From Alphaproteobacteria bacterium (GTDB lineage: Bacteria; Pseudomonadota; Alphaproteobacteria; GCA-2731375), in contig JAJFGG010000152.1 of the NCBI GenBank assembly GCA_021776235.1, positions 87,284 to 151,283 on the forward strand: a stretch of DNA of 64,000 nucleotides, in the 5' to 3' direction. The notes beneath the pieces were generated by a model that ran no database searches, was not told where the DNA came from, and worked only from the letters and a program-made list of their open reading frames with translations. The position numbers and the translations under genes were made by a program. This document shows positions 1-64,000 of this stretch, one piece after another. The number at the start of each line of letters is the position of its first letter. Position 1 is the first letter of the stretch.

Positions 1-288
1 TTCCTTGCCGCCGTCAATACGCTGGATGTGTTCTTCGAGGACGGCATTCTTTATACCGATGGCCAGGACGACACCAGCGGCGAGGTATTCCCACCCTACA
101 AGGTACCCATGTACGCCTGCGATGACGGCCGCTTTCGCTGGTCGAGCTGGCCGGCCATCCTCGAGTTCCATCAGGACGGGGACCGGGTAAGGGTAAGCAT
201 TGCGACGCCGGGCGGGGCGCTATATCACGGCGCTCGCGTCGGCGACGCGGTCCGAAGCCAGATGCCAACACCAGGCGGGGAAGGTTAG
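1..288 (+). CDS. 3' end of an unrecognised protein (truncated at window edge)
   Basis: An open frame runs from the first base to a TAG at 286-288, giving the last 95 residues of a protein whose start lies outside the window. The segment is acidic and aromatic-rich (for example VFFEDGILYTDG and FRWSSWPAILEF) and looks like a soluble beta-rich C-terminal domain. I do not recognise the family. It is followed by a 116-base gap before the next gene on the same strand. The coding call rests on frame continuity and normal codon use only. Confidence 0.55.
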   Translation, partial: FLAAVNTLDVFFEDGILYTDGQDDTSGEVFPPYKVPMYACDDGRFRWSSWPAILEFHQDGDRVRVSIATPGGALYHGARVGDAVRSQMPTPGGEG

Positions 289-404
289 CGATTGCCAGGA
301 GTGCCAATCGGGTATCCAGGTACTTACCTTCTTGCGGCCGAGTGGCGGACTCTGGCAACATTCCTAAGAATTGAGGCATAAGTAACGAAACCGGGAGTAT
401 CGCC

Positions 405-1439
405 ATGCACACTGCCATCCACCCCTTCGACCATCCGGCGGCCTGGAGTGCCACGGATTTTGGGTCCAAGGAGGACCTGACCATCGAACTCGACGGCCGC
501 CATCTGTCCGCACTGGAGGCAGGGCTGGCCGCGCTCAAGGCAAAGAGGTACGGCAATGGGGACATCACCCGCGAGCGCTTTCCTCTGGACGCCATAGCCG
601 AGGACGTCGCCGCCTGGCGGGAAGAGGTTCAGCGCGGCCGCGGCATTCTCATCCTGCGCGGTTTTCCGGTGGCGGACATCGATACCGAGGACCTGGGTCT
701 GATGTATCTGGGTTTTGGCAGCCACTTTGGCCGGCCCACGTCCCAGAGCCCCCTGGGCGATCTGATCGGCGAGGTCGTCGATGTCGGCGGCAAGGACCGC
801 CAAGAGCGCGCCTACCGCAGCAGCCGGCGGCTTTTGTTGCACACCGACCGCTGCGATCATCTTGCCATGCTGTGTGTCCGTCCGGCCGTCTCGGGTGGCA
901 TGAGCGGTTACGCCAGCGGGCTGACCGCCCACAACATCGTGCTGCAAGAGCGGCCGGACCTGATCGAGGCGCTCTATCGAGGCTATCACCATCACCGCTT
1001 TGGCCAGCAAGCCCCCGGCGAACCCCTGGTCACCAGGGAACGTGTCCCGATCTTCTCGGTGGCCGAGGGCGTGCCGTCGGTCATTCTTATTCGCGGCTAT
1101 ATCGATCTGGCGGTACAGGAAGGCCATGTCCGGCTCAGCGACATGGAATTGGAGGCGCTTGATTTCCTGGAATCCGTCACCGAGCGCCCCGATGTGAAGT
1201 TGGAGTTCATGATGGAACCGGGTGAACTCAGCATCGCCAACAACTGCCTGTTGCTGCACAATCGAACGGCGTTTGAGGACGCCGGCGACGCGGCGCAAAA
1301 AAGATTATTGTTGCGCCTATGGTTGCGTGAAGACGCACGGCCCATGGCGCCTGGCGTGCTGGTGCACAAGGGAGCGGCCGGCATCGTCAGGCAGGATGGC
1401 AAAGGAACCTACTACACCCCAGATGCCAAGGCGTCTTGA
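405..1439 (+). CDS. TauD/TfdA-family Fe(II)/2-oxoglutarate dioxygenase
   Basis: A 344-residue protein of the clavaminate synthase-like/TauD superfamily, whose members couple 2-oxoglutarate decarboxylation to substrate hydroxylation using Fe(II). The HxD iron ligands are visible at H146-T-D148 (LLLHTDRCDHL). The distal histidine is probably H285 in CLLLHNRTAF, followed by arginines near 300-304 (KRLLLRLWLRED) that would bind 2-oxoglutarate. No signal peptide is seen, so it should be cytoplasmic. A second dioxygenase follows 75 bases later on the same strand, so the two probably share a transcript. The substrate cannot be read from sequence. The ATG at 405 is the first in-frame start. Confidence 0.85.
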   Translation: MHTAIHPFDHPAAWSATDFGSKEDLTIELDGRHLSALEAGLAALKAKRYGNGDITRERFPLDAIAEDVAAWREEVQRGRGILILRGFPVADIDTEDLGLMYLGFGSHFGRPTSQSPLGDLIGEVVDVGGKDRQERAYRSSRRLLLHTDRCDHLAMLCVRPAVSGGMSGYASGLTAHNIVLQERPDLIEALYRGYHHHRFGQQAPGEPLVTRERVPIFSVAEGVPSVILIRGYIDLAVQEGHVRLSDMELEALDFLESVTERPDVKLEFMMEPGELSIANNCLLLHNRTAFEDAGDAAQKRLLLRLWLREDARPMAPGVLVHKGAAGIVRQDGKGTYYTPDAKAS

Positions 1440-1514
1440 AGCAAGTGTCATGGATGGATAGGTGGATGTTCGCGCCATTAGCAGGCATGATGGCGGGCGG
1501 GAATTGGAAGGGAC

Positions 1515-2390
1515 TTGGCTATGCAGATATCACCGCTTAACGATGCCATCGGCGCCCGGGTAGACGGCGTTGATCTGGCCGCCGGCTTCGATGACGAGAC
1601 CTTCGCGGCCATTCATCAGGCCTGGCTGGATCGTTGCGTGCTGTTGTTCCGCAGGCAAAAGTTGACGCCAGCCCAGTTGGTTGCCTTCGCGGCCCGTTTC
1701 GGGCCGTTGGAACCTCCCCCCGGCAGTGAAAAAGACCTGCGCTCGGATGCCGGTGCCGACGAGGCGCGGGATATGTGGATCATTTCCAACGTGGTAGAGA
1801 ACGGCAAAGCCATTGGCGCTCTTGGCTATGGCGAGGCGGAATGGCATTCCGACATGACCTATCTGAACGTACCGCCCACGGCCTCTGTGCTGTACGGCCA
1901 TGAAGTGCCCGCCATGGGAGCCAATACCTGGTTTGCCAATATGTATGCTGCCTGGGAACAGATGCCGCAGGATCTGCGGAGCGCTGTGGAAAATGCCCAG
2001 GCCCTGCATAATTCCTCCTATACCTCGGCCGGCGAATTGCGCAAGGGAATGGACGCGGTGACCGATGTGCGGGATGCGCCCGGCGCGGTGCACCCCATCG
2101 TCATCACGCATCCGGAAAATGGCCGCCAGGCGCTGTTTCTGGGCCGACGCACCAATGCCTACATCAAGGGCATGACGGTCGCGGACAGCGAAACCATGCT
2201 GGACCGGCTTTGGGATTACTGCGTGGCTGACAGGTTCAGCTATTCCCATCAATGGCAACCCGGCGATGTGCTGATCTGGGACAACCGTTCCACACTGCAT
2301 CGCCGCGACGCTTTCGATCCCGAGGCCCGGCGTATCCTATGGCGCTGTCAGATCAAGGGTACGGCCTTACCGGCGGCGAATGCCGCCTGA
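1515..2390 (+). CDS. TauD/TfdA-family dioxygenase
   Basis: A 291-residue dioxygenase closer to classical TauD than its neighbour. The iron-binding motif is W110-H111-S-D113, and the distal histidine H262 lies in the typical IWDNRSTLHRRDAF block, with R272/R273 placed to bind 2-oxoglutarate. The length matches the family (about 280-300). Taurine, 2,4-D-like herbicides and other small acids are known family substrates, but the substrate here is unknown. The first codons of the downstream acetyltransferase overlap its 3' end by 11 bases, which suggests translational coupling. No sulfonate transporter is nearby, which argues against a dedicated taurine locus. Confidence 0.9.
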   Translation: MAMQISPLNDAIGARVDGVDLAAGFDDETFAAIHQAWLDRCVLLFRRQKLTPAQLVAFAARFGPLEPPPGSEKDLRSDAGADEARDMWIISNVVENGKAIGALGYGEAEWHSDMTYLNVPPTASVLYGHEVPAMGANTWFANMYAAWEQMPQDLRSAVENAQALHNSSYTSAGELRKGMDAVTDVRDAPGAVHPIVITHPENGRQALFLGRRTNAYIKGMTVADSETMLDRLWDYCVADRFSYSHQWQPGDVLIWDNRSTLHRRDAFDPEARRILWRCQIKGTALPAANAA

Positions 2391-2904
2391 CCTGGATACG
2401 GCACGCCTGCATTTGCGGCCCTGGCGGCTGGACGATCTGGAGGTCTGCGTCGCCATGAACATGGACCGGGAGGTGGGCCGCTACCTGTTTCCCCATGGCT
2501 CACCGTTAGAGGCCGAGCAGCGTGAGCTTTGCCGCCACAAGATCACCAGCGGCTGGCCGCAACGTGGCGCCGTTTGGGCGGTTGAATGGGCCGGTGCGGA
2601 CGAGATGCTGGGTTGGTGTGGCCTGTTCCCTTTGGAAGAGACCGGTTTGATCGAAATCGGCTATCGCTACCTGACCACGGCCTGGGGCAAAGGTGTGGCG
2701 ACGGAGGCGGCGGCCCGGGTGCTTGGGCATGGCTTCGGGGTGTTGGCGTTTGATCCCATCGTCGCGGTCACCCATCCCGACAACCTGGGCTCGCAGCAGG
2801 TGTTGACGAAGATCGGTTTGCGGCCCGGCGGCCTGCAATTCCACTACGGCCTGGATCTCAGCTTCTTTGCCCTGGAACGCGCCGACTACTTCGCGTCCCG
2901 ATAA
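2380..2904 (+). CDS. GNAT-family N-acetyltransferase (RimJ/RimL-like)
   Basis: A 174-residue GNAT protein. The acetyl-CoA pyrophosphate-binding motif is visible as TTAWGKGVATEAAARVLGHG around residues 95-115. The later strand-helix segment THPDNLGSQQVLTKIGLRPG is characteristic of the RimJ/RimL (Acetyltransf_3) branch, which acetylates protein N-termini or small amines. The start at 2380 overlaps the preceding dioxygenase by 11 bases in another frame. The N-terminal LDTARLHLRPWRLDDLEV is the usual family opening, which supports that start. It is the last gene of this plus-strand run. The target is not predictable. Confidence 0.88.
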   Translation: MPPDLDTARLHLRPWRLDDLEVCVAMNMDREVGRYLFPHGSPLEAEQRELCRHKITSGWPQRGAVWAVEWAGADEMLGWCGLFPLEETGLIEIGYRYLTTAWGKGVATEAAARVLGHGFGVLAFDPIVAVTHPDNLGSQQVLTKIGLRPGGLQFHYGLDLSFFALERADYFASR

Positions 2905-2982
2905 TCCAGCCCTCAATTGTCTGCCGGCGGCTTTCGTCATCAAACATCTACGATTGCGCTTGAGGGGCAATGACGAGATCTA

Positions 2983-3012
2983 CCGTCACACCCGCGAAAG
3001 CGGGTGTCCAGG
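2983..3012. repeat. REP-type palindrome with GAAA loop
   Basis: ACACCCGC (2988-2995), GAAA, GCGGGTGT (3000-3007) form a perfect 8-bp hairpin, flanked by CCGTC and CCAGGG. This layout matches the widespread proteobacterial intergenic REP-like repeat with a CCCGCGAAAGCGGG core. It lies in the 135-base gap between convergent genes and could act as a bidirectional transcription stop. Confidence 0.6.
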
Positions 3013-3039
3013 GCAACGGGGGGCTGCGTTCCACACTAT

Positions 3040-4206
3040 TCATTTCTCGATGAATGATCGCCCTATCAGCTGGCGGTGGATCTGGTTGGTGCCTTCATAG
3101 ATCTGCGTGATCTTGGCATCCCGCATATAGCGTTCCATGGGGTAATCCTTGCAATAGCCGTAGCCACCGTACAATTGCACCGCATCCGTGGTGATCCGCA
3201 TGGCCAGGTCCGAGGCGCGCATCTTCAGCATCGAGGCCTCGATGCCGATATCCTCCTCGCCCGCATCGATCATGGCGCCGACCCGCCACAGCCAGCTTTC
3301 GCACAACGCCAGATCCGTGACCATATCCGCCAGCATGAACTGAATGCCCTGGAATTCTATGATATTGCGGCCCGATTGCTGCCGTTGATTGATATAGGCA
3401 ACGGCGTCCTCGAAGGCGGCGCGGGCGATGCCCAGGGCGTGGGCGGCGATGGAGGGGCGGGACTTGTTGAGGGCCGAGAACAGGATTTTCAAGCCGTCTC
3501 CCGGCTCGCAAAACAGATTTTCACGGGGCACGCGCACGTTGTTGAAGCTGAGACCGACGATAGGCGCGGCGCGCTGGCCCATCTTGTCCTCCTTGCCCAG
3601 CACTGTCAGGCCCTCGGCGCCTTTTTCCACCAGGACGAACGAGATCGCCGCCCTGTCGTTATCAATCTCGGACCATTTGCCGAACAATCCGTAAAATTCC
3701 GCGTGGTTGCCGCAGGTGATGAATATCTTGCTGCCATTGATGATGATATCGTCACCGTCGGGCGTAAACCGCGTCTTCATCCCCGTCGCATCGGAGCCCG
3801 CGGTGGGTTCGGTGATGCAGAGCGACACCAGGCCGCCAGCGGCGATCTTCGGCAGCAGGCGGGTCTTCTGTTCATGGGAGGCGAAATCGATCACCGGTTT
3901 GACCGCATGGAAAGTATTGCTCCAGACCATGGCGGAAGAGGCGCAGGCCTTGGCCATCTCGCGCACCGCGGCCAGATAGCTCACGTAGGAGGTCATGGCG
4001 CCGCCATATTCGTCGGGGATGAACATGCCGTTCAGGCCCAGCTTGTTGATGGCATGGACGTTGTCCCAGGGAAATTCAGCGCTGCGGTCATATTCGGCGG
4101 CATGTGGCCGCAAATGATCCCGGCACAGGGCGCGCACGGCGTCCAGCAGCAACCGCTCCTCCTCCGCTAGAGCAAGACTGTCGTCGAGGCGCTGTAACAC
4201 TTTCAT
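3040..4206 (-). CDS. Acyl-CoA dehydrogenase
   Basis: A 388-residue FAD-dependent acyl-CoA dehydrogenase. Family signatures are ITEPTAGSDATGMK (131-144), the QLYGGYGYCKDYPMERYMRD block (344-363) and YEGTNQIHR at 370-378, where E371 is in the position of the catalytic base of short/medium-chain enzymes. It should introduce the C2-C3 double bond of an acyl-CoA and pass electrons to ETF. I chose the ATG at 4206 rather than an in-frame start at 4260, because 4260 would run back into the upstream SDR gene, whose stop is at 4217-4219. It is the third gene of a minus-strand operon with the SDR (10-base gap) and enoyl-CoA hydratase. Chain-length specificity is unknown. Confidence 0.93.
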   Translation of the reverse strand: MKVLQRLDDSLALAEEERLLLDAVRALCRDHLRPHAAEYDRSAEFPWDNVHAINKLGLNGMFIPDEYGGAMTSYVSYLAAVREMAKACASSAMVWSNTFHAVKPVIDFASHEQKTRLLPKIAAGGLVSLCITEPTAGSDATGMKTRFTPDGDDIIINGSKIFITCGNHAEFYGLFGKWSEIDNDRAAISFVLVEKGAEGLTVLGKEDKMGQRAAPIVGLSFNNVRVPRENLFCEPGDGLKILFSALNKSRPSIAAHALGIARAAFEDAVAYINQRQQSGRNIIEFQGIQFMLADMVTDLALCESWLWRVGAMIDAGEEDIGIEASMLKMRASDLAMRITTDAVQLYGGYGYCKDYPMERYMRDAKITQIYEGTNQIHRQLIGRSFIEK

Positions 4207-4216
4207 GCTCTTGACC

Positions 4217-4963
4217 TTATTGGTTGATGCTTTGGCCGCCATCCATGACGATGGTTTCACCGGTCAGGCTGGGCAGATCCTCGGCCACCAGCATGGCGAC
4301 CAGACGGGCGACTTCCTCGATACTGGCGGCATCGCCGGTAGGTATGCGGCGACGGATAAAGTTCCGGAAACTTTCGTGCGTCATGTATTCCGCGTTCAGG
4401 TCGGTCTTTACAAAGCCGGGGGCCACATTGACCACGCGGATTTTGTCCTGCGCCCACTCCACCGCCAGGGTGCGGGTCAACGCCCCCAAGGCCGCCTTGG
4501 TGCAATTATAGGCCAGGTTGCGCTTGGCACCCAGGCGTTCGAAGAATGAGCCGATATTGATGATCAGACCGCCGCCCTGGGCAACCATGTGCGGATAGAC
4601 CTCGCGGCAGGCCAGAAATGGCCCGGTAATATTGGTCGCCAGGGTGCGTTCGAATTCGGCCTTGGGGACTTCGGCGCTTATGCCTTCCAAATGCAGACCG
4701 GCATTGTTGATCAGCACGTCTATGCGCCCGGCCTGGTCCGCCAGGGATTTTAGGGCCGTGACGACCTGCGCTTCATCTTCCATGTCGCAAACCAGATTGA
4801 TCAGGTTGCCCGGAACCTCCCGATCCTCGGGTCCCAGGCCCTTGCGCGACAGGCAGCCGATGGTGTGGCCGAGCCCGGCAAGTTCAGCGACAAGGCCCGA
4901 GCCGATGCCCCGGCTGGCGCCGGTTACGGCGATGATCTTGCTCTCTGGCGCGCCCGACGCCAT
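4217..4963 (-). CDS. SDR-family oxidoreductase (FabG-like)
   Basis: A 248-residue classical short-chain dehydrogenase/reductase. Visible are the NAD(P) motif TGASRGIG (14-21), NNAG (86-89), the catalytic serine S139, and YxxxK as Y152-N-C-T-K156. The C-terminal TGETIVMDGGQSIN is typical of FabG-like enzymes. It starts 2 bases after the enoyl-CoA hydratase stop and ends 10 bases before the acyl-CoA dehydrogenase, so the three are co-transcribed. In that setting 3-hydroxyacyl-CoA oxidation or 3-oxoacyl reduction is the natural inference, but SDR substrates cannot be assigned from sequence. Confidence 0.9.
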   Translation of the reverse strand: MASGAPESKIIAVTGASRGIGSGLVAELAGLGHTIGCLSRKGLGPEDREVPGNLINLVCDMEDEAQVVTALKSLADQAGRIDVLINNAGLHLEGISAEVPKAEFERTLATNITGPFLACREVYPHMVAQGGGLIINIGSFFERLGAKRNLAYNCTKAALGALTRTLAVEWAQDKIRVVNVAPGFVKTDLNAEYMTHESFRNFIRRRIPTGDAASIEEVARLVAMLVAEDLPSLTGETIVMDGGQSINQ

Positions 4964-4965
4964 GC

Positions 4966-5733
4966 TCAGCGGTCCTTGAATTCTGGCGCACGCTTTTCCA
5001 GGAAGGCATTGGCCCCTTCGGTTGCATCCTCGCCCTGGAAGGCCAGGGTGTTCAGATCCCGTTCAATGGACAAGCCTTCCGCCAGGGCGGTGTTATCGGC
5101 GCGCATGACCGCTTCCCGGCCATAGCGCAGGACCGGCAGGGAGAAAGCCGCGAATTCCCGTGCATAAGCAATGGCGCCGGCCACGGCGGGGGTTTCGACC
5201 AGCCGGTTGATCAGGCCCATGCTCAGGGCTTCCTCCGCCGCGACCATGCGTCCGGTCATGACCATGTCCAGGGCCCGTCCCTGACCGACCAGACGGGGCA
5301 GGCGCTGGGTGCCGCCATATCCCGGGATCAGGCCCAGCTTGATTTCCGGCACCCCCAGTCTGGCGTTCGCCGTGGCCACGCGCAATGTGCAGGCGGTCGC
5401 CAGTTCCAGGCCGCCGCCCAGGGCATAGCCGTTGATGACCGCCACCGAGGGGATGGTCAGACTGTCCAGCTTGGCGAAAGTCTTCTGGCCCAACTCGGTC
5501 GCGGCCATGGCCTCGACAATGTTGCGGCCCATGAACTCGGATATATCGGCCCCGGCGCAAAAGGCCTTGTCGCCGGCGCCGGTGACCAACAGGGCCCGGG
5601 CATCGGATCCGGCGGCCGCATCAATGGCGGCGCCAATATCCTTGACCACCTGAACGCTCAGGGCGTTCAGTGCTTCCGGACGGTTCAGGGTGATCAGGGC
5701 GAATTCTTCTACCCTGGTGAATTCAACGGGCAT
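4966..5733 (-). CDS. Enoyl-CoA hydratase/isomerase
   Basis: A 255-residue crotonase-fold protein. The oxyanion-hole segment [10 protein letters not shown] (58-67) and both catalytic glutamates are present: E110 in GGGLELA and E130 in [18 protein letters not shown]. It should therefore be a competent enoyl-CoA hydratase. The start is fixed by a strong GGAGGAG ribosome-binding site 7-8 bases upstream of the ATG at 5733; a longer in-frame version to 5763 would have no such site. It is the first gene of the hydratase-SDR-acyl-CoA dehydrogenase operon. The promoter probably lies in the 65 bases between it and the palindromic element at 5799. Confidence 0.93.
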
Positions 5734-5798
5734 GGCGAGGCTCCTCCGTACAATATAAATCAAGTGTAGAAGGGCCGCCGGTCGGGGACAAGCGCGGC

Positions 5799-6061
5799 TA
5801 GACCACGTTCACGGAACATAGACCCGTTTGACCGCACTTCCCAGCTTCGTGGCTAGGCGAAGGTTGCCGCGCGTAGTGGGACTACGGGCAAAACCTTCAA
5901 CGACGCCACGGCGCTGGGAAGCGCGGCCCTCGGTAGCGCGTGGAGGCCCTTCGGATGCGTTGTTTTGCTTGCCCGTAGTCCCACTACGCGCTGCGCAAAA
6001 CGCCTACCCGAATGACCTCCACACGCCATCAAACGGATCTATGTTCCGTGAACGTGGTCTA
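5799..6061. repeat. 263-bp palindromic element, copy 1 (33-bp terminal inverted repeats, two hairpin domains)
   Basis: The ends 5799-5831 and 6029-6061 are inverted repeats with 32 of 33 matches. Inside are two long hairpins. Domain A (5837-5921) nests CTTCCCAGC/GCTGGGAAG, CGTGGC/GCCACG, GAAGGTT/AACCTTC and apical CGTAGT-GGG-ACTACG. Domain B (about 5939-6025) nests GTGGAGG/CCTCCAC, TTCGG/CCGAA, TTTTGC/GCAAAA and apical CGTAGT-CCC-ACTACG. The 22-base apical segments (5869-5890 and 5970-5991) are inverted copies of each other. The right end contains the TAG stop of the patatin-like gene, so the element supplies or coincides with that stop. No transposase or convincing ORF lies inside. A diverged homologue is at 52176-52437. 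Confidence 0.85.
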
Positions 6062-8407
6062 AAGGGCGGCGATCTCGCGGCGCAGATCGGCCAGCAAATC
6101 GGCACTTTTGCCCAGGTGCAGCGCCTCTGAATCCAGGATTGCGGTGAAGGCCCGCTTTTTCATGGCGACCACATCAATGCCGCCCGCCGCGTCCTCCAAC
6201 TCGGCGCAGTTTATGACGATGTCAATCAACCGCTCGGCGCCGTGCAGGCGGCCCCACAAATAGTCGTTCTCGCGATGGCGGCGGCTGAAAAAGGCGGCGA
6301 AATGTCCCAGGCCCACGCCCTTCAGAATTGCCTCGGCACCGCCCCGGTTCAGGCTGTTGGCATCATCAGGCGAGATCCGGTCAACGCGGATTTCATCAAA
6401 TTCCCCGATGTCGCGCCACGACGTAACCGTGAAGGCCAAGACATCCCAGAAGGCAAACCCGATGAAGCTGTTCAACAGGACCTGGCCGGCCTCGGCGGGC
6501 AAATCCGTATTGGTCGCTTGATCAAGCATCTGGTCGACGCGCCGGCTCAGCCCGCTCAAGGCAAAATCGTCAGCCACCAGGCCGATCAGGGCGCCGATGT
6601 TATGGTCCCGGCCGGATTCAATAGCGGCGGCCATGTCCCGGCAACGGCGGCTAAGCACCGACGCGTCCTGGCAGCGGCGCAGGTCTTCCAACAGATCATA
6701 GATCCGCCCTTTCGTCCGGTCCAGGGCGGCCGCGGTTTCAGAGGCTCGAAAGGTGCCATACATTTCATTCAGGCCGCGCACCACGAAGCGCAACCGGCGG
6801 GCCCGGTAATCAGCGTCCAGGCCGCGTAGAAAGGCCGCCTGTGCCGCGTCTTCGCCGCCGCCATACCGGGGATAGACCCCGGCATCGCCGGCCCAGGTCC
6901 GCAGGCGTTCGGCCCAGCGGTCAATTGCGGCCCGGTCCGCCCGGTGCCCGATGGACCGGGCCAGAATGGTCGCCAATTGCTCGATCACGGCTTCGATCCG
7001 CAGGCGCAGATAGCCGTCGTAGGCATAACCGGATCTGGCCGCCGCCAGGCGGCCGGCCGTGGCCCGCCATTCGGTAATGCGCTCCGTCCGGAACGGCGAT
7101 GTGCTGGTGTCTCCCATGACCTCGGCCACCATTTCGTCAATCCGCGGCATGGCGCTATCCAGCACGGTTTTGAGGCGGTCGACCCGTACGTTGAAACCAT
7201 GTATCCAATCCAGCTCGTCGCGGATCGGTTCATTTCTAGGAATGTCCGACAGGGCGCCTTTCAGGGTTCGCAGCATGCTGGGTGCCCGGCGCGGGCTGCC
7301 GCCGGCGTTGTTGCCGGCCTGTTCGGGAGCGGGATCAATATAGACCAGGCGGCGGTCAACCTGACGATAGGCCGGGCGCTGCTTGATGGCGTCGATGGCC
7401 TGGGCAAAGGGCTTATTGTTCAGCACGCTGCCGTCGATAAAGGCGGCGTCTTCCGGGTTCTGCCCGGCGACATCATAGGCGGTAAAATTGTCCGCAAGGA
7501 ATTGCCTCCGTCTATCCCAGCGTGCCTTGCGCCGCTCCACCAGACGGTCAATTTCGGCAATACGGGCCGGGGGAAACGCGCCGGGAAAGGACGAGGTCGC
7601 TCGTGCGGCGAAAACCAGAGCCGGCAAATCCGGCGCATCGAAATCGGTGCTCATATTTCCGGCGGAGACATAGCGGTGGCGGAAATGCAGACTATGGCGA
7701 TGCTCGCGCTCGGTGACCATATTTGGGTCATGCAGGGGGATGGGCTGGCTGTAGCCGAAAAAGTCCGTCAGGGTGATATACAGGTCCAGCCATTGGCCGG
7801 TGGGCGTCAACGAGGTGCGCGGGCCTTTGCCGTAGCCCATGGCGGCCATGCCGTCATACAGCGTATCGCACAGGGCCGGGCCGCCGAAAGGCGGGCGAAA
7901 CCAGCGCGAACGGATGAATAAGGACAGCTTATCCCGCATTTCCTGATCCGGGGTCAGACGCGCCATCCTGCGCCGGGTCAGGCCCCAGCGCAGCACTGGG
8001 CGCAAAATCCATTTGCTCCACATGGAGGCCCGGCGGTCCGGGGCCAGCAATTCGGAGACATCCGCCTTGTTCAGCCACATGTCGCGCAATGGATCAAAGG
8101 CCAGGTCCAGGGCCAGGGCCCGGGCCAGCAGAATGCCGTTGATGCCGCCCGCGGAAGCGCCGGCGATGACATCCACCACCACATGCAAATTCAGATGCCG
8201 GCCGATGTCATGCAACAGATCCAGATAGACAGCTTCCGTATCCGTGAAATCGCTGTTGGCGGCCCGGCCGCCCGCTTCGGCGCCGGCCTGATGATCAACC
8301 GAGGCCCGGGTCAGTTTCAGAATTTCCTTGCTGACTCCGTGCATGTAGACGGCCAGCGAAACACCGCCATAACAGACCAGTGCCAGGCGCAATTCCTTTT
8401 CCCGCAT
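6059..8407 (-). CDS. Patatin-like phospholipase (patatin-related protein with DUF3376-type C-terminus)
   Basis: A 782-residue protein. The N-terminal half is a patatin domain: LALVCYGGVSLAVYMHG (8-24) provides the glycine-rich oxyanion loop, GASAGG (83-88) carries the nucleophile S85, and IDGSVLNNKPF carries the catalytic D325. The long C-terminal region, rich in Arg/Ala helices, fits the TIGR03607/DUF3376 patatin-related family. The expected activity is lipid acyl hydrolysis; no signal peptide is seen. It begins 21 bases after the carboxyltransferase gene on the same strand, so the two form an operon. Its TAG stop is the last three bases of the palindromic element at 5799-6061, so the extreme C-terminus may have been altered by insertion. 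Confidence 0.88.
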   Translation of the reverse strand: MREKELRLALVCYGGVSLAVYMHGVSKEILKLTRASVDHQAGAEAGGRAANSDFTDTEAVYLDLLHDIGRHLNLHVVVDVIAGASAGGINGILLARALALDLAFDPLRDMWLNKADVSELLAPDRRASMWSKWILRPVLRWGLTRRRMARLTPDQEMRDKLSLFIRSRWFRPPFGGPALCDTLYDGMAAMGYGKGPRTSLTPTGQWLDLYITLTDFFGYSQPIPLHDPNMVTEREHRHSLHFRHRYVSAGNMSTDFDAPDLPALVFAARATSSFPGAFPPARIAEIDRLVERRKARWDRRRQFLADNFTAYDVAGQNPEDAAFIDGSVLNNKPFAQAIDAIKQRPAYRQVDRRLVYIDPAPEQAGNNAGGSPRRAPSMLRTLKGALSDIPRNEPIRDELDWIHGFNVRVDRLKTVLDSAMPRIDEMVAEVMGDTSTSPFRTERITEWRATAGRLAAARSGYAYDGYLRLRIEAVIEQLATILARSIGHRADRAAIDRWAERLRTWAGDAGVYPRYGGGEDAAQAAFLRGLDADYRARRLRFVVRGLNEMYGTFRASETAAALDRTKGRIYDLLEDLRRCQDASVLSRRCRDMAAAIESGRDHNIGALIGLVADDFALSGLSRRVDQMLDQATNTDLPAEAGQVLLNSFIGFAFWDVLAFTVTSWRDIGEFDEIRVDRISPDDANSLNRGGAEAILKGVGLGHFAAFFSRRHRENDYLWGRLHGAERLIDIVINCAELEDAAGGIDVVAMKKRAFTAILDSEALHLGKSADLLADLRREIAAL

Positions 8408-8428
8408 GGACCCGGTCCCGATGGCGCG

Positions 8429-9988
8429 TTAGGGCCGGATACCGAAGTGGCGCGGTCCCAGCAATTGCGGCAACAGCGGCTGCACCAGCTTGATCCAATC
8501 GCATAACATGGGCCGGGTCTCGCGGGGGTCGATCAATTCGTGAAAGTTGTAGGATTCCGATCGTGGGAAAGGCGACAGGCGGGCCGCCAATTCGTCCTCC
8601 AGTTCCTTACGCCTGGCTTCCGGATCCTCGGCCGCTGCGATTTCGCGGCCAAAGGCGACCGCAACGCCGCCCTCCAGGGGCAGGGCGCCCATCTCGGCCG
8701 AGGGCCAGGCCAGGACATAGGCATCGGGGCCATAATGGGCTGCCGCCGCGACGCCATAATTCTTACGCACCAGGACCGAGGCCCAGGGCGCCGAATAGGT
8801 CGCCGCCGCCAGGACAGCCGAGGTGCCATAGCGGATCGCGCCGCCGCTTTCGGCCTCCGGCCCGATCATGAAACCCGGTTCGTCTATCAAGGAGATCATG
8901 GGCAAGTGAAAGGTGTCGCAAATTTCGATGAAACGGCGGACTTTCTGCGCGCCTTCGGAGGTCATGGCGCCGGCGTAAAAGCGGCCATCATTGGCCAGAA
9001 TGCCGACGCTTTGACCATTCATCCGGGCCAGGCCGGTAATCTGCCCGGGGCCGTATTTGCGCCCCATCTCGAAAAACGAGTCCAGATCGGCTACCGCCGC
9101 AATAAGTTTCCGCATATCAAAGGCTTTGCGGCGGTTGCGGGGAATTATGCCGGCCAGTTTTTCTTCGGCCCGGTCAGGGCGGTCGCCGCTATCGACAATG
9201 GGCGCCAGTTCCCAGACGTTCTGCGGCATGTAGCCAAGGAATGTGCGGATCTGCGCCAGGGCCTCGGCCTCGTTCTCGGCCACCGCATCGACCACGCCAT
9301 TGGCGGCATGTACCGCCGCGCCACCCAACTCCTCCTTGCTCATTGAGATGCCCAGGGCACGGTCCACAACTGCCGGCCCGGCGATCAGAATTTGTGCGGT
9401 TTCCCGGCTCATGGTGACGAAGTGCGAGGCGACCAGACGTGCCGCCGGCAGCCCGGCCACCGGCCCCAGGGCGGCAGAGGCGACGGGCACCATGGCCATG
9501 GCCTCGGCCACGGATTTGAAGCGCGGGGGTGCGGCGACACTGTCGCCGACCGGGCCGCCGCCCTTTTTGCCGCTCGCGCCCATGACAGAGCCGCCGCCGC
9601 CTTCGTGCAGGCGCACCAGAGGAACTTTATAGCGGCAGGCCAGTTCTTCCGTGTACACGCTTTTGCGCAAGCCAGCGACGGTGGGCGAGCCGCCGCCGAT
9701 GGTGAAGTCCTCGCCGCCAACGATGCAGGGCCGCTGGTTGACCTCGGCAAAACCCAGAATGAAATTGCCCGGTGTAAAGCCGGTCAGATTGCCGTGTTCG
9801 TCTTTTTCCGAACCGCCGGCACCCATCCCGGTTTCCTTGAAGCTGCCGGGATCGATCAAGCCGTCGATCCGCTCCCGCAGGGTCAGCCGTCCCTTGGCAT
9901 GATGGCGCGCGACGGCTTCCGGGCCGCCATGCTGCTTGGCCAGGGCACGTCGCCGGTGGATCTCTGCTATTTCCTTGTCCCAACTCAT
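8429..9988 (-). CDS. Acyl-CoA carboxylase carboxyltransferase (beta) subunit
   Basis: A 519-residue carboxyltransferase of the PccB/MccB type, which transfers CO2 from carboxybiotin to an acyl-CoA. Recognisable blocks are the N-terminal KGRLTLRERIDGLIDPGSF, the acyl-CoA-side GGGGSVMGASGKKGG, and the C-terminal carboxybiotin-side KNYGVAAAAHYGPDAY and WPSAEMGALPLEGGVA. A CAGGAG ribosome-binding site precedes the ATG at 9988. No biotin carboxylase or biotin carrier gene is in the window, so its partner must be encoded elsewhere. Propionyl-, methylcrotonyl- or another acyl-CoA are all possible substrates. Confidence 0.92.
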   Translation of the reverse strand: MSWDKEIAEIHRRRALAKQHGGPEAVARHHAKGRLTLRERIDGLIDPGSFKETGMGAGGSEKDEHGNLTGFTPGNFILGFAEVNQRPCIVGGEDFTIGGGSPTVAGLRKSVYTEELACRYKVPLVRLHEGGGGSVMGASGKKGGGPVGDSVAAPPRFKSVAEAMAMVPVASAALGPVAGLPAARLVASHFVTMSRETAQILIAGPAVVDRALGISMSKEELGGAAVHAANGVVDAVAENEAEALAQIRTFLGYMPQNVWELAPIVDSGDRPDRAEEKLAGIIPRNRRKAFDMRKLIAAVADLDSFFEMGRKYGPGQITGLARMNGQSVGILANDGRFYAGAMTSEGAQKVRRFIEICDTFHLPMISLIDEPGFMIGPEAESGGAIRYGTSAVLAAATYSAPWASVLVRKNYGVAAAAHYGPDAYVLAWPSAEMGALPLEGGVAVAFGREIAAAEDPEARRKELEDELAARLSPFPRSESYNFHELIDPRETRPMLCDWIKLVQPLLPQLLGPRHFGIRP

Positions 9989-10382
9989 GGGTCGGCAAAC
10001 TCCTGTGCAAATCGATCTCTGGCCATGGTACAGCGCCCAGTGGCGCGAACCAAACAGAAGAGTTCTTCTGCTTAGCCCGCACGCTGATCTTAAGCATCCA
10101 GTGGTCTTTCCGACCCTTGAGGTTGGGAACTATCCGTTGCAAGCGGATGACCAGGGATTGCGGAGCCAGCATCCGGTTCCCAATATCCGTACGGATAGCG
10201 CGTCGAGAGCCGGATTAGCAATTATGACGAGTAGAGCGCAGGCGAAACAACGCGGCAAGTTTGCTCCAGTGACAGTTTGCCGCATCGCGCATTGGAAGCA
10301 TAACAATTACAAGACCGCGCTGTAATCCAGTATGCTAAACAGCGGATGCGCCGTTGCGCGCTCATCGTTTGGGGATCCATTG
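9989..10382. promoter_or_regulatory. Divergent intergenic region with clustered dyads (carboxyltransferase / cbb3 oxidase)
   Basis: These 394 bases hold the promoters of two divergent operons and no gene that I can support. Dyads seen: CAGAAGA-GT-TCTTCTG (10055-10070); TTGGGAAC (10123-10130) against GTTCCCAA (10176-10183), enclosing ATCCG/CGGAT (10132-10148); a perfect 14-base palindrome TATCCGTACGGATA (10184-10197) that shares its half-site TATCCGT with 10131-10137; and GCGGCAA (10252-10258) against TTGCCGC (10277-10283). A weak sigma-70-like pair is TTGCCG (10277-10282) with a CATAAC/TAACAA region near 10299-10306. I found no clear TTGAT-N4-ATCAA FNR/FixK box. Confidence 0.45.
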
Positions 10383-11990
10383 ATGCATATTCTGTCCATG
10401 TTGATGTTGGCGCTGGGCGCTGCTGCCACGGTGACGCTTGCCCTGCAGGCCAGTGACGGGGTGATGAGTTTTCATGCCGGCCTGATGGCGCTGTTCTTCC
10501 TTGCCGGCATCGTTCTCTTGCACCGGCGCCGAAGCAAATGGACTGGCGATGAAGGTTACGAAGACGGCATTATCCGGGCCGGCGCCATCGCTTCGACTTT
10601 CTGGGGCGTGGTGGGTTTTCTGGTCGGATTGGTAATCGCGCTGCAACTGGCCTTCCCGGTGTTGAATTTCGACCTGCCCTGGACGAATTTCGGCCGGCTG
10701 CGGCCGCTGCACACTTCGGCCGTGATCTTTGCCTTTGGCGGCAACGTCTTACTGATGACATCTTTTCATGTCGTGCAACGGACCTGCCGGGCCCGCCTGG
10801 CCGGCGGCTGGGCGCCATGGTTCGTATTCTGGGGCTATCAGCTGTTCATCGTCATGGCGGCGACGGGCTATGTACTGGGCGTCACCCAGTCAAAGGAATA
10901 TGCAGAGCCGGAATGGTATGTGGACCTGTGGCTGACCCTGGTCTGGGTCGTCTATCTGCTGGTCTTTCTTGGGACGCTATGGAAGCGGCGGGAGCCGCAC
11001 ATCTATGTCGCCAACTGGTTCTATCTGGCTTTCATCGTCACCGTGGCGATGCTCCATATTATTAACAATCTTGCCGTTCCGGTCAGTTGGACGGGTACCC
11101 AGTCGTATGGTCTTTGGGCCGGCGTTCAGGACGCTTTGACCCAGTGGTGGTACGGCCATAACGCGGTCGGGTTTTTCCTGACCGCCGGCTTTTTGGGGAT
11201 CATGTACTATTACGTGCCCAAACGGGCCGAACGGCCAATCTATTCCTATCGCCTGTCCATTGTGCATTTCTGGTCGTTGATATTTCTCTACATCTGGGCC
11301 GGGCCCCATCATCTGCACTACACCGCCCTGCCGGAATGGTCGCAGACCCTGGGCATGACCTTCTCCATCATTCTGTGGATGCCGTCCTGGGGCGGCATGG
11401 TCAACGGCCTGATGACCTTATCGGGCGCCTGGGACAAGCTGCGAACCGACCCGGTGCTGCGCATGATGGTGGTGTCCCTCGCGTTTTATGGCATGAGCAC
11501 TTTTGAAGGGCCGCTGATGGCGATCAAGGAAGTCAATGCGTTGAGCCATTACACCGACTGGACCATCGGCCATGTGCATTCGGGCGCCCTGGGCTGGGTC
11601 GCCTTTGTTTCCTTTGGCGCGCTTTATCATATCGTGCCCATCATGTGGGCCCGGCAGCGGTTGTATTCCATGGTTCTGGTCAATGTTCATTTCTGGATCT
11701 CCACCATCGGCATCCTGCTCTACATCACCGCAATGTGGGTCTCGGGTATTCTGCAGGGTCTGATGTGGCGGGCCTATGACCACCTGGGATTCTTGGAATA
11801 TTCCTTTGTCGAGACGGTGGCGGCGATGCATCCCTTCTATGTCATCCGTGCTCTGGGCGGGTTGTTGTTCGTGATCGGCTCTTTGGTCATGACCTATAAT
11901 TTATGGCGCACCATGCGTGGCGATCTGCGGCTCGAGGCCTCGCCCATACCTTCAGCCGAGCCTGCCCCGGCGATGGGAGCCGCGTCATGA
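10383..11990 (+). CDS. ccoN: Cytochrome c oxidase cbb3-type subunit I (CcoN)
   Basis: The 535-residue catalytic subunit of cbb3 oxidase, a polytopic inner-membrane haem-copper protein. Key histidines are in [12 protein letters not shown] (low-spin haem ligand), [13 protein letters not shown] (CuB side), [12 protein letters not shown] and [11 protein letters not shown] (haem ligands), all in the expected order. I prefer the ATG at 10383, with GGGGAT 7-8 bases upstream, over an in-frame ATG at 10332. The N-terminus has an extra hydrophobic hairpin (about residues 1-45) before the conserved [19 protein letters not shown] helix. The gene's TGA overlaps the ccoO ATG by 4 bases. This enzyme is the high-affinity terminal oxidase for low oxygen. 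Confidence 0.97.
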
Positions 11991-12715
11991 TCAAGCATGC
12001 GACGATAGAGAAGAATTCAATCCTGCTGACCGTGCTGGTCCTGGTGGTGGTGTCGATTGGCGGCATCGTGGAATTGGCGCCGTTGTTCTATCTGGAAAGC
12101 ACCATCGAGAAAGTGGAGGGGATGCGTCCTTATTCACCGTTGGAGCTGTCCGGGCGCGACATTTATGTCCGCGAAGGCTGTTACAATTGCCACAGTCAAA
12201 TGATCCGCCCGTTGCGCGACGAGGCCGAACGTTATGGCCACTACAGCCTGGCGGCGGAGAGCATGTACGACCATCCGTTCCAATGGGGCTCCAAACGCAC
12301 GGGGCCGGATCTGGCCCGGGTCGGTGGGCGTTATTCCGATGAATGGCATACCGCTCATATGCGGGATCCCCGCGCTTTGGTGCCGGAATCGGTTATGCCC
12401 GGCTATCCCTTCCTGGCCACGACGCCCCTGGACAGCGCGGATATTGCCGCGCATCTGAAAGCCAACCGCATGGTCGGCGTACCCTATACGGACGAGATGA
12501 TCGCCAACGCCGCAACGGATCTGGCGGCCCAGGTTGATCCCGACAGCGACGAGATGGAGGCCCTGCTGGCGCGTTACCCAAAGGCGCAGGTGCGCGATTT
12601 CGACGGTAATCCCGAGATGATTTCAGAAATGGATGCTCTGATTGCGTACATGCAGATGCTGGGCACGTTGGTCGATTTCGGCAGTTACAAGGCCGAAGGC
12701 GAGAACCTGCGCTAG
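11987..12715 (+). CDS. ccoO: Cytochrome c oxidase cbb3-type subunit II, monohaem (CcoO)
   Basis: A 242-residue membrane-anchored cytochrome c. One N-terminal transmembrane helix (about 13-35) leads to a periplasmic domain with a single CYNCH haem-c site. The distinctive [18 protein letters not shown] follows, then [21 protein letters not shown] and a methionine ligand in [10 protein letters not shown]. The start is the ATG at 11987, within an ATGA overlap with ccoN; upstream in-frame codons lie inside ccoN and are not used. It shuttles electrons from CcoP to CcoN. The length and motif order are standard. Confidence 0.97.
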
Positions 12716-12726
12716 GGAAGGGAAAT

Positions 12727-12879
12727 ATGATGACCTATCAGGACGTTTCCGCATTCGCCCAGACCTATGGCCTGCTCTATCTGTTCCTGCTGTTTGTCGG
12801 CATGGTGATTTACGCCCTGTGGCCGGGTAACCGGAAGCGCTTTGATGCCGCCGCCAAAATTCCATTGCAGGAGGATTAG
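12727..12879 (+). CDS. ccoQ: Cbb3 oxidase small subunit IV (CcoQ)
   Basis: A 50-residue protein with one hydrophobic helix (LLYLFLLFVGMVIYALWPG, about 17-35) and a short charged tail, the usual form of CcoQ. It sits between ccoO (11-base gap) and ccoP (4-base gap), exactly where CcoQ is expected. Two adjacent ATGs (12727 and 12730) could serve as start; a GGGAAGGGA ribosome-binding site lies just upstream. CcoQ stabilises the cbb3 complex. The end of the gene contains the AGGAGGA that serves ccoP. Confidence 0.9.
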   Translation: MMTYQDVSAFAQTYGLLYLFLLFVGMVIYALWPGNRKRFDAAAKIPLQED

Positions 12880-12883
12880 TCCG

Positions 12884-13747
12884 GTGAGCAAGAAACAGAT
12901 CGACGAATTCAGCGGGACAGAGACCACGGGCCATGATTGGGACGGCATCCGCGAATTGAATTCGCCGATGCCGCGCTGGTGGGTGTGGACCTATTACGCC
13001 ACGATCCTCTGGGCCGTGGCCTATTGGATCGCAATGCCTGCCTGGCCCCTGCTGTCGGATTATACCAGAGGTCTGTTGGGGCATTCGCAACGGGCGCAAT
13101 TGTCAGATCAGATCGCCGCCGTCAAGGCGGGCCAGGCCGATTTGATCGCCCGCACCGCCAAGGCCGGCCTGACGGAAATCCAGGCCGATCCGGAATTGCT
13201 CGAATTCGCCCTGGCCGGCGGGCGTTCAGCCTTTGCCGTGAATTGCTCCCAGTGCCATGGCACGGGCGCGTCGGGCAGCGACGGTTATCCCAATCTGAAC
13301 GATGACGATTGGCTTTGGGGCGGTACGGTGGCGCAGATCGAGGCAACCATCCAGTACGGTATTCGCGCGGATCATGACGATACCCGGATCAGCGAAATGC
13401 CGGCCTTTGGCCGGGATGAAATCCTGAACCCGCAACAGGTGGATGAAGTCGCCGATTATGTCATGGCGCTGTCTCGGGATGATGACCTGGCCGAAAGCCT
13501 GCCCGGAAAGGCGCTGTTCAGCGAAAATTGTGTGGATTGCCATGGTGCCGGCGGCAAGGGCAACAGCGAACTGGGTGCGCCCAATCTGGCCAATGGTATC
13601 TGGCTGTATGAGGGCGGCAAGCCGGCCGTGGTAGACACCATCACCCATAGCCGTTCGGGCATGATGCCTGCCTGGGTCAGCCGACTGGATCAGGTCGCCA
13701 TCAAACAGTTGGCGGTCTATGTCCATTCTCTGGGCGGTGGTGAGTAA
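12884..13747 (+). CDS. ccoP: Cytochrome c oxidase cbb3-type subunit III, dihaem (CcoP)
   Basis: A 287-residue dihaem cytochrome c. The N-terminal cytoplasmic motif HDWDGIRELNSPMPRWW is diagnostic for CcoP. One transmembrane helix (about 33-50) follows, then two haem-c sites, CSQCH and CVDCH, with methionine ligands in SEMPAF and GMMPAW. The start is GTG at 12884, chosen because an AGGAGGA ribosome-binding site lies 9 bases upstream and the diagnostic N-terminus begins directly after it. It accepts electrons from the bc1 complex or soluble cytochromes and passes them to CcoO. Confidence 0.97.
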   Translation: MSKKQIDEFSGTETTGHDWDGIRELNSPMPRWWVWTYYATILWAVAYWIAMPAWPLLSDYTRGLLGHSQRAQLSDQIAAVKAGQADLIARTAKAGLTEIQADPELLEFALAGGRSAFAVNCSQCHGTGASGSDGYPNLNDDDWLWGGTVAQIEATIQYGIRADHDDTRISEMPAFGRDEILNPQQVDEVADYVMALSRDDDLAESLPGKALFSENCVDCHGAGGKGNSELGAPNLANGIWLYEGGKPAVVDTITHSRSGMMPAWVSRLDQVAIKQLAVYVHSLGGGE

Positions 13748-13758
13748 CGGGACCGGCC

Positions 13759-15237
13759 GTGCCGACGGCAGAACAAACTTCCGCACCACCCGGCGCCATC
13801 GATAGCGTCGAGACGGTCGATGTAAAGGCCCTTAATACCAGGGTCACCGGCGCCCTCTACAAAAAGCGCGAGAAGATCTTCCCGCGCCGGGTGCGAGGCA
13901 CTTTCCGCAGTCTGAAATGGACTGTCATGGCCGTTACCCTGGCGATCTATTACCTGGTTCCCTGGGTGCGGTGGGAGCGCGGCCCCGGCGCCCCGGATCA
14001 GGCTGTATTGATCGATCTGCCGGCCCGTCGGTTCTATTTTTTCTTTATCGAGATCTGGCCGCAGGAAATCTATTACATAACCGGTATCCTGGTGATCGCC
14101 GCCCTGGCTCTGTTTCTGTTTACCTCGGTCGCCGGCCGGGTCTGGTGCGGCTATACCTGTCCGCAAACCGTCTGGGTCGACCTGTTCCTGATCGTCGAAC
14201 GTTTCATCGAAGGCGACCGTAACGCGCGCATTCGTTTGGAAAACGCCAATTGGACTTTTCTTAAAATCGGCAAACGGCTTGCCAAACATACAATCTGGTT
14301 GACCATCGCGGCCCTGACGGGTGGTGCCTGGGTATTCTATTTCGCCGATGCGCCGACCCTGCTGGTGGATCTGTTCACCCTGGAGGCGGACGAGTTGGCC
14401 TACATCACGGTTGGCGTATTGACGGCCACGACGTACGCCTTGGGTGGTTTGGCGCGCGAGCAGGTTTGCACCTACATGTGCCCCTGGCCACGTATCCAGG
14501 CTGCCATGATCGACGAGGAGTCTCTGATCATCTCGTACCAGGGGCAGCGGGGCGAGCCACGGGGCCGAGGCGGCCGCCGGGAAGGTCTGGGCGACTGCGT
14601 CGATTGCAACCAATGTGTCGTGGTCTGCCCCATGGGTATCGATATTCGTGATGGCATGCAGTTGGAATGTATTTCCTGCGCCCTCTGCGTGGATGCCTGC
14701 AACGGCGTGATGGACAAAGTCGGCAAACCCCGTGGCCTGATCGGTTACAACACCCTGGCCAATGTTGATAAGGGCGAAGAGTTGCAACGCAGCCAAATTC
14801 GCCTGCTGCGTCCCCGCACCATAGTCTATAGCGTTCTGATCGCGGTTGTTGGGGCGATCATGCTGGCTGCCCTGCTGACCCGACCGGCCCTGGAATTGAA
14901 CGTACAGCGGGACCGCAACCCCTTGTTCGTCAAATTGTCGAATGGCGATATCCGTAACGGCTATACCGTCAAAATTCTCAATAAAGTGCACGCGACCCGG
15001 CATTTCCGACTGACCCTGGATGGCTTGCCGGATGCGGCGATCAAGGTGATCGGCCGTGACGACGGGGCACCTCTGTTCACGGTTAAATCGGACCGGCTGG
15101 CCAGTTTTCGCGTTCTGATTTCGACCGCCCGCAGCAATCTGAAGGGCGATACCACCGATATTCGTCTGCGGATTATGGATCAGGACAGCGGCACCACGGC
15201 GGACAACGACACCGTCTTCAGGGGCCCCGAAGAATGA
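13759..15237 (+). CDS. ccoG: Cbb3 oxidase assembly protein CcoG (FixG/RdxA)
   Basis: A 492-residue membrane iron-sulfur protein needed for cbb3 biogenesis, with reported cupric reductase activity in the family. Several transmembrane helices (from about residue 53) include the CGYTCPQTVW motif. Two 4Fe-4S ferredoxin sites follow (CVDCNQCVVVCPMGIDI and CISCALCVDACN), then a periplasmic immunoglobulin-like C-terminal domain. The start is GTG at 13759, 11 bases after the ccoP stop. The ATGA at the end overlaps ccoH. It opens the GHIS maturation half of the operon. Confidence 0.96.
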   Translation: MPTAEQTSAPPGAIDSVETVDVKALNTRVTGALYKKREKIFPRRVRGTFRSLKWTVMAVTLAIYYLVPWVRWERGPGAPDQAVLIDLPARRFYFFFIEIWPQEIYYITGILVIAALALFLFTSVAGRVWCGYTCPQTVWVDLFLIVERFIEGDRNARIRLENANWTFLKIGKRLAKHTIWLTIAALTGGAWVFYFADAPTLLVDLFTLEADELAYITVGVLTATTYALGGLAREQVCTYMCPWPRIQAAMIDEESLIISYQGQRGEPRGRGGRREGLGDCVDCNQCVVVCPMGIDIRDGMQLECISCALCVDACNGVMDKVGKPRGLIGYNTLANVDKGEELQRSQIRLLRPRTIVYSVLIAVVGAIMLAALLTRPALELNVQRDRNPLFVKLSNGDIRNGYTVKILNKVHATRHFRLTLDGLPDAAIKVIGRDDGAPLFTVKSDRLASFRVLISTARSNLKGDTTDIRLRIMDQDSGTTADNDTVFRGPEE

Positions 15238-15719
15238 CCGGGCGCAAGGTATTGGCCATGTTGCTGGGTTTTTTCGGCCTGATCCTACTGGTCAATGGTG
15301 TCTTCATTTTTTTCGCTCTGAGCAGTTTCAGTGGCCTGACGACCGAGAACGCCTATGTCAAAGGGCTGCATTTTAATCGCGCAGTGGCCCGGGGCAGGGC
15401 GCAGCAAGCCGCCGGTTGGCGGGTTACGGCAACCGCCACGCAAACAATGCCGGGCCGCGAGCTGGTCTTGCAGGTGCGGGTTGAGGATCGCAATGGCCGG
15501 CCCTTGGAGGATCTGAAGCTGTCAGGCCAACTGCGCCGCCCAACCCATCAGGGCGGCGATTTGGCCTTGTCGTTCGAGGCCACCGGCAATGGCGGCTATC
15601 GCGCCTTTGCCGCGCCAAAGACGTCGGGGCAATGGGATTTGCGCTTGGTGGCGCAAGCCAACGACGCGGCCCACGAGAAGATCGATTATCGTTGGGAGAA
15701 GCGATTTTGGCTGAAATAG
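15234..15719 (+). CDS. ccoH: FixH-family protein (CcoH)
   Basis: A 161-residue protein with one N-terminal transmembrane helix (about 5-28) and a periplasmic beta-sandwich domain, typical of FixH/CcoH. The family helps to assemble or stabilise cbb3 oxidase and acts with the copper pump CcoI. The conserved YVKGLHFNRAVA segment follows the membrane helix. The ATG overlaps the ccoG stop by 4 bases, and the gene's 3' end overlaps the TTG start of ccoI by 13 bases, so translation is coupled through the block. Confidence 0.93.
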   Translation: MTGRKVLAMLLGFFGLILLVNGVFIFFALSSFSGLTTENAYVKGLHFNRAVARGRAQQAAGWRVTATATQTMPGRELVLQVRVEDRNGRPLEDLKLSGQLRRPTHQGGDLALSFEATGNGGYRAFAAPKTSGQWDLRLVAQANDAAHEKIDYRWEKRFWLK

Positions 15720-17908
15720 CTCTCAATGAGGATATCCCGACCGACGCGCCAGCGGATGTCGCGGCATATATCCGCACCGATGAGACAGGCATTGCTTCGT
15801 TGAATCTGGCGGTGGAAAATCTTCATTGCGGCGCTTGTGTGCGGCGGATAGAGGCTGCCTTGGCGGCCAGGGATGCGGTCACCTCGGCCCGGGTCAACCT
15901 GACGACCCGGCGCCTGGCCCTGCATTGGCGCGCCGATCAGGCCGGGGCAGGGGAATTGCTTGGCGCCGTAGCAGAGCTGGGCTACCGCCTGGTGCCGTTT
16001 GACCCGGAGCTTTTGCGGGATGGCGCCGCCAACGAAGACCGCACCCTGTTGCGGGCCATGGCGGTGGCGGGATTTGCCGCCGCCAATGTCATGATGTTAT
16101 CGGTGGCGGTCTGGGGGGGTGAGGCGTCGGGCGACATGGGACCGGCCCTGCGCGACCTGCTGCATTGGATATCCGCGCTGGTGGCCTTGCCGGCCGTGGC
16201 CTACGCGGGCCGGCCCTTCTTCCGCTCGGCCTGGGGGGCCTTGCGCCACGGCGCGATGAACATGGATCTGCCCATATCAGTTGCGGTCTTATTGGCCGCC
16301 GCAATGTCTTTGTTTGAAACCATCAGCCATGGCCAGCATACCTATTTCGATGCCTCGGTGGGCCTGTTGTTCTTCCTTTTGATTGGCCGTTATCTGGACC
16401 GCCGGGCTCGCAGCAAGGCGCGTTCGGCGGCCGAGCAGTTGCTGCTGCTCTCCGCGGCCGCGGCCAGGGTGGTCGGGACCGACGGCAAGGTCCGCGCCCT
16501 GCCGATTGGCGCCGTGAAAACGGGTATGACCGTACGCGTGGCGCCAGGCGACCGGGTGCCTGTGGATGGCCGCGTCAGTTTCGGTCAGGGTGCGATCGAT
16601 GCCAGCCTGATAAGCGGAGAAAGCGAACCGAAATCGATCAAGATCGGCGACTGGGTCCATGCCGGCACGATGAACCTGAGCAGCCCGTTAGAGGTCAATG
16701 TGGCGGCGGCCGGCGATGACACCCTGCTGGCGGAAATCGTGCGCCTGACGGCGGCGGCGGAAAGTGGCAAGGCGGCCTATGTTCGGCTGGCGGACCGGGC
16801 CGCGCGGATTTATGCCCCGGCGGTGCATCTGCTGGCGCTGGCCGGTTTTCTTGGCTGGTGGGGCCTGGGCGGCCTGGACTGGCAAGCGGCGCTTTTGATT
16901 GCGGTGGCGGTGCTGATCATCACCTGCCCCTGCGCTTTGGGTCTGGCCGTGCCGGTGGTGCAGGTGGTGGCCTCGGGCCTAGCCATGCGGCGGGGCATTC
17001 TGGTCAAGGCTGGCGATGGCTTCGAACGTCTGGCGGAGGTGGATACCCTGGTTTTTGACAAGACCGGTACCTTGACCCATGGCCGCCCTGAACTCGTCAA
17101 CCGGGCCGCGGTTGCGGCACCGGTGCTGGCCCGGGCCGCCTCTTTGGCGGCGGGCAGCCGGCATCCCCTGTGTCAGGCCCTGGTCCGGGCCGCCGGGCCC
17201 GTGGCGTCGCGGCTGGAAGTGCACGAGCAACCTGGCATGGGTCTGGCGCTGGGCGGCACCCGCCTGGGCAATCGGGTCTGGTGCGAAGTTGCCGCGGCCA
17301 GCCCAAAGGATGGCAACAGTGAATTATGGTATCGCGAAAGCGGCCAGGAACCAGTCCGTTTTGCCTTTCGGGACCGGCTCAAACCGGATGCGCCGGCCGT
17401 TATTGAAAAGTTGCAAAAGGCCGGCTGGCGGGTTGAGATTGCCTCCGGTGACCGGGCCGAGGTGGTGGAGCCTCTGGCCCGGCAATTGAAGGTTTCCCAA
17501 TGGCGGGCGGACTGCCGGCCGGATGAAAAAGTAGCCTACCTGCAAGATCTGGCCCAATCCGGGCGCAAAGTGGCGATGATTGGCGATGGCCTGAATGATG
17601 CGCCCGCCCTGGCTGTTGCCCATGCCTCTCTATCGCCGGCGCGGGCAGCGGACGTGGCCCAGGCGGCGGCGGATTTCGTCTTTCAGGGCGAACGGCTCGT
17701 CCCGGTTGCCGTTACGTTGCTTCTGGCCCGGCGGGTGCGGCGTCTGATCCGGCAAAATTTTTCCCTGGCCCTGGCCTATAACCTCCTGGCCGTGCCGCTG
17801 GCCCTGGCCGGCCTTATGACGCCGCTGTTTGCCGCCATCGCCATGTCGTCATCCTCTTTGCTGGTTACCCTGAACGCCCTGCGGCTGCATGCTAGGGATG
17901 CGCCATGA
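15707..17908 (+). CDS. ccoI: Copper-translocating P1B-type ATPase CcoI (FixI)
   Basis: A 733-residue heavy-metal P-type ATPase that supplies copper for the CcoN CuB site. Visible are an N-terminal metal-binding domain with CGAC (LHCGACVRRIEA), the actuator ISGES, the membrane metal-binding CPC in ITCPCALGLAVPV, the phosphorylation site DKTGTLT, the P1B HP dipeptide in SRHPLCQAL, and the hinge GDGLNDAPAL. I assign the start to TTG at 15707: a GGGAGAAG ribosome-binding site sits 7 bases upstream, while the in-frame ATG at 15632 lies deep inside ccoH. The TTG start and 13-base overlap probably lower its output relative to the structural subunits. Confidence 0.95.
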   Translation: MAEIALNEDIPTDAPADVAAYIRTDETGIASLNLAVENLHCGACVRRIEAALAARDAVTSARVNLTTRRLALHWRADQAGAGELLGAVAELGYRLVPFDPELLRDGAANEDRTLLRAMAVAGFAAANVMMLSVAVWGGEASGDMGPALRDLLHWISALVALPAVAYAGRPFFRSAWGALRHGAMNMDLPISVAVLLAAAMSLFETISHGQHTYFDASVGLLFFLLIGRYLDRRARSKARSAAEQLLLLSAAAARVVGTDGKVRALPIGAVKTGMTVRVAPGDRVPVDGRVSFGQGAIDASLISGESEPKSIKIGDWVHAGTMNLSSPLEVNVAAAGDDTLLAEIVRLTAAAESGKAAYVRLADRAARIYAPAVHLLALAGFLGWWGLGGLDWQAALLIAVAVLIITCPCALGLAVPVVQVVASGLAMRRGILVKAGDGFERLAEVDTLVFDKTGTLTHGRPELVNRAAVAAPVLARAASLAAGSRHPLCQALVRAAGPVASRLEVHEQPGMGLALGGTRLGNRVWCEVAAASPKDGNSELWYRESGQEPVRFAFRDRLKPDAPAVIEKLQKAGWRVEIASGDRAEVVEPLARQLKVSQWRADCRPDEKVAYLQDLAQSGRKVAMIGDGLNDAPALAVAHASLSPARAADVAQAAADFVFQGERLVPVAVTLLLARRVRRLIRQNFSLALAYNLLAVPLALAGLMTPLFAAIAMSSSSLLVTLNALRLHARDAP

Positions 17909-18054
17909 CCGCCCTGTTGATATTGATTCCGGCGGCGCTGTTCTTAGGGCTGTTGGGCCTGGGCGCATTTCTGTGGGCCTTGCGCTCCGGTCAGTTCGAG
18001 GATCTGGACGGCGCCGCCGAGCGCATATTGTATGATGACGACCTGGAATGCTGA
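17905..18054 (+). CDS. ccoS: Cbb3 oxidase assembly protein CcoS
   Basis: A 49-residue protein with one N-terminal transmembrane helix (LLILIPAALFLGLLGLGAFLWAL), then the conserved RSGQFEDLDGAAERILYDDD tail that identifies CcoS. It is required for maturation of cbb3 oxidase. The ATG overlaps the ccoI stop by 4 bases. The last codons overlap the ATG of the downstream GNAT gene by 7 bases, extending translational coupling past the usual end of the cco cluster. Confidence 0.95.
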   Translation: MTALLILIPAALFLGLLGLGAFLWALRSGQFEDLDGAAERILYDDDLEC

Positions 18055-18536
18055 TCCGAGAGGATGATCTGCGTGGACCGGAGGTCGCCGGCCTCTTGCT
18101 GGCGCATCTTGACCATACCAGCAGTCATTCCCCTGCAGAGAGCATGCATGCCCTTGATCTTGCGGCATTGCGGGCGCCCGAGATTACCTTCTGGACAGCC
18201 TGGAACGGGGCGGATCTGTTGGGATGTGGCGCGCTGAAGAACCTTGGCAAGCGTCATGGTGAGATCAAGTCAATGCACACGGCGCAGTCACACCGTGGCA
18301 AAGGAGTTGCTTCGGCTATTCTCGAGCAGATCCTGGATGAGGCATGGCGGCGAAAATACCAGCGGCTGAGTTTGGAGACCGGCGGGATGGACGTGTTTGC
18401 CCCGGCCCGCGCCCTCTATGCCGGATTTGGATTTACCCTGTGCGAACCATTTCCGCCTTATCGCGAAGATCCATTCAGCGTTTTTATGACATTGCATATG
18501 ACCGACCGCGACGGTACCGGCAGCAATTCGAACTGA
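18048..18536 (+). CDS. GNAT-family N-acetyltransferase
   Basis: A 162-residue acetyltransferase with the acetyl-CoA motif HRGKGVASAILEQILDEA (about 83-100), preceded by EIKSMHTA and followed by ALYAGFGFTLCEPF; this layout is common in small GNATs acting on amino acids or small amines. The start at 18048 lies inside ccoS (7-base overlap), so it is translated from the cbb3 operon message. I see no known role for it in oxidase assembly, and the link may be only positional. The downstream gene has its own leader, so this is likely the last gene of the operon. Confidence 0.82.
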   Translation: MLIREDDLRGPEVAGLLLAHLDHTSSHSPAESMHALDLAALRAPEITFWTAWNGADLLGCGALKNLGKRHGEIKSMHTAQSHRGKGVASAILEQILDEAWRRKYQRLSLETGGMDVFAPARALYAGFGFTLCEPFPPYREDPFSVFMTLHMTDRDGTGSNSN

Positions 18537-18640
18537 GACAGAACCGGCGTACGATTGGCCGTAGCCTGGGTTATAGGCAGGAGTCATCGATCCCTGGCGC
18601 ATGCGCGACATGCTCTAAATCGTGAAGCCGTCTATAGTGT

Positions 18641-18661
18641 GCTCCTGGCAATTTCAGGAGC
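18641..18661 (+). promoter_or_regulatory. Hairpin sequestering the ribosome-binding site of the 18666 gene
   Basis: GCTCCTG (18641-18647) and CAGGAGC (18655-18661) are perfectly complementary, with a 7-base loop GCAATTT. The right arm contains the whole Shine-Dalgarno AGGAG (18656-18660), five bases from the ATG at 18666. Folding would block initiation, so the hairpin may be a translational switch such as a thermometer or protein-responsive leader. The geometry is directly visible; the function is inferred. Confidence 0.5.
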
Positions 18662-18665
18662 GGTT

Positions 18666-20225
18666 ATGGACTGGCAGGACGAGAGCGACGAATTGCGCCG
18701 CCGGCAGGCGTTGGCGCAAAACCTTGGCGGCGCGGACAAGATCGAGCGGCAGCACAAAGGCGGCCGTTTGACGGTACGGGAGAGGATCGACCGGATTCTC
18801 GATGCCGGCAGTTTCCAGGAAATTGGCGGCCTGGCAGGCGCTTTCGAATATGACGAGGCTGGCAATATCTCGTCCCATTCGCCAACCAACTGCGTCATGG
18901 GCCGGGGCCGGATCGATGGCCGGCCGGTGGTCGTTTCCGGCGATGACTTTACCGTGCGCGGCGGCTCGGCGGATGCGACGATCGCGGTAAAGGCCCAGTA
19001 CCCCGAAAGCATGGCGCGGGAATTGCGCCTGCCAATCATTCGCCTGATCGAAGGTTCGGGCGGCGGCGGCTCGGTCAAAACCATCGAGACCAAGGGCAGG
19101 GCCAATCTGCCCGGCGGGATGGGCACGTCCTCGGGCTTTCATTTACTGGCCGAGAATATGGCGACGGTGCCGGTCGTGGCCCTGGGCCTGGGATCGGTTG
19201 CCGGCCTGGGCGCGGCGCGCCTGGCGGCCAGCCACTATTCCGTATTGGTCAAGGATATCGGCGCCATGTTCGTCGCCGGGCCACCGGTCGTGAAACATAT
19301 CGGCGAGGATCTGGATAAGCAGGAACTGGGCGGCCATGCCATTCAGACGGCCGCCGGTGGCGTCGATCACGCGGCGGAAAGCGAAGCGGACGCCTTCGAA
19401 TGCGCGCGCCGCTTTCTCTCCTATCTGCCGTCATCGATCTATGATCTGCCGCCACGCGGAGCGCGACCGGATAACGCGATCCTGCAGGACGAAATGCTGG
19501 ACAGCATTATTCCCAAGAACAAGCGCAAGGTCTATCGCATGCGCAAGATCGTCGAGGCGTTGGTCGATCAGGAGTCGTTTTTTGAAATGGGCCGGATGTT
19601 TGGCCGTTCGATCATTACCGGTCTGGCCCGCCTTGATGGCTGGCCTGTGGCCTTGATGGCCTCGGACCCGCATTTCTATGGCGGTGCCTGGACCGCGGAT
19701 GCCTGCCAGAAAATTGTCCGTTTTGTCGACTTGGCCGAGACCTTTCACCTGCCGGTGGTTTATCTGGCGGATTGTCCCGGCTTTCTGGTCGGTGCCGAGG
19801 CGGAACGGACGGCGACCATCCGCCATGGTGTCCGCGCCATGGCGGCGGTCAACCAATCCACCGTGCCCTGGTGCTCGATTATCGTACGCAATTCCTTCGG
19901 GGTGGCCGGCGGCGCCCATCGCCCCGTCGGCCGTTATTCCGTGCGCTATGCCTGGTATACGGCGCGCTGGGGCTCGCTGCCCCTGGAGGGCGGGATCGAG
20001 GCAGCATATGCAGCCGACCTCGAGGCCGCCGACGACCCGCAGGCAAAGCTGGCCGAGATCGAAGAGCGGCTGAACCGGTTGCGCTCGCCATATCGTACTG
20101 CGGAGACTTTCTGGATCGAGGACATTATCGAACCGCACCGGACCCGGCCACTGTTGTGCGATTTTGCCAATCTGGCGGCACCGTTACGGACGCCGGGCCC
20201 GTCCAGTTTCGGCATGCGACCTTAG
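18666..20225 (+). CDS. Acyl-CoA carboxylase carboxyltransferase (beta) subunit, second copy
   Basis: A 519-residue carboxyltransferase, the second in the window. The opening KGGRLTVRERIDRILDAGSF, the oxyanion segment EGSGGGGSVKTIETKG and the C-terminal RNSFGVAGGAHRP and WGSLPLEGGIEAAY blocks are family hallmarks. It differs clearly from the 8429-9988 protein (for example NSFGVAGGAH versus NYGVAAAAHYGP), so it probably serves another acyl-CoA. The start at 18666 is chosen for the CAGGAG site immediately upstream; an in-frame start at 18555 has no support. No biotin-containing alpha subunit is nearby. Confidence 0.92.
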   Translation: MDWQDESDELRRRQALAQNLGGADKIERQHKGGRLTVRERIDRILDAGSFQEIGGLAGAFEYDEAGNISSHSPTNCVMGRGRIDGRPVVVSGDDFTVRGGSADATIAVKAQYPESMARELRLPIIRLIEGSGGGGSVKTIETKGRANLPGGMGTSSGFHLLAENMATVPVVALGLGSVAGLGAARLAASHYSVLVKDIGAMFVAGPPVVKHIGEDLDKQELGGHAIQTAAGGVDHAAESEADAFECARRFLSYLPSSIYDLPPRGARPDNAILQDEMLDSIIPKNKRKVYRMRKIVEALVDQESFFEMGRMFGRSIITGLARLDGWPVALMASDPHFYGGAWTADACQKIVRFVDLAETFHLPVVYLADCPGFLVGAEAERTATIRHGVRAMAAVNQSTVPWCSIIVRNSFGVAGGAHRPVGRYSVRYAWYTARWGSLPLEGGIEAAYAADLEAADDPQAKLAEIEERLNRLRSPYRTAETFWIEDIIEPHRTRPLLCDFANLAAPLRTPGPSSFGMRP

Positions 20226-20266
20226 AGCAACTTGTCTGCGTTCGTTTGATCTCGCGGGAAGTTTTC

Positions 20267-21130
20267 CTATTCGGCGCCGTTCAGGCGCCAATCGTAGGTG
20301 GCGCGGTCCAGGCGGCCGTGATTGGCGAGCTTTTTAGCCAGGGCGGGCGCGGCATATCGTTGCAGATGGGATAGCACGCCCGCCTCACTGTCGCCGAAAT
20401 CCTCAATGAACCAGTCATAGATGCTTGAGACGACCAGCGCCCCGTCCGCAAAGCGCACGCCTCTGGGGTGGTTGACGAAGGCCCGCGCGGCGGCCTCCAG
20501 ACGGGCCTCCATATCCTTTGCCCCATAGGCCCTGGCGCCCAGATTGGGGCAACCTAAGGAGGCGCAATTCAGGGCGTAATGGATCCGCGGGTCACGCCAC
20601 AGAGGCCGCAGAATACGATGCTCCATGTCATTCAGGCTGACGTCTTCACCCTCGATCCGCAGCAATTTCTTGTCCCAGGGTCCATCGCTGAAAAATCCGG
20701 GCGAGATATCGATATCCCGGATCGAGGCGACGGGGCCGTTGTCCAGCACCACCTTGACCGTCAGGGCATTGTAAAGATTGATCCAATAGGCCCGTTGCTG
20801 GGCCCGGTTGTAGGCGCTGATGGGCAGGGCCGCCAGTCTTGCGACCAATTGATCCAATTCGGCGCGGTCGGCGGCGCTGACCGCGCCGTAGCGGAACAGG
20901 TTTATGCCGCCGGGTGAAGGCTTCAGATAGCGCCGCAACAGAGCGTCCCAGGCCGAGAAATCGATTTCGGCGGCATTATGTTCGTCCGCCTGGTTCCAGC
21001 GCGGCCAGGGGTCGGCGCCGGGCGCGGCCAATGCCTCGAATGAACGAAAACCCGATGCCGGCGCCAGCGAGGGGGCTGTTGCGACGGCCGCCAGCAGAAT
21101 CAGGCCGAATAAGTACGCCGGCAAATTCAT
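20267..21130 (-). CDS. DUF547 domain protein, exported
   Basis: A 287-residue protein with a hydrophobic N-terminal signal (LPAYLFGLILLAAVATAPSL), consistent with export to the periplasm. The mature part carries DUF547 hallmarks: RAYWINLYNALTVKVVLD, DVSLNDMEHRILRPLW and HYALNCASLGCPNL. The family's biochemical function is unknown. I chose the ATG at 21130 because the signal peptide begins there and it overlaps the stop of the upstream transporter gene by 4 bases (ATGA), indicating one transcript. An in-frame extension to 21325 would lie inside that transporter gene. Confidence 0.88.
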   Translation of the reverse strand: MNLPAYLFGLILLAAVATAPSLAPASGFRSFEALAAPGADPWPRWNQADEHNAAEIDFSAWDALLRRYLKPSPGGINLFRYGAVSAADRAELDQLVARLAALPISAYNRAQQRAYWINLYNALTVKVVLDNGPVASIRDIDISPGFFSDGPWDKKLLRIEGEDVSLNDMEHRILRPLWRDPRIHYALNCASLGCPNLGARAYGAKDMEARLEAAARAFVNHPRGVRFADGALVVSSIYDWFIEDFGDSEAGVLSHLQRYAAPALAKKLANHGRLDRATYDWRLNGAE

Positions 21131-22038
21131 GCTCCAACCTCGCTGCTTGCCCGTTTCTTGGCGCGGGCCTCGCGGTGGGCGATGTAGGTGGCCGAGGTCA
21201 CGATAATACCGCCCCCCACCCAGGTCCAGATATCCGGTTCTTCGGCAAAGGCGTAGAAACCCAGAATTGTGGCCCAGACCAGTTGCAGGAACGATATCGG
21301 TTGCAGGGCCGTGACTTCGGCGCAACGGAAGGCCTGGGTCATGGTCATATGGCCCACGGTGGCCAGACCCGCGACGGCGAACAGCCAGATCATCTCCTCA
21401 CCGGTCGGCGTGCGCCAGAAATACATGGCCGGCGGGAAAAGGGTCAGGGTTACAAAGACCCCCATGACCGCGACGATGGTGCCGTTATGTTCGGTCTCGG
21501 TCAATTTCTTGCCGATCAGCAAAGAGGCGGCAAAGAACGGCGCGGCGACCAGCTGTGCGATCGCGCCCAGTTCGATCACTTGCAGCCCGGGTCGCAGAAT
21601 GACAATGGCGCCGGCGAAGGCAATCAGCACGGCGCTGATGCGGCGCAGATACAGTCTTTCGCCCAGAAACAGGGCGGCGCCCAAAGTCGCGAAAATGGGT
21701 GCAGTGAAACCAAGCGCGGTCACCTCGGCCACCGGAATATGGGCCATGGCGTAAAACCACAGCATGACGCCAAAGGCATGCATCAGACCACGGGCCGCGT
21801 GCAGGCCGTAGCGCCGGGGCCGGTTGCGATAGCTGCGAATTTCCCGCCACAGAATGGGCGTCAGAAATATCAGGGCAATGGCATAACGCAGAAAGGCCAG
21901 CTGTATGGGGTGCATATTGCTGCCCAAATGGCGAACCACCCCGGTGACGCCGACAAAGATCAACCCGGTCAGGAACATCCAGGCGATACCCTTGGCGTTG
22001 CCGCTGCTGGCGGCGAAGATCACGCTCAATCTGGACAT
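21127..22038 (-). CDS. EamA-family (DMT superfamily) transporter
   Basis: A 303-residue polytopic membrane protein with about ten hydrophobic segments arranged as two EamA repeats (roughly residues 12-148 and 155-290). The GLMHAFGVMLWFYAMAHIPVAEVTALGF stretch spans the fourth and fifth helices, and ALQPISFLQLVWATILGFYAF is the matching part of repeat two. DMT/EamA proteins export amino acids, purines or other small metabolites; the substrate is unknown. It is first in a two-gene minus-strand operon with the DUF547 gene, joined by an ATGA overlap. Confidence 0.9.
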   Translation of the reverse strand: MSRLSVIFAASSGNAKGIAWMFLTGLIFVGVTGVVRHLGSNMHPIQLAFLRYAIALIFLTPILWREIRSYRNRPRRYGLHAARGLMHAFGVMLWFYAMAHIPVAEVTALGFTAPIFATLGAALFLGERLYLRRISAVLIAFAGAIVILRPGLQVIELGAIAQLVAAPFFAASLLIGKKLTETEHNGTIVAVMGVFVTLTLFPPAMYFWRTPTGEEMIWLFAVAGLATVGHMTMTQAFRCAEVTALQPISFLQLVWATILGFYAFAEEPDIWTWVGGGIIVTSATYIAHREARAKKRASSEVGA

Positions 22039-22282
22039 CTAGCCTTGGTTTCCTATCTGGTCCGGGGCCGTTCTACCGCCGAACGGGCCATTATTGCCGG
22101 ATAAAGGCGGCAACTTGGCCATGCACCTTTGACACCGATCCAATTGAACAAGCAACGGTATTTCTTCTAGGCTGTAACGGTGAGCTGTTTGCGGTCGACC
22201 GGGATGGGGACCACATCCGGTTTACCGCGTCACGATGTTACGAATTTGCATGAATGCAGAAACTCATGGATAGGAGAGGCTA

Positions 22283-22684
22283 ATGGCTGAAAGTGAAAAT
22301 TATACCAAGGGCCGGGAAATCCGCCGCCAGTTGATGGGCGATGCCATGGTCCAGGATATGGCGACGACCACCTACAATAACCCGACCATGGAAAAGTTCG
22401 GCCAGTATACCTCGGAAGCGATCTTCGGCATGCTCTGGTCCCGGCCAGGGCTGGATCTCAAAACCCGGACCCTGATTTGCGTCATCTCGGACACCTCGAC
22501 CGCCCGCTGGCCGGAACTGGAAATTCACCTGCGAATGGCCTTGCGCCAGGGTTGGACCGAGGACGAACTGGGCGAGGTTCTGCTGCATCTGGCCGGCTAT
22601 ATCGGCGTGCCCTCGGTGCGCGAGGCCATGATCATCGCCGACAAGGTCTTCACCGAAACGGCTGCCGAGGGCGCGGGCGACTGA
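22283..22684 (+). CDS. Carboxymuconolactone decarboxylase (CMD)-family protein
   Basis: A 133-residue all-helical protein of the CMD/AhpD superfamily. The segment LDLKTRTLICVISDTSTARWPELEIHLRMALRQGWTEDELGEVLLHLAGYIGVPSVREAM matches the PcaC-like core. The CxxC pair of AhpD-type peroxidase partners is absent, so peroxidatic activity is unlikely and the exact reaction is open. A GGAGAGG ribosome-binding site precedes the ATG at 22283. It appears monocistronic: the next gene is convergent, and 244 bases without a recognisable feature lie upstream. Confidence 0.85.
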   Translation: MAESENYTKGREIRRQLMGDAMVQDMATTTYNNPTMEKFGQYTSEAIFGMLWSRPGLDLKTRTLICVISDTSTARWPELEIHLRMALRQGWTEDELGEVLLHLAGYIGVPSVREAMIIADKVFTETAAEGAGD

Positions 22685-22722
22685 CCGCAACGCGGCGTTT
22701 TACATTATCAAGGGCGGCCGGT

Positions 22723-23493
22723 TTATGCTTTCTCGCCGCCCCGGGTCGCCAGGAAGGCTTCGATGACCGCCTGGGCCTGGCCCGTGGCATAGGCTTCCTG
22801 TTGCCCCAGGACGCCCGCGCGGAAGGCCTCGTCGAAGCCGGCCAGGGCGATCTCGCGAAAGCGCGCCTTGGTGCGGGCCCAGGCGACGGTCGGTTTGTCC
22901 GCCAGGGTCGTGGCCAGTTCGCAGGCCTTGGCAATGACCTGATCCTGTTCGACCATGAAGTTGATCAGGCCCAGGTCATGGGCTTCTTCCGCCGCCATCA
23001 GGCGCCCGGTCATGGATAGTTCCTGGTTCCTGGACCAGCCCAAATGCAGGGACATCCAGTAGGAACCCATGATGGACGGGATAGCGGCATTGATTTCCGG
23101 CTGTCCCATGCGGGCGCCGTCGTGGCTGACGCGCAGATCAGAGACCAGGGCAATCTGAAAGCCGCCGCCTGCCGCGATGCCGTTGATGGCGGCGATGACC
23201 GGTTTGTCCGTCAGCAGAATCTGACGATAGACATTGCAGACCGTACCGAACCAGGTTTCGATATCGGCAACCTGCATTCCCCGGGCTTCCTGCAGGTCCA
23301 CGCCGGCGCAAAAGGCGCGCTGACCCGCGCCGGTCAGGACAATGCCCCGCACGGTGTCATCGCCGTCCAGATCGATCAAGGCGGCGGCGATACCTCGCGC
23401 CAGGGCCAACGACAATGCGTTGAGATTATCGGGCCGGTTAAAGCGCAATATGGCGATATCGCCCGCCCGTTTCACCTCTATGACATCAGGCAT
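22723..23493 (-). CDS. Enoyl-CoA hydratase/isomerase family protein with Glu-to-Gln change
   Basis: A 256-residue crotonase-fold protein. The oxyanion region FCAGVDLQEA and the segment GQPEINAAIPSIMG (E133 at the second catalytic position) are present. The first catalytic position, normally the E in GGGxE, is Q113 (GGGFQIAL). Loss of one of the two glutamates argues against ordinary hydratase activity and favours another crotonase reaction such as isomerisation, hydrolysis or dehalogenation. It ends convergently with the CMD gene (38-base gap) and starts 33 bases after the PHA synthase stop on the same strand, so it may be co-transcribed with phaC. Confidence 0.88.
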   Translation of the reverse strand: MPDVIEVKRAGDIAILRFNRPDNLNALSLALARGIAAALIDLDGDDTVRGIVLTGAGQRAFCAGVDLQEARGMQVADIETWFGTVCNVYRQILLTDKPVIAAINGIAAGGGFQIALVSDLRVSHDGARMGQPEINAAIPSIMGSYWMSLHLGWSRNQELSMTGRLMAAEEAHDLGLINFMVEQDQVIAKACELATTLADKPTVAWARTKARFREIALAGFDEAFRAGVLGQQEAYATGQAQAVIEAFLATRGGEKA

Positions 23494-23526
23494 TCCCGCT
23501 CCTGAATCCTCTTCTCGTGGGCAGTT

Positions 23527-25344
23527 TCATTCCTGCTCATCCGAGCGGACCTTGACGTAGCTGCCCGGTGCATCCTCCAGGATCGGGGCCGCCTCGCTGC
23601 CCGGCAAGCGTGCCTTGACCTTTGCGCCGGATTGCCTGGCGATCCATTCGCCCCATTGCGGCCACCACGAGCCTTCGTGCTGCGTCGCGCCCGCGAACCA
23701 TTCATCGGGGCTGGCGGGATTCTCCGGATTGCTCCAATAGCCGTATTTTTTTGCCGCCGGCGGATTGACGATGCCGGCGATATGGCCCGACCCGGCCAGG
23801 GTAAATGTGGTCTCGCCGCGATAAAGCTGGGTGGCCGCGTAGGTGCCCTTCCAGGGCGCAATGTGGTCTTCCTTGGTGGAAATGATGTGCACGGGGATCG
23901 TCACGGCCGTCAGGTCGATGGGTGTGCCACCCAGTTCGATCCCGCCCGGCTGGGACAGCAAATTATCCTGGTACATATTGCGCAGATAGAAACTGTGCAT
24001 CTTTGCCGGCATCCGGGTCGAATCCGAATTCCAGTACAGCAGATCAAAGGGGAAGGGGTCCTTGCCCATCAGATAATTGTTGATGACGAAGGACCAGATC
24101 AGATCGTTGGCGCGCAGCATATTGAAGGTGGAGGCCATGGCCGCGCCTTCCAGAATGCCGCCCTGATCCGCCATCTTCTGTTCCAGCTGGGACAATTGCT
24201 CGTCATCAATGAATATGGACAACTCGCCAGGTTCGGCGAAATCCACCAGGGCGGTAAAAAAGGTCGCGGATTTGATGCGCTGATCGTTCTTGGCCGCCAT
24301 GTGGGCCAGGGTCGCGCCGGTTAGGGTGCCGCCCAGGCAATAGCCGATAATGTTGACTTCGTCCTCGCCGCAGGCGGCCTTGACACCGTCCAGGGCCGCA
24401 AAAATGCCTTCGAACATGTAATCTTCAAAGGTTTTTTCCGCCAGCCGCTGGTCAGGATTGACCCATGAAATCACGAATACTGTCAGGCCCTGGGCGACGG
24501 CCCATTTAATGAAGGAATTTTCCGGTTTCAGATCCAGGATGTAGAATTTGTTGATCCAGGGCGGCACGATCAGCAGGGGACGCTTGTGTACCTGGGCCGT
24601 ACTGGGTTGGTACTGGATCAATTGGATCAGGTCACTTTGCCAGACGACCTTGCCCTCGCTGACGGCAATATTCTCCCCCACCGAAAAGGCATCCGGGTCG
24701 GTCATCTTGATGGCCAGTTTGCCTTTTCCCCGCTCCAGGTCGTCCAGCATGTTCTGCATGCCGCGCACCAGGTTTTCGCCCTTGGTCTCGACGGTTTCGC
24801 GCAGCACTTCCGGATTGGTCGCGACGAAGTTCGAAGGCGCCATGGCGTCGGTGAACTGGCGGGTATAAAAATCGACTTTTTGTGCCGTGGCCTCGTCCAG
24901 GCCTTCCACGTCGTGCACCGTGTTTTGCACCCAGCGCGAGGTCAGCAGATAGGACTGTTTGATAAAATCGAAGATCTGGTTGTTTTCCCATTCTTCGCCA
25001 CGGAAACGTTTGTCGCCCTTTTCCGGCTTGACCAGCGGTTCCGCCCCTTCGCCCAGCATGCCCTTGGCGGCGTTTTGCCACAGGTTCATATAGTCCTGCC
25101 ACAAGGCCATCTGTGCCTCCACCAACTTGGTGGGGTCGGACATCATTTTGCTTGTCAATTCCATGAACGCGGATCCAATATTCATCGGATCGGTATCCAC
25201 CTGCCCGCCATCCTTGGCCTGCCGTTGCAGGAAATCGTTAACCATAGTCTGGCACTGTTCGGCAACCTTGATCATGTTTTCGGAGAATTCGGCCGCTTGC
25301 GGATTGGCCGATCCGGTCGCGCCGGTTTCAGTATCTTGGGGCAT
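23527..25344 (-). CDS. phaC: Class I poly(3-hydroxyalkanoate) synthase
   Basis: A 605-residue PHA synthase that polymerises 3-hydroxyacyl-CoA, usually (R)-3-hydroxybutyryl-CoA, at the granule surface. The lipase-like box GYCLGG places the nucleophile at C336; D493 (STKEDHIAPW) and H521 (AGSGHIAGIVNPP) complete the triad. The N-terminal PhaC_N region and the motif PPWINKFYILDL are typical of class I, as is the length (about 590 residues in Cupriavidus). No phaA, phaB, phasin or phaR is adjacent. The gene is divergent from the OmpA-like lipoprotein gene across 213 bases. Confidence 0.95.
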   Translation of the reverse strand: MPQDTETGATGSANPQAAEFSENMIKVAEQCQTMVNDFLQRQAKDGGQVDTDPMNIGSAFMELTSKMMSDPTKLVEAQMALWQDYMNLWQNAAKGMLGEGAEPLVKPEKGDKRFRGEEWENNQIFDFIKQSYLLTSRWVQNTVHDVEGLDEATAQKVDFYTRQFTDAMAPSNFVATNPEVLRETVETKGENLVRGMQNMLDDLERGKGKLAIKMTDPDAFSVGENIAVSEGKVVWQSDLIQLIQYQPSTAQVHKRPLLIVPPWINKFYILDLKPENSFIKWAVAQGLTVFVISWVNPDQRLAEKTFEDYMFEGIFAALDGVKAACGEDEVNIIGYCLGGTLTGATLAHMAAKNDQRIKSATFFTALVDFAEPGELSIFIDDEQLSQLEQKMADQGGILEGAAMASTFNMLRANDLIWSFVINNYLMGKDPFPFDLLYWNSDSTRMPAKMHSFYLRNMYQDNLLSQPGGIELGGTPIDLTAVTIPVHIISTKEDHIAPWKGTYAATQLYRGETTFTLAGSGHIAGIVNPPAAKKYGYWSNPENPASPDEWFAGATQHEGSWWPQWGEWIARQSGAKVKARLPGSEAAPILEDAPGSYVKVRSDEQE

Positions 25345-25557
25345 GGCGGGTCTCGATCCTTGAAAGACGGGTCTTCTGATAACGGCTACCCGGTTTGACG
25401 AACACTGACTTGGTCATACTATGCCGAAGTGATTCGTTGAAGATAGCGACGGTTGTTGGCAAACTACCTGAAGTCTATAACAATGGCCAATATAGTTCCA
25501 ATTGGGCCCTGCCGCGGTCCGGATTTGAGCTATCCCAGTCGGAGGAGCATGCGCGGG

Positions 25558-27054
25558 ATGAACGGACAAATAGCACAAGGTCACGTCGCCCGGACGGAGC
25601 GCGGGTCTGTCGGGCGAAAGTCCGGGCAGCTGACCGCCCTGGTAATGATACTTGCCCTGGCCGGCTGCGCCGATACCCCGGACTGGGCTGATCCGGGCGA
25701 CTGGTTCAACGACGATGTGGAACAATTGCCGCCGGCGCCGCAATCGTCGGCCAAGACGCCGGGCGCCGACAAGCCCTACCCCAAGCTGAGCGAGACGCAG
25801 GCACCGGCAAATACCGGTAGCTCTGCCGCGGCGCTGCAGGAACTGACAAACAGTCTGGTCGCCGACCGGGACAACGCCAGATACACCAAGCAGGATGTGC
25901 GCGCCGTGGATCAGCGCGTGGCAGCCTTGCCACCACCGCCGCCAACCCTCAAGCCCATCCCGGAAGCCAAGGCCCAATCGGCCGCGCCAAAACGGATTGA
26001 GGACGTCAGCCCGCAACGGATGGCGGCCATACCGGCGACCCAGGGCACGGCGCCCCGGTCGGAATTGCCATCCTTGCCCGCCGCGCCGACACCTATGGCC
26101 GCAAGCCCGGACAGAAATAGTGGTACGACAGCCTCTGGCGGCTTCGCTCAAGTGCCCTCCATCGTGCAACGCCGTGGCAGCGCGCCGCCGCCGCCGCCGC
26201 CAACTCCCATCGCCGAAGTGTCGCGGCTGCCGATCCCGCAGATCGTCCAGAAGGGCGACGCTAACGGTCAACAGGCGGTTGGTACGGCCGCATTGCCCCA
26301 GCCGCCTGCCGCCGTGGCGCCGGCCCCGGCTGTGACCCGCCCCGAGGCGCCCAGGCTTATGCCGTCCACCGCCCAAGGCGTTCCGCAACTTGCGGCCCAG
26401 GGTGGCGCGGCGATGGCGCCGTCGGTACAGGTCAATCTGCAGGTTGGTCAGGATCAGTCGATCCTGGCGCAGACATTTGCCGCCTCAGTGGCGGCCCAGG
26501 GTAGTTCCACCGTACGCCAGCCGGGCAATGTCTTCTATGCCTCGAACGCCACGCCCATCGGCGGGCAATGGCCGACCGTCGTGCCCGGCGTCGTACAACA
26601 GGCCTTTAATGCGTCCCTAAACAGTGCCGATCAGGGTGTGCCGACGGTACAGGGCTCTGTCATAGCGTCGCCGCAAATGAGCAACGACGCCATGCGGCGT
26701 TTGCCAGGTGCGCCGGGGCTGATCCGCTTTGGCCACGGTTCGACCCGCTTGAGCGGGAAGGAAAAGAAATACCTGAAGCAAATTGCCAAACAGGCCCAAA
26801 GCGAAGGCAAGATGGTTTATGTCGTTGGGCATGCCAGCCAGCGCACGGGTGATATGGACTATGCCAAGCACAAACTGGTAAATTTCAATCTCTCGCTGGA
26901 TCGGGCCAATGCCGTGGCGGGCGAACTGCGCCGCAGTGGTGTTGCCTCGGATCGGATCGTGGTGCAGGCAAAGGGCGACGCCGACCCGTTGTATTTCGAA
27001 TTTATGCCGGATGGCGAGGCACAGAATCGCCGGGTTGAAGTTTTTATCCGTTAG
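25558..27054 (+). CDS. OmpA-like lipoprotein with long proline/alanine-rich linker
   Basis: A 498-residue envelope protein. The N-terminal region has a hydrophobic segment ending in a lipobox (LALAGC, Cys at about residue 37), preceded by a longer basic n-region than usual. Residues about 60-360 are low-complexity and rich in Pro, Ala and Gln, with runs such as PPPPPPTP, likely disordered. The last 100 residues form an OmpA-type peptidoglycan-binding domain (VGHASQR..., LSLDRANAVAGELRRSGV, AQNRRVEVFI). I prefer the ATG at 25558, 10 bases from GGAGGAG, over 25549, which is too close. It probably tethers the outer membrane to the wall across a wide gap. Confidence 0.82.
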   Translation: MNGQIAQGHVARTERGSVGRKSGQLTALVMILALAGCADTPDWADPGDWFNDDVEQLPPAPQSSAKTPGADKPYPKLSETQAPANTGSSAAALQELTNSLVADRDNARYTKQDVRAVDQRVAALPPPPPTLKPIPEAKAQSAAPKRIEDVSPQRMAAIPATQGTAPRSELPSLPAAPTPMAASPDRNSGTTASGGFAQVPSIVQRRGSAPPPPPPTPIAEVSRLPIPQIVQKGDANGQQAVGTAALPQPPAAVAPAPAVTRPEAPRLMPSTAQGVPQLAAQGGAAMAPSVQVNLQVGQDQSILAQTFAASVAAQGSSTVRQPGNVFYASNATPIGGQWPTVVPGVVQQAFNASLNSADQGVPTVQGSVIASPQMSNDAMRRLPGAPGLIRFGHGSTRLSGKEKKYLKQIAKQAQSEGKMVYVVGHASQRTGDMDYAKHKLVNFNLSLDRANAVAGELRRSGVASDRIVVQAKGDADPLYFEFMPDGEAQNRRVEVFIR

Positions 27055-27159
27055 GGCTCGCGCCGGCCAATCGTTTCGGGCATAAAGCTCGCCGTCAGGT
27101 TGGCCCCGTGCGGGGCTGTCCCCACGACTGCTGCAATCGAAACCAGATGCTGACGGCCC

Positions 27160-28380
27160 ATGCCCTTTGATTTTCACCGTATCAAACGATTGCCTCCGTA
27201 TGTATTTGCCGAAGTAAACGCCATGAAGGCTGCCGCCCGGGCCCGGGGCGAGGATATTATCGACTTCGGCATGGGCAATCCCGATACCCCGCCGGCACAG
27301 CATATAATCGACAAGCTGGTGGAGGCGGCGCGGGACCCAAAGACCCATCGCTATTCCACTTCCCGCGGCATTCCGGGCCTGCGCCTGGCCAACGCGAACT
27401 ATTACAAACGCCGCTTTGGCGTTGATATCGATCCCGAGACCGAGACCATTGTGACCCTGGGTTCGAAAGAAGGCCTGGCGAACCTGGCCCAGGCCATTAC
27501 CACGCCGGGCGATGTTATCCTGGCGCCAAATCCGAGCTATCCGATCCACCCCTACGGGTTCATTATCGCCGGCGCCGTGATCCGGCATATTCCCGTCGGG
27601 CCGGCGCAGGATTTCTTCGCAAATCTCGATAATGCGGTGCGTCATTGTGTACCGCCGCCCACGGCCATCGTCCTGAACTATCCGGCCAATCCCACGGCAG
27701 AGGTGGTCGACCTGGCGTTTTACGAGCGCGTCATACGCTTCGCGCGGGAGAAGAATTTATTTCTGTTGTCCGATCTGGCCTATGCCGAGATCTATTTCGA
27801 TGGCAGGCCACCGCCCTCCATTCTGCAAGTGCCCGGCGCCAGGGACGTGGCCGTGGAATTCACTTCGTTGTCCAAGACCTATTCCATGCCCGGATGGCGC
27901 ATGGGTTTTGCCAGCGGCAACCGCCGGCTGATCGCCGCCCTGACCCGGATCAAATCCTACTTGGATTATGGGGCATTTACGCCGATCCAGGTGGCCGCCT
28001 GTGCCGCCCTGAACGGCCCGCAGGATATTATCGAGGATATCCGCGACCTTTATCGCCGCCGCCGGGACGTTCTCATTCAGGGCTTGGGAGCCGCCAATTG
28101 GGAGGTGCCTTCGCCGCAGGCGACCATGTTCGCCTGGGCGCCGCTGCCGGAGGGTTTCACGCATTTGGGCTCGCTGGAATTCTCCAAGCTTTTGTTGGAC
28201 AAGGCCAAAGTGGCGGTTTCGCCCGGAATTGGCTTTGGCGAATATGGCGACGGATTTGTGCGCATCGCGTTGGTCGAGAACGAGCATCGTTCGCGGCAGG
28301 CTATTCGCAATATCAAACGCTTCTTACAGGACTACAAAGACATGGACATCGCGGATATGCGTACTTCGGTGGCGCAATGA
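27160..28380 (+). CDS. Class I/II aminotransferase (AlaC/LL-diaminopimelate aminotransferase-like)
   Basis: A 406-residue PLP-dependent fold-type I aminotransferase. Visible are N173-YPANPT, the cofactor aspartate D205 and Y208 in LSDLAYAEIYFDG, the Schiff-base lysine K239 in SLSKTYSMPGWRMGF, and a C-terminal arginine in GDGFVRIALV. Sequence and position upstream of hom resemble the AlaC-type glutamate-pyruvate aminotransferases common in alphaproteobacteria. It overlaps hom by 4 bases (ATGA), implying co-translation and a role in amino-acid synthesis. I cannot separate alanine from diaminopimelate specificity by sequence alone. Confidence 0.9.
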   Translation: MPFDFHRIKRLPPYVFAEVNAMKAAARARGEDIIDFGMGNPDTPPAQHIIDKLVEAARDPKTHRYSTSRGIPGLRLANANYYKRRFGVDIDPETETIVTLGSKEGLANLAQAITTPGDVILAPNPSYPIHPYGFIIAGAVIRHIPVGPAQDFFANLDNAVRHCVPPPTAIVLNYPANPTAEVVDLAFYERVIRFAREKNLFLLSDLAYAEIYFDGRPPPSILQVPGARDVAVEFTSLSKTYSMPGWRMGFASGNRRLIAALTRIKSYLDYGAFTPIQVAACAALNGPQDIIEDIRDLYRRRRDVLIQGLGAANWEVPSPQATMFAWAPLPEGFTHLGSLEFSKLLLDKAKVAVSPGIGFGEYGDGFVRIALVENEHRSRQAIRNIKRFLQDYKDMDIADMRTSVAQ

Positions 28381-29681
28381 ATGCAGCAATCGGCGCGCCC
28401 TTGCGCTTGGGTATAGCAGGGCTGGGTACGGTGGGCGGCGGTGTCGTCCGGCTGCTGCAACAGCATGGCGATTTACTGGCGGCCCGGTGCGGCCGCCCGC
28501 TCCAGGTTACCGCCGTATCCGCCCGGGACCGGAACCGGGACCGTGGTCTCGATCTGAGCCCCTTCACCTGGTACGACGATCCCGTGGCATTGGCGGCTGG
28601 GGATGACATCGATGTGCTGGTCGAATTGATCGGCGGCGACGAAGGGCCGGCCAGGTTGGCGGTGGAAGCCGCCATCGCCGCCCGTAAGGATGTCGTGACC
28701 GCCAACAAGGCGTTGATCGCCCGCCATGGCACGGCCCTGGCCGGCGCGGCGGAAAGCCAGGGCGTGGCCCTGAACTTCGAGGCGGCGGTGGCGGGCGGCA
28801 TTCCCATCGTCAAAGCCATGCGCGAAGGCCTGGCCGGGAACCGCTTTTCCCGCGTCTACGGCATCCTGAACGGCACCTGCAACTATATTCTGTCCGCCAT
28901 GCGGGATAGCGGACGGGACTTCGCGGACGTGTTGGACGAAGCCCAGGCTCTGGGCTATGCCGAAGCCGATCCGGCCTTTGATGTCGATGGCGTGGACGCG
29001 GCCCACAAGCTGGCAATCCTGACCAGCCTGGCGTTTGGCTGTCCCGTCAATCTGGCCGCGGTGCATATCGAAGGCATCCGTCATGTTTCCGCCATCGATA
29101 TCGAATTCGCGACTGAATTGGGCTATCGCATCAAGCTGCTGGCCATCGCGCGCTTGACCGAACATGGGGTTGAACAACGGGTGCACCCCTGCATGGTGGC
29201 AGAGGGCACTTCTATCGCCCACGTCGACGGCGTCTTCAACGCGGTGGTAGCGGAGGGCGACTTTGTCGACCGGGTGGTCTTTGAAGGCCGCGGCGCGGGC
29301 GAGGGGCCGACGGCCTCGGCGGTGGTTGGTGATCTGCTCGATATCGGCCGCAATATCCGGCTGCCTGCCTTTTCCATTCCGGCCAATGCCTTGTCGCCGT
29401 TGCCGGCCGCCCCCATGGAACAGCACGTGGGGCCCTACTACGTACGCCTGTCGGTGCTGGACCGGCCGGGTGTGATCGCCGATATCGCGGCCATACTGCG
29501 GGATCAGCAAATTTCCATCGGCAGCATGCTGCAGCGGGGGCGCGACCCGGGAGAGGCGGTGCCGGTGGTGCTGATCACCCATGAAAATCAGGAAGCAGCC
29601 ATGCTCCGGGCCATGGCCTTGATTGGTGCTCTGGACTCGGTGGTGGAAGAACCCAAATTCATCCGTATCGAGTCGCTATAG
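28377..29681 (+). CDS. hom: Homoserine dehydrogenase
   Basis: A 434-residue enzyme that reduces aspartate semialdehyde to homoserine in threonine/methionine synthesis. Domains are an N-terminal NAD(P) Rossmann fold (GLGTVGGGV, 15-23), the catalytic domain (TANKALIARHG, EAAVAGGIPI, GILNGTCNYILSAM, ALGYAEADPAFDVDG) and a C-terminal ACT domain (YYVRLSVLDRPGVIADIAAILRDQ) for feedback control, probably by threonine. The start is the ATG at 28377 in the ATGA overlap with the aminotransferase. Length and order of motifs are standard. Confidence 0.96.
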   Translation: MNAAIGAPLRLGIAGLGTVGGGVVRLLQQHGDLLAARCGRPLQVTAVSARDRNRDRGLDLSPFTWYDDPVALAAGDDIDVLVELIGGDEGPARLAVEAAIAARKDVVTANKALIARHGTALAGAAESQGVALNFEAAVAGGIPIVKAMREGLAGNRFSRVYGILNGTCNYILSAMRDSGRDFADVLDEAQALGYAEADPAFDVDGVDAAHKLAILTSLAFGCPVNLAAVHIEGIRHVSAIDIEFATELGYRIKLLAIARLTEHGVEQRVHPCMVAEGTSIAHVDGVFNAVVAEGDFVDRVVFEGRGAGEGPTASAVVGDLLDIGRNIRLPAFSIPANALSPLPAAPMEQHVGPYYVRLSVLDRPGVIADIAAILRDQQISIGSMLQRGRDPGEAVPVVLITHENQEAAMLRAMALIGALDSVVEEPKFIRIESL

Positions 29682-29734
29682 TTTCGCGGCGGATTCGCTA
29701 CAATAGCTTGTACACAGAATCATAGGGGCGCGTC

Positions 29735-30697
29735 ATGTCCGAAAAGACCACATTAGACCGAAATCTCACCATCGAGGCCGTGCGGGTGACCGAGGCCGCC
29801 GCCATCGCCGCCGCCGAGGTCATGGGCCGGGGCGATGAAAAGGCCGCCGACCAGGCTGCCGTGGACGCCATGCGCACCGCCCTCAACCGCCTGCACATGG
29901 CCGGTACGGTGGTAATCGGCGAGGGCGAACGCGACGAGGCGCCGATGCTGTTCATCGGCGAGGAAGTGGGCACCGGCGATGGGCCAAAGATCGACATCGC
30001 GCTTGATCCCCTGGAAGGCACCACCATCACCGCGAAAGGCATGCCCAACGGTCTGGCCGTTCTGGCCCTGGCCGAAAGCGGCAAGCTGTTGAACGCCCCG
30101 GATGTGTATATGGACAAGATCGCGGCCGGCCCGCTGGTGCCGGCTGATGCCATCGATCTGGACAATCCGGCCGGCGAAAATATCGCCAATGTCGCCAAGG
30201 CCCTGGGCAAGAACGCCAAGGACGTGGTGGCCTGTATCCTGGACCGGCCCCGGCATGGGGAAATGATCGCTGCCGTCCGTGCCGCGGGCGCCCGCATTGT
30301 CCTGATCGGCGATGGCGATGTGGCGGGTGTCATGGCGACGGCGATGCCCGAGACCGGCGTCGATATTTATATGGGCACGGGCGGCGCCCCCGAAGGGGTG
30401 CTGGCCGCCGCCGCCCTGCGTTGCATCGGCGGCAACATCCAGGGCCGTCTGCTGTTCCGCAACGATGACGAACGGGGCCGTGCCGCCAAAGTGGGGGTCG
30501 AGGATCTGAACCGCAAATACGAAATCACCGATCTGGCGGCTGGCGACGTGATCTTCGCCGCGACCGGCGTGACGGACGGCAACATGTTGCAGGGGGTGCG
30601 CCGCACGGCCACCAGCCTGTCCACGGAATCGGTCGCCATGCGGGCCCGCACCGGCACCGTGCGCTGGATTCGCATGCAACACCCCATCGGCAAGTAG
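29735..30697 (+). CDS. glpX: Class II fructose-1,6-bisphosphatase
   Basis: A 320-residue GlpX-type phosphatase of gluconeogenesis and the Calvin cycle. Metal- and substrate-binding signatures are visible as IGEGERDEAPML (61-72), DIALDPLEGTT (87-97), and GTGGAPEGVLAAAALRCIGG near residue 215. The gene is 53 bases after hom and 4 bases before recJ on the same strand, the same hom-glpX-recJ order found in many alphaproteobacteria. No class I fbp is in the window. The ATG at 29735 begins a canonical N-terminus (EKTTLDRNLTIEAVRVTEAAA). Confidence 0.95.
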   Translation: MSEKTTLDRNLTIEAVRVTEAAAIAAAEVMGRGDEKAADQAAVDAMRTALNRLHMAGTVVIGEGERDEAPMLFIGEEVGTGDGPKIDIALDPLEGTTITAKGMPNGLAVLALAESGKLLNAPDVYMDKIAAGPLVPADAIDLDNPAGENIANVAKALGKNAKDVVACILDRPRHGEMIAAVRAAGARIVLIGDGDVAGVMATAMPETGVDIYMGTGGAPEGVLAAAALRCIGGNIQGRLLFRNDDERGRAAKVGVEDLNRKYEITDLAAGDVIFAATGVTDGNMLQGVRRTATSLSTESVAMRARTGTVRWIRMQHPIGK

Positions 30698-30701
30698 CGC
30701 C

Positions 30702-32510
30702 ATGAGCTTATCCGCGGTTTCGCCTTCGCCCTCCGAAGGCGGGGCTGTTCTGGATGTGCTGCAATCGGTCTCCGGCCGCCTGTGGCGGCAACGCGCCGCC
30801 GAGGACCGCATTGCCATGGCCCTGTCGCAACGCCTTGGCGTGCCAGATATTGTCGGCCGGGTCCTGGCCGGCCGCGGCGTGAGCCTCGAAGACGGCGACG
30901 GATTCTTGAACCCGACCTTGAAATCGGCCCTGCCGGACCCCTCCCGGCTGCGCGACATGGACAAGGCCGCCGAGCGTCTGGCGACCGCCATTCAGGACGG
31001 CGAGCGGGTGGCCGTGTTCGGCGACTATGATGTGGACGGGGCTACCTCGGCGGCCCTTCTGCAACGTTATTTCCGGGCTGTCGGCGTTGAACTGACGGTC
31101 TATATTCCGGATCGGCAAAAGGAAGGTTATGGTCCCAACGGTCCGGCTCTGCTGGCCTTGCAGGAACAGGGCGCGGCGGTAGTGGTGACCGTGGACTGCG
31201 GCATCGCGGCCTACGAGCCCTTGCAGACGGCGGCCGATGCGGGACTGGATGTCATTGTTGTGGATCATCACCAGGCGGAGCCGCGCCTGCCGGCCGCCTG
31301 CGCCGTGGTCAATCCAAACCGCCTGGACGATGACAGCGGCCTTGGCCGCCTGGCGGCGGTGGGCGTCAGCTATTTGCTGGTGGTGGCCCTGAACCGCGCC
31401 CTGCGCGCCCGCGGCTGGTTCCGCGGCCGGGTCGAGCCGAACCTGCTGCAATGGCTGGATCTGGTGGCGCTGGGCACGGTCTGTGACGTGGTGCCTTTGA
31501 CCGGCCTCAATCGGGTGCTGGTGGCCCAGGGTTTGAAAGTGGCGGCGCAACGGGACAATCCCGGCCTTGCCGCCCTGGCCGACCTGGCCGGCATGGATCA
31601 AAGGCCGGGCGCCTATCACCTGGGCTTTGTCTTTGGCCCGCGCCTGAATGCCGGCGGCAGGGTGGGAAACCCTCATCTGGGCGCCCGCCTGCTGGCAACC
31701 GATGACGGGGACGAGGCCCGCGCCATCGCGGCCCGGCTGAACGAATACAACCTGGAACGGCGCGAGATCGAGGCGACCATTCAGGCCCAGGCCACGGAGC
31801 AGGTGGAAGGCGGCGGCGGGGACAAACAGGCTTTGTTGTTTCTGGCCGACCGCCGCTGGCACCAGGGGGTGATCGGTATCGTCGCCTCCCGCCTGAAAGA
31901 CCGCTATCGCCGGCCCGCCATCGTCGTTGCCATGGAGGACGAGGTGGGCAAGGGCTCGGGACGCTCCGTCCCCGGCGTCGATCTGGGGGCCGCCGTTACC
32001 GCCGCCAAACAGGCGGGCCTGTTGCTGGCCGGCGGTGGGCATGCCATGGCGGCGGGGCTGACCGTGGCCGCGGACAAGCTGGCGGAACTGGAAGCGTTCC
32101 TGACGGCCCGCATTGCCCAGGCCATGGCCGGACAGCCGCAGGGCCGCGAATTAGACCTGGATGGCGCCCTGACCGTATCGGGCGCCAGCCGCGATCTGTT
32201 CGATACCCTGGAAAGCGCCGGTCCCTATGGTGCCGGCTATCCCGAACCGCGCTTCGCCATCGCCAATGCCGAACTGGTCAAGGCCGACCTGGTGGGGCAG
32301 AACCATGTCCGCGTGGTGCTCGCAGGCGCCCGCGGCGGCCGCCTGAAAGGCATCGCCTTTGGCGCCGCCGATAACCCCCTGGGCCAGGCCATGCTGTCGG
32401 CCCGCGGCCGCAGCCTGCATCTGGCCGGCCATCTGCGCGCCGACGACTGGCAGGGCCGGCGCGGCGTGCAGCTTTTCATCGAAGACGCGGCCTTTCCCGA
32501 GAATTCATAA
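30702..32510 (+). CDS. recJ: Single-stranded-DNA-specific exonuclease RecJ
   Basis: A 602-residue 5'-3' ssDNA exonuclease used in recombination and mismatch repair. DHH-family motifs are DYDVDG (108-113), VTVDCGI (163-169) and VVDHH (186-190); the DHHA1 part contains the characteristic GGGHAMAAGLT. The C-terminal OB-fold ends near FIEDAAFPENS. It starts 4 bases after glpX and ends 109 bases before tRNA-Glu. The length is typical. Confidence 0.96.
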   Translation: MSLSAVSPSPSEGGAVLDVLQSVSGRLWRQRAAEDRIAMALSQRLGVPDIVGRVLAGRGVSLEDGDGFLNPTLKSALPDPSRLRDMDKAAERLATAIQDGERVAVFGDYDVDGATSAALLQRYFRAVGVELTVYIPDRQKEGYGPNGPALLALQEQGAAVVVTVDCGIAAYEPLQTAADAGLDVIVVDHHQAEPRLPAACAVVNPNRLDDDSGLGRLAAVGVSYLLVVALNRALRARGWFRGRVEPNLLQWLDLVALGTVCDVVPLTGLNRVLVAQGLKVAAQRDNPGLAALADLAGMDQRPGAYHLGFVFGPRLNAGGRVGNPHLGARLLATDDGDEARAIAARLNEYNLERREIEATIQAQATEQVEGGGGDKQALLFLADRRWHQGVIGIVASRLKDRYRRPAIVVAMEDEVGKGSGRSVPGVDLGAAVTAAKQAGLLLAGGGHAMAAGLTVAADKLAELEAFLTARIAQAMAGQPQGRELDLDGALTVSGASRDLFDTLESAGPYGAGYPEPRFAIANAELVKADLVGQNHVRVVLAGARGGRLKGIAFGAADNPLGQAMLSARGRSLHLAGHLRADDWQGRRGVQLFIEDAAFPENS

Positions 32511-32579
32511 CCGCTGCGCTCGAGTTACGGGGCAAGGAACGCGCCGGCGCGGCGCAGGGAACAAAATCTTAGATCACGC

Positions 32580-32608
32580 TTGCATTTCGCGGCTGATTTG
32601 GCTACTTC
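32580..32608 (+). promoter_or_regulatory. Possible promoter for tRNA-Glu
   Basis: TTGCAT (32580-32585) and a weak -10-like TACTTC (32603-32608) are separated by 17 bases and end 11 bases before the mature tRNA. The spacing fits a sigma-70 promoter, but the -10 match is poor. Confidence 0.28.
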
Positions 32609-32619
32609 CTCCCCACCGC

Positions 32620-32695
32620 GACCCCGTAGTCTAAAGGTTAGGATGCCGGCCTTTCAAGCCGGAGATGCTCGGTTCAAGTCCGGCCGGGGTCGCCA
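32620..32695 (+). tRNA. tRNA-Glu (anticodon TTC)
   Basis: This 76-base cloverleaf includes an encoded CCA. The acceptor is GACCCCG (32620-32626) pairing with CGGGGTC. The anticodon stem CCGGC/GCCGG encloses the loop CTTTCAA with anticodon TTC at 32653-32655. The T-arm carries TTCAAGT. The T-stem (CTCGG with CCGGC) has one C-C mismatch at its outer pair. The 3' end (32678-32695) recurs in near-identical form at 35115-35132, consistent with use as an integration site. Confidence 0.93.
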
Positions 32696-32729
32696 ATATT
32701 TTCAATGAGTTAGCTGTCATCTGCCGTGG

Positions 32730-32746
32730 GCCCCAAGGGGGCTTTC
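32730..32746 (+). terminator. Possible weak terminator after tRNA-Glu
   Basis: GCCCC (32730-32734), AAG, GGGGC (32738-32742) forms a short GC hairpin followed by TTTC, 34 bases after the tRNA. The stem is short and the T-run is only three bases, so the assignment is tentative. Confidence 0.33.
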
Positions 32747-32995
32747 AACCCTTGTTTCAAACCCTTTCGTCCTGACCTGCTGCGGTGATGCCCGTGCGGA
32801 GCGCCTAGAGTCCTTGGTTTTGCCGGCATAAAACTTGGCCATGGGGCCGCCTTCGATCTTCCTGGTCAGGCGCTTGGAGCCGCCGCCATGGGTGCCATCG
32901 CGTCAGGAAGAGTTCTGGAGGGTTTGGCCTCGGCGACGGGTTGCGCAGCGCCGGCCTGACGATGTCAGGCCGCATCTGGCTGGTTTTCCGGCAGG

Positions 32996-33169
32996 GCGTT
33001 CCAAAATTCCCGCAACCTGCAGGCCTCGACCCTGCGTATGAAGGCCAACCGCGGGGATGCGATTGGAGCGGCCAACGAGTTCCCGAAATGGCGCCGGGCG
33101 GGCGGCCGTATTCTGCGTGGCCTAGTGCGGCGGCGGGCGGCGGAGCGGGCGTTGTGGTTGGCGGGATAG
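32996..33169 (+). pseudogene. C-terminal remnant of a phage GH24 lysozyme (endolysin)
   Basis: A 57-codon frame ends at TAG 33167-33169 and reads AFQNSRNLQASTLRMK..., then FPKWRRAGGRILRGLVRRR and AAERALWLAG. This closely matches the C-terminus of RrrD/T4-type phage lysozymes, where LxRKLNxGDYxGAAxEFPRW is followed by GGxxLPGLVRRRxAERxLF. The catalytic N-terminal part is missing: upstream is tRNA-Glu and about 300 bases without an in-frame match. It is therefore a fragment, and it marks the segment as phage-derived. Confidence 0.75.
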
Positions 33170-33234
33170 CTGCAGAATGGCAACCGTAGAGCAACTACGC
33201 CGTGACACCGTAACCCGTTGAGGTTATCCATGGG

Positions 33235-34434
33235 TTATTTGCCCTTCAAATCAGTACAGAGATCAACAACTTTGACGGAAGGTAGAATTTCGTTTGTGAG
33301 TCGAACGTCGTCAGCCGCCCATTTATGGAAGAACGCAAGCTTGCAGGTGTCCGGCGACAAGACGGGGTGTCGGAAGTACCCGGGAATAACTCTCGCAACC
33401 TTACCTTTTTGGAAGCGATACAGTCCGGCGGCGCCATAGTCCCGGTCGTCTTTCACATCGTCGCCAGGCTTTGCAATGAAAAAGATGCCTGCCGCCGATG
33501 AGAAGATTCTGTTGAAATAGCGATTATGCCCGCTCCATGGTCCGGCGGGAATGCAGTCCGCACGCACCTTTGCCGTAGCCTCGTCGATCAACCAGAATTT
33601 CAAGCATTGGTCGGCAGGCCATTCGTAGCCGAGGTCGGCGGGACAGGACCAAATAAGGAAGCGTTGGTTGGCCGGGTCATGTGCGATGCACGAGCTTTCG
33701 CTATTGTACCGCGTGATCGGCAACGGAGTGCGTTGCCATAGTTTCGTGTCGACTAGATGAAATCGCCATGTTTTTGCGGTGTCAGGATCTATCGCGCTGA
33801 CACCAATAAATTCATGCAAGTCAAGGTAATGGCTACCGTCCGCGTCCTGCACCCAGACCCGCCCATACATGCGCGGGTCTGGCACTCGAATACAGCGGTT
33901 TCGCCCAGATCTGTAATAAATGTGGCGTCTGGGAAGTTGAGAATGCTCGATCCCGGACGCTAGTGGCTGGGGGCGATTTTCAAGCTTTTCTTGACCGGGT
34001 GGACCAGCATACCAGTTTTGAAAAGTAAGTCCCTGCGCCGGATCCTCGTTAACCCATTGGCCGCCGTAAAAGATGCGGCCCGCTTCCGCGCAGTAATACG
34101 GATACCAAGACTTCGCTTCCCACCGTTTTACGGGATACTCCTTGGCTGGTTTGCCGGGTCGCCAAATGTACAGCTGCGATTCCAATCTTTTGTACTGAGC
34201 CCGTTTTTCGGGTTTCCTTTCGCCATTGCCGGCGAAGATCACCCTATCGTTATCCAGCCAATAGATTGCAGTACCGGTTAGCTTGGCAACGTAAATCCCG
34301 GACTCATACAGTTTCAACGGGACATTTGATTTCATCTCCGCAACATGTTCTTCGTGGCTGTCGCAACCCGCGATGGTCAGCGCAGCAATACATGCGGCAA
34401 GGGCTCTCAATCCAGACTTCACAGGCGGCTTCAT
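33235..34434 (-). CDS. Hypothetical lipoprotein
   Basis: A 399-residue protein with an N-terminal lipoprotein signal (LRALAACIAALTIAGC, lipobox Cys near residue 23). The mature part is rich in Trp, Tyr and Arg, with repeating strand-like segments (TAIYWLDNDRVIFAG, YLDLHEFIGVSAIDPDT, AGIFFIAKPGDD), suggestive of a beta-propeller; I do not recognise a family. I chose the ATG at 34434 because the signal peptide starts there; a longer frame to 34524 is possible. It lies inside the tRNA-bounded element and its G+C is visibly lower than its neighbours, so it is probably acquired cargo. Confidence 0.65.
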   Translation of the reverse strand: MKPPVKSGLRALAACIAALTIAGCDSHEEHVAEMKSNVPLKLYESGIYVAKLTGTAIYWLDNDRVIFAGNGERKPEKRAQYKRLESQLYIWRPGKPAKEYPVKRWEAKSWYPYYCAEAGRIFYGGQWVNEDPAQGLTFQNWYAGPPGQEKLENRPQPLASGIEHSQLPRRHIYYRSGRNRCIRVPDPRMYGRVWVQDADGSHYLDLHEFIGVSAIDPDTAKTWRFHLVDTKLWQRTPLPITRYNSESSCIAHDPANQRFLIWSCPADLGYEWPADQCLKFWLIDEATAKVRADCIPAGPWSGHNRYFNRIFSSAAGIFFIAKPGDDVKDDRDYGAAGLYRFQKGKVARVIPGYFRHPVLSPDTCKLAFFHKWAADDVRLTNEILPSVKVVDLCTDLKGK

Positions 34435-34570
34435 CGATTCGCGCGGGTCGTGGCGCTCACTCTTGCGCCGGCCCAGTGCCATCGCTGGAGATATGCCCAC
34501 CAGCGACCACCTCATTGCGCCCACACCCCAACCTCAAACCCTGTCCCTTCGGCCTTCGGCCGCACGGTCA

Positions 34571-34753
34571 TCAATGCACCACCCCCTCAACCACCACGCT
34601 CCGCAACTCCTCAACCGCCGCAAGTACCCGCCGCCAAACTACCCGTCCATCTAGATCACCCTTGTCCAGCATTTCATCCACCCGGATGCCGGCGTGAAGG
34701 GCTGCGTCTTCGCCATGCTGATCGATTAACAGCCTGGCGGCAAGCGTCCCCAC
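34571..34753 (-). CDS. Small conserved hypothetical protein, possibly N-terminally truncated
   Basis: A 60-residue frame reads LAARLLIDQHGEDAALHAG, IRVDEMLDKGDLDGRVVW and RRVLAAVEEL. This strongly resembles a small alphaproteobacterial family of unknown function (helical, about 60-70 residues, with the LIDQHGEDAxxHAxxRxDExLExGDxxG pattern). The only start in frame is a GTG at 34753 and the usual N-terminal residues are absent, so the gene may be damaged. It sits in the integrated element, where such genes may be moron-like cargo. Confidence 0.5.
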   Translation of the reverse strand: MGTLAARLLIDQHGEDAALHAGIRVDEMLDKGDLDGRVVWRRVLAAVEELRSVVVEGVVH

Positions 34754-35114
34754 TTGGTAGCGAGAACTTGATGGGCAGGATCGGCAAGGTCCTGCGGACT
34801 ATCCTCCGCCAGCCCAGCGGCAACATCGATAAAGTTCAAGACCACGCCGAATATGCCGCCCTGTAAGACGCGTACGAGATCCAAGAGGCCGCGCTATAGG
34901 TCAAAGGCTTCACGGTGCCGCCCAAGTCCATTGCAGATTGGCTGGCCTTCATGCGGCTTCATGGCGCCAACACGAACACGTCCTAAATGTCGTTGGCGCT
35001 CAGCCTGCAGGCCACATGACCGATATTCGCCTCGGTCCGGACGCGCATGATTTCCACCGCAGCGAAGGCTTGCGGAAGCTTTTTCCGGCGTATCTCGACG
35101 GGCACGCCGTCACC

Positions 35115-35132
35115 GTCCCGCCGGGGTCGCCA
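35115..35132 (+). repeat. Degenerate copy of the tRNA-Glu 3' end (candidate attR)
   Basis: The 18 bases match tRNA-Glu 32678-32695 at 17 positions, including an unbroken 13-base GCCGGGGTCGCCA run. The match stops exactly after CCA. It lies 15 bases from the end of the Rid-domain gene. Confidence 0.55.
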
Positions 35133-35146
35133 TGGTTTCGAACGGT

Positions 35147-36364
35147 CTATGCGGCGTCTTCCGGTCCCAGCCATTCGATGTCCTTGTGGGCGCCTTTGAC
35201 CGCCCAGGCGTCCATTTCCACCAGCATGTCCGGCATGCCAAGGCCGGCAATCCGGCAACCCATGGAGACCGGGCGGCTGTCCGCGAACCAGGCTGGGCCT
35301 TCGCCATGGGGTCTATTCTGTTCCGCGGATGCGACAGTGAAAATACGGCGGCGCACCACATCGTCAAGGCAGGCCCCGGCCTGGGCCAAAGCTGCCGCGA
35401 CGGCCTGGTGACACAGATCGTATTGCGCGGCCCAGTCCCCCGGCGCCGCCACGACGCCGTTCGCATCCATTGAGGTACAGCCGCTGACGTGGATCACATC
35501 GTCCACGGCCACGGCACGGGCATAGCCACGGGGCTTTTCGCTGTCATTGCCGGTATAGATGTCCTGACGCGCCGCTGCGGCGCCGATGATCGCTTCCGCT
35601 TCGACTTCAACCAGCATTTCAGGCGCGATCAGCGCCGGAATGCCGATCAAGGTCGCCGTCGGCCGTACCTCGCCCAGGGCTTCGAGCTTGGCCCGGGTCC
35701 CCCCGGCGGCTTGCGTCAGGTCGGTGACGAAAGTCTTGGAGTAGACCAGGTCTCCGGGCCCACCGCCCGCTGCTTCCAATGCTTCCAGGATGGCCGCGTA
35801 GGTATCCCGGGCCTGGCTGTAGAGGTCGCCGGGATGGGCGACGTTGCCCTGATCGTCGAGGGCCGTCGTCCCGGATATGAAGACCCGCTTGCCGACCTTC
35901 ACGGCGCGGGAATAGGCGTAAATCTCCTCTGTTGGCCGGCCGGAAGAGATCCGTTGCGCGGATTTTCCGGCGCCGTCAATTGCGTCGAGTTCTATCTCGA
36001 TCAGTTGCGCCGGCCGGGCCAAACGGCTGACCTGGACCAATGTCGCGGCGGGACGCACGTCCTTGAAATACTTTGCCAAGGCACGGCCCGCCTGATCCGC
36101 CAAACTGATGTCGGTAACATAAATACGCGCCCGCACCACATCGTCGAGCCGGCCACCGGCCTGGCCCATGGTTCCCTCGGCGATGGCCATGATGGCGTCG
36201 ACCTGCTGGGCCACATCGCCTTCCCCGATGACATTGCCCTGGGTGTCAATTGCCGTCGTGCCCGATTGCAGCACCATGTCACCGACACGCATGGCGCGGG
36301 AATATTGGGCCAGCGGTTCCAACGGCCGGCCGGAGCTGACATTGATGCGGCGATGACTTGCCAT
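35147..36364 (-). CDS. Protein with three tandem Rid (YjgF/YER057c/UK114) domains
   Basis: A 405-residue protein made of three successive RidA-like domains at about 8-131, 137-262 and 268-392. The repeated landmarks are SRAMRVGDMVLQSGTT, SRAVKVGKRVFISGTT and ARAVAVDDVIHVSGCT, then VRPAATLV, VRPTATLI and SRPVSMGC. The arginine that binds the substrate carboxylate in RidA falls at R104, R234 and R364, so all three pockets may be functional. Rid proteins normally form trimers of single-domain chains that hydrolyse reactive enamines/imines; here one chain could form the whole trimer. It is a single gene, with the tRNA-anchored element ending 15 bases downstream. Confidence 0.88.
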   Translation of the reverse strand: MASHRRINVSSGRPLEPLAQYSRAMRVGDMVLQSGTTAIDTQGNVIGEGDVAQQVDAIMAIAEGTMGQAGGRLDDVVRARIYVTDISLADQAGRALAKYFKDVRPAATLVQVSRLARPAQLIEIELDAIDGAGKSAQRISSGRPTEEIYAYSRAVKVGKRVFISGTTALDDQGNVAHPGDLYSQARDTYAAILEALEAAGGGPGDLVYSKTFVTDLTQAAGGTRAKLEALGEVRPTATLIGIPALIAPEMLVEVEAEAIIGAAAARQDIYTGNDSEKPRGYARAVAVDDVIHVSGCTSMDANGVVAAPGDWAAQYDLCHQAVAAALAQAGACLDDVVRRRIFTVASAEQNRPHGEGPAWFADSRPVSMGCRIAGLGMPDMLVEMDAWAVKGAHKDIEWLGPEDAA

Positions 36365-36679
36365 GGCATGCTGTCCTTGTATTGGTAGGGGCGGGTGCGC
36401 CTAGCCAAAAAGATAAAGCAAGCGCCGCACCGAAGCCAGCGCACGGGCGCCCGCGTTGTTCTCGATGGTATTGGTTCCATGCCGTTCTCGCACAGGTAAA
36501 GCCATGACCTGCGACGGCGTCGGCTTTGCATTCGATACTGCGGCGTGACCCGAGCGAGGGCGCGCGACAGCAGGTAGACGCGGCCAGTCAGCAAATTTTC
36601 CCAATATTGCCGGTAACACTTTATTAACCATTAGAATTCAATAATTTTGCTCGGGGTATGGGCGAGGAGTTAGATCTTT
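36365..36679. promoter_or_regulatory. Divergent intergenic region before the sensor kinase
   Basis: These 315 bases separate the Rid gene and the kinase gene, which diverge. The final 80 bases are AT-rich. A possible promoter is TTGCCG (36607-36612) with an 18-base spacer and TTAGAA (36631-36636), followed by GAGGAG (36664-36669), 10 bases before the ATG at 36680. A 76-codon minus-strand frame at 36401-36631 has no recognisable features and I do not call it. Confidence 0.3.
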
Positions 36680-38569
36680 ATGTCGAGGGTTCACGGTTCC
36701 GGCGATGGGGCCGCCGCTGACAACCAATTTGGTGTGTTCATCGGAACCATTTTCAACAATTTGTTGGGACGTGGCGCCGGTGCGGCGACTGGACTTCGCC
36801 TTCAATCCATCCTGTTTATCGGCTTCGTGTTGATTTCGGCTTTGCCGGTTGTTCTGCTGTCCGCCTGGGATCAGCACACCGCATTGCGGGACGAGTATCG
36901 TTCCGTGAACGAAAAACATCTTATCATTGCGGAAAACCTGAGCGGCGCGTTTGAACGCTACGTCAATGACGTCAAAGAAGGTTTCCTGTTTGCCGTCGTC
37001 AATGCGGAGAATGGCGTGCCGAGTCCGGCATCGAGCCGTTTCCTCAGGTCTTTGAGTTTTTGTGATGTCAATATTATTGACGGCAGCAATACCGTCGTCC
37101 AATCCTTGATAACGCCCCCTGACGGCGAAGCGCCCTATCCATCCGCGGAAGTTATCGCGCGTCTGCGTACGGTCGCCGCAGAGGCGAATGGAAAGGTTAC
37201 GATCTCCAATGTCATCCGGGACCGAAACAAACCATTCTTCTTTGTCGTGAAGGATTTGGGCGGTTCCAGATTTGCGGTTGGATCCTTGACCACGAACTAC
37301 ATTCGCAAGATGCAACGGCAGATTGGCTTCGGCAAGCGCGGCCATTCCATGGTTGTCGATGCCAATGGCGTCGTTGTCGCCCATCCCAATCAGGCGTGGG
37401 AGCAGACATCAAAGAATGCCTCAAAATTATCGGTGGTCGGCGCCATGATGCGCGGTGAAACGGGGGTTTCTGAATTTTACTCGCCGCCGATGAAGGCCAA
37501 CATGATCGCCGGCCATACGGCGGTTCCCGGGGTGGGCTGGGGTGTCATGGTGCCGCAACCGGTCGAGGAACTTGAGCATCATGCCAATTATGTCAAAAGG
37601 ACCGGGATCTTGATCACCTTGGCTGGCATGATGCTGGCGATCGTCTTCAGTTGGTGGCTGTCCCGTTTTCTCGCCAAACCCATCATTTCCGTTGGCGAGG
37701 CCGCTGCCTCGGTGGCGTCCGGCGAACTGCGTACCCAGGTCGCGGAGCTGCCACTGGGCAGTCCAAGGGAACTGCACGGCCTATCCACGGCGTTCAACGG
37801 CATGGTCAGACAGCTGCACGAGCGCGAGGAAAGGTTGCGCATCGTAAAAGACGAGGCGGTCGCCGCAAACCGGGCAAAAACAGATTTCCTGGCCAATATG
37901 AGCCACGAGCTGCGGACGCCCCTGAACGCCATCATCGGGTTTTCCGAGATGATCAAGGTCGAGACATTCGGCCCCATCGGTGCGGCGAAATATGCCGAAT
38001 ATGTCGACGACATCCATAAATCGGGCAGCCATCTACTAAATGTCATTAACGACGTACTCGATATGTCGAAGATAGAATCGGGTCGGATCGAACCCTCGTT
38101 TGACCAGATCGATATGGCCAAAATCGCCGAAACCTGCATTTCCTTCTCGTCGGATCGGGCCAATAAGGGTGAGGTTGCCTTAGAATCCAGTATCTGCAGT
38201 GACCTGCCGGAGCTGTTCGCAGACGGGCGGATGATGAAACAGATAATCCTCAATCTTCTTTCCAACGCGATCAAGTTTACCCCCGCGCAGGGCACCGTGG
38301 AACTTTCCATTTCCTGCGAAGCGCAACAGGGCTGCGTGATCCAAGTGCGCGACAACGGCATCGGCATGGATCCCTCAAAGCTTAACATCGTCATGCGGCC
38401 ATTTGGTCAGATCGACGCCAGGCTGGACCGGAGCTATGAGGGTACGGGCCTGGGCCTGCCGCTGGTAAAATCAATGGTCGACATGCATGCCGGCAGCCTC
38501 GACATAGACACGGCGCTGGGCCGAGGGACAACTGTTACCATAACAATCCCGCCCGCGCATTTTTGCTGA
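36680..38569 (+). CDS. Membrane sensor histidine kinase (Cache-HAMP-HisKA-HATPase)
   Basis: A 629-residue sensor kinase. TM1 lies near 43-62 and TM2 near 309-328, enclosing a periplasmic region of about 245 residues with a double-Cache look (MVVDANGVVVAHPN near 224-237). A HAMP domain (330-383) links to HisKA with the phospho-accepting H409 in NMSHELRTPLNAIIGF. The HATPase domain has the N box (NLLSNAIKF), DNGIGM and GTGLGLPLVKSMVDMHAG. No response regulator is adjacent, so its partner is unlinked. GAGGAG at 36664-36669 supports the start. Confidence 0.92.
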   Translation: MSRVHGSGDGAAADNQFGVFIGTIFNNLLGRGAGAATGLRLQSILFIGFVLISALPVVLLSAWDQHTALRDEYRSVNEKHLIIAENLSGAFERYVNDVKEGFLFAVVNAENGVPSPASSRFLRSLSFCDVNIIDGSNTVVQSLITPPDGEAPYPSAEVIARLRTVAAEANGKVTISNVIRDRNKPFFFVVKDLGGSRFAVGSLTTNYIRKMQRQIGFGKRGHSMVVDANGVVVAHPNQAWEQTSKNASKLSVVGAMMRGETGVSEFYSPPMKANMIAGHTAVPGVGWGVMVPQPVEELEHHANYVKRTGILITLAGMMLAIVFSWWLSRFLAKPIISVGEAAASVASGELRTQVAELPLGSPRELHGLSTAFNGMVRQLHEREERLRIVKDEAVAANRAKTDFLANMSHELRTPLNAIIGFSEMIKVETFGPIGAAKYAEYVDDIHKSGSHLLNVINDVLDMSKIESGRIEPSFDQIDMAKIAETCISFSSDRANKGEVALESSICSDLPELFADGRMMKQIILNLLSNAIKFTPAQGTVELSISCEAQQGCVIQVRDNGIGMDPSKLNIVMRPFGQIDARLDRSYEGTGLGLPLVKSMVDMHAGSLDIDTALGRGTTVTITIPPAHFC

Positions 38570-38594
38570 GTTGAGCCATAGCGCGCGACTTGCT

Positions 38595-38613
38595 AGACCG
38601 GCCGTGCCGGTCT
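38595..38613 (+). terminator. Hairpin after the sensor kinase gene
   Basis: AGACCGGC (38595-38602), CGT, GCCGGTCT (38606-38613) is a perfect 8-bp stem 25 bases after the kinase stop. There is no T-run, so it is a stable transcript end or attenuator rather than a classic intrinsic terminator. The rest of the 38570-38878 gap shows no gene I can support. Confidence 0.4.
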
Positions 38614-38878
38614 GGAACAGTATTGCGGCGTGCGTCGCCTATTGAGATATCCCAACCCGTAATCACGCCACAGCCTAAATGCGGAAATGCCCGGCGGCCC
38701 GGCAACACTCTGTCGCCTTTTGCATTTGCCAGGACATTGTGTTAACCACCGCAATTGGTGCCCAGGGGCGCCACGCCCGCCGAAAGTCGTCTCACCCTGG
38801 ATTGCCGACCAACAAATTCATCCAGATGAATCTCTTGGATCACGCGGAGCGGGAAAGTCCGAAAATTAGGAGAAACAG

Positions 38879-39433
38879 ATGGCTGACATTGTTCAGACGC
38901 TGAAGACGCGCGCCCGTATTTTGCATAAACGGGTCCGCGCAGGCGACGCCGCTGCGTTTCGGCGGCTCAAAAAAAACCTCAGGGACTTCCGCAAACTTGA
39001 CGACCCGGCGATCGGCGCGCGGTTGCAACGACGGCATTGCCTAACGGCCGTCGCCAGAGAGTGCGGTTTCGATAGCTGGTCACACGCCATGCATTTGTTG
39101 GGCGGCGGTGGCACCGGCGGCTTCGGCGCCGTGCTCTATCCGAAACGCTGCGGCGCGCATTCGAACATTTGGTGCGCATCCTATGACGAAGCGAAGGCAA
39201 TTCGTGCCGAGCATGGCGGCTATCTGCTGGCCTACAAGCATCAGTTCCTGGTCGTCGATGAACACTTCATCCGAACTTTAGGAATTGATCCAAAGGATCC
39301 GGACCTGGAACTGATAAACAGGGACTGGGCCAAGCCCAGGCAGCCGGCGGCGCGGGCACGCCTTTACGAGAAGGTCATAGCCTGCTCGCTGGAAGCACCG
39401 TCAGGTCAATACGGCGCCGTCTGGCAATCGTGA
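38879..39433 (+). CDS. Conserved hypothetical protein
   Basis: A 184-residue soluble protein with a strong AGGAG ribosome-binding site before the ATG. The N-terminal 75 residues are basic and helical (IVQTLKTRARILHKRVRAGD, RRHCLTAVARECGFDSWSHAM); this part resembles the short helical module of proteins that refer to unprepared or ankyrin-like N-termini. The second half (YPKRCGAHSNIWCASYDEAK, AEHGGYLLAYKHQFLVVDEH, FIRTLGIDPKDPDLELI) is conserved in a family I associate with sphingomonads and other alphaproteobacteria, but its function is unknown. It stands alone between two gaps of about 300 bases. Confidence 0.7.
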   Translation: MADIVQTLKTRARILHKRVRAGDAAAFRRLKKNLRDFRKLDDPAIGARLQRRHCLTAVARECGFDSWSHAMHLLGGGGTGGFGAVLYPKRCGAHSNIWCASYDEAKAIRAEHGGYLLAYKHQFLVVDEHFIRTLGIDPKDPDLELINRDWAKPRQPAARARLYEKVIACSLEAPSGQYGAVWQS

Positions 39434-39467
39434 GCACATCGGTACCCGGCAATGCAGCTGGTTATGA

Positions 39468-39536
39468 GCCGGACCAACCCATAGGAAACGCGATTAGGCA
39501 ATGTCCCTTTCGCGCCTGCCATTGGGTTGGTCCGGC
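39468..39536. repeat. 14-bp perfect inverted repeat with 41-base loop
   Basis: GCCGGACCAACCCA (39468-39481) is the exact reverse complement of TGGGTTGGTCCGGC (39523-39536). It lies 34 bases after the stop of the hypothetical gene and could be a transcript-end hairpin or a regulator site. The rest of the 330-base gap (39434-39763) has no other feature I can support. Confidence 0.5.
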
Positions 39537-39763
39537 GGCCGGCGCGGTCCGTGCTCGAATGCCGGTGGCTGGCTCCCGTTAAAAATTGCGGCGCCTTGGA
39601 ACGCCGCCATGACGGCTGGCAGGATGCCTGATCTGATGGCCATGTTGCATGGATTATGACCGTTGATTATCGACTTCGGTGACCCGTCTGGTTCATGTCG
39701 TCGGTCGGCGGTATCTGCTAGACTGAAATCCTGATTCGCCATAACCACGGTGAGGTCGAGCAG

Positions 39764-40060
39764 ATGATTTGGAAACTTGTACCGGTCGATCCAAGCCAAC
39801 CGCATTGGGAAACGAGTATGTACCGTGGCGTTGTCGTCATTCGCGCCGATAGCGAGCGCCAGGCGAGGGATATTGCGGCCATGGCGCTGGAAAAGACAGT
39901 GGCGGTCGTGCCGGGACATGGCACGGTCTACATGCCCTGGCGCCATGCGGATCTTGTGGCCTGCCACGAGACCAAGGACTTGCAATACCCACTCGAGGGC
40001 GATGACAAAATTCTAGTGCCCGAGGTGCCGGCCTACGAGCATAGACAGAACGCCGCCTGA
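39764..40060 (+). CDS. Small hypothetical protein
   Basis: A 98-residue soluble protein (MIWKLVPVDPSQPHWETSMY, GVVVIRADSERQARDIAAMA). The RGVVVIRADSERQARDIA stretch looks like a beta-strand followed by a helix, as in small DUF proteins that resemble ferredoxin-like folds. I do not recognise the family. GAGGTCGAGCAG before the ATG is a reasonable ribosome-binding site. It converges with the secreted protein gene that ends 7 bases downstream on the other strand. Confidence 0.6.
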   Translation: MIWKLVPVDPSQPHWETSMYRGVVVIRADSERQARDIAAMALEKTVAVVPGHGTVYMPWRHADLVACHETKDLQYPLEGDDKILVPEVPAYEHRQNAA

Positions 40061-40067
40061 TAGCACG

Positions 40068-40358
40068 CTATCCCGCGCTTTGCGGGCTGTTGTCCACAAT
40101 TCCACGGCCTACCGGTTCGCTTGGGTTTACAGGTGCCGCGACGACAACACCCCGGCTGTCCCCCCATCTTGATTCTTCATAACAGGGGGCGCCGATCCGT
40201 CCCAGTTGGGTCGGTGAATAGTCCCTGATCTTTCCTTCAAGCGGCCCGGAATAATACTTGCAATAGCTGCTGGTTGGCTCGGCGCCCGCCTGTTGGGTCA
40301 TGGCAAGCATGGCAACTGGGACAAAGACCAACATGAATTTGAAGTTGTTCACGGACAT
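40068..40358 (-). CDS. Small exported hypothetical protein
   Basis: A 96-residue protein with a clear signal peptide (FKFMLVFVPVAMLAMTQQAGA, cleavage probably after AGA near residue 26). The mature 70 residues have two cysteines (SYCKYYSG and APCYEES) that could form a disulfide. I took the ATG at 40358 because the signal starts there; an in-frame start at 40385 would add a basic extension. No family is recognised. It is isolated, with convergent and divergent neighbours. Confidence 0.55.
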   Translation of the reverse strand: MSVNNFKFMLVFVPVAMLAMTQQAGAEPTSSYCKYYSGPLEGKIRDYSPTQLGRIGAPCYEESRWGDSRGVVVAAPVNPSEPVGRGIVDNSPQSAG

Positions 40359-40599
40359 ACCGCGATGCCTCCCCATACGATGCATGAGATTACCACAAGT
40401 TTGCCCAGTTTCCGGGCTAAACGGCTGAACCGGAAATTGATTCTATTGGCAGTCATTTGGATTATTAATCAGATTGCGCGGCCGGGCAAGCTGTAACCGG
40501 ACTTGCCATGCTTCACGCGGCGCGCCCCGGCCGGTCGGCGTTGTCTTGTTCTTCTGATACACTCTCGCCCGGCACCAGCAACCAGAGGGGGGCGTCGTC

Positions 40600-41256
40600 A
40601 TGACCGAACTATTCGGAGATCAGCACCGGGCCTGGCAGGACGCATTTGGCACCCGTCAACTGGCGGATCATATCGAACAGGCCGGGGTGATGTGCACAAT
40701 CGGCAAGTATGAACGCCGGTTTATCTCATCACGCGATATGTTCTTTTTATCGACCATCGACGACCGTGGACAGCCGACAGTTTCATACAAAGGCGGCGAT
40801 CCGGGCTTTGTACGGGTGATTGACGAGAAAACCCTGGTTTTCCCTGTATATGATGGCAACGGGATGTATCTCTCGGTTGGCAATATTTCCGGCAACGGCA
40901 AGGTCGGATTACTTTTCATGGACTTCGAGAAACCGCACCGCCTTCGCGTCCATGGCACAGCCGAGGCCGTAAGCGACGGGTCCCTGTTGGAGCATTATGC
41001 CGAAGCCCAGTTGATCGTTCGGGTCCATGTATCGGAGGTCTTCGCCAACTGTCCGCGCTATGTCCACAACTATACCAGGGCCGAAAGCTCGCAATATGTC
41101 CCCCGGCACGGCGAGGCGACACCCGTCCCTGCATGGAAACGTCTCGACGATATTCAGGACGTTCTGCCGGAACGGGATCATGGCGCGGCGGATCGGGCCG
41201 GCGGGACGATCACGATCCATGAGTATCTGGATAAACTTGGCAACGGCGAAGGCTAA
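40600..41256 (+). CDS. Pyridoxamine 5'-phosphate oxidase-family flavoprotein
   Basis: A 218-residue split-barrel FMN-binding protein. The segment RRFISSRDMFFLSTIDDRGQPTVSYKGGDPGFVRVIDEKT is the typical opening of the PNPOx-like family, and HRLRVHGTAEAV with the CPRYVHNYTR segment completes the fold. True PdxH substrate residues are not evident, so it is more likely a heme-utilisation or general F420/FMN-type reductase homologue. A GAGGGGGG ribosome-binding site lies about 6 bases upstream. It stands alone, 79 bases before a DUF3237 gene on the same strand. Confidence 0.87.
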   Translation: MTELFGDQHRAWQDAFGTRQLADHIEQAGVMCTIGKYERRFISSRDMFFLSTIDDRGQPTVSYKGGDPGFVRVIDEKTLVFPVYDGNGMYLSVGNISGNGKVGLLFMDFEKPHRLRVHGTAEAVSDGSLLEHYAEAQLIVRVHVSEVFANCPRYVHNYTRAESSQYVPRHGEATPVPAWKRLDDIQDVLPERDHGAADRAGGTITIHEYLDKLGNGEG

Positions 41257-41335
41257 ATTCGGCGGGACCCAGTGCTCTGATGTGATGTCTCGTGTATCAT
41301 GGCGGTCAAAGCAAAGATGAACCGTGGAGCCTGCC

Positions 41336-41794
41336 ATGCGCGATATACAAACTGAATTCCTGTTCGAAGTAAGCTTCGAGTTGGCTGGGATCGTAGATTT
41401 GGGGCAGACGCCGTTCGGCAACCGGCGCATTGCCGAAGTATCGGGCGGCAGCTTCGAAGGGCCGAAGCTTCGGGGCAGGGTCTTGCCGGCCGGGGGTGAT
41501 TGGATAATTTTGCGGCCTGACGGCGTGTTGCAGTTGGATGTTCGGGTAACCCTGGAAACAGACGATGGCCAGCTGATCTATATGACCTATCGCGGTGTCC
41601 GTCATGGTCCGGACGAGGTGATAGCGCGGTTGAACGGGGGCGAAGACGTGGACCCGTCGGAATATTATTTCCGCACCGCGCCGTTCTTCGAGACCGGTTC
41701 GCCAGCCTATGCCTGGCTGAATAGCATCATCAGCGTTGCCACGGGCCATCGTACGCCAACCGGGCCGCTCTACCGGGTTTTCCGGGTCTTATAG
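41336..41794 (+). CDS. DUF3237 family protein
   Basis: A 152-residue protein with DUF3237 hallmarks: LFEVSFELAGIVDLGQTPFGNRRIAEV, GGSFEGPKLRGRVLPAGGDW, LDVRVTLETDDGQLIYMTYRGV and YYFRTAPFFETG. The family forms a beta-barrel and its role is unknown. I chose the ATG at 41336 because GGAG lies 6 bases upstream; an upstream GTG (41324) is less likely. The DUF6460 gene follows after 16 bases. Confidence 0.87.
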   Translation: MRDIQTEFLFEVSFELAGIVDLGQTPFGNRRIAEVSGGSFEGPKLRGRVLPAGGDWIILRPDGVLQLDVRVTLETDDGQLIYMTYRGVRHGPDEVIARLNGGEDVDPSEYYFRTAPFFETGSPAYAWLNSIISVATGHRTPTGPLYRVFRVL

Positions 41795-41810
41795 AGGGCC
41801 CGGCCTGAAG

Positions 41811-42077
41811 ATGGGACGAATTGATTTTCGCAAGTTATTTGGCGCCGGCATAAAGCTGCTGCTGGTCTGCCTGCTGGTCGGTTGGGTTTTGTCCGTTATC
41901 GATATCGATGCGCTGGGCTTTCTTCGCTTTCTCTCCCAATCCGTGCGCCATGCAGGCGAGTTGGCGGCGGATGGGGTGCGCTGGGCCGTGCCTTACATTC
42001 TGCTGGGCGCGGTGGTCGTGGTGCCGTTCTACATCTTCAAAACCGGCCTGAGCCTGTTAAAGGGCCGCAGGAAATAG
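41811..42077 (+). CDS. Small membrane protein (DUF6460-like)
   Basis: An 88-residue protein with two hydrophobic segments (IKLLLVCLLVGWVLSVIDI and VPYILLGAVVVVPFYIF) separated by an amphipathic stretch, ending in a basic tail. The pattern fits the alphaproteobacterial DUF6460 family of unknown function. I chose the ATG at 41811 over an in-frame start at 41736, which lies inside the DUF3237 gene. It is between DUF3237 (16 bases) and an enoyl-CoA hydratase (28 bases), possibly one transcript. Confidence 0.72.
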   Translation: MGRIDFRKLFGAGIKLLLVCLLVGWVLSVIDIDALGFLRFLSQSVRHAGELAADGVRWAVPYILLGAVVVVPFYIFKTGLSLLKGRRK

Positions 42078-42105
42078 CCCCTCTGGTATTTTGAAAGGTT
42101 ACCTC

Positions 42106-42918
42106 ATGTCTGAAGTTGCCGTGCGCCGCGAAGGCGCCGTCGCCATTTTGACCATCACCCTGCCGGACCAGTTCATGACGAATGCAACCGTCAGCGAACT
42201 GAACGCCGCCACCGACGCACTGGACCGGGATGAAAGCTGCCGGGCCATGGTGTTTACCGGTGGCGAGGACGGCGTCTTCATCCGTCATTTCAGCGTTCGG
42301 GTTCTGGAAGAAATGTCCTGCGCCCTGCGCCAACGGGGCCAGACCTTTTCGGATCAAAAGCTGTTGGAAAAAGACCGCGAGATCGACCTGCTGTTTCGCC
42401 GTCTGGCCAATACGCCGAAAATTACCATTGCCGCCATCAACGGCTTTGCCATGGGTGGCGGCTTTGAATTCTGCCTGTCCTGCGACCTGCGCATCGCCCA
42501 GGACGGAGACCATACCCTGGGCCTGCCGGAGCTAAAGGTGGGCATCCTGCCGGGCGCCGGCGGTACGCAAAAGCTGGCCCGCCTGGTGGGCCAGGCCCGG
42601 GCCCTGGAAATGCTTCTGCGCGGCCGCACCGTGCCCCCGCGCGAGGCCTTGGCGCTGGGCATGGTGCATGAAGTCACCGACGGCCCGGTCCTGCCCCGGG
42701 CCCTGGAACTGGCACGGGAATACGCGGCCATGGCGCCCTTGGCTTTTGGCCATATCAAGCGCCTGTTGCGGACAGAACTGGAAAAACCCCTGGAAGAGGG
42801 CCTGACCATGGAGCGCACCCTGTTCCTGGATTGCCTGGTCTCGGACGACGCCCACAAGTTGATGAAACGCATGAACGACGGCGCTCTGGATATCCGCGAA
42901 GTCCCCCAGGGGGATTGA
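42106..42918 (+). CDS. Enoyl-CoA hydratase/isomerase
   Basis: A 270-residue crotonase-fold enzyme with both catalytic glutamates: E121 (MGGGFEFCLS) and E142 (GLPELKVGILPGAGGTQKL). The usual oxyanion region CAGxD is altered to VFIRHFSVRVL (57-67), so the first oxyanion/A-pocket loop differs from ordinary hydratases. The ATG at 42106 has GAAAGG 7 bases upstream; a TTG at 42091 is not needed. It ends 4 bases before the 110-bp tandem repeat and converges with a MaoC-like gene beyond it. Confidence 0.9.
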   Translation: MSEVAVRREGAVAILTITLPDQFMTNATVSELNAATDALDRDESCRAMVFTGGEDGVFIRHFSVRVLEEMSCALRQRGQTFSDQKLLEKDREIDLLFRRLANTPKITIAAINGFAMGGGFEFCLSCDLRIAQDGDHTLGLPELKVGILPGAGGTQKLARLVGQARALEMLLRGRTVPPREALALGMVHEVTDGPVLPRALELAREYAAMAPLAFGHIKRLLRTELEKPLEEGLTMERTLFLDCLVSDDAHKLMKRMNDGALDIREVPQGD

Positions 42919-42922
42919 CCGC

Positions 42923-43142
42923 CGTAACCCGGACGCGGGTATCTTTGGCCGGAACGGCCAGAGATATCAAGGACTAGCGCCATTGAGGCGCGCAGCCTGC
43001 GTGGCGCTTGAACGCAAACCAGTGTCACTGTTCGTGACCCGGACGCAGGTGTCTTTGACTGGAACAGTCAGAGACACCCAGGACGAGCGCCATTGAGGCG
43101 CGCAGCCTGCGTGGCGCTTGAACGCAAACCAGTGGTGACCGG
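42923..43142. repeat. Two tandem copies of a 110-bp structured repeat
   Basis: Copy 1 is 42923-43032 and copy 2 is 43033-43142 (the match fades in the last few bases). Each has hairpin A (42938-42968 and 43048-43078, GAA loop, about 14 pairs) and hairpin B (42976-43008 and 43086-43118, AGCGCCA/TGGCGCT with inner AGGC/GCCT). Hairpin B is identical in both. Hairpin A differs at six positions that form three compensated pairs: GGCCG/CGGCC became GACTG/CAGTC, and TATCT/AGATA became TGTCT/AGACA. The repeat fills the gap between convergent genes and may act as a two-way transcription stop. Confidence 0.8.
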
Positions 43143-43147
43143 CAAAG

Positions 43148-43975
43148 TCATCCCTGAAGCTGCCTTGGCTGGTATATCGCCGTGTGGGCGATGCGGGCCA
43201 GCAGGCGGTCGCCCTGGGCCAGAACCAGCGCATCCAGGTCCACGAACAGATGGCCCTTGCGTTCGAAATTTTTGCTGATCCGGGCCCGTACGGAGAGATC
43301 CTCGCCATGCTGCGCCGTGGCGAAATGCTGCACCGTGCTGCCGACATGGATCCACGGGCCCAGCACGACGTTCTGGGTCAGGGCCCAATTGCCAAAGCGT
43401 AACAGATGGCCTGGATGGATCAGGTGCTGGTCCGCGTAGAGGGGCAGATCCTCGCGCACGTCCGCTTGATAGGCGGTCTCGATCTCGGCGCTGCAATGGC
43501 TTGTATAGGTACCCAGCATGGCGCCGGCGGGCAGGGATGCGGGGGATGCCGGCGGGCGTTCGGCGGGCAGAGCGGTAATCGGAAAATCCGCCAGATCGGG
43601 CGCTGTCGGTGCGGCGCCGGGCAGGCGGACGCTGCCCTGAGCGCAAATCTGGCCGGCGCTTTCCACGGTAATGGCCATGGCCTCTGCTTCGCCCGCGATG
43701 GCCTGGACGGAAACCGTGGCCGTGGCGCCTTCGTAGACCGGTTTCATAAGGCGGCAGTCGGCCGTTCCCCGCGCCAGCCAGTCCTGGCCCCAGCGCTGCA
43801 CCGCCGGATGGGTCATATAGGCATATACATCGACGCCGGGTACCAGGCCGCCGCTGAAGCCGAACTTGCGGGCCACCGTATCATCATGGATCTTGTTCTC
43901 GGATTCCTTGGCGGTGTTGTAGGCCTCGACCTGATAGTCGGCAATTGCATCGGCATTCATAGCGGGGCTGGGCAT
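43148..43975 (-). CDS. MaoC-like/hot-dog fold protein
   Basis: A 275-residue protein. The N-terminal half contains DDTVARKFGFSGGLVPGVDVYAYMT and LMKPVYEGATATVSV, which look like a MaoC-type hot-dog domain where the hydratase motif is partly preserved. The C-terminal half (YADQHLIHPGHLLRFGNWAL, HVGSTVQHFATAQHGEDLSV) is a second hot-dog unit. Double hot-dog proteins of this type act on acyl-CoA thioesters as hydratases or thioesterases. GAGGAGAA upstream supports the ATG at 43975. It begins 11 bases after the PuuB-like gene, so both are in one operon. Confidence 0.75.
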   Translation of the reverse strand: MPSPAMNADAIADYQVEAYNTAKESENKIHDDTVARKFGFSGGLVPGVDVYAYMTHPAVQRWGQDWLARGTADCRLMKPVYEGATATVSVQAIAGEAEAMAITVESAGQICAQGSVRLPGAAPTAPDLADFPITALPAERPPASPASLPAGAMLGTYTSHCSAEIETAYQADVREDLPLYADQHLIHPGHLLRFGNWALTQNVVLGPWIHVGSTVQHFATAQHGEDLSVRARISKNFERKGHLFVDLDALVLAQGDRLLARIAHTAIYQPRQLQG

Positions 43976-43986
43976 GGCTGTTCTCC

Positions 43987-45285
43987 TCAATTCTCCAGGG
44001 CATCACGGAAGCGGTAATAGGCCCGGGTCGCGGTTACTACGACGCCGCGCAGGGCATGCAGGGGCACAGGCCGCACGGGGCTGGCGGGAAACTCAAACGC
44101 GGGCTGGGCCGTGTCCAGGGCCCGATCGGCCAGGACTTTTCCCATCATGGTGGCCATGGCAACGCCCCGGCCGTTGTAACCCAATCCGGCCCACAGACCC
44201 GGCGCCAGCTCGTGCAGGTGGGGGTAGTGATCCATGGTCAGGGCAACCCGGCCGTTCCAGGCAAATTCAAAATCGACCGGGCCAGCCTCGGGCAGCAGGT
44301 CCCGCACTCTTTGGCGCAGGCCCTCATAGATTTTCACCGCGCCGCTCTCATATGCCGAACCGCCGCCGCCCATGATCAGGCGGCCATGGGCATCCTGGCG
44401 GAAATACCACAACACCCGGCGGGTATCGGAGAGCACTTCGCCGCCGCCCAGAATATTGCCGCGCATATTCTCGCCCAGAGGCGCCGTCGCCACCTGCACG
44501 CTGTAGACCGGCACCACCGTCTGCGCCAGACCGGGCCACAGGCCGTCGGTGTAACCGTTGGTGGCGATGATGACCTTGTCCGCCGTCAGGCTGCCCCTGG
44601 GTGTCTGCAAGCGCCAGCCCCGGCCGTCCCGGAGCAGGTTTTCCACGGGCGAGGCGCCATGCACCCGCGCGCCGAATTTCTGTGCCGCACGGGCCAGACC
44701 TCGGGCATAGCTTAGCGGCTGCAGGCCACCGCCGCGCTGGTCAATCCAGCCACCGTAATAGCGCCCATCGCCCATGCGCCTAGACAGCTCGTCGCGCTCC
44801 AGCCAGGCGACATTGGCGTCGCGCCCGGCCCAATCCTGGTGCCGTTTCTGCAAATCACCCAGCATGGCTTTGCTATGCGCCGCCTGAATCCAGCCTGTCT
44901 GTTGGCCGTCGCAATCAATATCGTGCCGCGCAATCAGATCGAACACCAGATCGGCGGCGGCGCCAGAGGCCCGCACCATGGCCTCGCCATCCTTCGGGCC
45001 AAAGCGGGCCAGAATGTCCCGCGGATCTTCCTTCAGGCCCGGAATGACCTGGCCGCCATTGCGCCCCGAGGCGCCCCAGCCCGGTTCGGCGGCTTCCAGA
45101 ACCGCAACATCGGCGCCGCCCTGGGCCAGATGCAGGGCCGCCGAGAGACCGGTAAAGCCGCCCCCCACAACCGCCACGTCGGCGCGTTCGTCGCCGTCCA
45201 GCGGCGGCGTATCAGGGGCCGCCGTGGCGGTCACGGCCCACAACGAGGGCGGCAATGCCGATTGGGCGTGATTCACCTTGTCCAT
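43987..45285 (-). CDS. FAD-dependent oxidoreductase (gamma-glutamylputrescine oxidase-like)
   Basis: A 432-residue DAO-family flavoenzyme. The ADP-binding motif VVGGGFTGLSAALHLAQGG (39-57) is followed by GWGASGRNGGQVIPGL, the covalent/FAD-contact block typical of PuuB and related amine oxidases. Later YNGRGVAMATMMGKVLADRA completes the fold. It probably oxidises a secondary amine such as a gamma-glutamylated polyamine or an N-methylated amino acid; no puuA/puuC partner is in view. The stop at 43987 lies 11 bases before the MaoC-like ATG. Confidence 0.87.
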   Translation of the reverse strand: MDKVNHAQSALPPSLWAVTATAAPDTPPLDGDERADVAVVGGGFTGLSAALHLAQGGADVAVLEAAEPGWGASGRNGGQVIPGLKEDPRDILARFGPKDGEAMVRASGAAADLVFDLIARHDIDCDGQQTGWIQAAHSKAMLGDLQKRHQDWAGRDANVAWLERDELSRRMGDGRYYGGWIDQRGGGLQPLSYARGLARAAQKFGARVHGASPVENLLRDGRGWRLQTPRGSLTADKVIIATNGYTDGLWPGLAQTVVPVYSVQVATAPLGENMRGNILGGGEVLSDTRRVLWYFRQDAHGRLIMGGGGSAYESGAVKIYEGLRQRVRDLLPEAGPVDFEFAWNGRVALTMDHYPHLHELAPGLWAGLGYNGRGVAMATMMGKVLADRALDTAQPAFEFPASPVRPVPLHALRGVVVTATRAYYRFRDALEN

Positions 45286-45331
45286 GACGGCAATGTAGCA
45301 TGCTGGTACGATCTGTCACGGGGAGGGGGAA

Positions 45332-46153
45332 ATGGAGGCAGTGTTGAAAATTCTGGGTCTGCTTGTGGTCGTCTACGCCGCCCTGGTGGCCGGTTGCACC
45401 GTTATCCAACGATCCTTGATGTACTTTCCCGATCCGTCCCTACCCTCGCCCGCGGCCGCCGGCGCGCCGGGGTTTCAGGCCGTGACCTACCAGACTGCCG
45501 ACGGCCTGGAACTGGTGTCATGGTACCGCCCCGCCAAGAAGGGCCCAACCGGCAGGGATCTTGCCACCATCGTTTATTTTCAGGGTAACGGCGGCAACAT
45601 CGCCGGCCGCATCTTCAAGACCCGGCCCCTGTTCGAGGCCGGCTATGGTCTGATGCTGGTGGGCTATCGCGGTTATGGCGGCAATCCGGGCAAGCCCAGC
45701 GAGGAAGGCCTGTACTACGACGCCCGCGCCGCCATGGCCTATTTGCAGGACCAGGGCCTGGCCATGGACGATCTGGTGCTGCTGGGCGAGTCCCTTGGCA
45801 GCGGTGTCGCCGTACGCATGGCATGGGAAACCCGGGTCCGGGCAGTCATGCTGGAAGCGCCCTATACTTCGACCGTGGATGTGGGCCAGTCGGCCTACTT
45901 CTTTTTGCCCGTGGGCTTGTTGATGTATGATCGCTTTCCCTCGATCGACCTGATCGCCGATATCCAGGCGCCCCTGCTGGTGGTCCATGGCGAGCAGGAC
46001 GGCGTGATCCCCACCCGGCTGGGCCGGCGTCTGTTCCAGGCTGCGAGCCAACCCAAGGAAGCACATTTTCTGCCCGGCGCCGGGCATAACGACATGTTCG
46101 AACACGGCCTGACCGATATTGAACTGGAATTTCTGGCGCAGTTGCCGGATTAG
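45332..46153 (+). CDS. Alpha/beta hydrolase (ABHD12/13- or YfhR-like), membrane-anchored
   Basis: A 273-residue serine hydrolase with an N-terminal hydrophobic anchor (ILGLLVVVYAALVAGCTVIQ). The core has the oxyanion strand YFQGNGGNIAGR, the nucleophile elbow GESLGSG, the acid in VVHGEQDGVIP and the histidine in GAGHNDMFEHG. This matches the ABHD12/13-type family (bem46-like), which may act on lysophospholipids or acyl esters. GGGGAGGGGG lies upstream of the start. Its TAG overlaps the stop of the convergent phosphodiesterase gene by 4 bases. Confidence 0.88.
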   Translation: MEAVLKILGLLVVVYAALVAGCTVIQRSLMYFPDPSLPSPAAAGAPGFQAVTYQTADGLELVSWYRPAKKGPTGRDLATIVYFQGNGGNIAGRIFKTRPLFEAGYGLMLVGYRGYGGNPGKPSEEGLYYDARAAMAYLQDQGLAMDDLVLLGESLGSGVAVRMAWETRVRAVMLEAPYTSTVDVGQSAYFFLPVGLLMYDRFPSIDLIADIQAPLLVVHGEQDGVIPTRLGRRLFQAASQPKEAHFLPGAGHNDMFEHGLTDIELEFLAQLPD

Positions 46154-47613
46154 TGTATGTCAGGCCCGCCGTCGCGCTGGCCATGGGCCAGATAGCGGCT
46201 GGCGTCAACCAGATCGGCCCGAATACTTTGGCGGTATTCAAAGCCGTTCTGGGCGCTGGTTTGTTGTGGCTCGGCCTCTGGCGGCACGCCGTCATGGCCG
46301 GCCAGAATTTCGCGCAGAATGCGGCCGTCCGTTGGCGGGCCTTCCAGCTCCAGTGCGTGCAGCACGGTGGGCAGCACATCGATGATGCCGGTGGGCGCGG
46401 TAATTTGCGCTTGAGAGGCGAACAGGCTGCCCGAAAAGGCCAATACCGTGCTGACCTCGTAAGGGGACAGGCCGCCGTGCATGCCGCAGCCGATGGGGAT
46501 ATCCGGGTTGTCGTGCAGGCAGCGGCCCGCTACACCGCCGTTCGGCGCGTGTTCGTCGCGGGCCAGGATGAAAACGATGTCGCCGGTGCGGGCATGTTCC
46601 AGGTTGGCGGCGGCCAGGGGCAGGGCGCCTGGCGGCGGTTCGCCACCAGCCATGGCGCGGGCAAAGATCGGACCACACCACGATTGTGCCTGTAGCCAGG
46701 ACACCAGCCGCGACTGCGTAGCGCCATCCTTTACATAAAGGGCGGCGCAGGTGCCGGGGATCAGGCTGGCCTCGCCGCCATCGCCGATCTCGAAGCCGGC
46801 CTCGGTAAACCTGGCCGCCAGCTCCAGGGCCGGGCCATGGGTTGCCACATGGCCGTGATCGGACAGGGCGATGATCTGCAGGCTTTCCTCCCGGCCGCTG
46901 TCCCGTCGCCATTGCAACAGGCGGCCAAGGGCGGCGTCCGCATGGCGGATGGAGGCGGCGGCTTCCGGGCTTTCGATGCCGCGATAGTGAAACGGCGTGT
47001 CGGGATCCGAAAACCACAGGATTGCTGCCCGTGGATCCTGCTGCGGCGCCACCTGCTGCGTGTAGGCATCGACCACCCAATCGATCCGATCAAGGTTCGG
47101 CAGGGCGGCCTCGGGAATGGGGCCGTGGGCCTCGACCAAGGCCGCGCCCAAGCCCGGGGTGGTGGATTTATCCAGGCCATGCAGGGAGATATTCAAGGCG
47201 CCCAGGGCTTCCGCATGGTTGTGCAAAATGCGGTTGCCGCCAGGCGTGCCACAGCCGATAACGGCCAGGGCATGGCCCGCGTCATGCAATATCTCGCCCA
47301 GGCTGGGCGCCGTCATAATGCCGCCCAGAGCCTCGTCAGCCCGGCTGAGGGCGGCAAAATCGGCGGTGTTCAGGAAGCCGCCCGCCGCCGGCTCGACAAA
47401 TTTGTTGGCCACCATGCCGTGGCGCCCCGGATGGCAGCCCGTCACCAGGCTGGCCTGGTTGACCCGCGTTTCCGTGGGAAAGACCGCGCGGCTGTCCACG
47501 CAATGGCTGCCGTCCCGGCAAAAGGCCGCCAAATTCGGCATCAGGCGGTCATCCACCATATCGGGGCGCAGGCCGTCGAAGGCGACGATAACAAATCGAA
47601 GGTCATTTTTCAT
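46150..47613 (-). CDS. Type I phosphodiesterase/nucleotide pyrophosphatase-like (alkaline phosphatase superfamily)
   Basis: A 487-residue metal-dependent hydrolase. The opening IVAFDGLRPDMV carries the first metal aspartate (D13), and FPTETRVNQASLVTGCHPGRHGM carries the nucleophilic threonine. Later LSDHGHVATHG (Asp-His) and GCGMHGGLSPYEV hold the second set of metal ligands. No signal peptide is seen, which is unusual for the family, so it may be cytoplasmic. The start at 47613 begins the conserved KNDLRFVIVAFDG strand. The 4-base stop overlap with the hydrolase gene is tail-to-tail. Confidence 0.88.
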   Translation of the reverse strand: MKNDLRFVIVAFDGLRPDMVDDRLMPNLAAFCRDGSHCVDSRAVFPTETRVNQASLVTGCHPGRHGMVANKFVEPAAGGFLNTADFAALSRADEALGGIMTAPSLGEILHDAGHALAVIGCGTPGGNRILHNHAEALGALNISLHGLDKSTTPGLGAALVEAHGPIPEAALPNLDRIDWVVDAYTQQVAPQQDPRAAILWFSDPDTPFHYRGIESPEAAASIRHADAALGRLLQWRRDSGREESLQIIALSDHGHVATHGPALELAARFTEAGFEIGDGGEASLIPGTCAALYVKDGATQSRLVSWLQAQSWCGPIFARAMAGGEPPPGALPLAAANLEHARTGDIVFILARDEHAPNGGVAGRCLHDNPDIPIGCGMHGGLSPYEVSTVLAFSGSLFASQAQITAPTGIIDVLPTVLHALELEGPPTDGRILREILAGHDGVPPEAEPQQTSAQNGFEYRQSIRADLVDASRYLAHGQRDGGPDIH

Positions 47614-47720
47614 AACGACTTGTAGCAAATTGCCGCCCCCCGCGCCAAGCGCTGGCAGCCCCGGCGGTGCTGTGCCATGATAAGCCGTGTTGTTGTTTGA
47701 GTAACCGATGCGAGATTTTC

Positions 47721-49349
47721 ATGACCATGGATAAATCCGGCTGGACCCTGGTGGACCTGATCCGCCGTCAGGCCGCCCGCCACGGCGAGCGGGAGTTTAT
47801 TTCATTCGAGCAGGGGGACCGGCTGACATTCGCCGGTTTTGACCGGGACAGCGATGACGTGGCCCTTCGTCTCGCCAGCCTTGGTGTTGGCCCCGGCGAC
47901 CGCATTCTGGCGCTGGTCAAGAACCGGGTTGAGCTGTTGGTGGCGATGTTCGCGACCTTCAAGCTGGGGGCCGTATTCGTGCCCATCAACACCGAACTGA
48001 AGGGCGCCTTTCTGCAACACCAACTGCGCAATGCGGAACCAACGGTGGTACTGGTCGATACGGTGCTGGCGGATGCTTTCCAGGGTGTGGATGCGGCGAA
48101 CGGTCATATCAAGGCGGTGGTCTTCATCGCCGGCGGCATACCTGATGCGGTGCCGGCGGCGTTCGCCGATGTGCGGCGGCTGGCGTATGAGGATCTTGCC
48201 GATCTGCCGGCCCAGGAGCGGGAGGTCCTGGTGGCGCCGAAGCCCGAAGATATCGCATTCATCATGTACACATCCGGTACCACGGGACCCTCCAAGGGCG
48301 TCCTGATGCCCCATGCCCATTGCTATTTGTTCGGCCTGGGCACCAGCCGGGCGTTGGCCCTGACGGAAGACGACCGCTACTACATCTGCATGCCGTTGTT
48401 TCATGCCAATGGTCTGTTGATGCAACTGTTCGGCTCGTTCATTGCCGGTTCGTGGATCTATGTGGTCGAACGGTTTTCGCCAAATCGCTGGCTGGATGAT
48501 GTGCGCGCCTCGGGCGCGACGGTGACCAATGCCCTTGGCGTGATGCCGGAATTCATCTATCGCCATCCGGCCAGCCCCCTGGACGGTGACAACCAGCTGC
48601 GCCTCATCATGGCTGCGCCCGTGGCAGAGGAATGGGCCGCCGATTTCGAGCGCCGCTTTGGTCTTGAAATTCGCCAAGGCTTCGGCATGACTGAATGCAA
48701 TATTTCCGCCTATACCGGCCCCGATGACCCGCTGGAAGTGGGCTGCGCCGGGCGGGTGCTGGACGAGTTCTTCGAAGTCCGCATCGGACATATTGATACG
48801 GACGAGCCCTTGGCCGCGAACGAGATTGGCGAAATACTGGTCCGCCCAAAGGAGCCGTCCTGTTTCATGGCGGGATATTTCAAGATGCCGGAAAAGACCG
48901 TCGAGGCATGGCGTAATCTGTGGTTCCACACCGGCGATGCCGGCCGCATGGATACGGACGGCCGGCTGTATTTCGTGGATCGGTTGAAAGATTGCATTCG
49001 CCGCCGGGGCGAGAATATTTCCTCGTTCGAGGTCGAACAGGTCCTCAACAACCACCCCGCGATTGCCGAAAGCGCGGTTGTCGGGATCAAGGTCGAAGGC
49101 GCCGGCGGCGAGGAAGAGGTCAAGGCACTGGTGCTGCCCGCGCCGGGCCAAAAGATCGAGAATGTGGCGCTGCTGGATTATTGCGCCGAACATATGCCGC
49201 GGTTTGCCGTGCCGCGCTATCTGGAATGGGTGAACGGTGTTGCCAAAACGGCGACCGGCAAAATTCAGAAACAAGAGCTGCGCGATGCCGGTGTGACGGA
49301 TGCCACCTGGGATCGGGAAAGCGTAGGATACAAGGTTGCCCGGCGCTGA
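47721..49349 (+). CDS. AMP-dependent acyl-CoA synthetase (CaiC-like)
   Basis: A 542-residue ANL-superfamily ligase that activates a carboxylic acid as acyl-AMP and then acyl-CoA. The AMP-binding loop is M182-YTSGTTGPSKGV. Downstream landmarks are GFGMTECNISAYT, WFHTGDAGRMDTDGRLYFVDR, and the catalytic lysine region near KTATGKIQKQELR at the C-terminus. Similarity to the CaiC/crotonobetaine-CoA ligase group is visible (for example CIRRRGENISSFEVE). ATGs at 47721 and 47727 are both possible. The ThDP-dependent lyase gene follows after 43 bases. Confidence 0.92.
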   Translation: MTMDKSGWTLVDLIRRQAARHGEREFISFEQGDRLTFAGFDRDSDDVALRLASLGVGPGDRILALVKNRVELLVAMFATFKLGAVFVPINTELKGAFLQHQLRNAEPTVVLVDTVLADAFQGVDAANGHIKAVVFIAGGIPDAVPAAFADVRRLAYEDLADLPAQEREVLVAPKPEDIAFIMYTSGTTGPSKGVLMPHAHCYLFGLGTSRALALTEDDRYYICMPLFHANGLLMQLFGSFIAGSWIYVVERFSPNRWLDDVRASGATVTNALGVMPEFIYRHPASPLDGDNQLRLIMAAPVAEEWAADFERRFGLEIRQGFGMTECNISAYTGPDDPLEVGCAGRVLDEFFEVRIGHIDTDEPLAANEIGEILVRPKEPSCFMAGYFKMPEKTVEAWRNLWFHTGDAGRMDTDGRLYFVDRLKDCIRRRGENISSFEVEQVLNNHPAIAESAVVGIKVEGAGGEEEVKALVLPAPGQKIENVALLDYCAEHMPRFAVPRYLEWVNGVAKTATGKIQKQELRDAGVTDATWDRESVGYKVARR

Positions 49350-49392
49350 CAGGGGCCGGTTGGACAGTTACTTTTTGCAAAGGAGATAGGTC

Positions 49393-51045
49393 ATGGCAGC
49401 GTTGAACGGTTCGGAAATCCTGGCGAAAGCATTGAAACGGGAAGGCGTGGAGGAATTATTCTTCCTCATGGGCGGCCCGATGTTGGCGGCGGAGTCCGCG
49501 ACCATCAACGAGGGTATCCGCTGCATTGATGTGCGCCACGAACAGGCCGCCGCGATGATGGCCCAGGCCTATAGCCGCCTGCGCCAGCGGCCGGGGTTCT
49601 GCATGGCGGCGTCCGGCCCGGCCACGATCAATCTGTCCACCGGCCTGGCCAACGCCTTGATCGATTGCTGTCCGGTGGTGGCCCTGGGCGGGGCCAGCCC
49701 GGTTTTGGGCAACGGCAAGCAGGTCTTCCAGGAAATTGATCAGATGGAGATCATGTCGGGCTGCGTCAAATACGCCGCCCGCGTCCATGATGCCCGCCGT
49801 ATTCCTGAAATGTTGAACGTCGCCACACAGCGCGCCATGTCGGGCAAGCCGGGGCCGGTCTACCTGGATCTACCCGGCGATACGCTCTATCAGATGGTGG
49901 ACGAGGCGGATATCGATTGGTCACAATCGGGCCGGCCAATTCTTGGTGCCCATACACCTGCGCCTCAGGCCCAGATCGATGAACTTGTCGCCGCCCTGGC
50001 CAAGGCGGAGCGGCCGGTGCTGTTGACCGGCAGCGGCATCATCTGGTCCCAGGCCTGGGATGAAATGCAGAAATTCGTCGATGCCACGGGCATACCTTTT
50101 TACACCACGCCCCAGGGCCGCGGCGTCGTGCCGGAGGATCATCCCTGCTGCTTCCCCGCCGCCCGGTCGACAGCCTTTCGCGATGCTGACCTGATCGCCG
50201 TCGTGGGCACCCGGCTGAATTATATCGTTGGCCATCTGGCCCCGCCGCGCTTTTCCGGCGATGCCACCATCGCGCGGATCGATATAGACGTGGAAGAAAT
50301 CTCGGAAAGCGCCCGGGCCGTGGATATCGGCATTGTCGCCGATGCCAAGGTGGCGCTGGGACAGTTGAACCAGGCGATTTCGGGCAAGGTCGATCCGGCG
50401 CAGTATGATTACTGGCGCGGTGTGCTGGCGGAAAAGGAAGCCTCCAAACGGGCCGGCCCGGGCAGCAACAGCCTGTCCGACGCGGTGCCGATCCATCCGC
50501 TTCGGCTTTGTGAGGAAGTGAAGAATTTCATGGACCGGGACGCCGTTCTGGTGGTCGATGGCCAGGAAATTTTGAATTATGGCCGGCAATCCATGCCCAC
50601 CTATGCGCCGGGCCACCGCCTGAATTCGGGCCCCTTCGGTACCATGGGCGTGGGTCTGCCCTTTGGCCTGGGCGCCAAGGTGGCCAAGCCCGATACCCAG
50701 GTCATCGTGGTTCACGGCGACGGCTCGTTTGGTCTGAACGCCATGGAGCTGGATACCGCCGTGCGCCACAAGATCCCGGTGTTGGTGGTGATCAGCCTGA
50801 ACGGCGGCTGGACCGCCGATCCCGAACAGGATAAACCGGGGCGGAACCTGGGCTATACCCGCTATGATAAAATGGCGGAAGCCCTGGGTTGTTACAGTGA
50901 ATATGTGGAGGAGCCGGGCGAGATCCCGGCCGCCCTGGCCCGGGCCCAGGCCAAGGTTGATGACGGCATGGTCGCCGTCGTCAACGTCAAGACCGACTGG
51001 GCTGCTCAGGCGGTAACACAAAAGTTCGCTACATATTCGACCTAA
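49393..51045 (+). CDS. Thiamine diphosphate-dependent enzyme (acetolactate synthase / 2-hydroxyacyl-CoA lyase family)
   Basis: A 550-residue ThDP enzyme. The catalytic glutamate is E50 in VRHEQAAAMMAQAYSR, and the diphosphate-binding G442-D-G motif is followed by NGGW. Closest groups by eye are acetolactate synthase-like proteins and oxalyl-CoA decarboxylase/2-hydroxyacyl-CoA lyases. Directly downstream of an acyl-CoA ligase, a role in cleaving a 2-hydroxyacyl-CoA to formyl-CoA and an aldehyde is plausible but inferred. AGGAGATAGG before the ATG is a strong ribosome-binding site. Confidence 0.88.
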   Translation: MAALNGSEILAKALKREGVEELFFLMGGPMLAAESATINEGIRCIDVRHEQAAAMMAQAYSRLRQRPGFCMAASGPATINLSTGLANALIDCCPVVALGGASPVLGNGKQVFQEIDQMEIMSGCVKYAARVHDARRIPEMLNVATQRAMSGKPGPVYLDLPGDTLYQMVDEADIDWSQSGRPILGAHTPAPQAQIDELVAALAKAERPVLLTGSGIIWSQAWDEMQKFVDATGIPFYTTPQGRGVVPEDHPCCFPAARSTAFRDADLIAVVGTRLNYIVGHLAPPRFSGDATIARIDIDVEEISESARAVDIGIVADAKVALGQLNQAISGKVDPAQYDYWRGVLAEKEASKRAGPGSNSLSDAVPIHPLRLCEEVKNFMDRDAVLVVDGQEILNYGRQSMPTYAPGHRLNSGPFGTMGVGLPFGLGAKVAKPDTQVIVVHGDGSFGLNAMELDTAVRHKIPVLVVISLNGGWTADPEQDKPGRNLGYTRYDKMAEALGCYSEYVEEPGEIPAALARAQAKVDDGMVAVVNVKTDWAAQAVTQKFATYST

Positions 51046-51073
51046 ACCAGGTTCGATATTCATCGAATCCGGG

Positions 51074-52174
51074 CTAGAATCCCGCCTCGGGATCCTGCAG
51101 ATAGGCTTCCTCCGCCGCGCTGTTGACCCTGCCCAGGGCTGCGTTGCGGTGGGGGAAGCGACCAAAGTCGATGATGAGTTGGCGGTGCTTTGTCATGGAC
51201 TCGTATGACTTGTCACCGCCCTCGCTGCCCCGATAGGCGGCGAAAAGTTCCATGCCCCGGTTCTGGTCGGCCAAATCCTCGCTGTGCTGAAACGGCATCA
51301 CCAGGAACTTTCCGGGAATGCTTTCCAGGTTCTGGTGCCAGCCCGCGGCGACGGCTTGTTTAACGATGGCCAGGATTTTGCCGTCCGTGGCGAAGGCCTG
51401 GGCGGTGCCGCGAAAAATGTTGCGCGGAAACTGATCCAGCAGGATACAGAGCGCCAGGATCCCGTCCAGGCCGTGGCGCCAATGGTCAAGTTCGCCCGCG
51501 GCCGCCGCCGCGACCGTCTCGGAAAATTGGCTGCGGATCTGGTCGTCGAACTTCGAGGTTTCTTCTTTCTGGCGGGCGAACCAGATATCCCGCGCCTGGC
51601 CCCGTTCGGGCGAACCAGGCGGGGCAAACCAAAAATCCAATATCTCGCGGCGGGATTTTACGCCTTTTTCGCGCAGTTCGCATTCCCGGCGGTAGCCTTC
51701 GATCCGTTCCCGCCATTCGTCCGGAAAAGGCTGCGACTTGATTGCGGGGGTATGGACGTCTTTGACTAGCGCGGCGGTGAATGAGGCAGTGCAGACCAAG
51801 GGTCCGCCGACCTTGACCATTTCGAAACGGTGGGTGATGGACGAGCGTCCCAGGCGTTCCACGAAGACGGCCGTGTCGAAACGATCGCCCACTATTAGTG
51901 GCGCATGGAAGTCGAAGTGCAGCGAGACCGCCGGGTTGCCCATGTTGTTCCGCTTCAATTGATAGAAGTTCAGGCCCAGCACCGCCTCGTACCAGACTTC
52001 CAGAGTGTCAATTGCGAAGGGTATAAAGCTGCCTGTATAGGCGATTTCGGCCGTGTCGCTGTCGCCCCAGTTGACCCGGCGGCGAAGGACGAAAGGGATG
52101 TCGGATTGCGGCCGCTGGCCGCCGAAATCCGAGGTCGGAATAGGGTCCTGGTTTTCATCGTTCATGGCGGCCAC
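51074..52174 (-). CDS. Fusion of a hot-dog acyl-CoA thioesterase and a DUF924 protein
   Basis: A 366-residue two-domain protein. Residues about 25-165 form a 4HBT-type hot-dog thioesterase; VNWGDSDTAEIAYTGSFIPF places an aspartate (D40) at the position of Asp17 of Pseudomonas 4-hydroxybenzoyl-CoA thioesterase. Residues about 178-366 are a DUF924 domain (ILDFWFAPPGSPERGQARDIWF, LCILLDQFPRNIFRGTAQAF, FLVMPFQHSEDLADQNRGME). These families are normally separate genes. The frame is continuous across the joint. The start is next to the palindromic element at 52176; ATGs at 52174 and 52165 are both possible. Confidence 0.87.
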   Translation of the reverse strand: MAAMNDENQDPIPTSDFGGQRPQSDIPFVLRRRVNWGDSDTAEIAYTGSFIPFAIDTLEVWYEAVLGLNFYQLKRNNMGNPAVSLHFDFHAPLIVGDRFDTAVFVERLGRSSITHRFEMVKVGGPLVCTASFTAALVKDVHTPAIKSQPFPDEWRERIEGYRRECELREKGVKSRREILDFWFAPPGSPERGQARDIWFARQKEETSKFDDQIRSQFSETVAAAAAGELDHWRHGLDGILALCILLDQFPRNIFRGTAQAFATDGKILAIVKQAVAAGWHQNLESIPGKFLVMPFQHSEDLADQNRGMELFAAYRGSEGGDKSYESMTKHRQLIIDFGRFPHRNAALGRVNSAAEEAYLQDPEAGF

Positions 52175-52175
52175 T

Positions 52176-52437
52176 ATACCAATGATCCTTGATACTGACC
52201 TGTTTCACCGAGATGATTCTTATCGCCAGGTAGGAGCGCGCCGCGCCGTAGTGTCGCTCACTTCAAGCGGGGCGCGACGCCGCTGGCGATAAGAAGCATC
52301 CGGCCGAAGGTGGGCCTGGCCGGCCCTCGGGCGTTGTTGCGGCGCTTGCCCGATGCACCGCATCGCGCGGCGCGCCGCGCCTAGCCCGCGAACCGGCCAA
52401 GCCCATGAAACAGGTCAGTATCAAGGACCATTGGTAT
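52176..52437. repeat. 262-bp palindromic element, copy 2 (32-bp terminal inverted repeats, two hairpin domains)
   Basis: The ends 52176-52207 and 52406-52437 are inverted repeats with 31 of 32 matches. Domain A uses an 18-bp stem with one mismatch (52212-52229 / 52283-52300). Domain B uses a 13-bp stem with one mismatch (52311-52323 / 52393-52405) and an apical CGATGC-ACC-GCATCG hairpin (52351-52365). It is homologous to the 5799-6061 element: both share GACCyGTTTsACCG at the inner left end, GCCGCGC(C)GTAGTG about 65 bases in, and GCGTTGTT followed by GCTTGCCCG about 155 bases in. It begins one base before the start of the thioesterase-DUF924 gene. Confidence 0.85.
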
Positions 52438-52626
52438 CATGCATCCAAGGGTGCCGTTGCCAATTGCACGATGTGCAGGCTGTTCGCTTGTTCTTTCGCC
52501 GCTCGGCGTCCATCGCTACACTGGCCGGGAAATGATTCCGATCCGGCATTCATCCACCTCCTTCCAAGGCGCGCCGACATAGCCATTCAAGACACTGTAC
52601 GCAGGGTCGAACCCGCGCTGCCCCCA

Positions 52627-53784
52627 ATGCCCTGGGTGCTGATCGCGGCGACCTGCCTGGCGACCTTTGCCATTACCGCCAGCGGGGTGACCCGGGCGCC
52701 GTTTCTGATCGATATGGCGCAGGATCTCGATGTCGGGTTGGCCATCATCGCCAATCTGTTCGGCCTGACATCCATCGCCTGGGGTTTGGCGTCGTTCGGG
52801 GCCGGCGTGGGTTCGGACCGCCTGGGGCGGCGGCCATTCCTGGTTGGCGCGCCCATTGGCCTGGCCCTGGCCTTGATTGGCGTCGCCAACGGGCAGAGTT
52901 TCCTGGCGGTGGCGGTCTGGGCCACCTTGGCGGGGGGCTGCGCCGGACTATTCACCGGGGTCAGCCTGGCAGAGGTGGCCGGGCGGGTCGTCGACCGGCA
53001 GCGTGGCCGCGCCCTTGGCTGGGTCATGGCCGGACAGTCCCTTACCCTGCTGGTGGGCGTACCCCTGGCGGCGTGGATCGGGGCCAGCATTGGCTGGCGC
53101 GGCGTCAACCTGTGTGTGGCGGCCCTGGCGGTTGTTTCCGCCGTGACCATGTTCGCCACCACAACATCGGTTGTGCGCAAAACCGCGGGGGCCACCGGAA
53201 CGGCGCCCGCGCGGCCCCCTTTGCTGCGCACGGCGTTCTCCGCCACCGTGGTGCGGTTGCTCTGCAGTGTGATTGCCGAGCGCATCTGCTTTGGCCTTGC
53301 CGCCGTCTATTATGCGACTTTTATGCTGCAGACCTATGCCATCAGCCTGGCGGCCCTGGCCCTGCCTTTGGCGATATTCGCGGCGGGCAATATCCTGGGC
53401 ACCATCCTGGGTGGGCAACTGGGCGATCGCGTGAAGAACCGCATGTTGAGCTTCGCCTTGGCCCTGCTGGCGGCGGGCGCGGTTGCGTTGTTGCTGTTCG
53501 GCTGGCCTGTCAGCGTCATGCTGTCGTCCGGCATGGGCTTCGCCTTCATGTTTTTTACCGCTCTGTCCCGGCCGTCGCTGATGGCCGCCCTGGCCAATGT
53601 GCCGGCGGAAGTGCGGGGCACTGTCATGGGCCTGAACAGCACCGCCGCCTCGGTCGGCTGGCTGGGCGCCGCCGCCCTGGGGGGCTGGATATTGTCAACG
53701 GTGGGATTTGCCGGCTTTGGCCCCCTGGCGGCTGTCCTGGCCGTCCTTGGCGCCGTTCTGGCCCTGACCGGCCCGCGCCGTTAG
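52627..53784 (+). CDS. MFS transporter
   Basis: A 385-residue major facilitator with about 12 hydrophobic helices. The loop motif GVGSDRLGRRPFLV (about 57-70) is the MFS A-motif between helices 2 and 3, and GGQLGDRVKNRML is its counterpart in the second half. The substrate is unknown; the shape resembles aromatic-acid or drug exporters. I start it at the ATG at 52627, directly before the first helix (PWVLIAATCLATFAITASG). A longer in-frame ATG at 52405 lies inside the palindromic element and is preceded by unlikely coding sequence. Bases 52438-52626 hold no gene I can support. Confidence 0.87.
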   Translation: MPWVLIAATCLATFAITASGVTRAPFLIDMAQDLDVGLAIIANLFGLTSIAWGLASFGAGVGSDRLGRRPFLVGAPIGLALALIGVANGQSFLAVAVWATLAGGCAGLFTGVSLAEVAGRVVDRQRGRALGWVMAGQSLTLLVGVPLAAWIGASIGWRGVNLCVAALAVVSAVTMFATTTSVVRKTAGATGTAPARPPLLRTAFSATVVRLLCSVIAERICFGLAAVYYATFMLQTYAISLAALALPLAIFAAGNILGTILGGQLGDRVKNRMLSFALALLAAGAVALLLFGWPVSVMLSSGMGFAFMFFTALSRPSLMAALANVPAEVRGTVMGLNSTAASVGWLGAAALGGWILSTVGFAGFGPLAAVLAVLGAVLALTGPRR

Positions 53785-53869
53785 AGCAGGCATCCTGAGA
53801 TCGGGCGCATGGACAATGTAGCCAGGGGATTCCATAGTTTGCGCGGACAGCGAATTGGAGACAGGCGGC

Positions 53870-54352
53870 ATGGCGCAAAGCATTGAAATAACCGTCAACG
53901 GCACGGCCAAACAGATCGATGTGCCGCCGTCGCTGCCGCTGATCTATCTGTTGCGCAATGAAATGGGCCTCAAGGGCACGCGCTATGGTTGCGGCCTGGA
54001 ACAATGCGGCTGCTGCATGGTCCTGATTGACGATGAACCCGCCTATGCCTGCACCCGGACCGCCGAGTCCGTTGCCGGGCAGGCGGTTCTGACGATCGAG
54101 GGCCTGGGCACGGCCGCGGATCCTCATGCGCTGCAACAAGCGTTTCTGGAGGAACAGGCGGGGCAGTGCGGCTATTGCCTGTCCGGCATTCTGATCAGTG
54201 CCAAGGCACTGTTGGACCGCAATCCCAATCCCAGCCGGAGCGAGATTGTCGAGGCCCTCGACGGCCATCTATGCCGCTGTGGCGCCCATACCCGCATCAT
54301 CAAAGCCATAGGTCGTGCCGCCGCCCTTCTGCGCGGGGAGGAGCCGGCATGA
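53870..54352 (+). CDS. 2Fe-2S subunit of a molybdenum hydroxylase (IorA-like)
   Basis: A 160-residue small subunit of the xanthine oxidase family with two 2Fe-2S clusters. The plant-type ferredoxin domain uses C41, C46, C49 and C61 (CGLEQCGCC and AYAC). The all-helical second domain uses C100, C103, C135 and C137 (CGYC and CRC). I chose the ATG at 53870 because GGAGACAGG is 5-13 bases upstream. The stop overlaps the catalytic subunit ATG by 4 bases. It passes electrons from the molybdenum centre to an external acceptor; no FAD subunit is present. Confidence 0.94.
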   Translation: MAQSIEITVNGTAKQIDVPPSLPLIYLLRNEMGLKGTRYGCGLEQCGCCMVLIDDEPAYACTRTAESVAGQAVLTIEGLGTAADPHALQQAFLEEQAGQCGYCLSGILISAKALLDRNPNPSRSEIVEALDGHLCRCGAHTRIIKAIGRAAALLRGEEPA

Positions 54353-56469
54353 CCACCGATACACCGGGCTTGCCAGCCAGCCTGAGCGTAAATCCGCGCC
54401 TGGACCGCTGGCTGAAATTCCAAGCCGACAAAACCGTACGGATTGCCACCGGCAAGGTGGAAATCGGCCAAGGTGTGGTTACTGCCCTGTCGCAGATCGC
54501 GGCGGAGGAGCTGGACCTGCCCCTCGATCGGGTTGTCATGCTGGCAGGCGACAGCGATGAAGGTCCTGACGAACGCTATACCTCTTCCTCTTTGTCCATC
54601 ATGGTGTCTGGTGCATCCATACGGCTGGTCTGTGCCGAGGCGCGGGCCTTGCTTATGGGGCGGGCCGCCTTGCGCCTGAATTGCAGCCCCGACGATCTTA
54701 CGGTGGAGGCGGGCCGTTTCGCCGTGAATGGCGTGCCAGGGGAATTGTCTTATTGGAGCGTGGCGCCGGAAATTGACTGGTCCCAGGCGCCTACCGGCAA
54801 CGCGGCGCCCAAACCCGCCAGCGACTACCGCATTGTCGGTCAGAATGTCCCCCGCCATGACTTGCCCGCGAAACTGACCGGCGCTGCCTATGTTCATGAC
54901 AGGATACCAGATGGCGTTCTGCATGCCCGCGTCCTGCGCCAACCGGGGCGGGGGGCGGCATTGCTCTCCCTGGACGAGGCCGCGGTTCGCCGTGCCGCCG
55001 GCATCGGGATAGAGATTTTCAAGCTGGCCAATTTCGTTGCCTTTATCGGCCCTGACGAGGCCGCCGTGGAAGCAGCGGCGGCGGTGGCGGCGGAACATGC
55101 ACAATGGGATGGGGTGCCGAATATAGCGCCGGCCCAGCAGGAAGCCGCCTGGTTGAAGGGCCAACCTTCCATCGACAACCATTACGGTGCGCCCATAGAT
55201 CCGGCGCCCTCCGGACGCTTGGTGGAGGCGACCTTCAGCCGCCCCTACGTCGCGCATGCCTCGATGGCCCCCTCCTGCGCCCTGGCCCTGTATGCGGATG
55301 ATCACCTGACCATCTGGTCCCACGGCCAGGGTATGCACCCCCTGCGCCGCAACATCGCCGAGGTACTGGACCTGCCGCTGGAGGCCATCACCGCCAGGCA
55401 TCTGGATGGTGCGGGTTGCTATGGCCACAACGGCGCCGATGATGCCGCCCTGGATGCGGCAATTGTGGCGGTCAACAAGCCCGATCATTGTATCCGTCTG
55501 CAATGGCGCCGGCAGGACGAATTCGGCTTCGAACCCTTTGGCCCCGCCATGCTGGTTACCATGCGGGTCCGGGTCGATGAGGCGGGTCAACCTCAGGATT
55601 GGACCTCCGAGATCTGGAGTCCGACCCACGTCCAGCGTCCCGGCACCGGCAGCGGCTTTCTGCTGGCGGCGGAGGCGTTGCCAAATCCGCCCGCCGCCCC
55701 GGCGCCACAGGACCCGGCGGAAGAAGCGGGCGGCGGCGGCACCCGAAACGCCGCGCCCTATTACGACATCCCCAACTGCCGCATTCTGCACCATCTGGTG
55801 ACGACGCCCCCGGTGCGTACGTCGGCTTTGCGTACACTGGGTGCGTTGCCCAACGTTTTCGCCATGGAGGCAATGATGGATGATCTGGCGGCCATGGCCG
55901 GTGCAGATCCATTGGCTTACCGTCTCGCCCTACTATCGGACCCGCGTGCCCGGGCCGTGCTTTCAGACGCCGCGGCACGGGCCGGCTGGGACCGGCGCGG
56001 CGAAGGCGGAACGGGACAGGGCCTGGGAATGGCCTTCGCACGATACAAGAATACCGCAGCCTATGCCGCCGTTGTCGTGGCTCTGAGGGTCGATGAGATG
56101 GTCCATCTGGAGCATATCTGGGTGGTGGCCGATGCCGGTCTTGTGATCAATCCCGATGGCGTGCGCAACCAGCTGGAGGGCGGCGCGGTGCAAGGCGCCT
56201 CGTGGGCCCTGAAGGAACAGGTCCGCATGGCGGGCCCGGGTGTCACTTCGTTGGATTGGGACAGCTATCCCATTCTGCGCTTTAGCGAAGTGCCGGATAT
56301 AGATGCGGCGGTGCTGAACCACCCCGATATGCCATCCTTAGGAGTGGGTGAATGCGCCGTATCGCCCACGGCAGCGGCCATCGGCAATGGCGTGGCCCAT
56401 GCCCTTGGCGTACGAATCTACGACATGCCCCTCTCCCGCGAACGGATCATGGCAAAACTGATAGCCTAA
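54349..56469 (+). CDS. Molybdopterin-binding subunit of a xanthine dehydrogenase-family hydroxylase (IorB-like)
   Basis: A 706-residue catalytic subunit. N-terminal TVRIATGKVEIGQGVVTALSQIAAEELDL and later GQGLGMAFARYKNTAAYAAVVV are typical of the IorB/aldehyde dehydrogenase group. The catalytic glutamate is E668 in LGVGECAVSPTAAAIGNGVA. Such enzymes hydroxylate N-heterocycles (isoquinoline, nicotinate) or aldehydes with water as oxygen source. The ATG at 54349 lies in an ATGA overlap with the small subunit. No xdhC-type chaperone or cytochrome partner is adjacent. It converges with the CaiB gene with a 4-base stop overlap. Confidence 0.92.
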   Translation: MTTDTPGLPASLSVNPRLDRWLKFQADKTVRIATGKVEIGQGVVTALSQIAAEELDLPLDRVVMLAGDSDEGPDERYTSSSLSIMVSGASIRLVCAEARALLMGRAALRLNCSPDDLTVEAGRFAVNGVPGELSYWSVAPEIDWSQAPTGNAAPKPASDYRIVGQNVPRHDLPAKLTGAAYVHDRIPDGVLHARVLRQPGRGAALLSLDEAAVRRAAGIGIEIFKLANFVAFIGPDEAAVEAAAAVAAEHAQWDGVPNIAPAQQEAAWLKGQPSIDNHYGAPIDPAPSGRLVEATFSRPYVAHASMAPSCALALYADDHLTIWSHGQGMHPLRRNIAEVLDLPLEAITARHLDGAGCYGHNGADDAALDAAIVAVNKPDHCIRLQWRRQDEFGFEPFGPAMLVTMRVRVDEAGQPQDWTSEIWSPTHVQRPGTGSGFLLAAEALPNPPAAPAPQDPAEEAGGGGTRNAAPYYDIPNCRILHHLVTTPPVRTSALRTLGALPNVFAMEAMMDDLAAMAGADPLAYRLALLSDPRARAVLSDAAARAGWDRRGEGGTGQGLGMAFARYKNTAAYAAVVVALRVDEMVHLEHIWVVADAGLVINPDGVRNQLEGGAVQGASWALKEQVRMAGPGVTSLDWDSYPILRFSEVPDIDAAVLNHPDMPSLGVGECAVSPTAAAIGNGVAHALGVRIYDMPLSRERIMAKLIA

Positions 56470-57662
56470 ATGATCTCTTTTTCTCTCAGTTCGGCAATGT
56501 CGGCCGCATTCAGATCCAGAAACTCCTCGTAGATCGCCTCGTTGTCGGCGCCGATGGAACGGGCCGTATGGCGCACCTTGCCCGGGTGATTGGTTAGCTT
56601 CGGCACCACGCCCTGCAGGCGCACTTCACCAAAATCGTCGTCCTGAACCGGCACGATGGCTTCGCGGGCCGCGAATTGAGGGTCCTCGAATATCTGGGCG
56701 ATGGAATAGATCGGCGCCAGGGTACCTTTTTCCCGCTCGAACGCTTCTATGGCTTCGGCCTGGGTATGGGTGGAGAACCAGTCGACATATATCTCATTAA
56801 TTTCGTCGCGGTGGGTGAAGCGGTTCTGATTCGAGTTGAATTTCGGATCATCCGGCAATTCCGGCCGGCCGATGGCTCTGGCATTGCCCAGAAAGATGGC
56901 ATGGGTGCTGCCCGAAAGGGAGACGTACTGATCGTCCGAGGTCCTGAAAACATTGGCGGGTGCTGAATAGTGCGAGGCGTTGCCAGTGCGCTGGGGAACT
57001 TCGGCCAATTGATCGTACTGGATGGTTTGCGAATCCAGCAGACGGAATGTGGCCTCGGTCAGGGATAGATCGATTTCCTCACCCCCTGTTATGGTGCCGC
57101 GGGCACGTCCCAACAAAGACATCAAGACCGCATTGCAGGCGGTCAGGCCGCCGATGGAATCGCCGATGGGATAGCCGTTGTGCATGGGCGAGCGCTCGGC
57201 CTCGCCGGTGATATAGGCCAGGCCGGACATGGCCTCGAATATTCGGGCGAAGCCGGGCTTGGCGGCATAGGGCCCGGTCTGTCCGAAGGCGGTGGCGCGC
57301 AGAATAATCAGGTTCGGGTTGGCCTTCCACAAGGTCTCCTTGTCCAGGCCCCAGCGGTCCAAAGTGCCGGTGCGGAAATTCTCCAGCAAGACGTCAAACT
57401 TTGGCAGCATCTTCAGCAACAGTTCCGCGCCCTCGGGCTTGCGCAGATCCAGGGTGATAAACCTCTTGTTGCGGTTGGCAGCCTTCCACCAAATGGACTT
57501 GCCGTCCTTGAAGGGTGGAAAATTGCGTAAACCATCGCCCGTGCCCGGTAGTTCGGCTTTCACCACATCGGCGCCGAAGTCGGCCATCAGGGTGCCGGCA
57601 AGGGGGGCCGCGAGAATGGTCGCGATATCCAGAATCCGGATACCTTCCAATGGTCCGTTCAT
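56466..57662 (-). CDS. CaiB/BaiF-family (class III) CoA-transferase
   Basis: A 398-residue class III CoA-transferase that moves CoA between carboxylic acids through an aspartyl-CoA intermediate. The opening PLEGIRILDIATILAAPLAG, LENFRTGTLDRWGLD, and the nucleophile D168 in NGYPIGDSIGG are visible. The carboxylate substrate could be carnitine-like, bile-acid-like, oxalate or another acid. It may cooperate with the nearby acyl-CoA ligase and ThDP lyase, but they are on different strands and transcripts. Its TAG overlaps the IorB-like stop by 4 bases. Confidence 0.92.
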   Translation of the reverse strand: MNGPLEGIRILDIATILAAPLAGTLMADFGADVVKAELPGTGDGLRNFPPFKDGKSIWWKAANRNKRFITLDLRKPEGAELLLKMLPKFDVLLENFRTGTLDRWGLDKETLWKANPNLIILRATAFGQTGPYAAKPGFARIFEAMSGLAYITGEAERSPMHNGYPIGDSIGGLTACNAVLMSLLGRARGTITGGEEIDLSLTEATFRLLDSQTIQYDQLAEVPQRTGNASHYSAPANVFRTSDDQYVSLSGSTHAIFLGNARAIGRPELPDDPKFNSNQNRFTHRDEINEIYVDWFSTHTQAEAIEAFEREKGTLAPIYSIAQIFEDPQFAAREAIVPVQDDDFGEVRLQGVVPKLTNHPGKVRHTARSIGADNEAIYEEFLDLNAADIAELREKEII

Positions 57663-57757
57663 CTATAAACGCCTCTACATGTTGCTATGGCGCGGGAATA
57701 ATACGGTACGCCCCGGTCCAGGCAAACAAATAACGCGCTGATGGGTCGCTTGGCGGT

Positions 57758-58039
57758 CTAAGTGGCGATGAACTTCGTAAACATCATCAAACCAATGATG
57801 ACGCCGGTGACCCACTGAAATGTGGTGCGGAAATTCGGTTCCTTGGAGAGCAGTACCTGAAAGCATACCTTGGCCCCGGCGAACGCGGCCGCGCAGAGCC
57901 ATGGGCCAGCGCCATAGATAATTGTTCTGAGCCAGCGGGACGCGAGAGGAAGATCGGCATATTCATTGTGATACGAATGCGCCGCCAGCAGGATAGCGGC
58001 CACGACAAAGGTGGCGGTCATTATGCTGATTTGCTTCAT
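57758..58039 (-). CDS. Small hypothetical membrane protein
   Basis: A 93-residue protein with three hydrophobic segments (IMTATFVVAAILLAAHSY, IIYGAGPWLCAAAFAGAKV and WVTGVIIGLMMFTKFI), so probably an inner-membrane protein. I do not recognise the family. The start at 58039 is chosen because it begins the first helix; an in-frame extension to 58162 encodes an unlikely soluble tail. It is 95 bases after the CaiB start and 135 bases from the hybrid kinase stop. Confidence 0.6.
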   Translation of the reverse strand: MKQISIMTATFVVAAILLAAHSYHNEYADLPLASRWLRTIIYGAGPWLCAAAFAGAKVCFQVLLSKEPNFRTTFQWVTGVIIGLMMFTKFIAT

Positions 58040-58174
58040 GGTACAGCTTTGTAAATGATGTTCGGGATCGCAGGCAGCAAATGCCCATACAAAAAGTAGG
58101 CCGTCCGCCACGGGCGAGGTTGAAAATTGGCGCGGTCGTAGTTTCGTCCTGTCAACATACACAGCCTGCTGGGT

Positions 58175-61100
58175 CTACGCTCCGTTACCGGCGATCCTGC
58201 CATCCAGGGCTTCTCGCACCCGCTGGGCCAGGGCCTGGGTCTGATATGGTTTGTTCATAAGCATCATGCCGTCTTCAATCTGGCCGCGATGATTGAGGAC
58301 TTCCCGGGTGTAGCCTGATGAGAACACGACCCCGGCCGCCGGGTACTGTTCGCGGAAGGCGGAGGCGACGTCGCTTCCGCTCATCCCACGGGGTAAGATC
58401 ACGTCAGTCAACAGCAAATCAATGGGTCCGGAAACGGTCATGATCTTTAATGCGGCCGGTCCATCTTCGGCCTCCAGAACGGTGTAGCCGAGGCGGCCCA
58501 GTACGATCACAAGATAATCCCGGACATCCTTGTCATCCTCGACCACAAGGATTGTTTCGTCGCCCGTCGGCCTGTCCTCTCTGAGTGTTTTGCTGGTGGT
58601 CTCGATTTCTTCTGTCTCGCCGCTTCTCGGCAAGTAGATTTTGACAGTCGTGCCTTCGCCTTCTTCGCTGTAAATCGAAACATGGCCGCCGGATTGCTTG
58701 GCGAAGCCAAAGACCATGCTCAAGCCCAGCCCGCTGCCCTGTCCGACGTCCTTGGTCGTGAAAAATGGCTCGAACGCCAGGCTCCGCACCGCCGCCGGCA
58801 TTCCGGTGCCACTGTCGCTGACGGCGATCATCACATAATCACCGGGGCTCAGGTCCTCGGAGATTGCGGCATCGCCTTCCTGCAAAGTCTGATTGGCCGT
58901 TTCAATGGTCAACCGCCCGCCGTCAGGCATGGCGTGGCGGGCGTTGATGACGAGGTTCAAGAGGGCATTCTCGAGCTGCCCCGCATCAACCATGGTTGGC
59001 CAAAGATCGGCCACCAGGTTCATCTCGATAGTGACATCCGCGCCGATTGTGCGCTGGGCCAACTGGGCGAATTGCGGCAGGAGATCATTGATCCTGGTTG
59101 CCTTGGCGTCCAGTTCCTGTTGCCGGGAGAATGCCAGCAACCGATGGGTCAATTCGGCCCCCCGCAGCGCGGCACGCAGAGCGGTCGCAACGTTTTCCTT
59201 GTCCAAACCGTCCCCATTGCGGCCATCCTCTATCAAATTTAGATTGCCGATGATGGCGGCCAGTATGTTATTGAAATCATGTGCCACGCCGCCGGTGAGC
59301 TGGCCGATCGCCTCCATCTTCTGGGAACGGCGGACTTGTTCCTCCAGCTGTTTACGTTCGGTAATATCATGGATGATAGCGCTGAAGTATTTCGCTTCGC
59401 CCTGTTGCCAGGTGCCAAGCGACAATTCAATTTGAAACTCCTCGCCATTCTTTCTCAGTCCGTTGACTTCAATGGATTTGCCCATGATCTGATATTCATC
59501 TGTCTTAGCCGCTCTTAGAAAACCACGCCGATGAGCCGCCTTGTATCGTTCGGGCATGATATCTGTTAAGGGACGCTCGAGGATTTCCGCTTCACTGTAC
59601 CCAAATGCCTTTTCCGCGGCCGGATTCCAAGAAACAATGAGCCCGTCGTGATCAACGGCCACGATCATGACATTCGATGATGATTGCGAGATGGAATGAA
59701 ATCGCTCCTCGCTTTCTTGCAGCGCCTGCCCGCGCTGCTTCAATTCGGTGATGTCGGTTCGAATGCCGACGATGCCGCCACTCGACGTCCTGCGTTCCTC
59801 GACTCGCAACCAAAGTCCATCGGCACATTGCTGCTCGAAAGGTTCGCCAGGATCGCGGTGCTGCCGCATGCGCTCCTTGAACCAGGCCTCTTCACGTCCA
59901 GCGGCCTCGGCGTACTCGCCATTGTCCAAGCCAAATCGGATCATATCTTCGAAAGTGTTGCCCGGCTTTATCGCTGGGGCGCTTTTCTTGTAAAGTTCCC
60001 GGAACCGACTATTGCTGACAACCAGCCGGTCGTCGGCGTCATACAGCACGAACCCTTCAGTGATACTGGCAAGCGCATCTTCCAGCAGTTGCAGAGCTTC
60101 ACGCTCGCGGCTGCTGCTTTCGGTCATGGCCAATTGCTCCCGCCGGCGCTCGGTAACATCGCGCGTGATGCCCTCGGTTCCCAGAATATTCCCAGCGTCG
60201 TCATACCGGTAATGGGCGCTCGTGGATGTCCAGATTTCCCGGCCATCCTTGCCGCGAATGCGACCTTGAACGTTTCTCAGGCGACCGCCCTTCGCCTGCA
60301 ACTCGGTCCGTAAATCGTCGAATTCCGCTTCATTGATGTAAAAGTCTCTGACGTTGCGTCCGATCAGCTCATTCGGCCGATACCCGGCAAACTCGGTGAC
60401 CGAAGGCGAGACCATCGTAAACGCGCCATCAAGATCAAGCCGATAGAAAGTGTCTTCCATATTGTCCAGTATGGAGCGTAAGTCGCTCTCGGACGCCGCG
60501 CGCTCTGCCAAAAGCCTGTCGCTCGCCTGCCCGGCTTCGGAACTCGACAGGAAATCCTTGCGAAGCTTCTTTGCCTGCCAAGCACTGCCGAGTACCCCGA
60601 TCGCATTGCCACCGGCGCAGACCAACAGGAGGACGACAAATTGCCGATCGATGGTCGACGTAACGTAATAACTGGCGGTGACGGTGGAAACGAAAAATAA
60701 GGCGCCATTCGCCAACCTAAAGATAATTGGATTTGGAATAATAATGTAAATCGTTACCAGGGTTCCAAGATAGATCGCGGTAGATTGGACAGTTGCGCCG
60801 TCGTGGATAATGATGACCAGGCTCATCATCAATGTCCCGCTGGCAAACGCCAAAAAGGTCCAGGTCTGCAACCTTCGAACTCTGTGAGTTGAAGAAAAGG
60901 CGAGGATTGCCCCGTAGATAAAACATAGGGCCGTGAGGCTCCGCGCCGCCAAAAGAATAACAAAATCCGTGCTAAACCCGAGTTTTCTGTAGTCTTCCTG
61001 GGGCATGATCATGAGCGCCAGGACAACGCCAAAGATCAAGCCAGCATATCCGACGATCTTCGACCAGCCGGACCAGGTTTCATGCCAATAAAGCCGCTCG

Positions 61101-61207
61101 AGATCCCGATCGACGAACTCGCCCGACCAGGCCGACAATTTGGTGTTGTGGTACGCCTCTACCAAACCGTGTCCTCCATGAACAACATACCTCAATCTAT
61201 CCGCCAA
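58175..61207 (-). CDS. Hybrid sensor histidine kinase (6 TM, three PAS, HisKA, HATPase, receiver)
   Basis: A 1010-residue hybrid kinase. Six transmembrane helices lie at about 50-210. Three PAS domains follow: about 240-355, 370-490 and 498-620. HisKA has its phospho-accepting H643 in GGVAHDFNNILAAIIGNL. The HATPase domain contains NALLNLVINARHAM, DSGTGM and GQGSGLGLSMVFGFA. The C-terminal receiver has its phospho-accepting D935 in LLLTDVILPRG. A coiled-coil-like linker near 215-240 connects membrane and PAS parts. The signal is unknown. No output regulator is adjacent; phosphoryl transfer would go from its own receiver to an unlinked partner. The start at 61207 gives a long soluble N-terminus of about 48 residues. 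Confidence 0.92.
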   Translation of the reverse strand: MADRLRYVVHGGHGLVEAYHNTKLSAWSGEFVDRDLERLYWHETWSGWSKIVGYAGLIFGVVLALMIMPQEDYRKLGFSTDFVILLAARSLTALCFIYGAILAFSSTHRVRRLQTWTFLAFASGTLMMSLVIIIHDGATVQSTAIYLGTLVTIYIIIPNPIIFRLANGALFFVSTVTASYYVTSTIDRQFVVLLLVCAGGNAIGVLGSAWQAKKLRKDFLSSSEAGQASDRLLAERAASESDLRSILDNMEDTFYRLDLDGAFTMVSPSVTEFAGYRPNELIGRNVRDFYINEAEFDDLRTELQAKGGRLRNVQGRIRGKDGREIWTSTSAHYRYDDAGNILGTEGITRDVTERRREQLAMTESSSREREALQLLEDALASITEGFVLYDADDRLVVSNSRFRELYKKSAPAIKPGNTFEDMIRFGLDNGEYAEAAGREEAWFKERMRQHRDPGEPFEQQCADGLWLRVEERRTSSGGIVGIRTDITELKQRGQALQESEERFHSISQSSSNVMIVAVDHDGLIVSWNPAAEKAFGYSEAEILERPLTDIMPERYKAAHRRGFLRAAKTDEYQIMGKSIEVNGLRKNGEEFQIELSLGTWQQGEAKYFSAIIHDITERKQLEEQVRRSQKMEAIGQLTGGVAHDFNNILAAIIGNLNLIEDGRNGDGLDKENVATALRAALRGAELTHRLLAFSRQQELDAKATRINDLLPQFAQLAQRTIGADVTIEMNLVADLWPTMVDAGQLENALLNLVINARHAMPDGGRLTIETANQTLQEGDAAISEDLSPGDYVMIAVSDSGTGMPAAVRSLAFEPFFTTKDVGQGSGLGLSMVFGFAKQSGGHVSIYSEEGEGTTVKIYLPRSGETEEIETTSKTLREDRPTGDETILVVEDDKDVRDYLVIVLGRLGYTVLEAEDGPAALKIMTVSGPIDLLLTDVILPRGMSGSDVASAFREQYPAAGVVFSSGYTREVLNHRGQIEDGMMLMNKPYQTQALAQRVREALDGRIAGNGA

Positions 61208-61408
61208 TGATTAACACCATCGGGCGCTCCTGCGCATTATCGCCGCCCGCTTACGTGCCAGACGATGAATCCGATCAATATCACGGTCCAATGATATTGC
61301 CCCAACAACGATTGAACGACTTTTGCGCGCCGGTTCATCTGAAAGCATGATAATCTGGCCAGATGGAAATAATGATTTATCAATTTCAGCAATGTGGGAC
61401 CCATTAAC

Positions 61409-62533
61409 ATGGCACTTGAACTTCGCTCTACCGTAAAGACTGGCGGCACCCTTGAAATCAAGCTGGCCGAGGTCCCGGTCCCGGAGCCTCAGGATAACGA
61501 GGTCGTTGTTCGTATTGAAGCCAGCCCGGTTAATCCGTCCGACCTTGGCCTGCTGTTTGGCGCCGCCGACATGAGCACGGCGGCGATAACGGGCAGCGGA
61601 GACAGCGCCATCGTTACCGCGAAAGTTCCTGATGGGCTGATGCCGGCGATGTCCGGTCGGCTGGATCAATCCCTGCCCGTGGGCAACGAGGGCGCCGGCG
61701 TTGTGGTCAAGGCCGGGTCCTCCGACATGGCGCAGGCCTTGATGGGCAAGACCGTCGCCGTCATCGGCGGCGCAATGTATGCCCAATATCGGGCGGTTCG
61801 GGTGGATCAGTGCCTCGCCCTTCCCGATGGCGTCACCCCGGCTGAAGGCGCCTCCTGGTTCGTTAATCCAATGACGGCCCAGGGCATGGTTGAAACCATG
61901 CGGATGGAGGGCCACAAGGCGCTGGTGCATACGGCGGCCGCGTCCAACCTGGGGCAGATGCTGAACAAGATCTGTATTCAGGACGGGGTCGATCTGGTCA
62001 ATATCGTCCGCAAACAGGACCAGGTGGAACTGCTGAAGGGTCTGGGCGCGAAGTATATCTGCGACTCGTCATCGCCCGATTTCATGGACGAACTGACCGA
62101 GGCCCTGGTGGCCACGGGCGCGACACTTGCCTTTGACGCGATCGGCGGCGGCAAGCTGGCCGGGCAGATCCTGAGCTGCATGGAAGTGGCGGCGAACCGC
62201 ACGGCGACGGAGTACAGCCGTTATGGTTCGACCACCCATAAACAGGTTTATATCTATGGCGGGCTTGATCGCGGCGCCACGCAATTCAATCGCAGCTTTG
62301 GCCTGGTCTGGGGCATCGGCGGCTGGCTGCTGACGCCCTTCCTGAAAAAGGCCGGCGGTGAAGTGATTAACCGGCTGCGTCAGCGGGTCGCGGCGGAGAT
62401 CAAGACAACCTTTGCCAGCCACTACACCCAGGAGGTCTCGCTCGCCGGAATGCTGACAGCGGACGCCATGGCGGTCTATGGCAAGCAGGCCACTGGCGAG
62501 AAATTCCTGGTCAACCCCAACATGGATTCGTGA
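61409..62533 (+). CDS. Zinc-less MDR-type NAD(P)H quinone oxidoreductase-like protein
   Basis: A 374-residue medium-chain dehydrogenase/reductase. The N-terminal GroES-like part (LAEVPVPEPQDNEVVVRIEASPVNPSDL and PVGNEGAGVVVKAG) is typical of quinone oxidoreductases. The nucleotide-binding part is ALVHTAAASNLGQMLNKICI, an AAxxxLG variant rather than GxGxxG, and no structural zinc cysteines are seen. Likely reactions are reduction of an enone, quinone or acyl-CoA (crotonyl-CoA reductase-like). I use the ATG at 61409 over a GTG at 61394. It diverges from the hybrid kinase gene and converges with the monooxygenase, leaving 7 bases between stops. Confidence 0.87.
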   Translation: MALELRSTVKTGGTLEIKLAEVPVPEPQDNEVVVRIEASPVNPSDLGLLFGAADMSTAAITGSGDSAIVTAKVPDGLMPAMSGRLDQSLPVGNEGAGVVVKAGSSDMAQALMGKTVAVIGGAMYAQYRAVRVDQCLALPDGVTPAEGASWFVNPMTAQGMVETMRMEGHKALVHTAAASNLGQMLNKICIQDGVDLVNIVRKQDQVELLKGLGAKYICDSSSPDFMDELTEALVATGATLAFDAIGGGKLAGQILSCMEVAANRTATEYSRYGSTTHKQVYIYGGLDRGATQFNRSFGLVWGIGGWLLTPFLKKAGGEVINRLRQRVAAEIKTTFASHYTQEVSLAGMLTADAMAVYGKQATGEKFLVNPNMDS

Positions 62534-62540
62534 AAACGCG

Positions 62541-64000
62541 CTAACGGAGCGCGAAGCCCTCGTAGCCGTTTTCCGCCACCTGTGTGAGGCGTTTGCGGTA
62601 ACGGGGCGCCCCGCCGTTGTAGATCATGTAGCGCAGCTTGTCGTGGCCCGCCACATTGGAATTGTAGCCGGTGAACCAGGATTTGGTGGTGCCCAAAAGG
62701 GAGTAAGTGTAGGTCTCCTTCACGTGCTCGGTCCATTCATCCTCGGCCTCCTGGGTGGGCTCGACGCGGCTATAGCCGTTTTCGCGCAGGTGTTTGAACA
62801 GTTCGGTCGCCCAGTCGACCGCCTCTTCGATGCCGCGCGGGAAGTTGGTCGCGACAGAGCCCCCTTGCGGGCCGGCCAGAATGATCATGTTCGGGAAGCC
62901 GGTGGTCTGTAGGCCGAGGTAGGTGATCGGTCCATCGAACCATTTATCGCTTAGTTTCTGGCCGTCGGTGCCGATGAACTCGATCCGGTCGAAGGCGCCG
63001 GTGATGGCGTCAAAGCCGGTGGCGTATATGATCACGTCGAATTCGTGCTCTTGATCCGAAGTCTTGATGCCCGCCGGTGTAATCCGTTCGATCGGCGTCT
63101 CATTGAGGTCGATCAGATGCACGTTGCCGCGGTTGTAGGCTTCGTAATAGTTCGTATCCAGCGGTACCCGGCGGGTGCCAAAGCCATGGTCCTTCGGGAT
63201 CAGCTTCTCGGCCGTCACGGGATCGTCGACCCGTAGGCGAATCTTGTCCGCGATGAACTTGGTGAACTCTGCGTTGACCGTCTCGTCAACCAAGACATCA
63301 CGGAAATTGCCGATCCAGACGCCGAAGCCAGGTGAGTTGTACAGCTCTTCCCAAAAAGCCAGCCGTTCCTCTTCGGATACCTCGTGGAACTTGCGCCGAT
63401 CGGGCCCGTGGATGAAACCGCCCGGCGTCTGCCGGCAGCGCTCGAAGATCTCGTCATAGGATGCCTTGATCCTGGCCTGGGTTGCGTCATCGATCGGGGC
63501 GTTATGCAACGGCGCGCACCAGTTCGGGCGCCGCTGGAATACCTTCAAATCGCCCACCTTGTCGGCAATTTCGGCGATGATCTGCACCGCGGTCGCACCG
63601 GTGCCGAGGATGGCAACCTTCTTGCCTTCGAGATCCACCGGTTCCTGGGGCCAATAATAGGTGTGGAAGGATTCCCCCTCGAACGACTCCACCCCTTCTA
63701 TGCGCGGCATTGTGGCCGCCGAGAGCATACCGATCGCGGTCAGCAGGATGCGGCTGGTCAGCGTGCGGCCATCTTCAAGCGTCACGGTCCAGCAGCGGGC
63801 ATCGTCATCAAAGGCCGCCGTCTTGACCTTGCAATTGAACTGCATGTGGCCGCGCAGGTCGAACTTGTCGACCACGTGGTTCAGATAGCGCAGCGTTTCG
63901 GGCTGACCCGCGAAGTGTTCGCTCCAGTCCCATTCCTCCAGCAACTCCTTGGAGAACGAGTAGCCATAGGTATAGCTCTCGGAATCGAACCGGGCTCCGG
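62541..64000 (-). CDS. Baeyer-Villiger-type flavin monooxygenase (5' end outside window)
   Basis: An open minus-strand frame runs from the window edge to a stop at 62541, giving about 485 residues without the N-terminus; the FAD-binding GxGxxG is therefore not in view. FEGESFHTYYWPQ matches the BVMO fingerprint FxGxxxHxxxWP, and LGTGATAVQIIAEIA is the second (NADPH) Rossmann motif. The upstream reading RFDSESYTYGYSFSKELL also fits BVMOs such as cyclohexanone monooxygenase. It would convert ketones to esters or lactones; the substrate is unknown. It shares an intergenic boundary with the reductase-like gene at 61409, with which it is convergent. Confidence 0.9.
   Translation of the reverse strand, partial: GARFDSESYTYGYSFSKELLEEWDWSEHFAGQPETLRYLNHVVDKFDLRGHMQFNCKVKTAAFDDDARCWTVTLEDGRTLTSRILLTAIGMLSAATMPRIEGVESFEGESFHTYYWPQEPVDLEGKKVAILGTGATAVQIIAEIADKVGDLKVFQRRPNWCAPLHNAPIDDATQARIKASYDEIFERCRQTPGGFIHGPDRRKFHEVSEEERLAFWEELYNSPGFGVWIGNFRDVLVDETVNAEFTKFIADKIRLRVDDPVTAEKLIPKDHGFGTRRVPLDTNYYEAYNRGNVHLIDLNETPIERITPAGIKTSDQEHEFDVIIYATGFDAITGAFDRIEFIGTDGQKLSDKWFDGPITYLGLQTTGFPNMIILAGPQGGSVATNFPRGIEEAVDWATELFKHLRENGYSRVEPTQEAEDEWTEHVKETYTYSLLGTTKSWFTGYNSNVAGHDKLRYMIYNGGAPRYRKRLTQVAENGYEGFALR

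Follow-up and report, generated by a model that had tools for sequence, protein, structure and literature searches.

Two complete copies of a short element with inverted ends lie in the window, which is the whole stretch of 64,000 nucleotides analysed here. Copy 1 (5799..6061, read from TA to TA) is situated between an enoyl-CoA hydratase-like ORF (start at 5763, minus strand) and the 3' end of a patatin-like ORF (6059-8407, minus strand), and is assigned to the subfamily F1 by its ends, fold, copies, and arm matches, together with the flanks of congeners, which align without the element. Its left terminal inverted repeat (5799..5831, plus strand, 33 nt), which forms the outer stem, is 97% complementary to the right repeat (6029..6061, minus strand, 33 nt), which includes the terminal TA, and the TA at 5799-5800 is presumed to be one copy of the duplicated target. 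The interior contains a first hairpin, arm A (5831..5927, plus strand, 97 nt, 90.6 bits with an arm covariance model), in which an internal loop carries the conserved motif AGGCG on its 5' side (5855..5859, plus strand) and a conserved AACG on its 3' side (5899-5902), followed by an inter-arm junction (5928..5932, as delimited by the covariance-model matches) and by arm B (5933..6029, minus strand, 88.9 bits), the inverted homologue of arm A. The right end of copy 1 contributes the stop codon TAG (window 6059-6061) with which the patatin-like ORF on the minus strand terminates, and stop codons are often contained in the preferred YTAR target.

Copy 2 (52176..52437) is a complete element of the subfamily F2, with TACC ends, recognised by its ends, fold, copies, and arm matches, and lies between a DUF924/thioesterase-like ORF (start at 52174, minus strand) and an MFS transporter ORF (plus strand). 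Its terminal inverted repeats (52176..52207, plus strand, and 52406..52437, minus strand) have 32 nt and are 97% complementary, and enclose a first arm (52208..52304, plus strand, 74.3 bits) and a second arm (52310..52406, minus strand, 88.3 bits). The lengths of 263 and 262 bp, the ends of 33 and 32 nt, and the internal hairpins described in the first-pass annotation were all recovered. Each copy folds in silico as an outer stem with two hairpin arms, at a predicted -159.9 kcal/mol for copy 1 (z = -12.93) and -174.4 kcal/mol for copy 2 (z = -12.86), with none of 200 dinucleotide shuffles being as stable in either case. The single-arm covariance model, trained on 65 arms that included the two of copy 2 and the two of a copy-1 relative at 97%, finds two inverted arms in both copies, at 74-91 bits. 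The proposed homology of the two copies is borne out by this shared pair of inverted arms; one additional weak match (15.5 bits) falls on the opposite strand of one of the copy-2 arms. The element is short, has inverted ends and no transposase gene, and the earlier view that it holds no convincing ORF is upheld.

The genome that contains the window, a 6.36-Mb draft in 174 contigs, has 10 full-length copies of copy 1 at 94-100% identity, itself counted, and four of copy 2 at 90-100%, again counting itself, plus one at 84%. Because multiple near-identical full-length copies are present in the same genome, copies 1 and 2 are not chance GC-rich matches, and the two adverse outcomes foreseen in the first-pass annotation, a lack of further copies and chance similarity, are both contradicted. 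At least six end types share a core and differ in their ends, which read TA-GACCACGTTYACAGAAC in F1 (the type of copy 1), TACCAATGRTCC in F2 (the type of copy 2), TA-GAGCAYTTCCGGGC in F3, TA-GTGGTCTGCATCACC in F4, TA-GAGCAWGTCGCGG in F5, and TA-GTGTCCTGGGTCAG in F6. At three mismatches or fewer, the F1 end pattern has 53 matches in this genome (reversed control, 0), and the F2 pattern has 38 (reversed control, 1).

Deletion derivatives are also found in this genome. One-armed forms of 172-184 bp retain both ends (L014, C17:46387-46570; L015, C65:10614-10797; and L059, C106 near 48385), and tiny F1 derivatives of approximately 45-82 bp are dispersed over several contigs (L181, C122:7813; L182, C131:19786; L186, C145:24534; L187, C140:51922; L183, C57:17541-17622; L184, C105:551-632; and L188, C4 near 12378). 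A nearly identical 47-bp F1 form, with a right end reduced to some 9 bp (CGTGGTCTA), occurs at four sites. The draft contigs C43, C87, C11, C96, C164, C16, and C172 end within copies of the element.

The architecture of the family was examined in 115 exact-pattern hits among the matches listed, of which 114 come from named genome contigs and one from a viral contig. Terminal repeats with a score of at least 14 are present in 88 of these hits, while the other 27 (score below 14, many of them at contig ends) were dropped. The predicted folds of the 88 hits and of 25 elements from the own genome have exactly two branches of more than 40 nt in 98 of 113 cases, with a typical outer stem of 31-35 nt, arms of approximately 96 nt, and a junction of 6-7 nt, which gives the three-armed Y after which we call it the Y element. 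The two arms are inverted homologues of each other, and their internal loop contains bases that hardly vary, AG on the 5' side and ACG on the 3' side. A longer form of 301-308 bp has approximately 40 nt of extra hairpin sequence between the arms (L060, L081, L091, L094, L096, L128, L145, L168, L169, L240, and L251). In Nitratireductor sp. XY-223, six elements read have cores that are 84-90% identical, whereas their end repeats are only 42-75% identical in 13 of the 15 pairs and identical in the other two; the ends therefore change faster than the core.

Matches to the arm extend well beyond the genome of origin. At E ≤0.01, the arm model R1 finds at least 142 matches in the own genome, at least 49 in Thalassospira mesophila, 44 or more in Rhizobiales bacterium IMCC20636, and at least 28 each in Inquilinus limosus and Nitratireductor sp. 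XY-223. In an even sample of the phylum, arm matches at E ≤1e-5 were recovered from 35 of 299 genomes, nine of the same class (the own genome counted) and 26 of other classes. Terminal repeats surround the arms in 18 of the 20 loci read, including 14 of 16 outside the class, and a mini-hairpin is frequent at their junction, as in CCCGAAGGG. Elements with this Y are thus known from alpha-, beta-, and gammaproteobacteria. Two R1 arms each were found in Burkholderia cenocepacia, Agrobacterium sp. MA01, and Thalassospira marina; Pseudoalteromonas sp. CuT4-3 has a full-length BLAST match at 68.7% and one arm by R1, and Vibrio sp. THAF190c has a full-length BLAST match at 66.4%, with inverted ends, in which R1 finds no arm. 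The plasmid and phage collections gave no record for copy 1, an Inquilinus element, or L325, one record each for an F3 element and L340, and two each for a 302-bp element and L326, while L337 has nine plasmid records and no phage record.

Evidence of mobility is provided by both empty sites and target duplications. In ten congeners (G005-G014), the sequences on either side of copy 1 can both be aligned, and in every one of them they are only 4-96 bp apart, so no full-length element is present there. The occupied site reads GGC-TA..TA-AAGGG, and the two sites with the shortest gaps are those of G014 (5 bp, GGC-TTATAGGG) and G010 (4 bp, GGC-CTATAGCG). F1 copies, some of them partial, are found at other loci in G006, G008, G013, and G014. 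Flanks could be read for 152 elements of the non-TACC types, of which 105 carry a TA at each end, with CTAG or TTAG at 190 of these 210 ends, and a TA at each end was not found in the remaining 47; most element ends thus sit in YTAG targets with a duplicated TA. IS630 elements duplicate a TA target, with a preference for CTAG. In the TACC-type elements, an exact 3-bp duplication is present in six of 17 and TNA at both ends in nine, with the exact duplication being absent from the other 11, including copy 2, which is flanked by CTA and TCA and has no clean duplication, while copy 1 has TA at both ends. The search for empty sites and target duplications suggested by the first-pass annotation therefore gave positive results, at the locus of copy 1 for the former, and for most non-TACC elements and a minority of the TACC type for the latter. 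The Y element is probably a MITE, being short and dispersed, with inverted ends and no transposase gene, and having empty sites and target duplications, to which IS630-family elements with related termini add further support.

These IS630-family elements are the candidate movers. In the own draft genome, six IS630 matches are found at five places, and are mostly partial; one of their ends reads TAGTGGTCTGAATCATC inward and is F4-like, and no F1, F2, F3, or F5 end, the four that were searched for, was found at the loci of the six matches. The solitary F1 ends read in this genome adjoin no IS with F1 ends, and belong just to truncated copies and to the derivatives of some 45-82 bp; in the loci read, no autonomous partner with identical full-length ends was found. 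Related termini are found in the congeners. A 1052-bp element in G012, with a DDE_3 domain, has ends that read CTAGAGCATTTCCGA, of which F3 shares TAGAGCATTTCCG (13 bases), and the IS630-family end CTAGTGGTCTGAATCA of G005 resembles F4 (TAGTGGTCTGCATCA). The end of a G011 element (CTAGACCAATTT) has only TAGACCA in common with F1, and outside the F3, F4, and TACC types, the termini shared by IS and Y elements are short.

In G016, a member of the same family as the own genome, an IS with TACC ends has an exact TNA duplication in all six of the copies read (TAA four times, TCA, and TTA; L297, L302, L310, L315, L318, and L321). Its TNA target raised the possibility of IS5/IS1031 ends, an assignment that was dropped, given that the element has DDE_3 and HTH_29/32/33 domains, with NF033545 above the cut-off; the transposase pieces of both G016 and G012 have DDE_3 and HTH domains in a Pfam scan. 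The TACC-ended element is read as IS630-type from these domains, and the G016 genome has 54 IS630 model matches, several per copy. This IS630-family element duplicates 3 bp, unlike the TA typical of IS630. In Inquilinus limosus, IS630 fragments adjoin TAGAGCAYTTTCCGATC, and the Y elements read there have other ends, TARYCCGCA. Thalassospira mesophila, with its many arms, has a single weak IS630 match, and three of the 12 genomes searched for IS630 had no match at the threshold used. As to a transposase with matching ends, suggested in the first-pass annotation, IS630-family elements of the genus and family have termini that resemble those of the Y elements and, for the TACC type, also share the TNA duplication. 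From these ends and duplications, we infer that the Y elements are likely mobilised in trans by transposases of the IS630 type.

The retention of pairing is evident in deep comparisons, for which 65 arms were kept at less than 80% identity from 162 arms of 92-104 nt. Changes on both sides are present in all 34 of the 34 predicted arm pairs, and 90.1% of the cells are paired, in comparison with 59.8% in shuffled alignments and 36-43% when the partners are slid, while 706 cells are doubly changed, against 216 in the shuffles. As this covariation exceeds both the shuffled and the slid controls, the claim that pairing is preserved in spite of sequence divergence holds.

Young copies provide a closer view of how paired changes arise. 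Of the 172 elements that were clustered, 127 fall into 17 clusters with at least three members each. In F1, 28 double Watson-Crick replacements were counted against an expected 0.9 (4.2% divergence among 16 copies of the own genome and its congeners), and in F3, 26 were found against 1.5 (17 copies, 5.0% divergence). Over the 17 clusters, in pooled counts that include ancestry shared between copies (which private changes alone avoid), 525 of the 580 double-changed cells are still Watson-Crick, where 77.8 would be expected under independence and the slid controls give 137-199. One explanation is a template switch during replication, which would copy a mutation from one side of a stem onto the other, so that paired changes would arise by single copying events, rather than as two mutations held by selection, and the arms would likely stay complementary because copying rewrites the stems. 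The correction of quasipalindromes by template switching between inverted repeats is known in E. coli (PMC7202029, in the portion available), and template switching has been proposed for RNA hairpins, in which multibase compensatory changes may come from a single event (PMC8794818, available portion). These accounts concern RNA genes and reporters, whereas the matching signature is found here in a bacterial MITE family.

The distribution and type of the changes bear on whether selection on the fold of the DNA might give the same result. A host factor or the transposase itself might recognise the Y as a cruciform or in single-stranded DNA, and thereby keep the sides of the stems matched, an explanation that we consider unlikely, even though the geometry is constant inside and outside the class (outer stem mostly 31-35 nt, arms of approximately 96 nt) and paired changes could arise as well from strong selection on the DNA where populations are very large. 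Private double changes are clustered in tracts, with 21.9% being adjacent, in comparison with 6.7% under random placement, while the respective values for private single changes are 7.3% and 5.6%. Transversions account for 87 of the 184 private double changes (47%) and 121 of the 329 private single changes, and the calculated share in double changes is approximately 14% for two independent hits at the ts:tv ratio of private single changes, and approximately 37% for one copied hit; the observed 47% exceeds both predictions, and is nearer to that of the copied single hit. Paired changes are also as common in the outer repeat, with 148 of the 293 distinct double replacements located in the outer 30 bp, where it should make no difference to a transposase whether the two ends, as such, match each other.

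Recognition at the level of the DNA has in its favour that the unpaired motif changes less than its surroundings in the arms. Within the clusters, changes affect 3.8% of the motif sites, which were chosen by pattern on the cluster consensus and are thus somewhat biased toward conserved sites, in comparison with 6.0% for arm stem pairs, 9.0% for outer stem pairs, 11.2% for other unpaired arm positions, 12.7% for hairpin loops, and 17.4% for the junction. In the Inquilinus limosus elements L095 and L108, nearly all bases of the internal loop of the second arm now pair, and the motif persists in the first arm of L095. Given that copying tends to erase unpaired bases, the persistence of the motif points to a function, and the conserved unpaired AGGCG/AACG motifs are the exception, in that they look selected. 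They may be bound by some protein, perhaps on single-stranded DNA.

Covariation is the standard proof of functional RNA, and the Y element might accordingly be taken for a structured non-coding RNA gene or 3'-UTR element under selection for its RNA fold, as its very stable predicted folds and strong covariation would suggest. If RNA pairing were selected, an excess of G.T would be expected on the strand concerned. In 49 distant elements, arm A, read on its own sense, has 68 G.T to 21 A.C mismatches, as this reading would predict, whereas arm B on the same strand leans the opposite way (45 G.T, 69 A.C), so that the two arms favour opposite strands; the terminal repeat has 41 and 27, respectively. 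The G.T excess of these deep comparisons is found mainly at stem positions close to the motif, and the apical helix has no G-U among its standard pairs (five pairs, 65 sequences). The young copies have no wobble preference, with 190 G.T, 197 A.C, and 221 other single-sided changes in the 17 clusters, two of which lean in opposite directions (G.T:A.C of 58:35 and 19:39). Copy 2, moreover, lies between divergently oriented ORFs, and the Rfam search identified no family for the elements, returning nothing at gathering score in the window except a tRNA gene elsewhere (32620-32692), and only seven sub-threshold matches in 12 relatives. An RNA identity is thus very improbable. Templated correction is preferred because of the lack of wobble preference, the tracts, the many transversions, and the paired changes that also affect the ends; the pattern of the young copies fits correction templated by inverted repeats better than selection on RNA, while the deep comparisons are mixed. 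The suggestion of the first-pass annotation that the fold is under selection is therefore retained only in part: pairing is kept, selection on an RNA fold is disfavoured by the young copies, and the unpaired motifs alone look selected.

REPINs consist of two inverted homologous hairpins and depend on the RAYT (Y1) family of enzymes, and a REPIN identity for the Y element, also proposed at first alongside that of a MITE, has in its favour the inverted homologous hairpins and four Y1_Tnp matches in the own genome, but is extremely improbable, as the Y1 transposase (PF01797) is unmatched in nine of 18 element-bearing genomes, including that of Thalassospira mesophila (at least 49 arm matches), and the element has terminal repeats, duplications, and TA targets of the kind seen in DDE transposons.

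Taken with the evidence on mobility, templated correction leads to the reading that we consider likely, in which the ~263-bp Y element is a MITE mobilised by IS630-type transposases, with a predicted three-armed Y structure whose arms are probably kept complementary by template switching. A broader account, which is offered tentatively and may well be wrong, is that the two-armed core is an ancient hitch-hiking DNA parasite, which has repeatedly changed its transposon ends and ridden many IS630-type transposases in alpha-, beta-, and gammaproteobacteria. The hairpins that are the signature of this core (the AGGCG/AACG internal loop, a CAAG upper loop, and the junction mini-hairpin) would be recognised by a protein, and replication would re-perfect the stems around the bases protected by selection. 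With a single Y core on many transposon ends in three classes, the purpose of a MITE interior becomes testable. The family is widespread and its covariation is overwhelming, yet in its young copies the lack of wobble preference, the tracts, and the transversions point to templated copying, which makes it a natural test bed for the confusion of covariation with RNA function, and for the measurement of quasipalindrome correction in nature.

This large superfamily of MITEs, which share a conserved Y core, is apparently undescribed: in the literature searched, among the matches listed, no title or opening of an abstract describes such a family. Comparable elements are known, as summarised in the available portion of PMC2229807. 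The RUP of the pneumococcus, linked to IS630-Spn1, is non-autonomous, with TA targets and ends like those of the IS630 family; it measures 107 bp, its paired ends have 9 bp, and that portion reports no functional motif, whereas the Y element has 263 bp, ends of 32-33 bp, and a core of two arms that is conserved in three classes. The Correia/NEMIS element of Neisseria is a MITE with 24-bp inverted ends, a terminal TA, and a stable stem, but is shorter (approximately 107 or 155 bp), and two homologous arms are unmentioned in the same portion (PMC2229807). The alphaproteobacterial CIR, like the Y element, has two hairpin arms and a linker, but is listed there without a terminal inverted repeat and carries GANTC (PMC2229807). 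An identity with CIR was rejected, as the ends of the Y element are terminal repeats that pair, and GANTC is depleted in the 172 elements, with 80 sites found against 165 expected.
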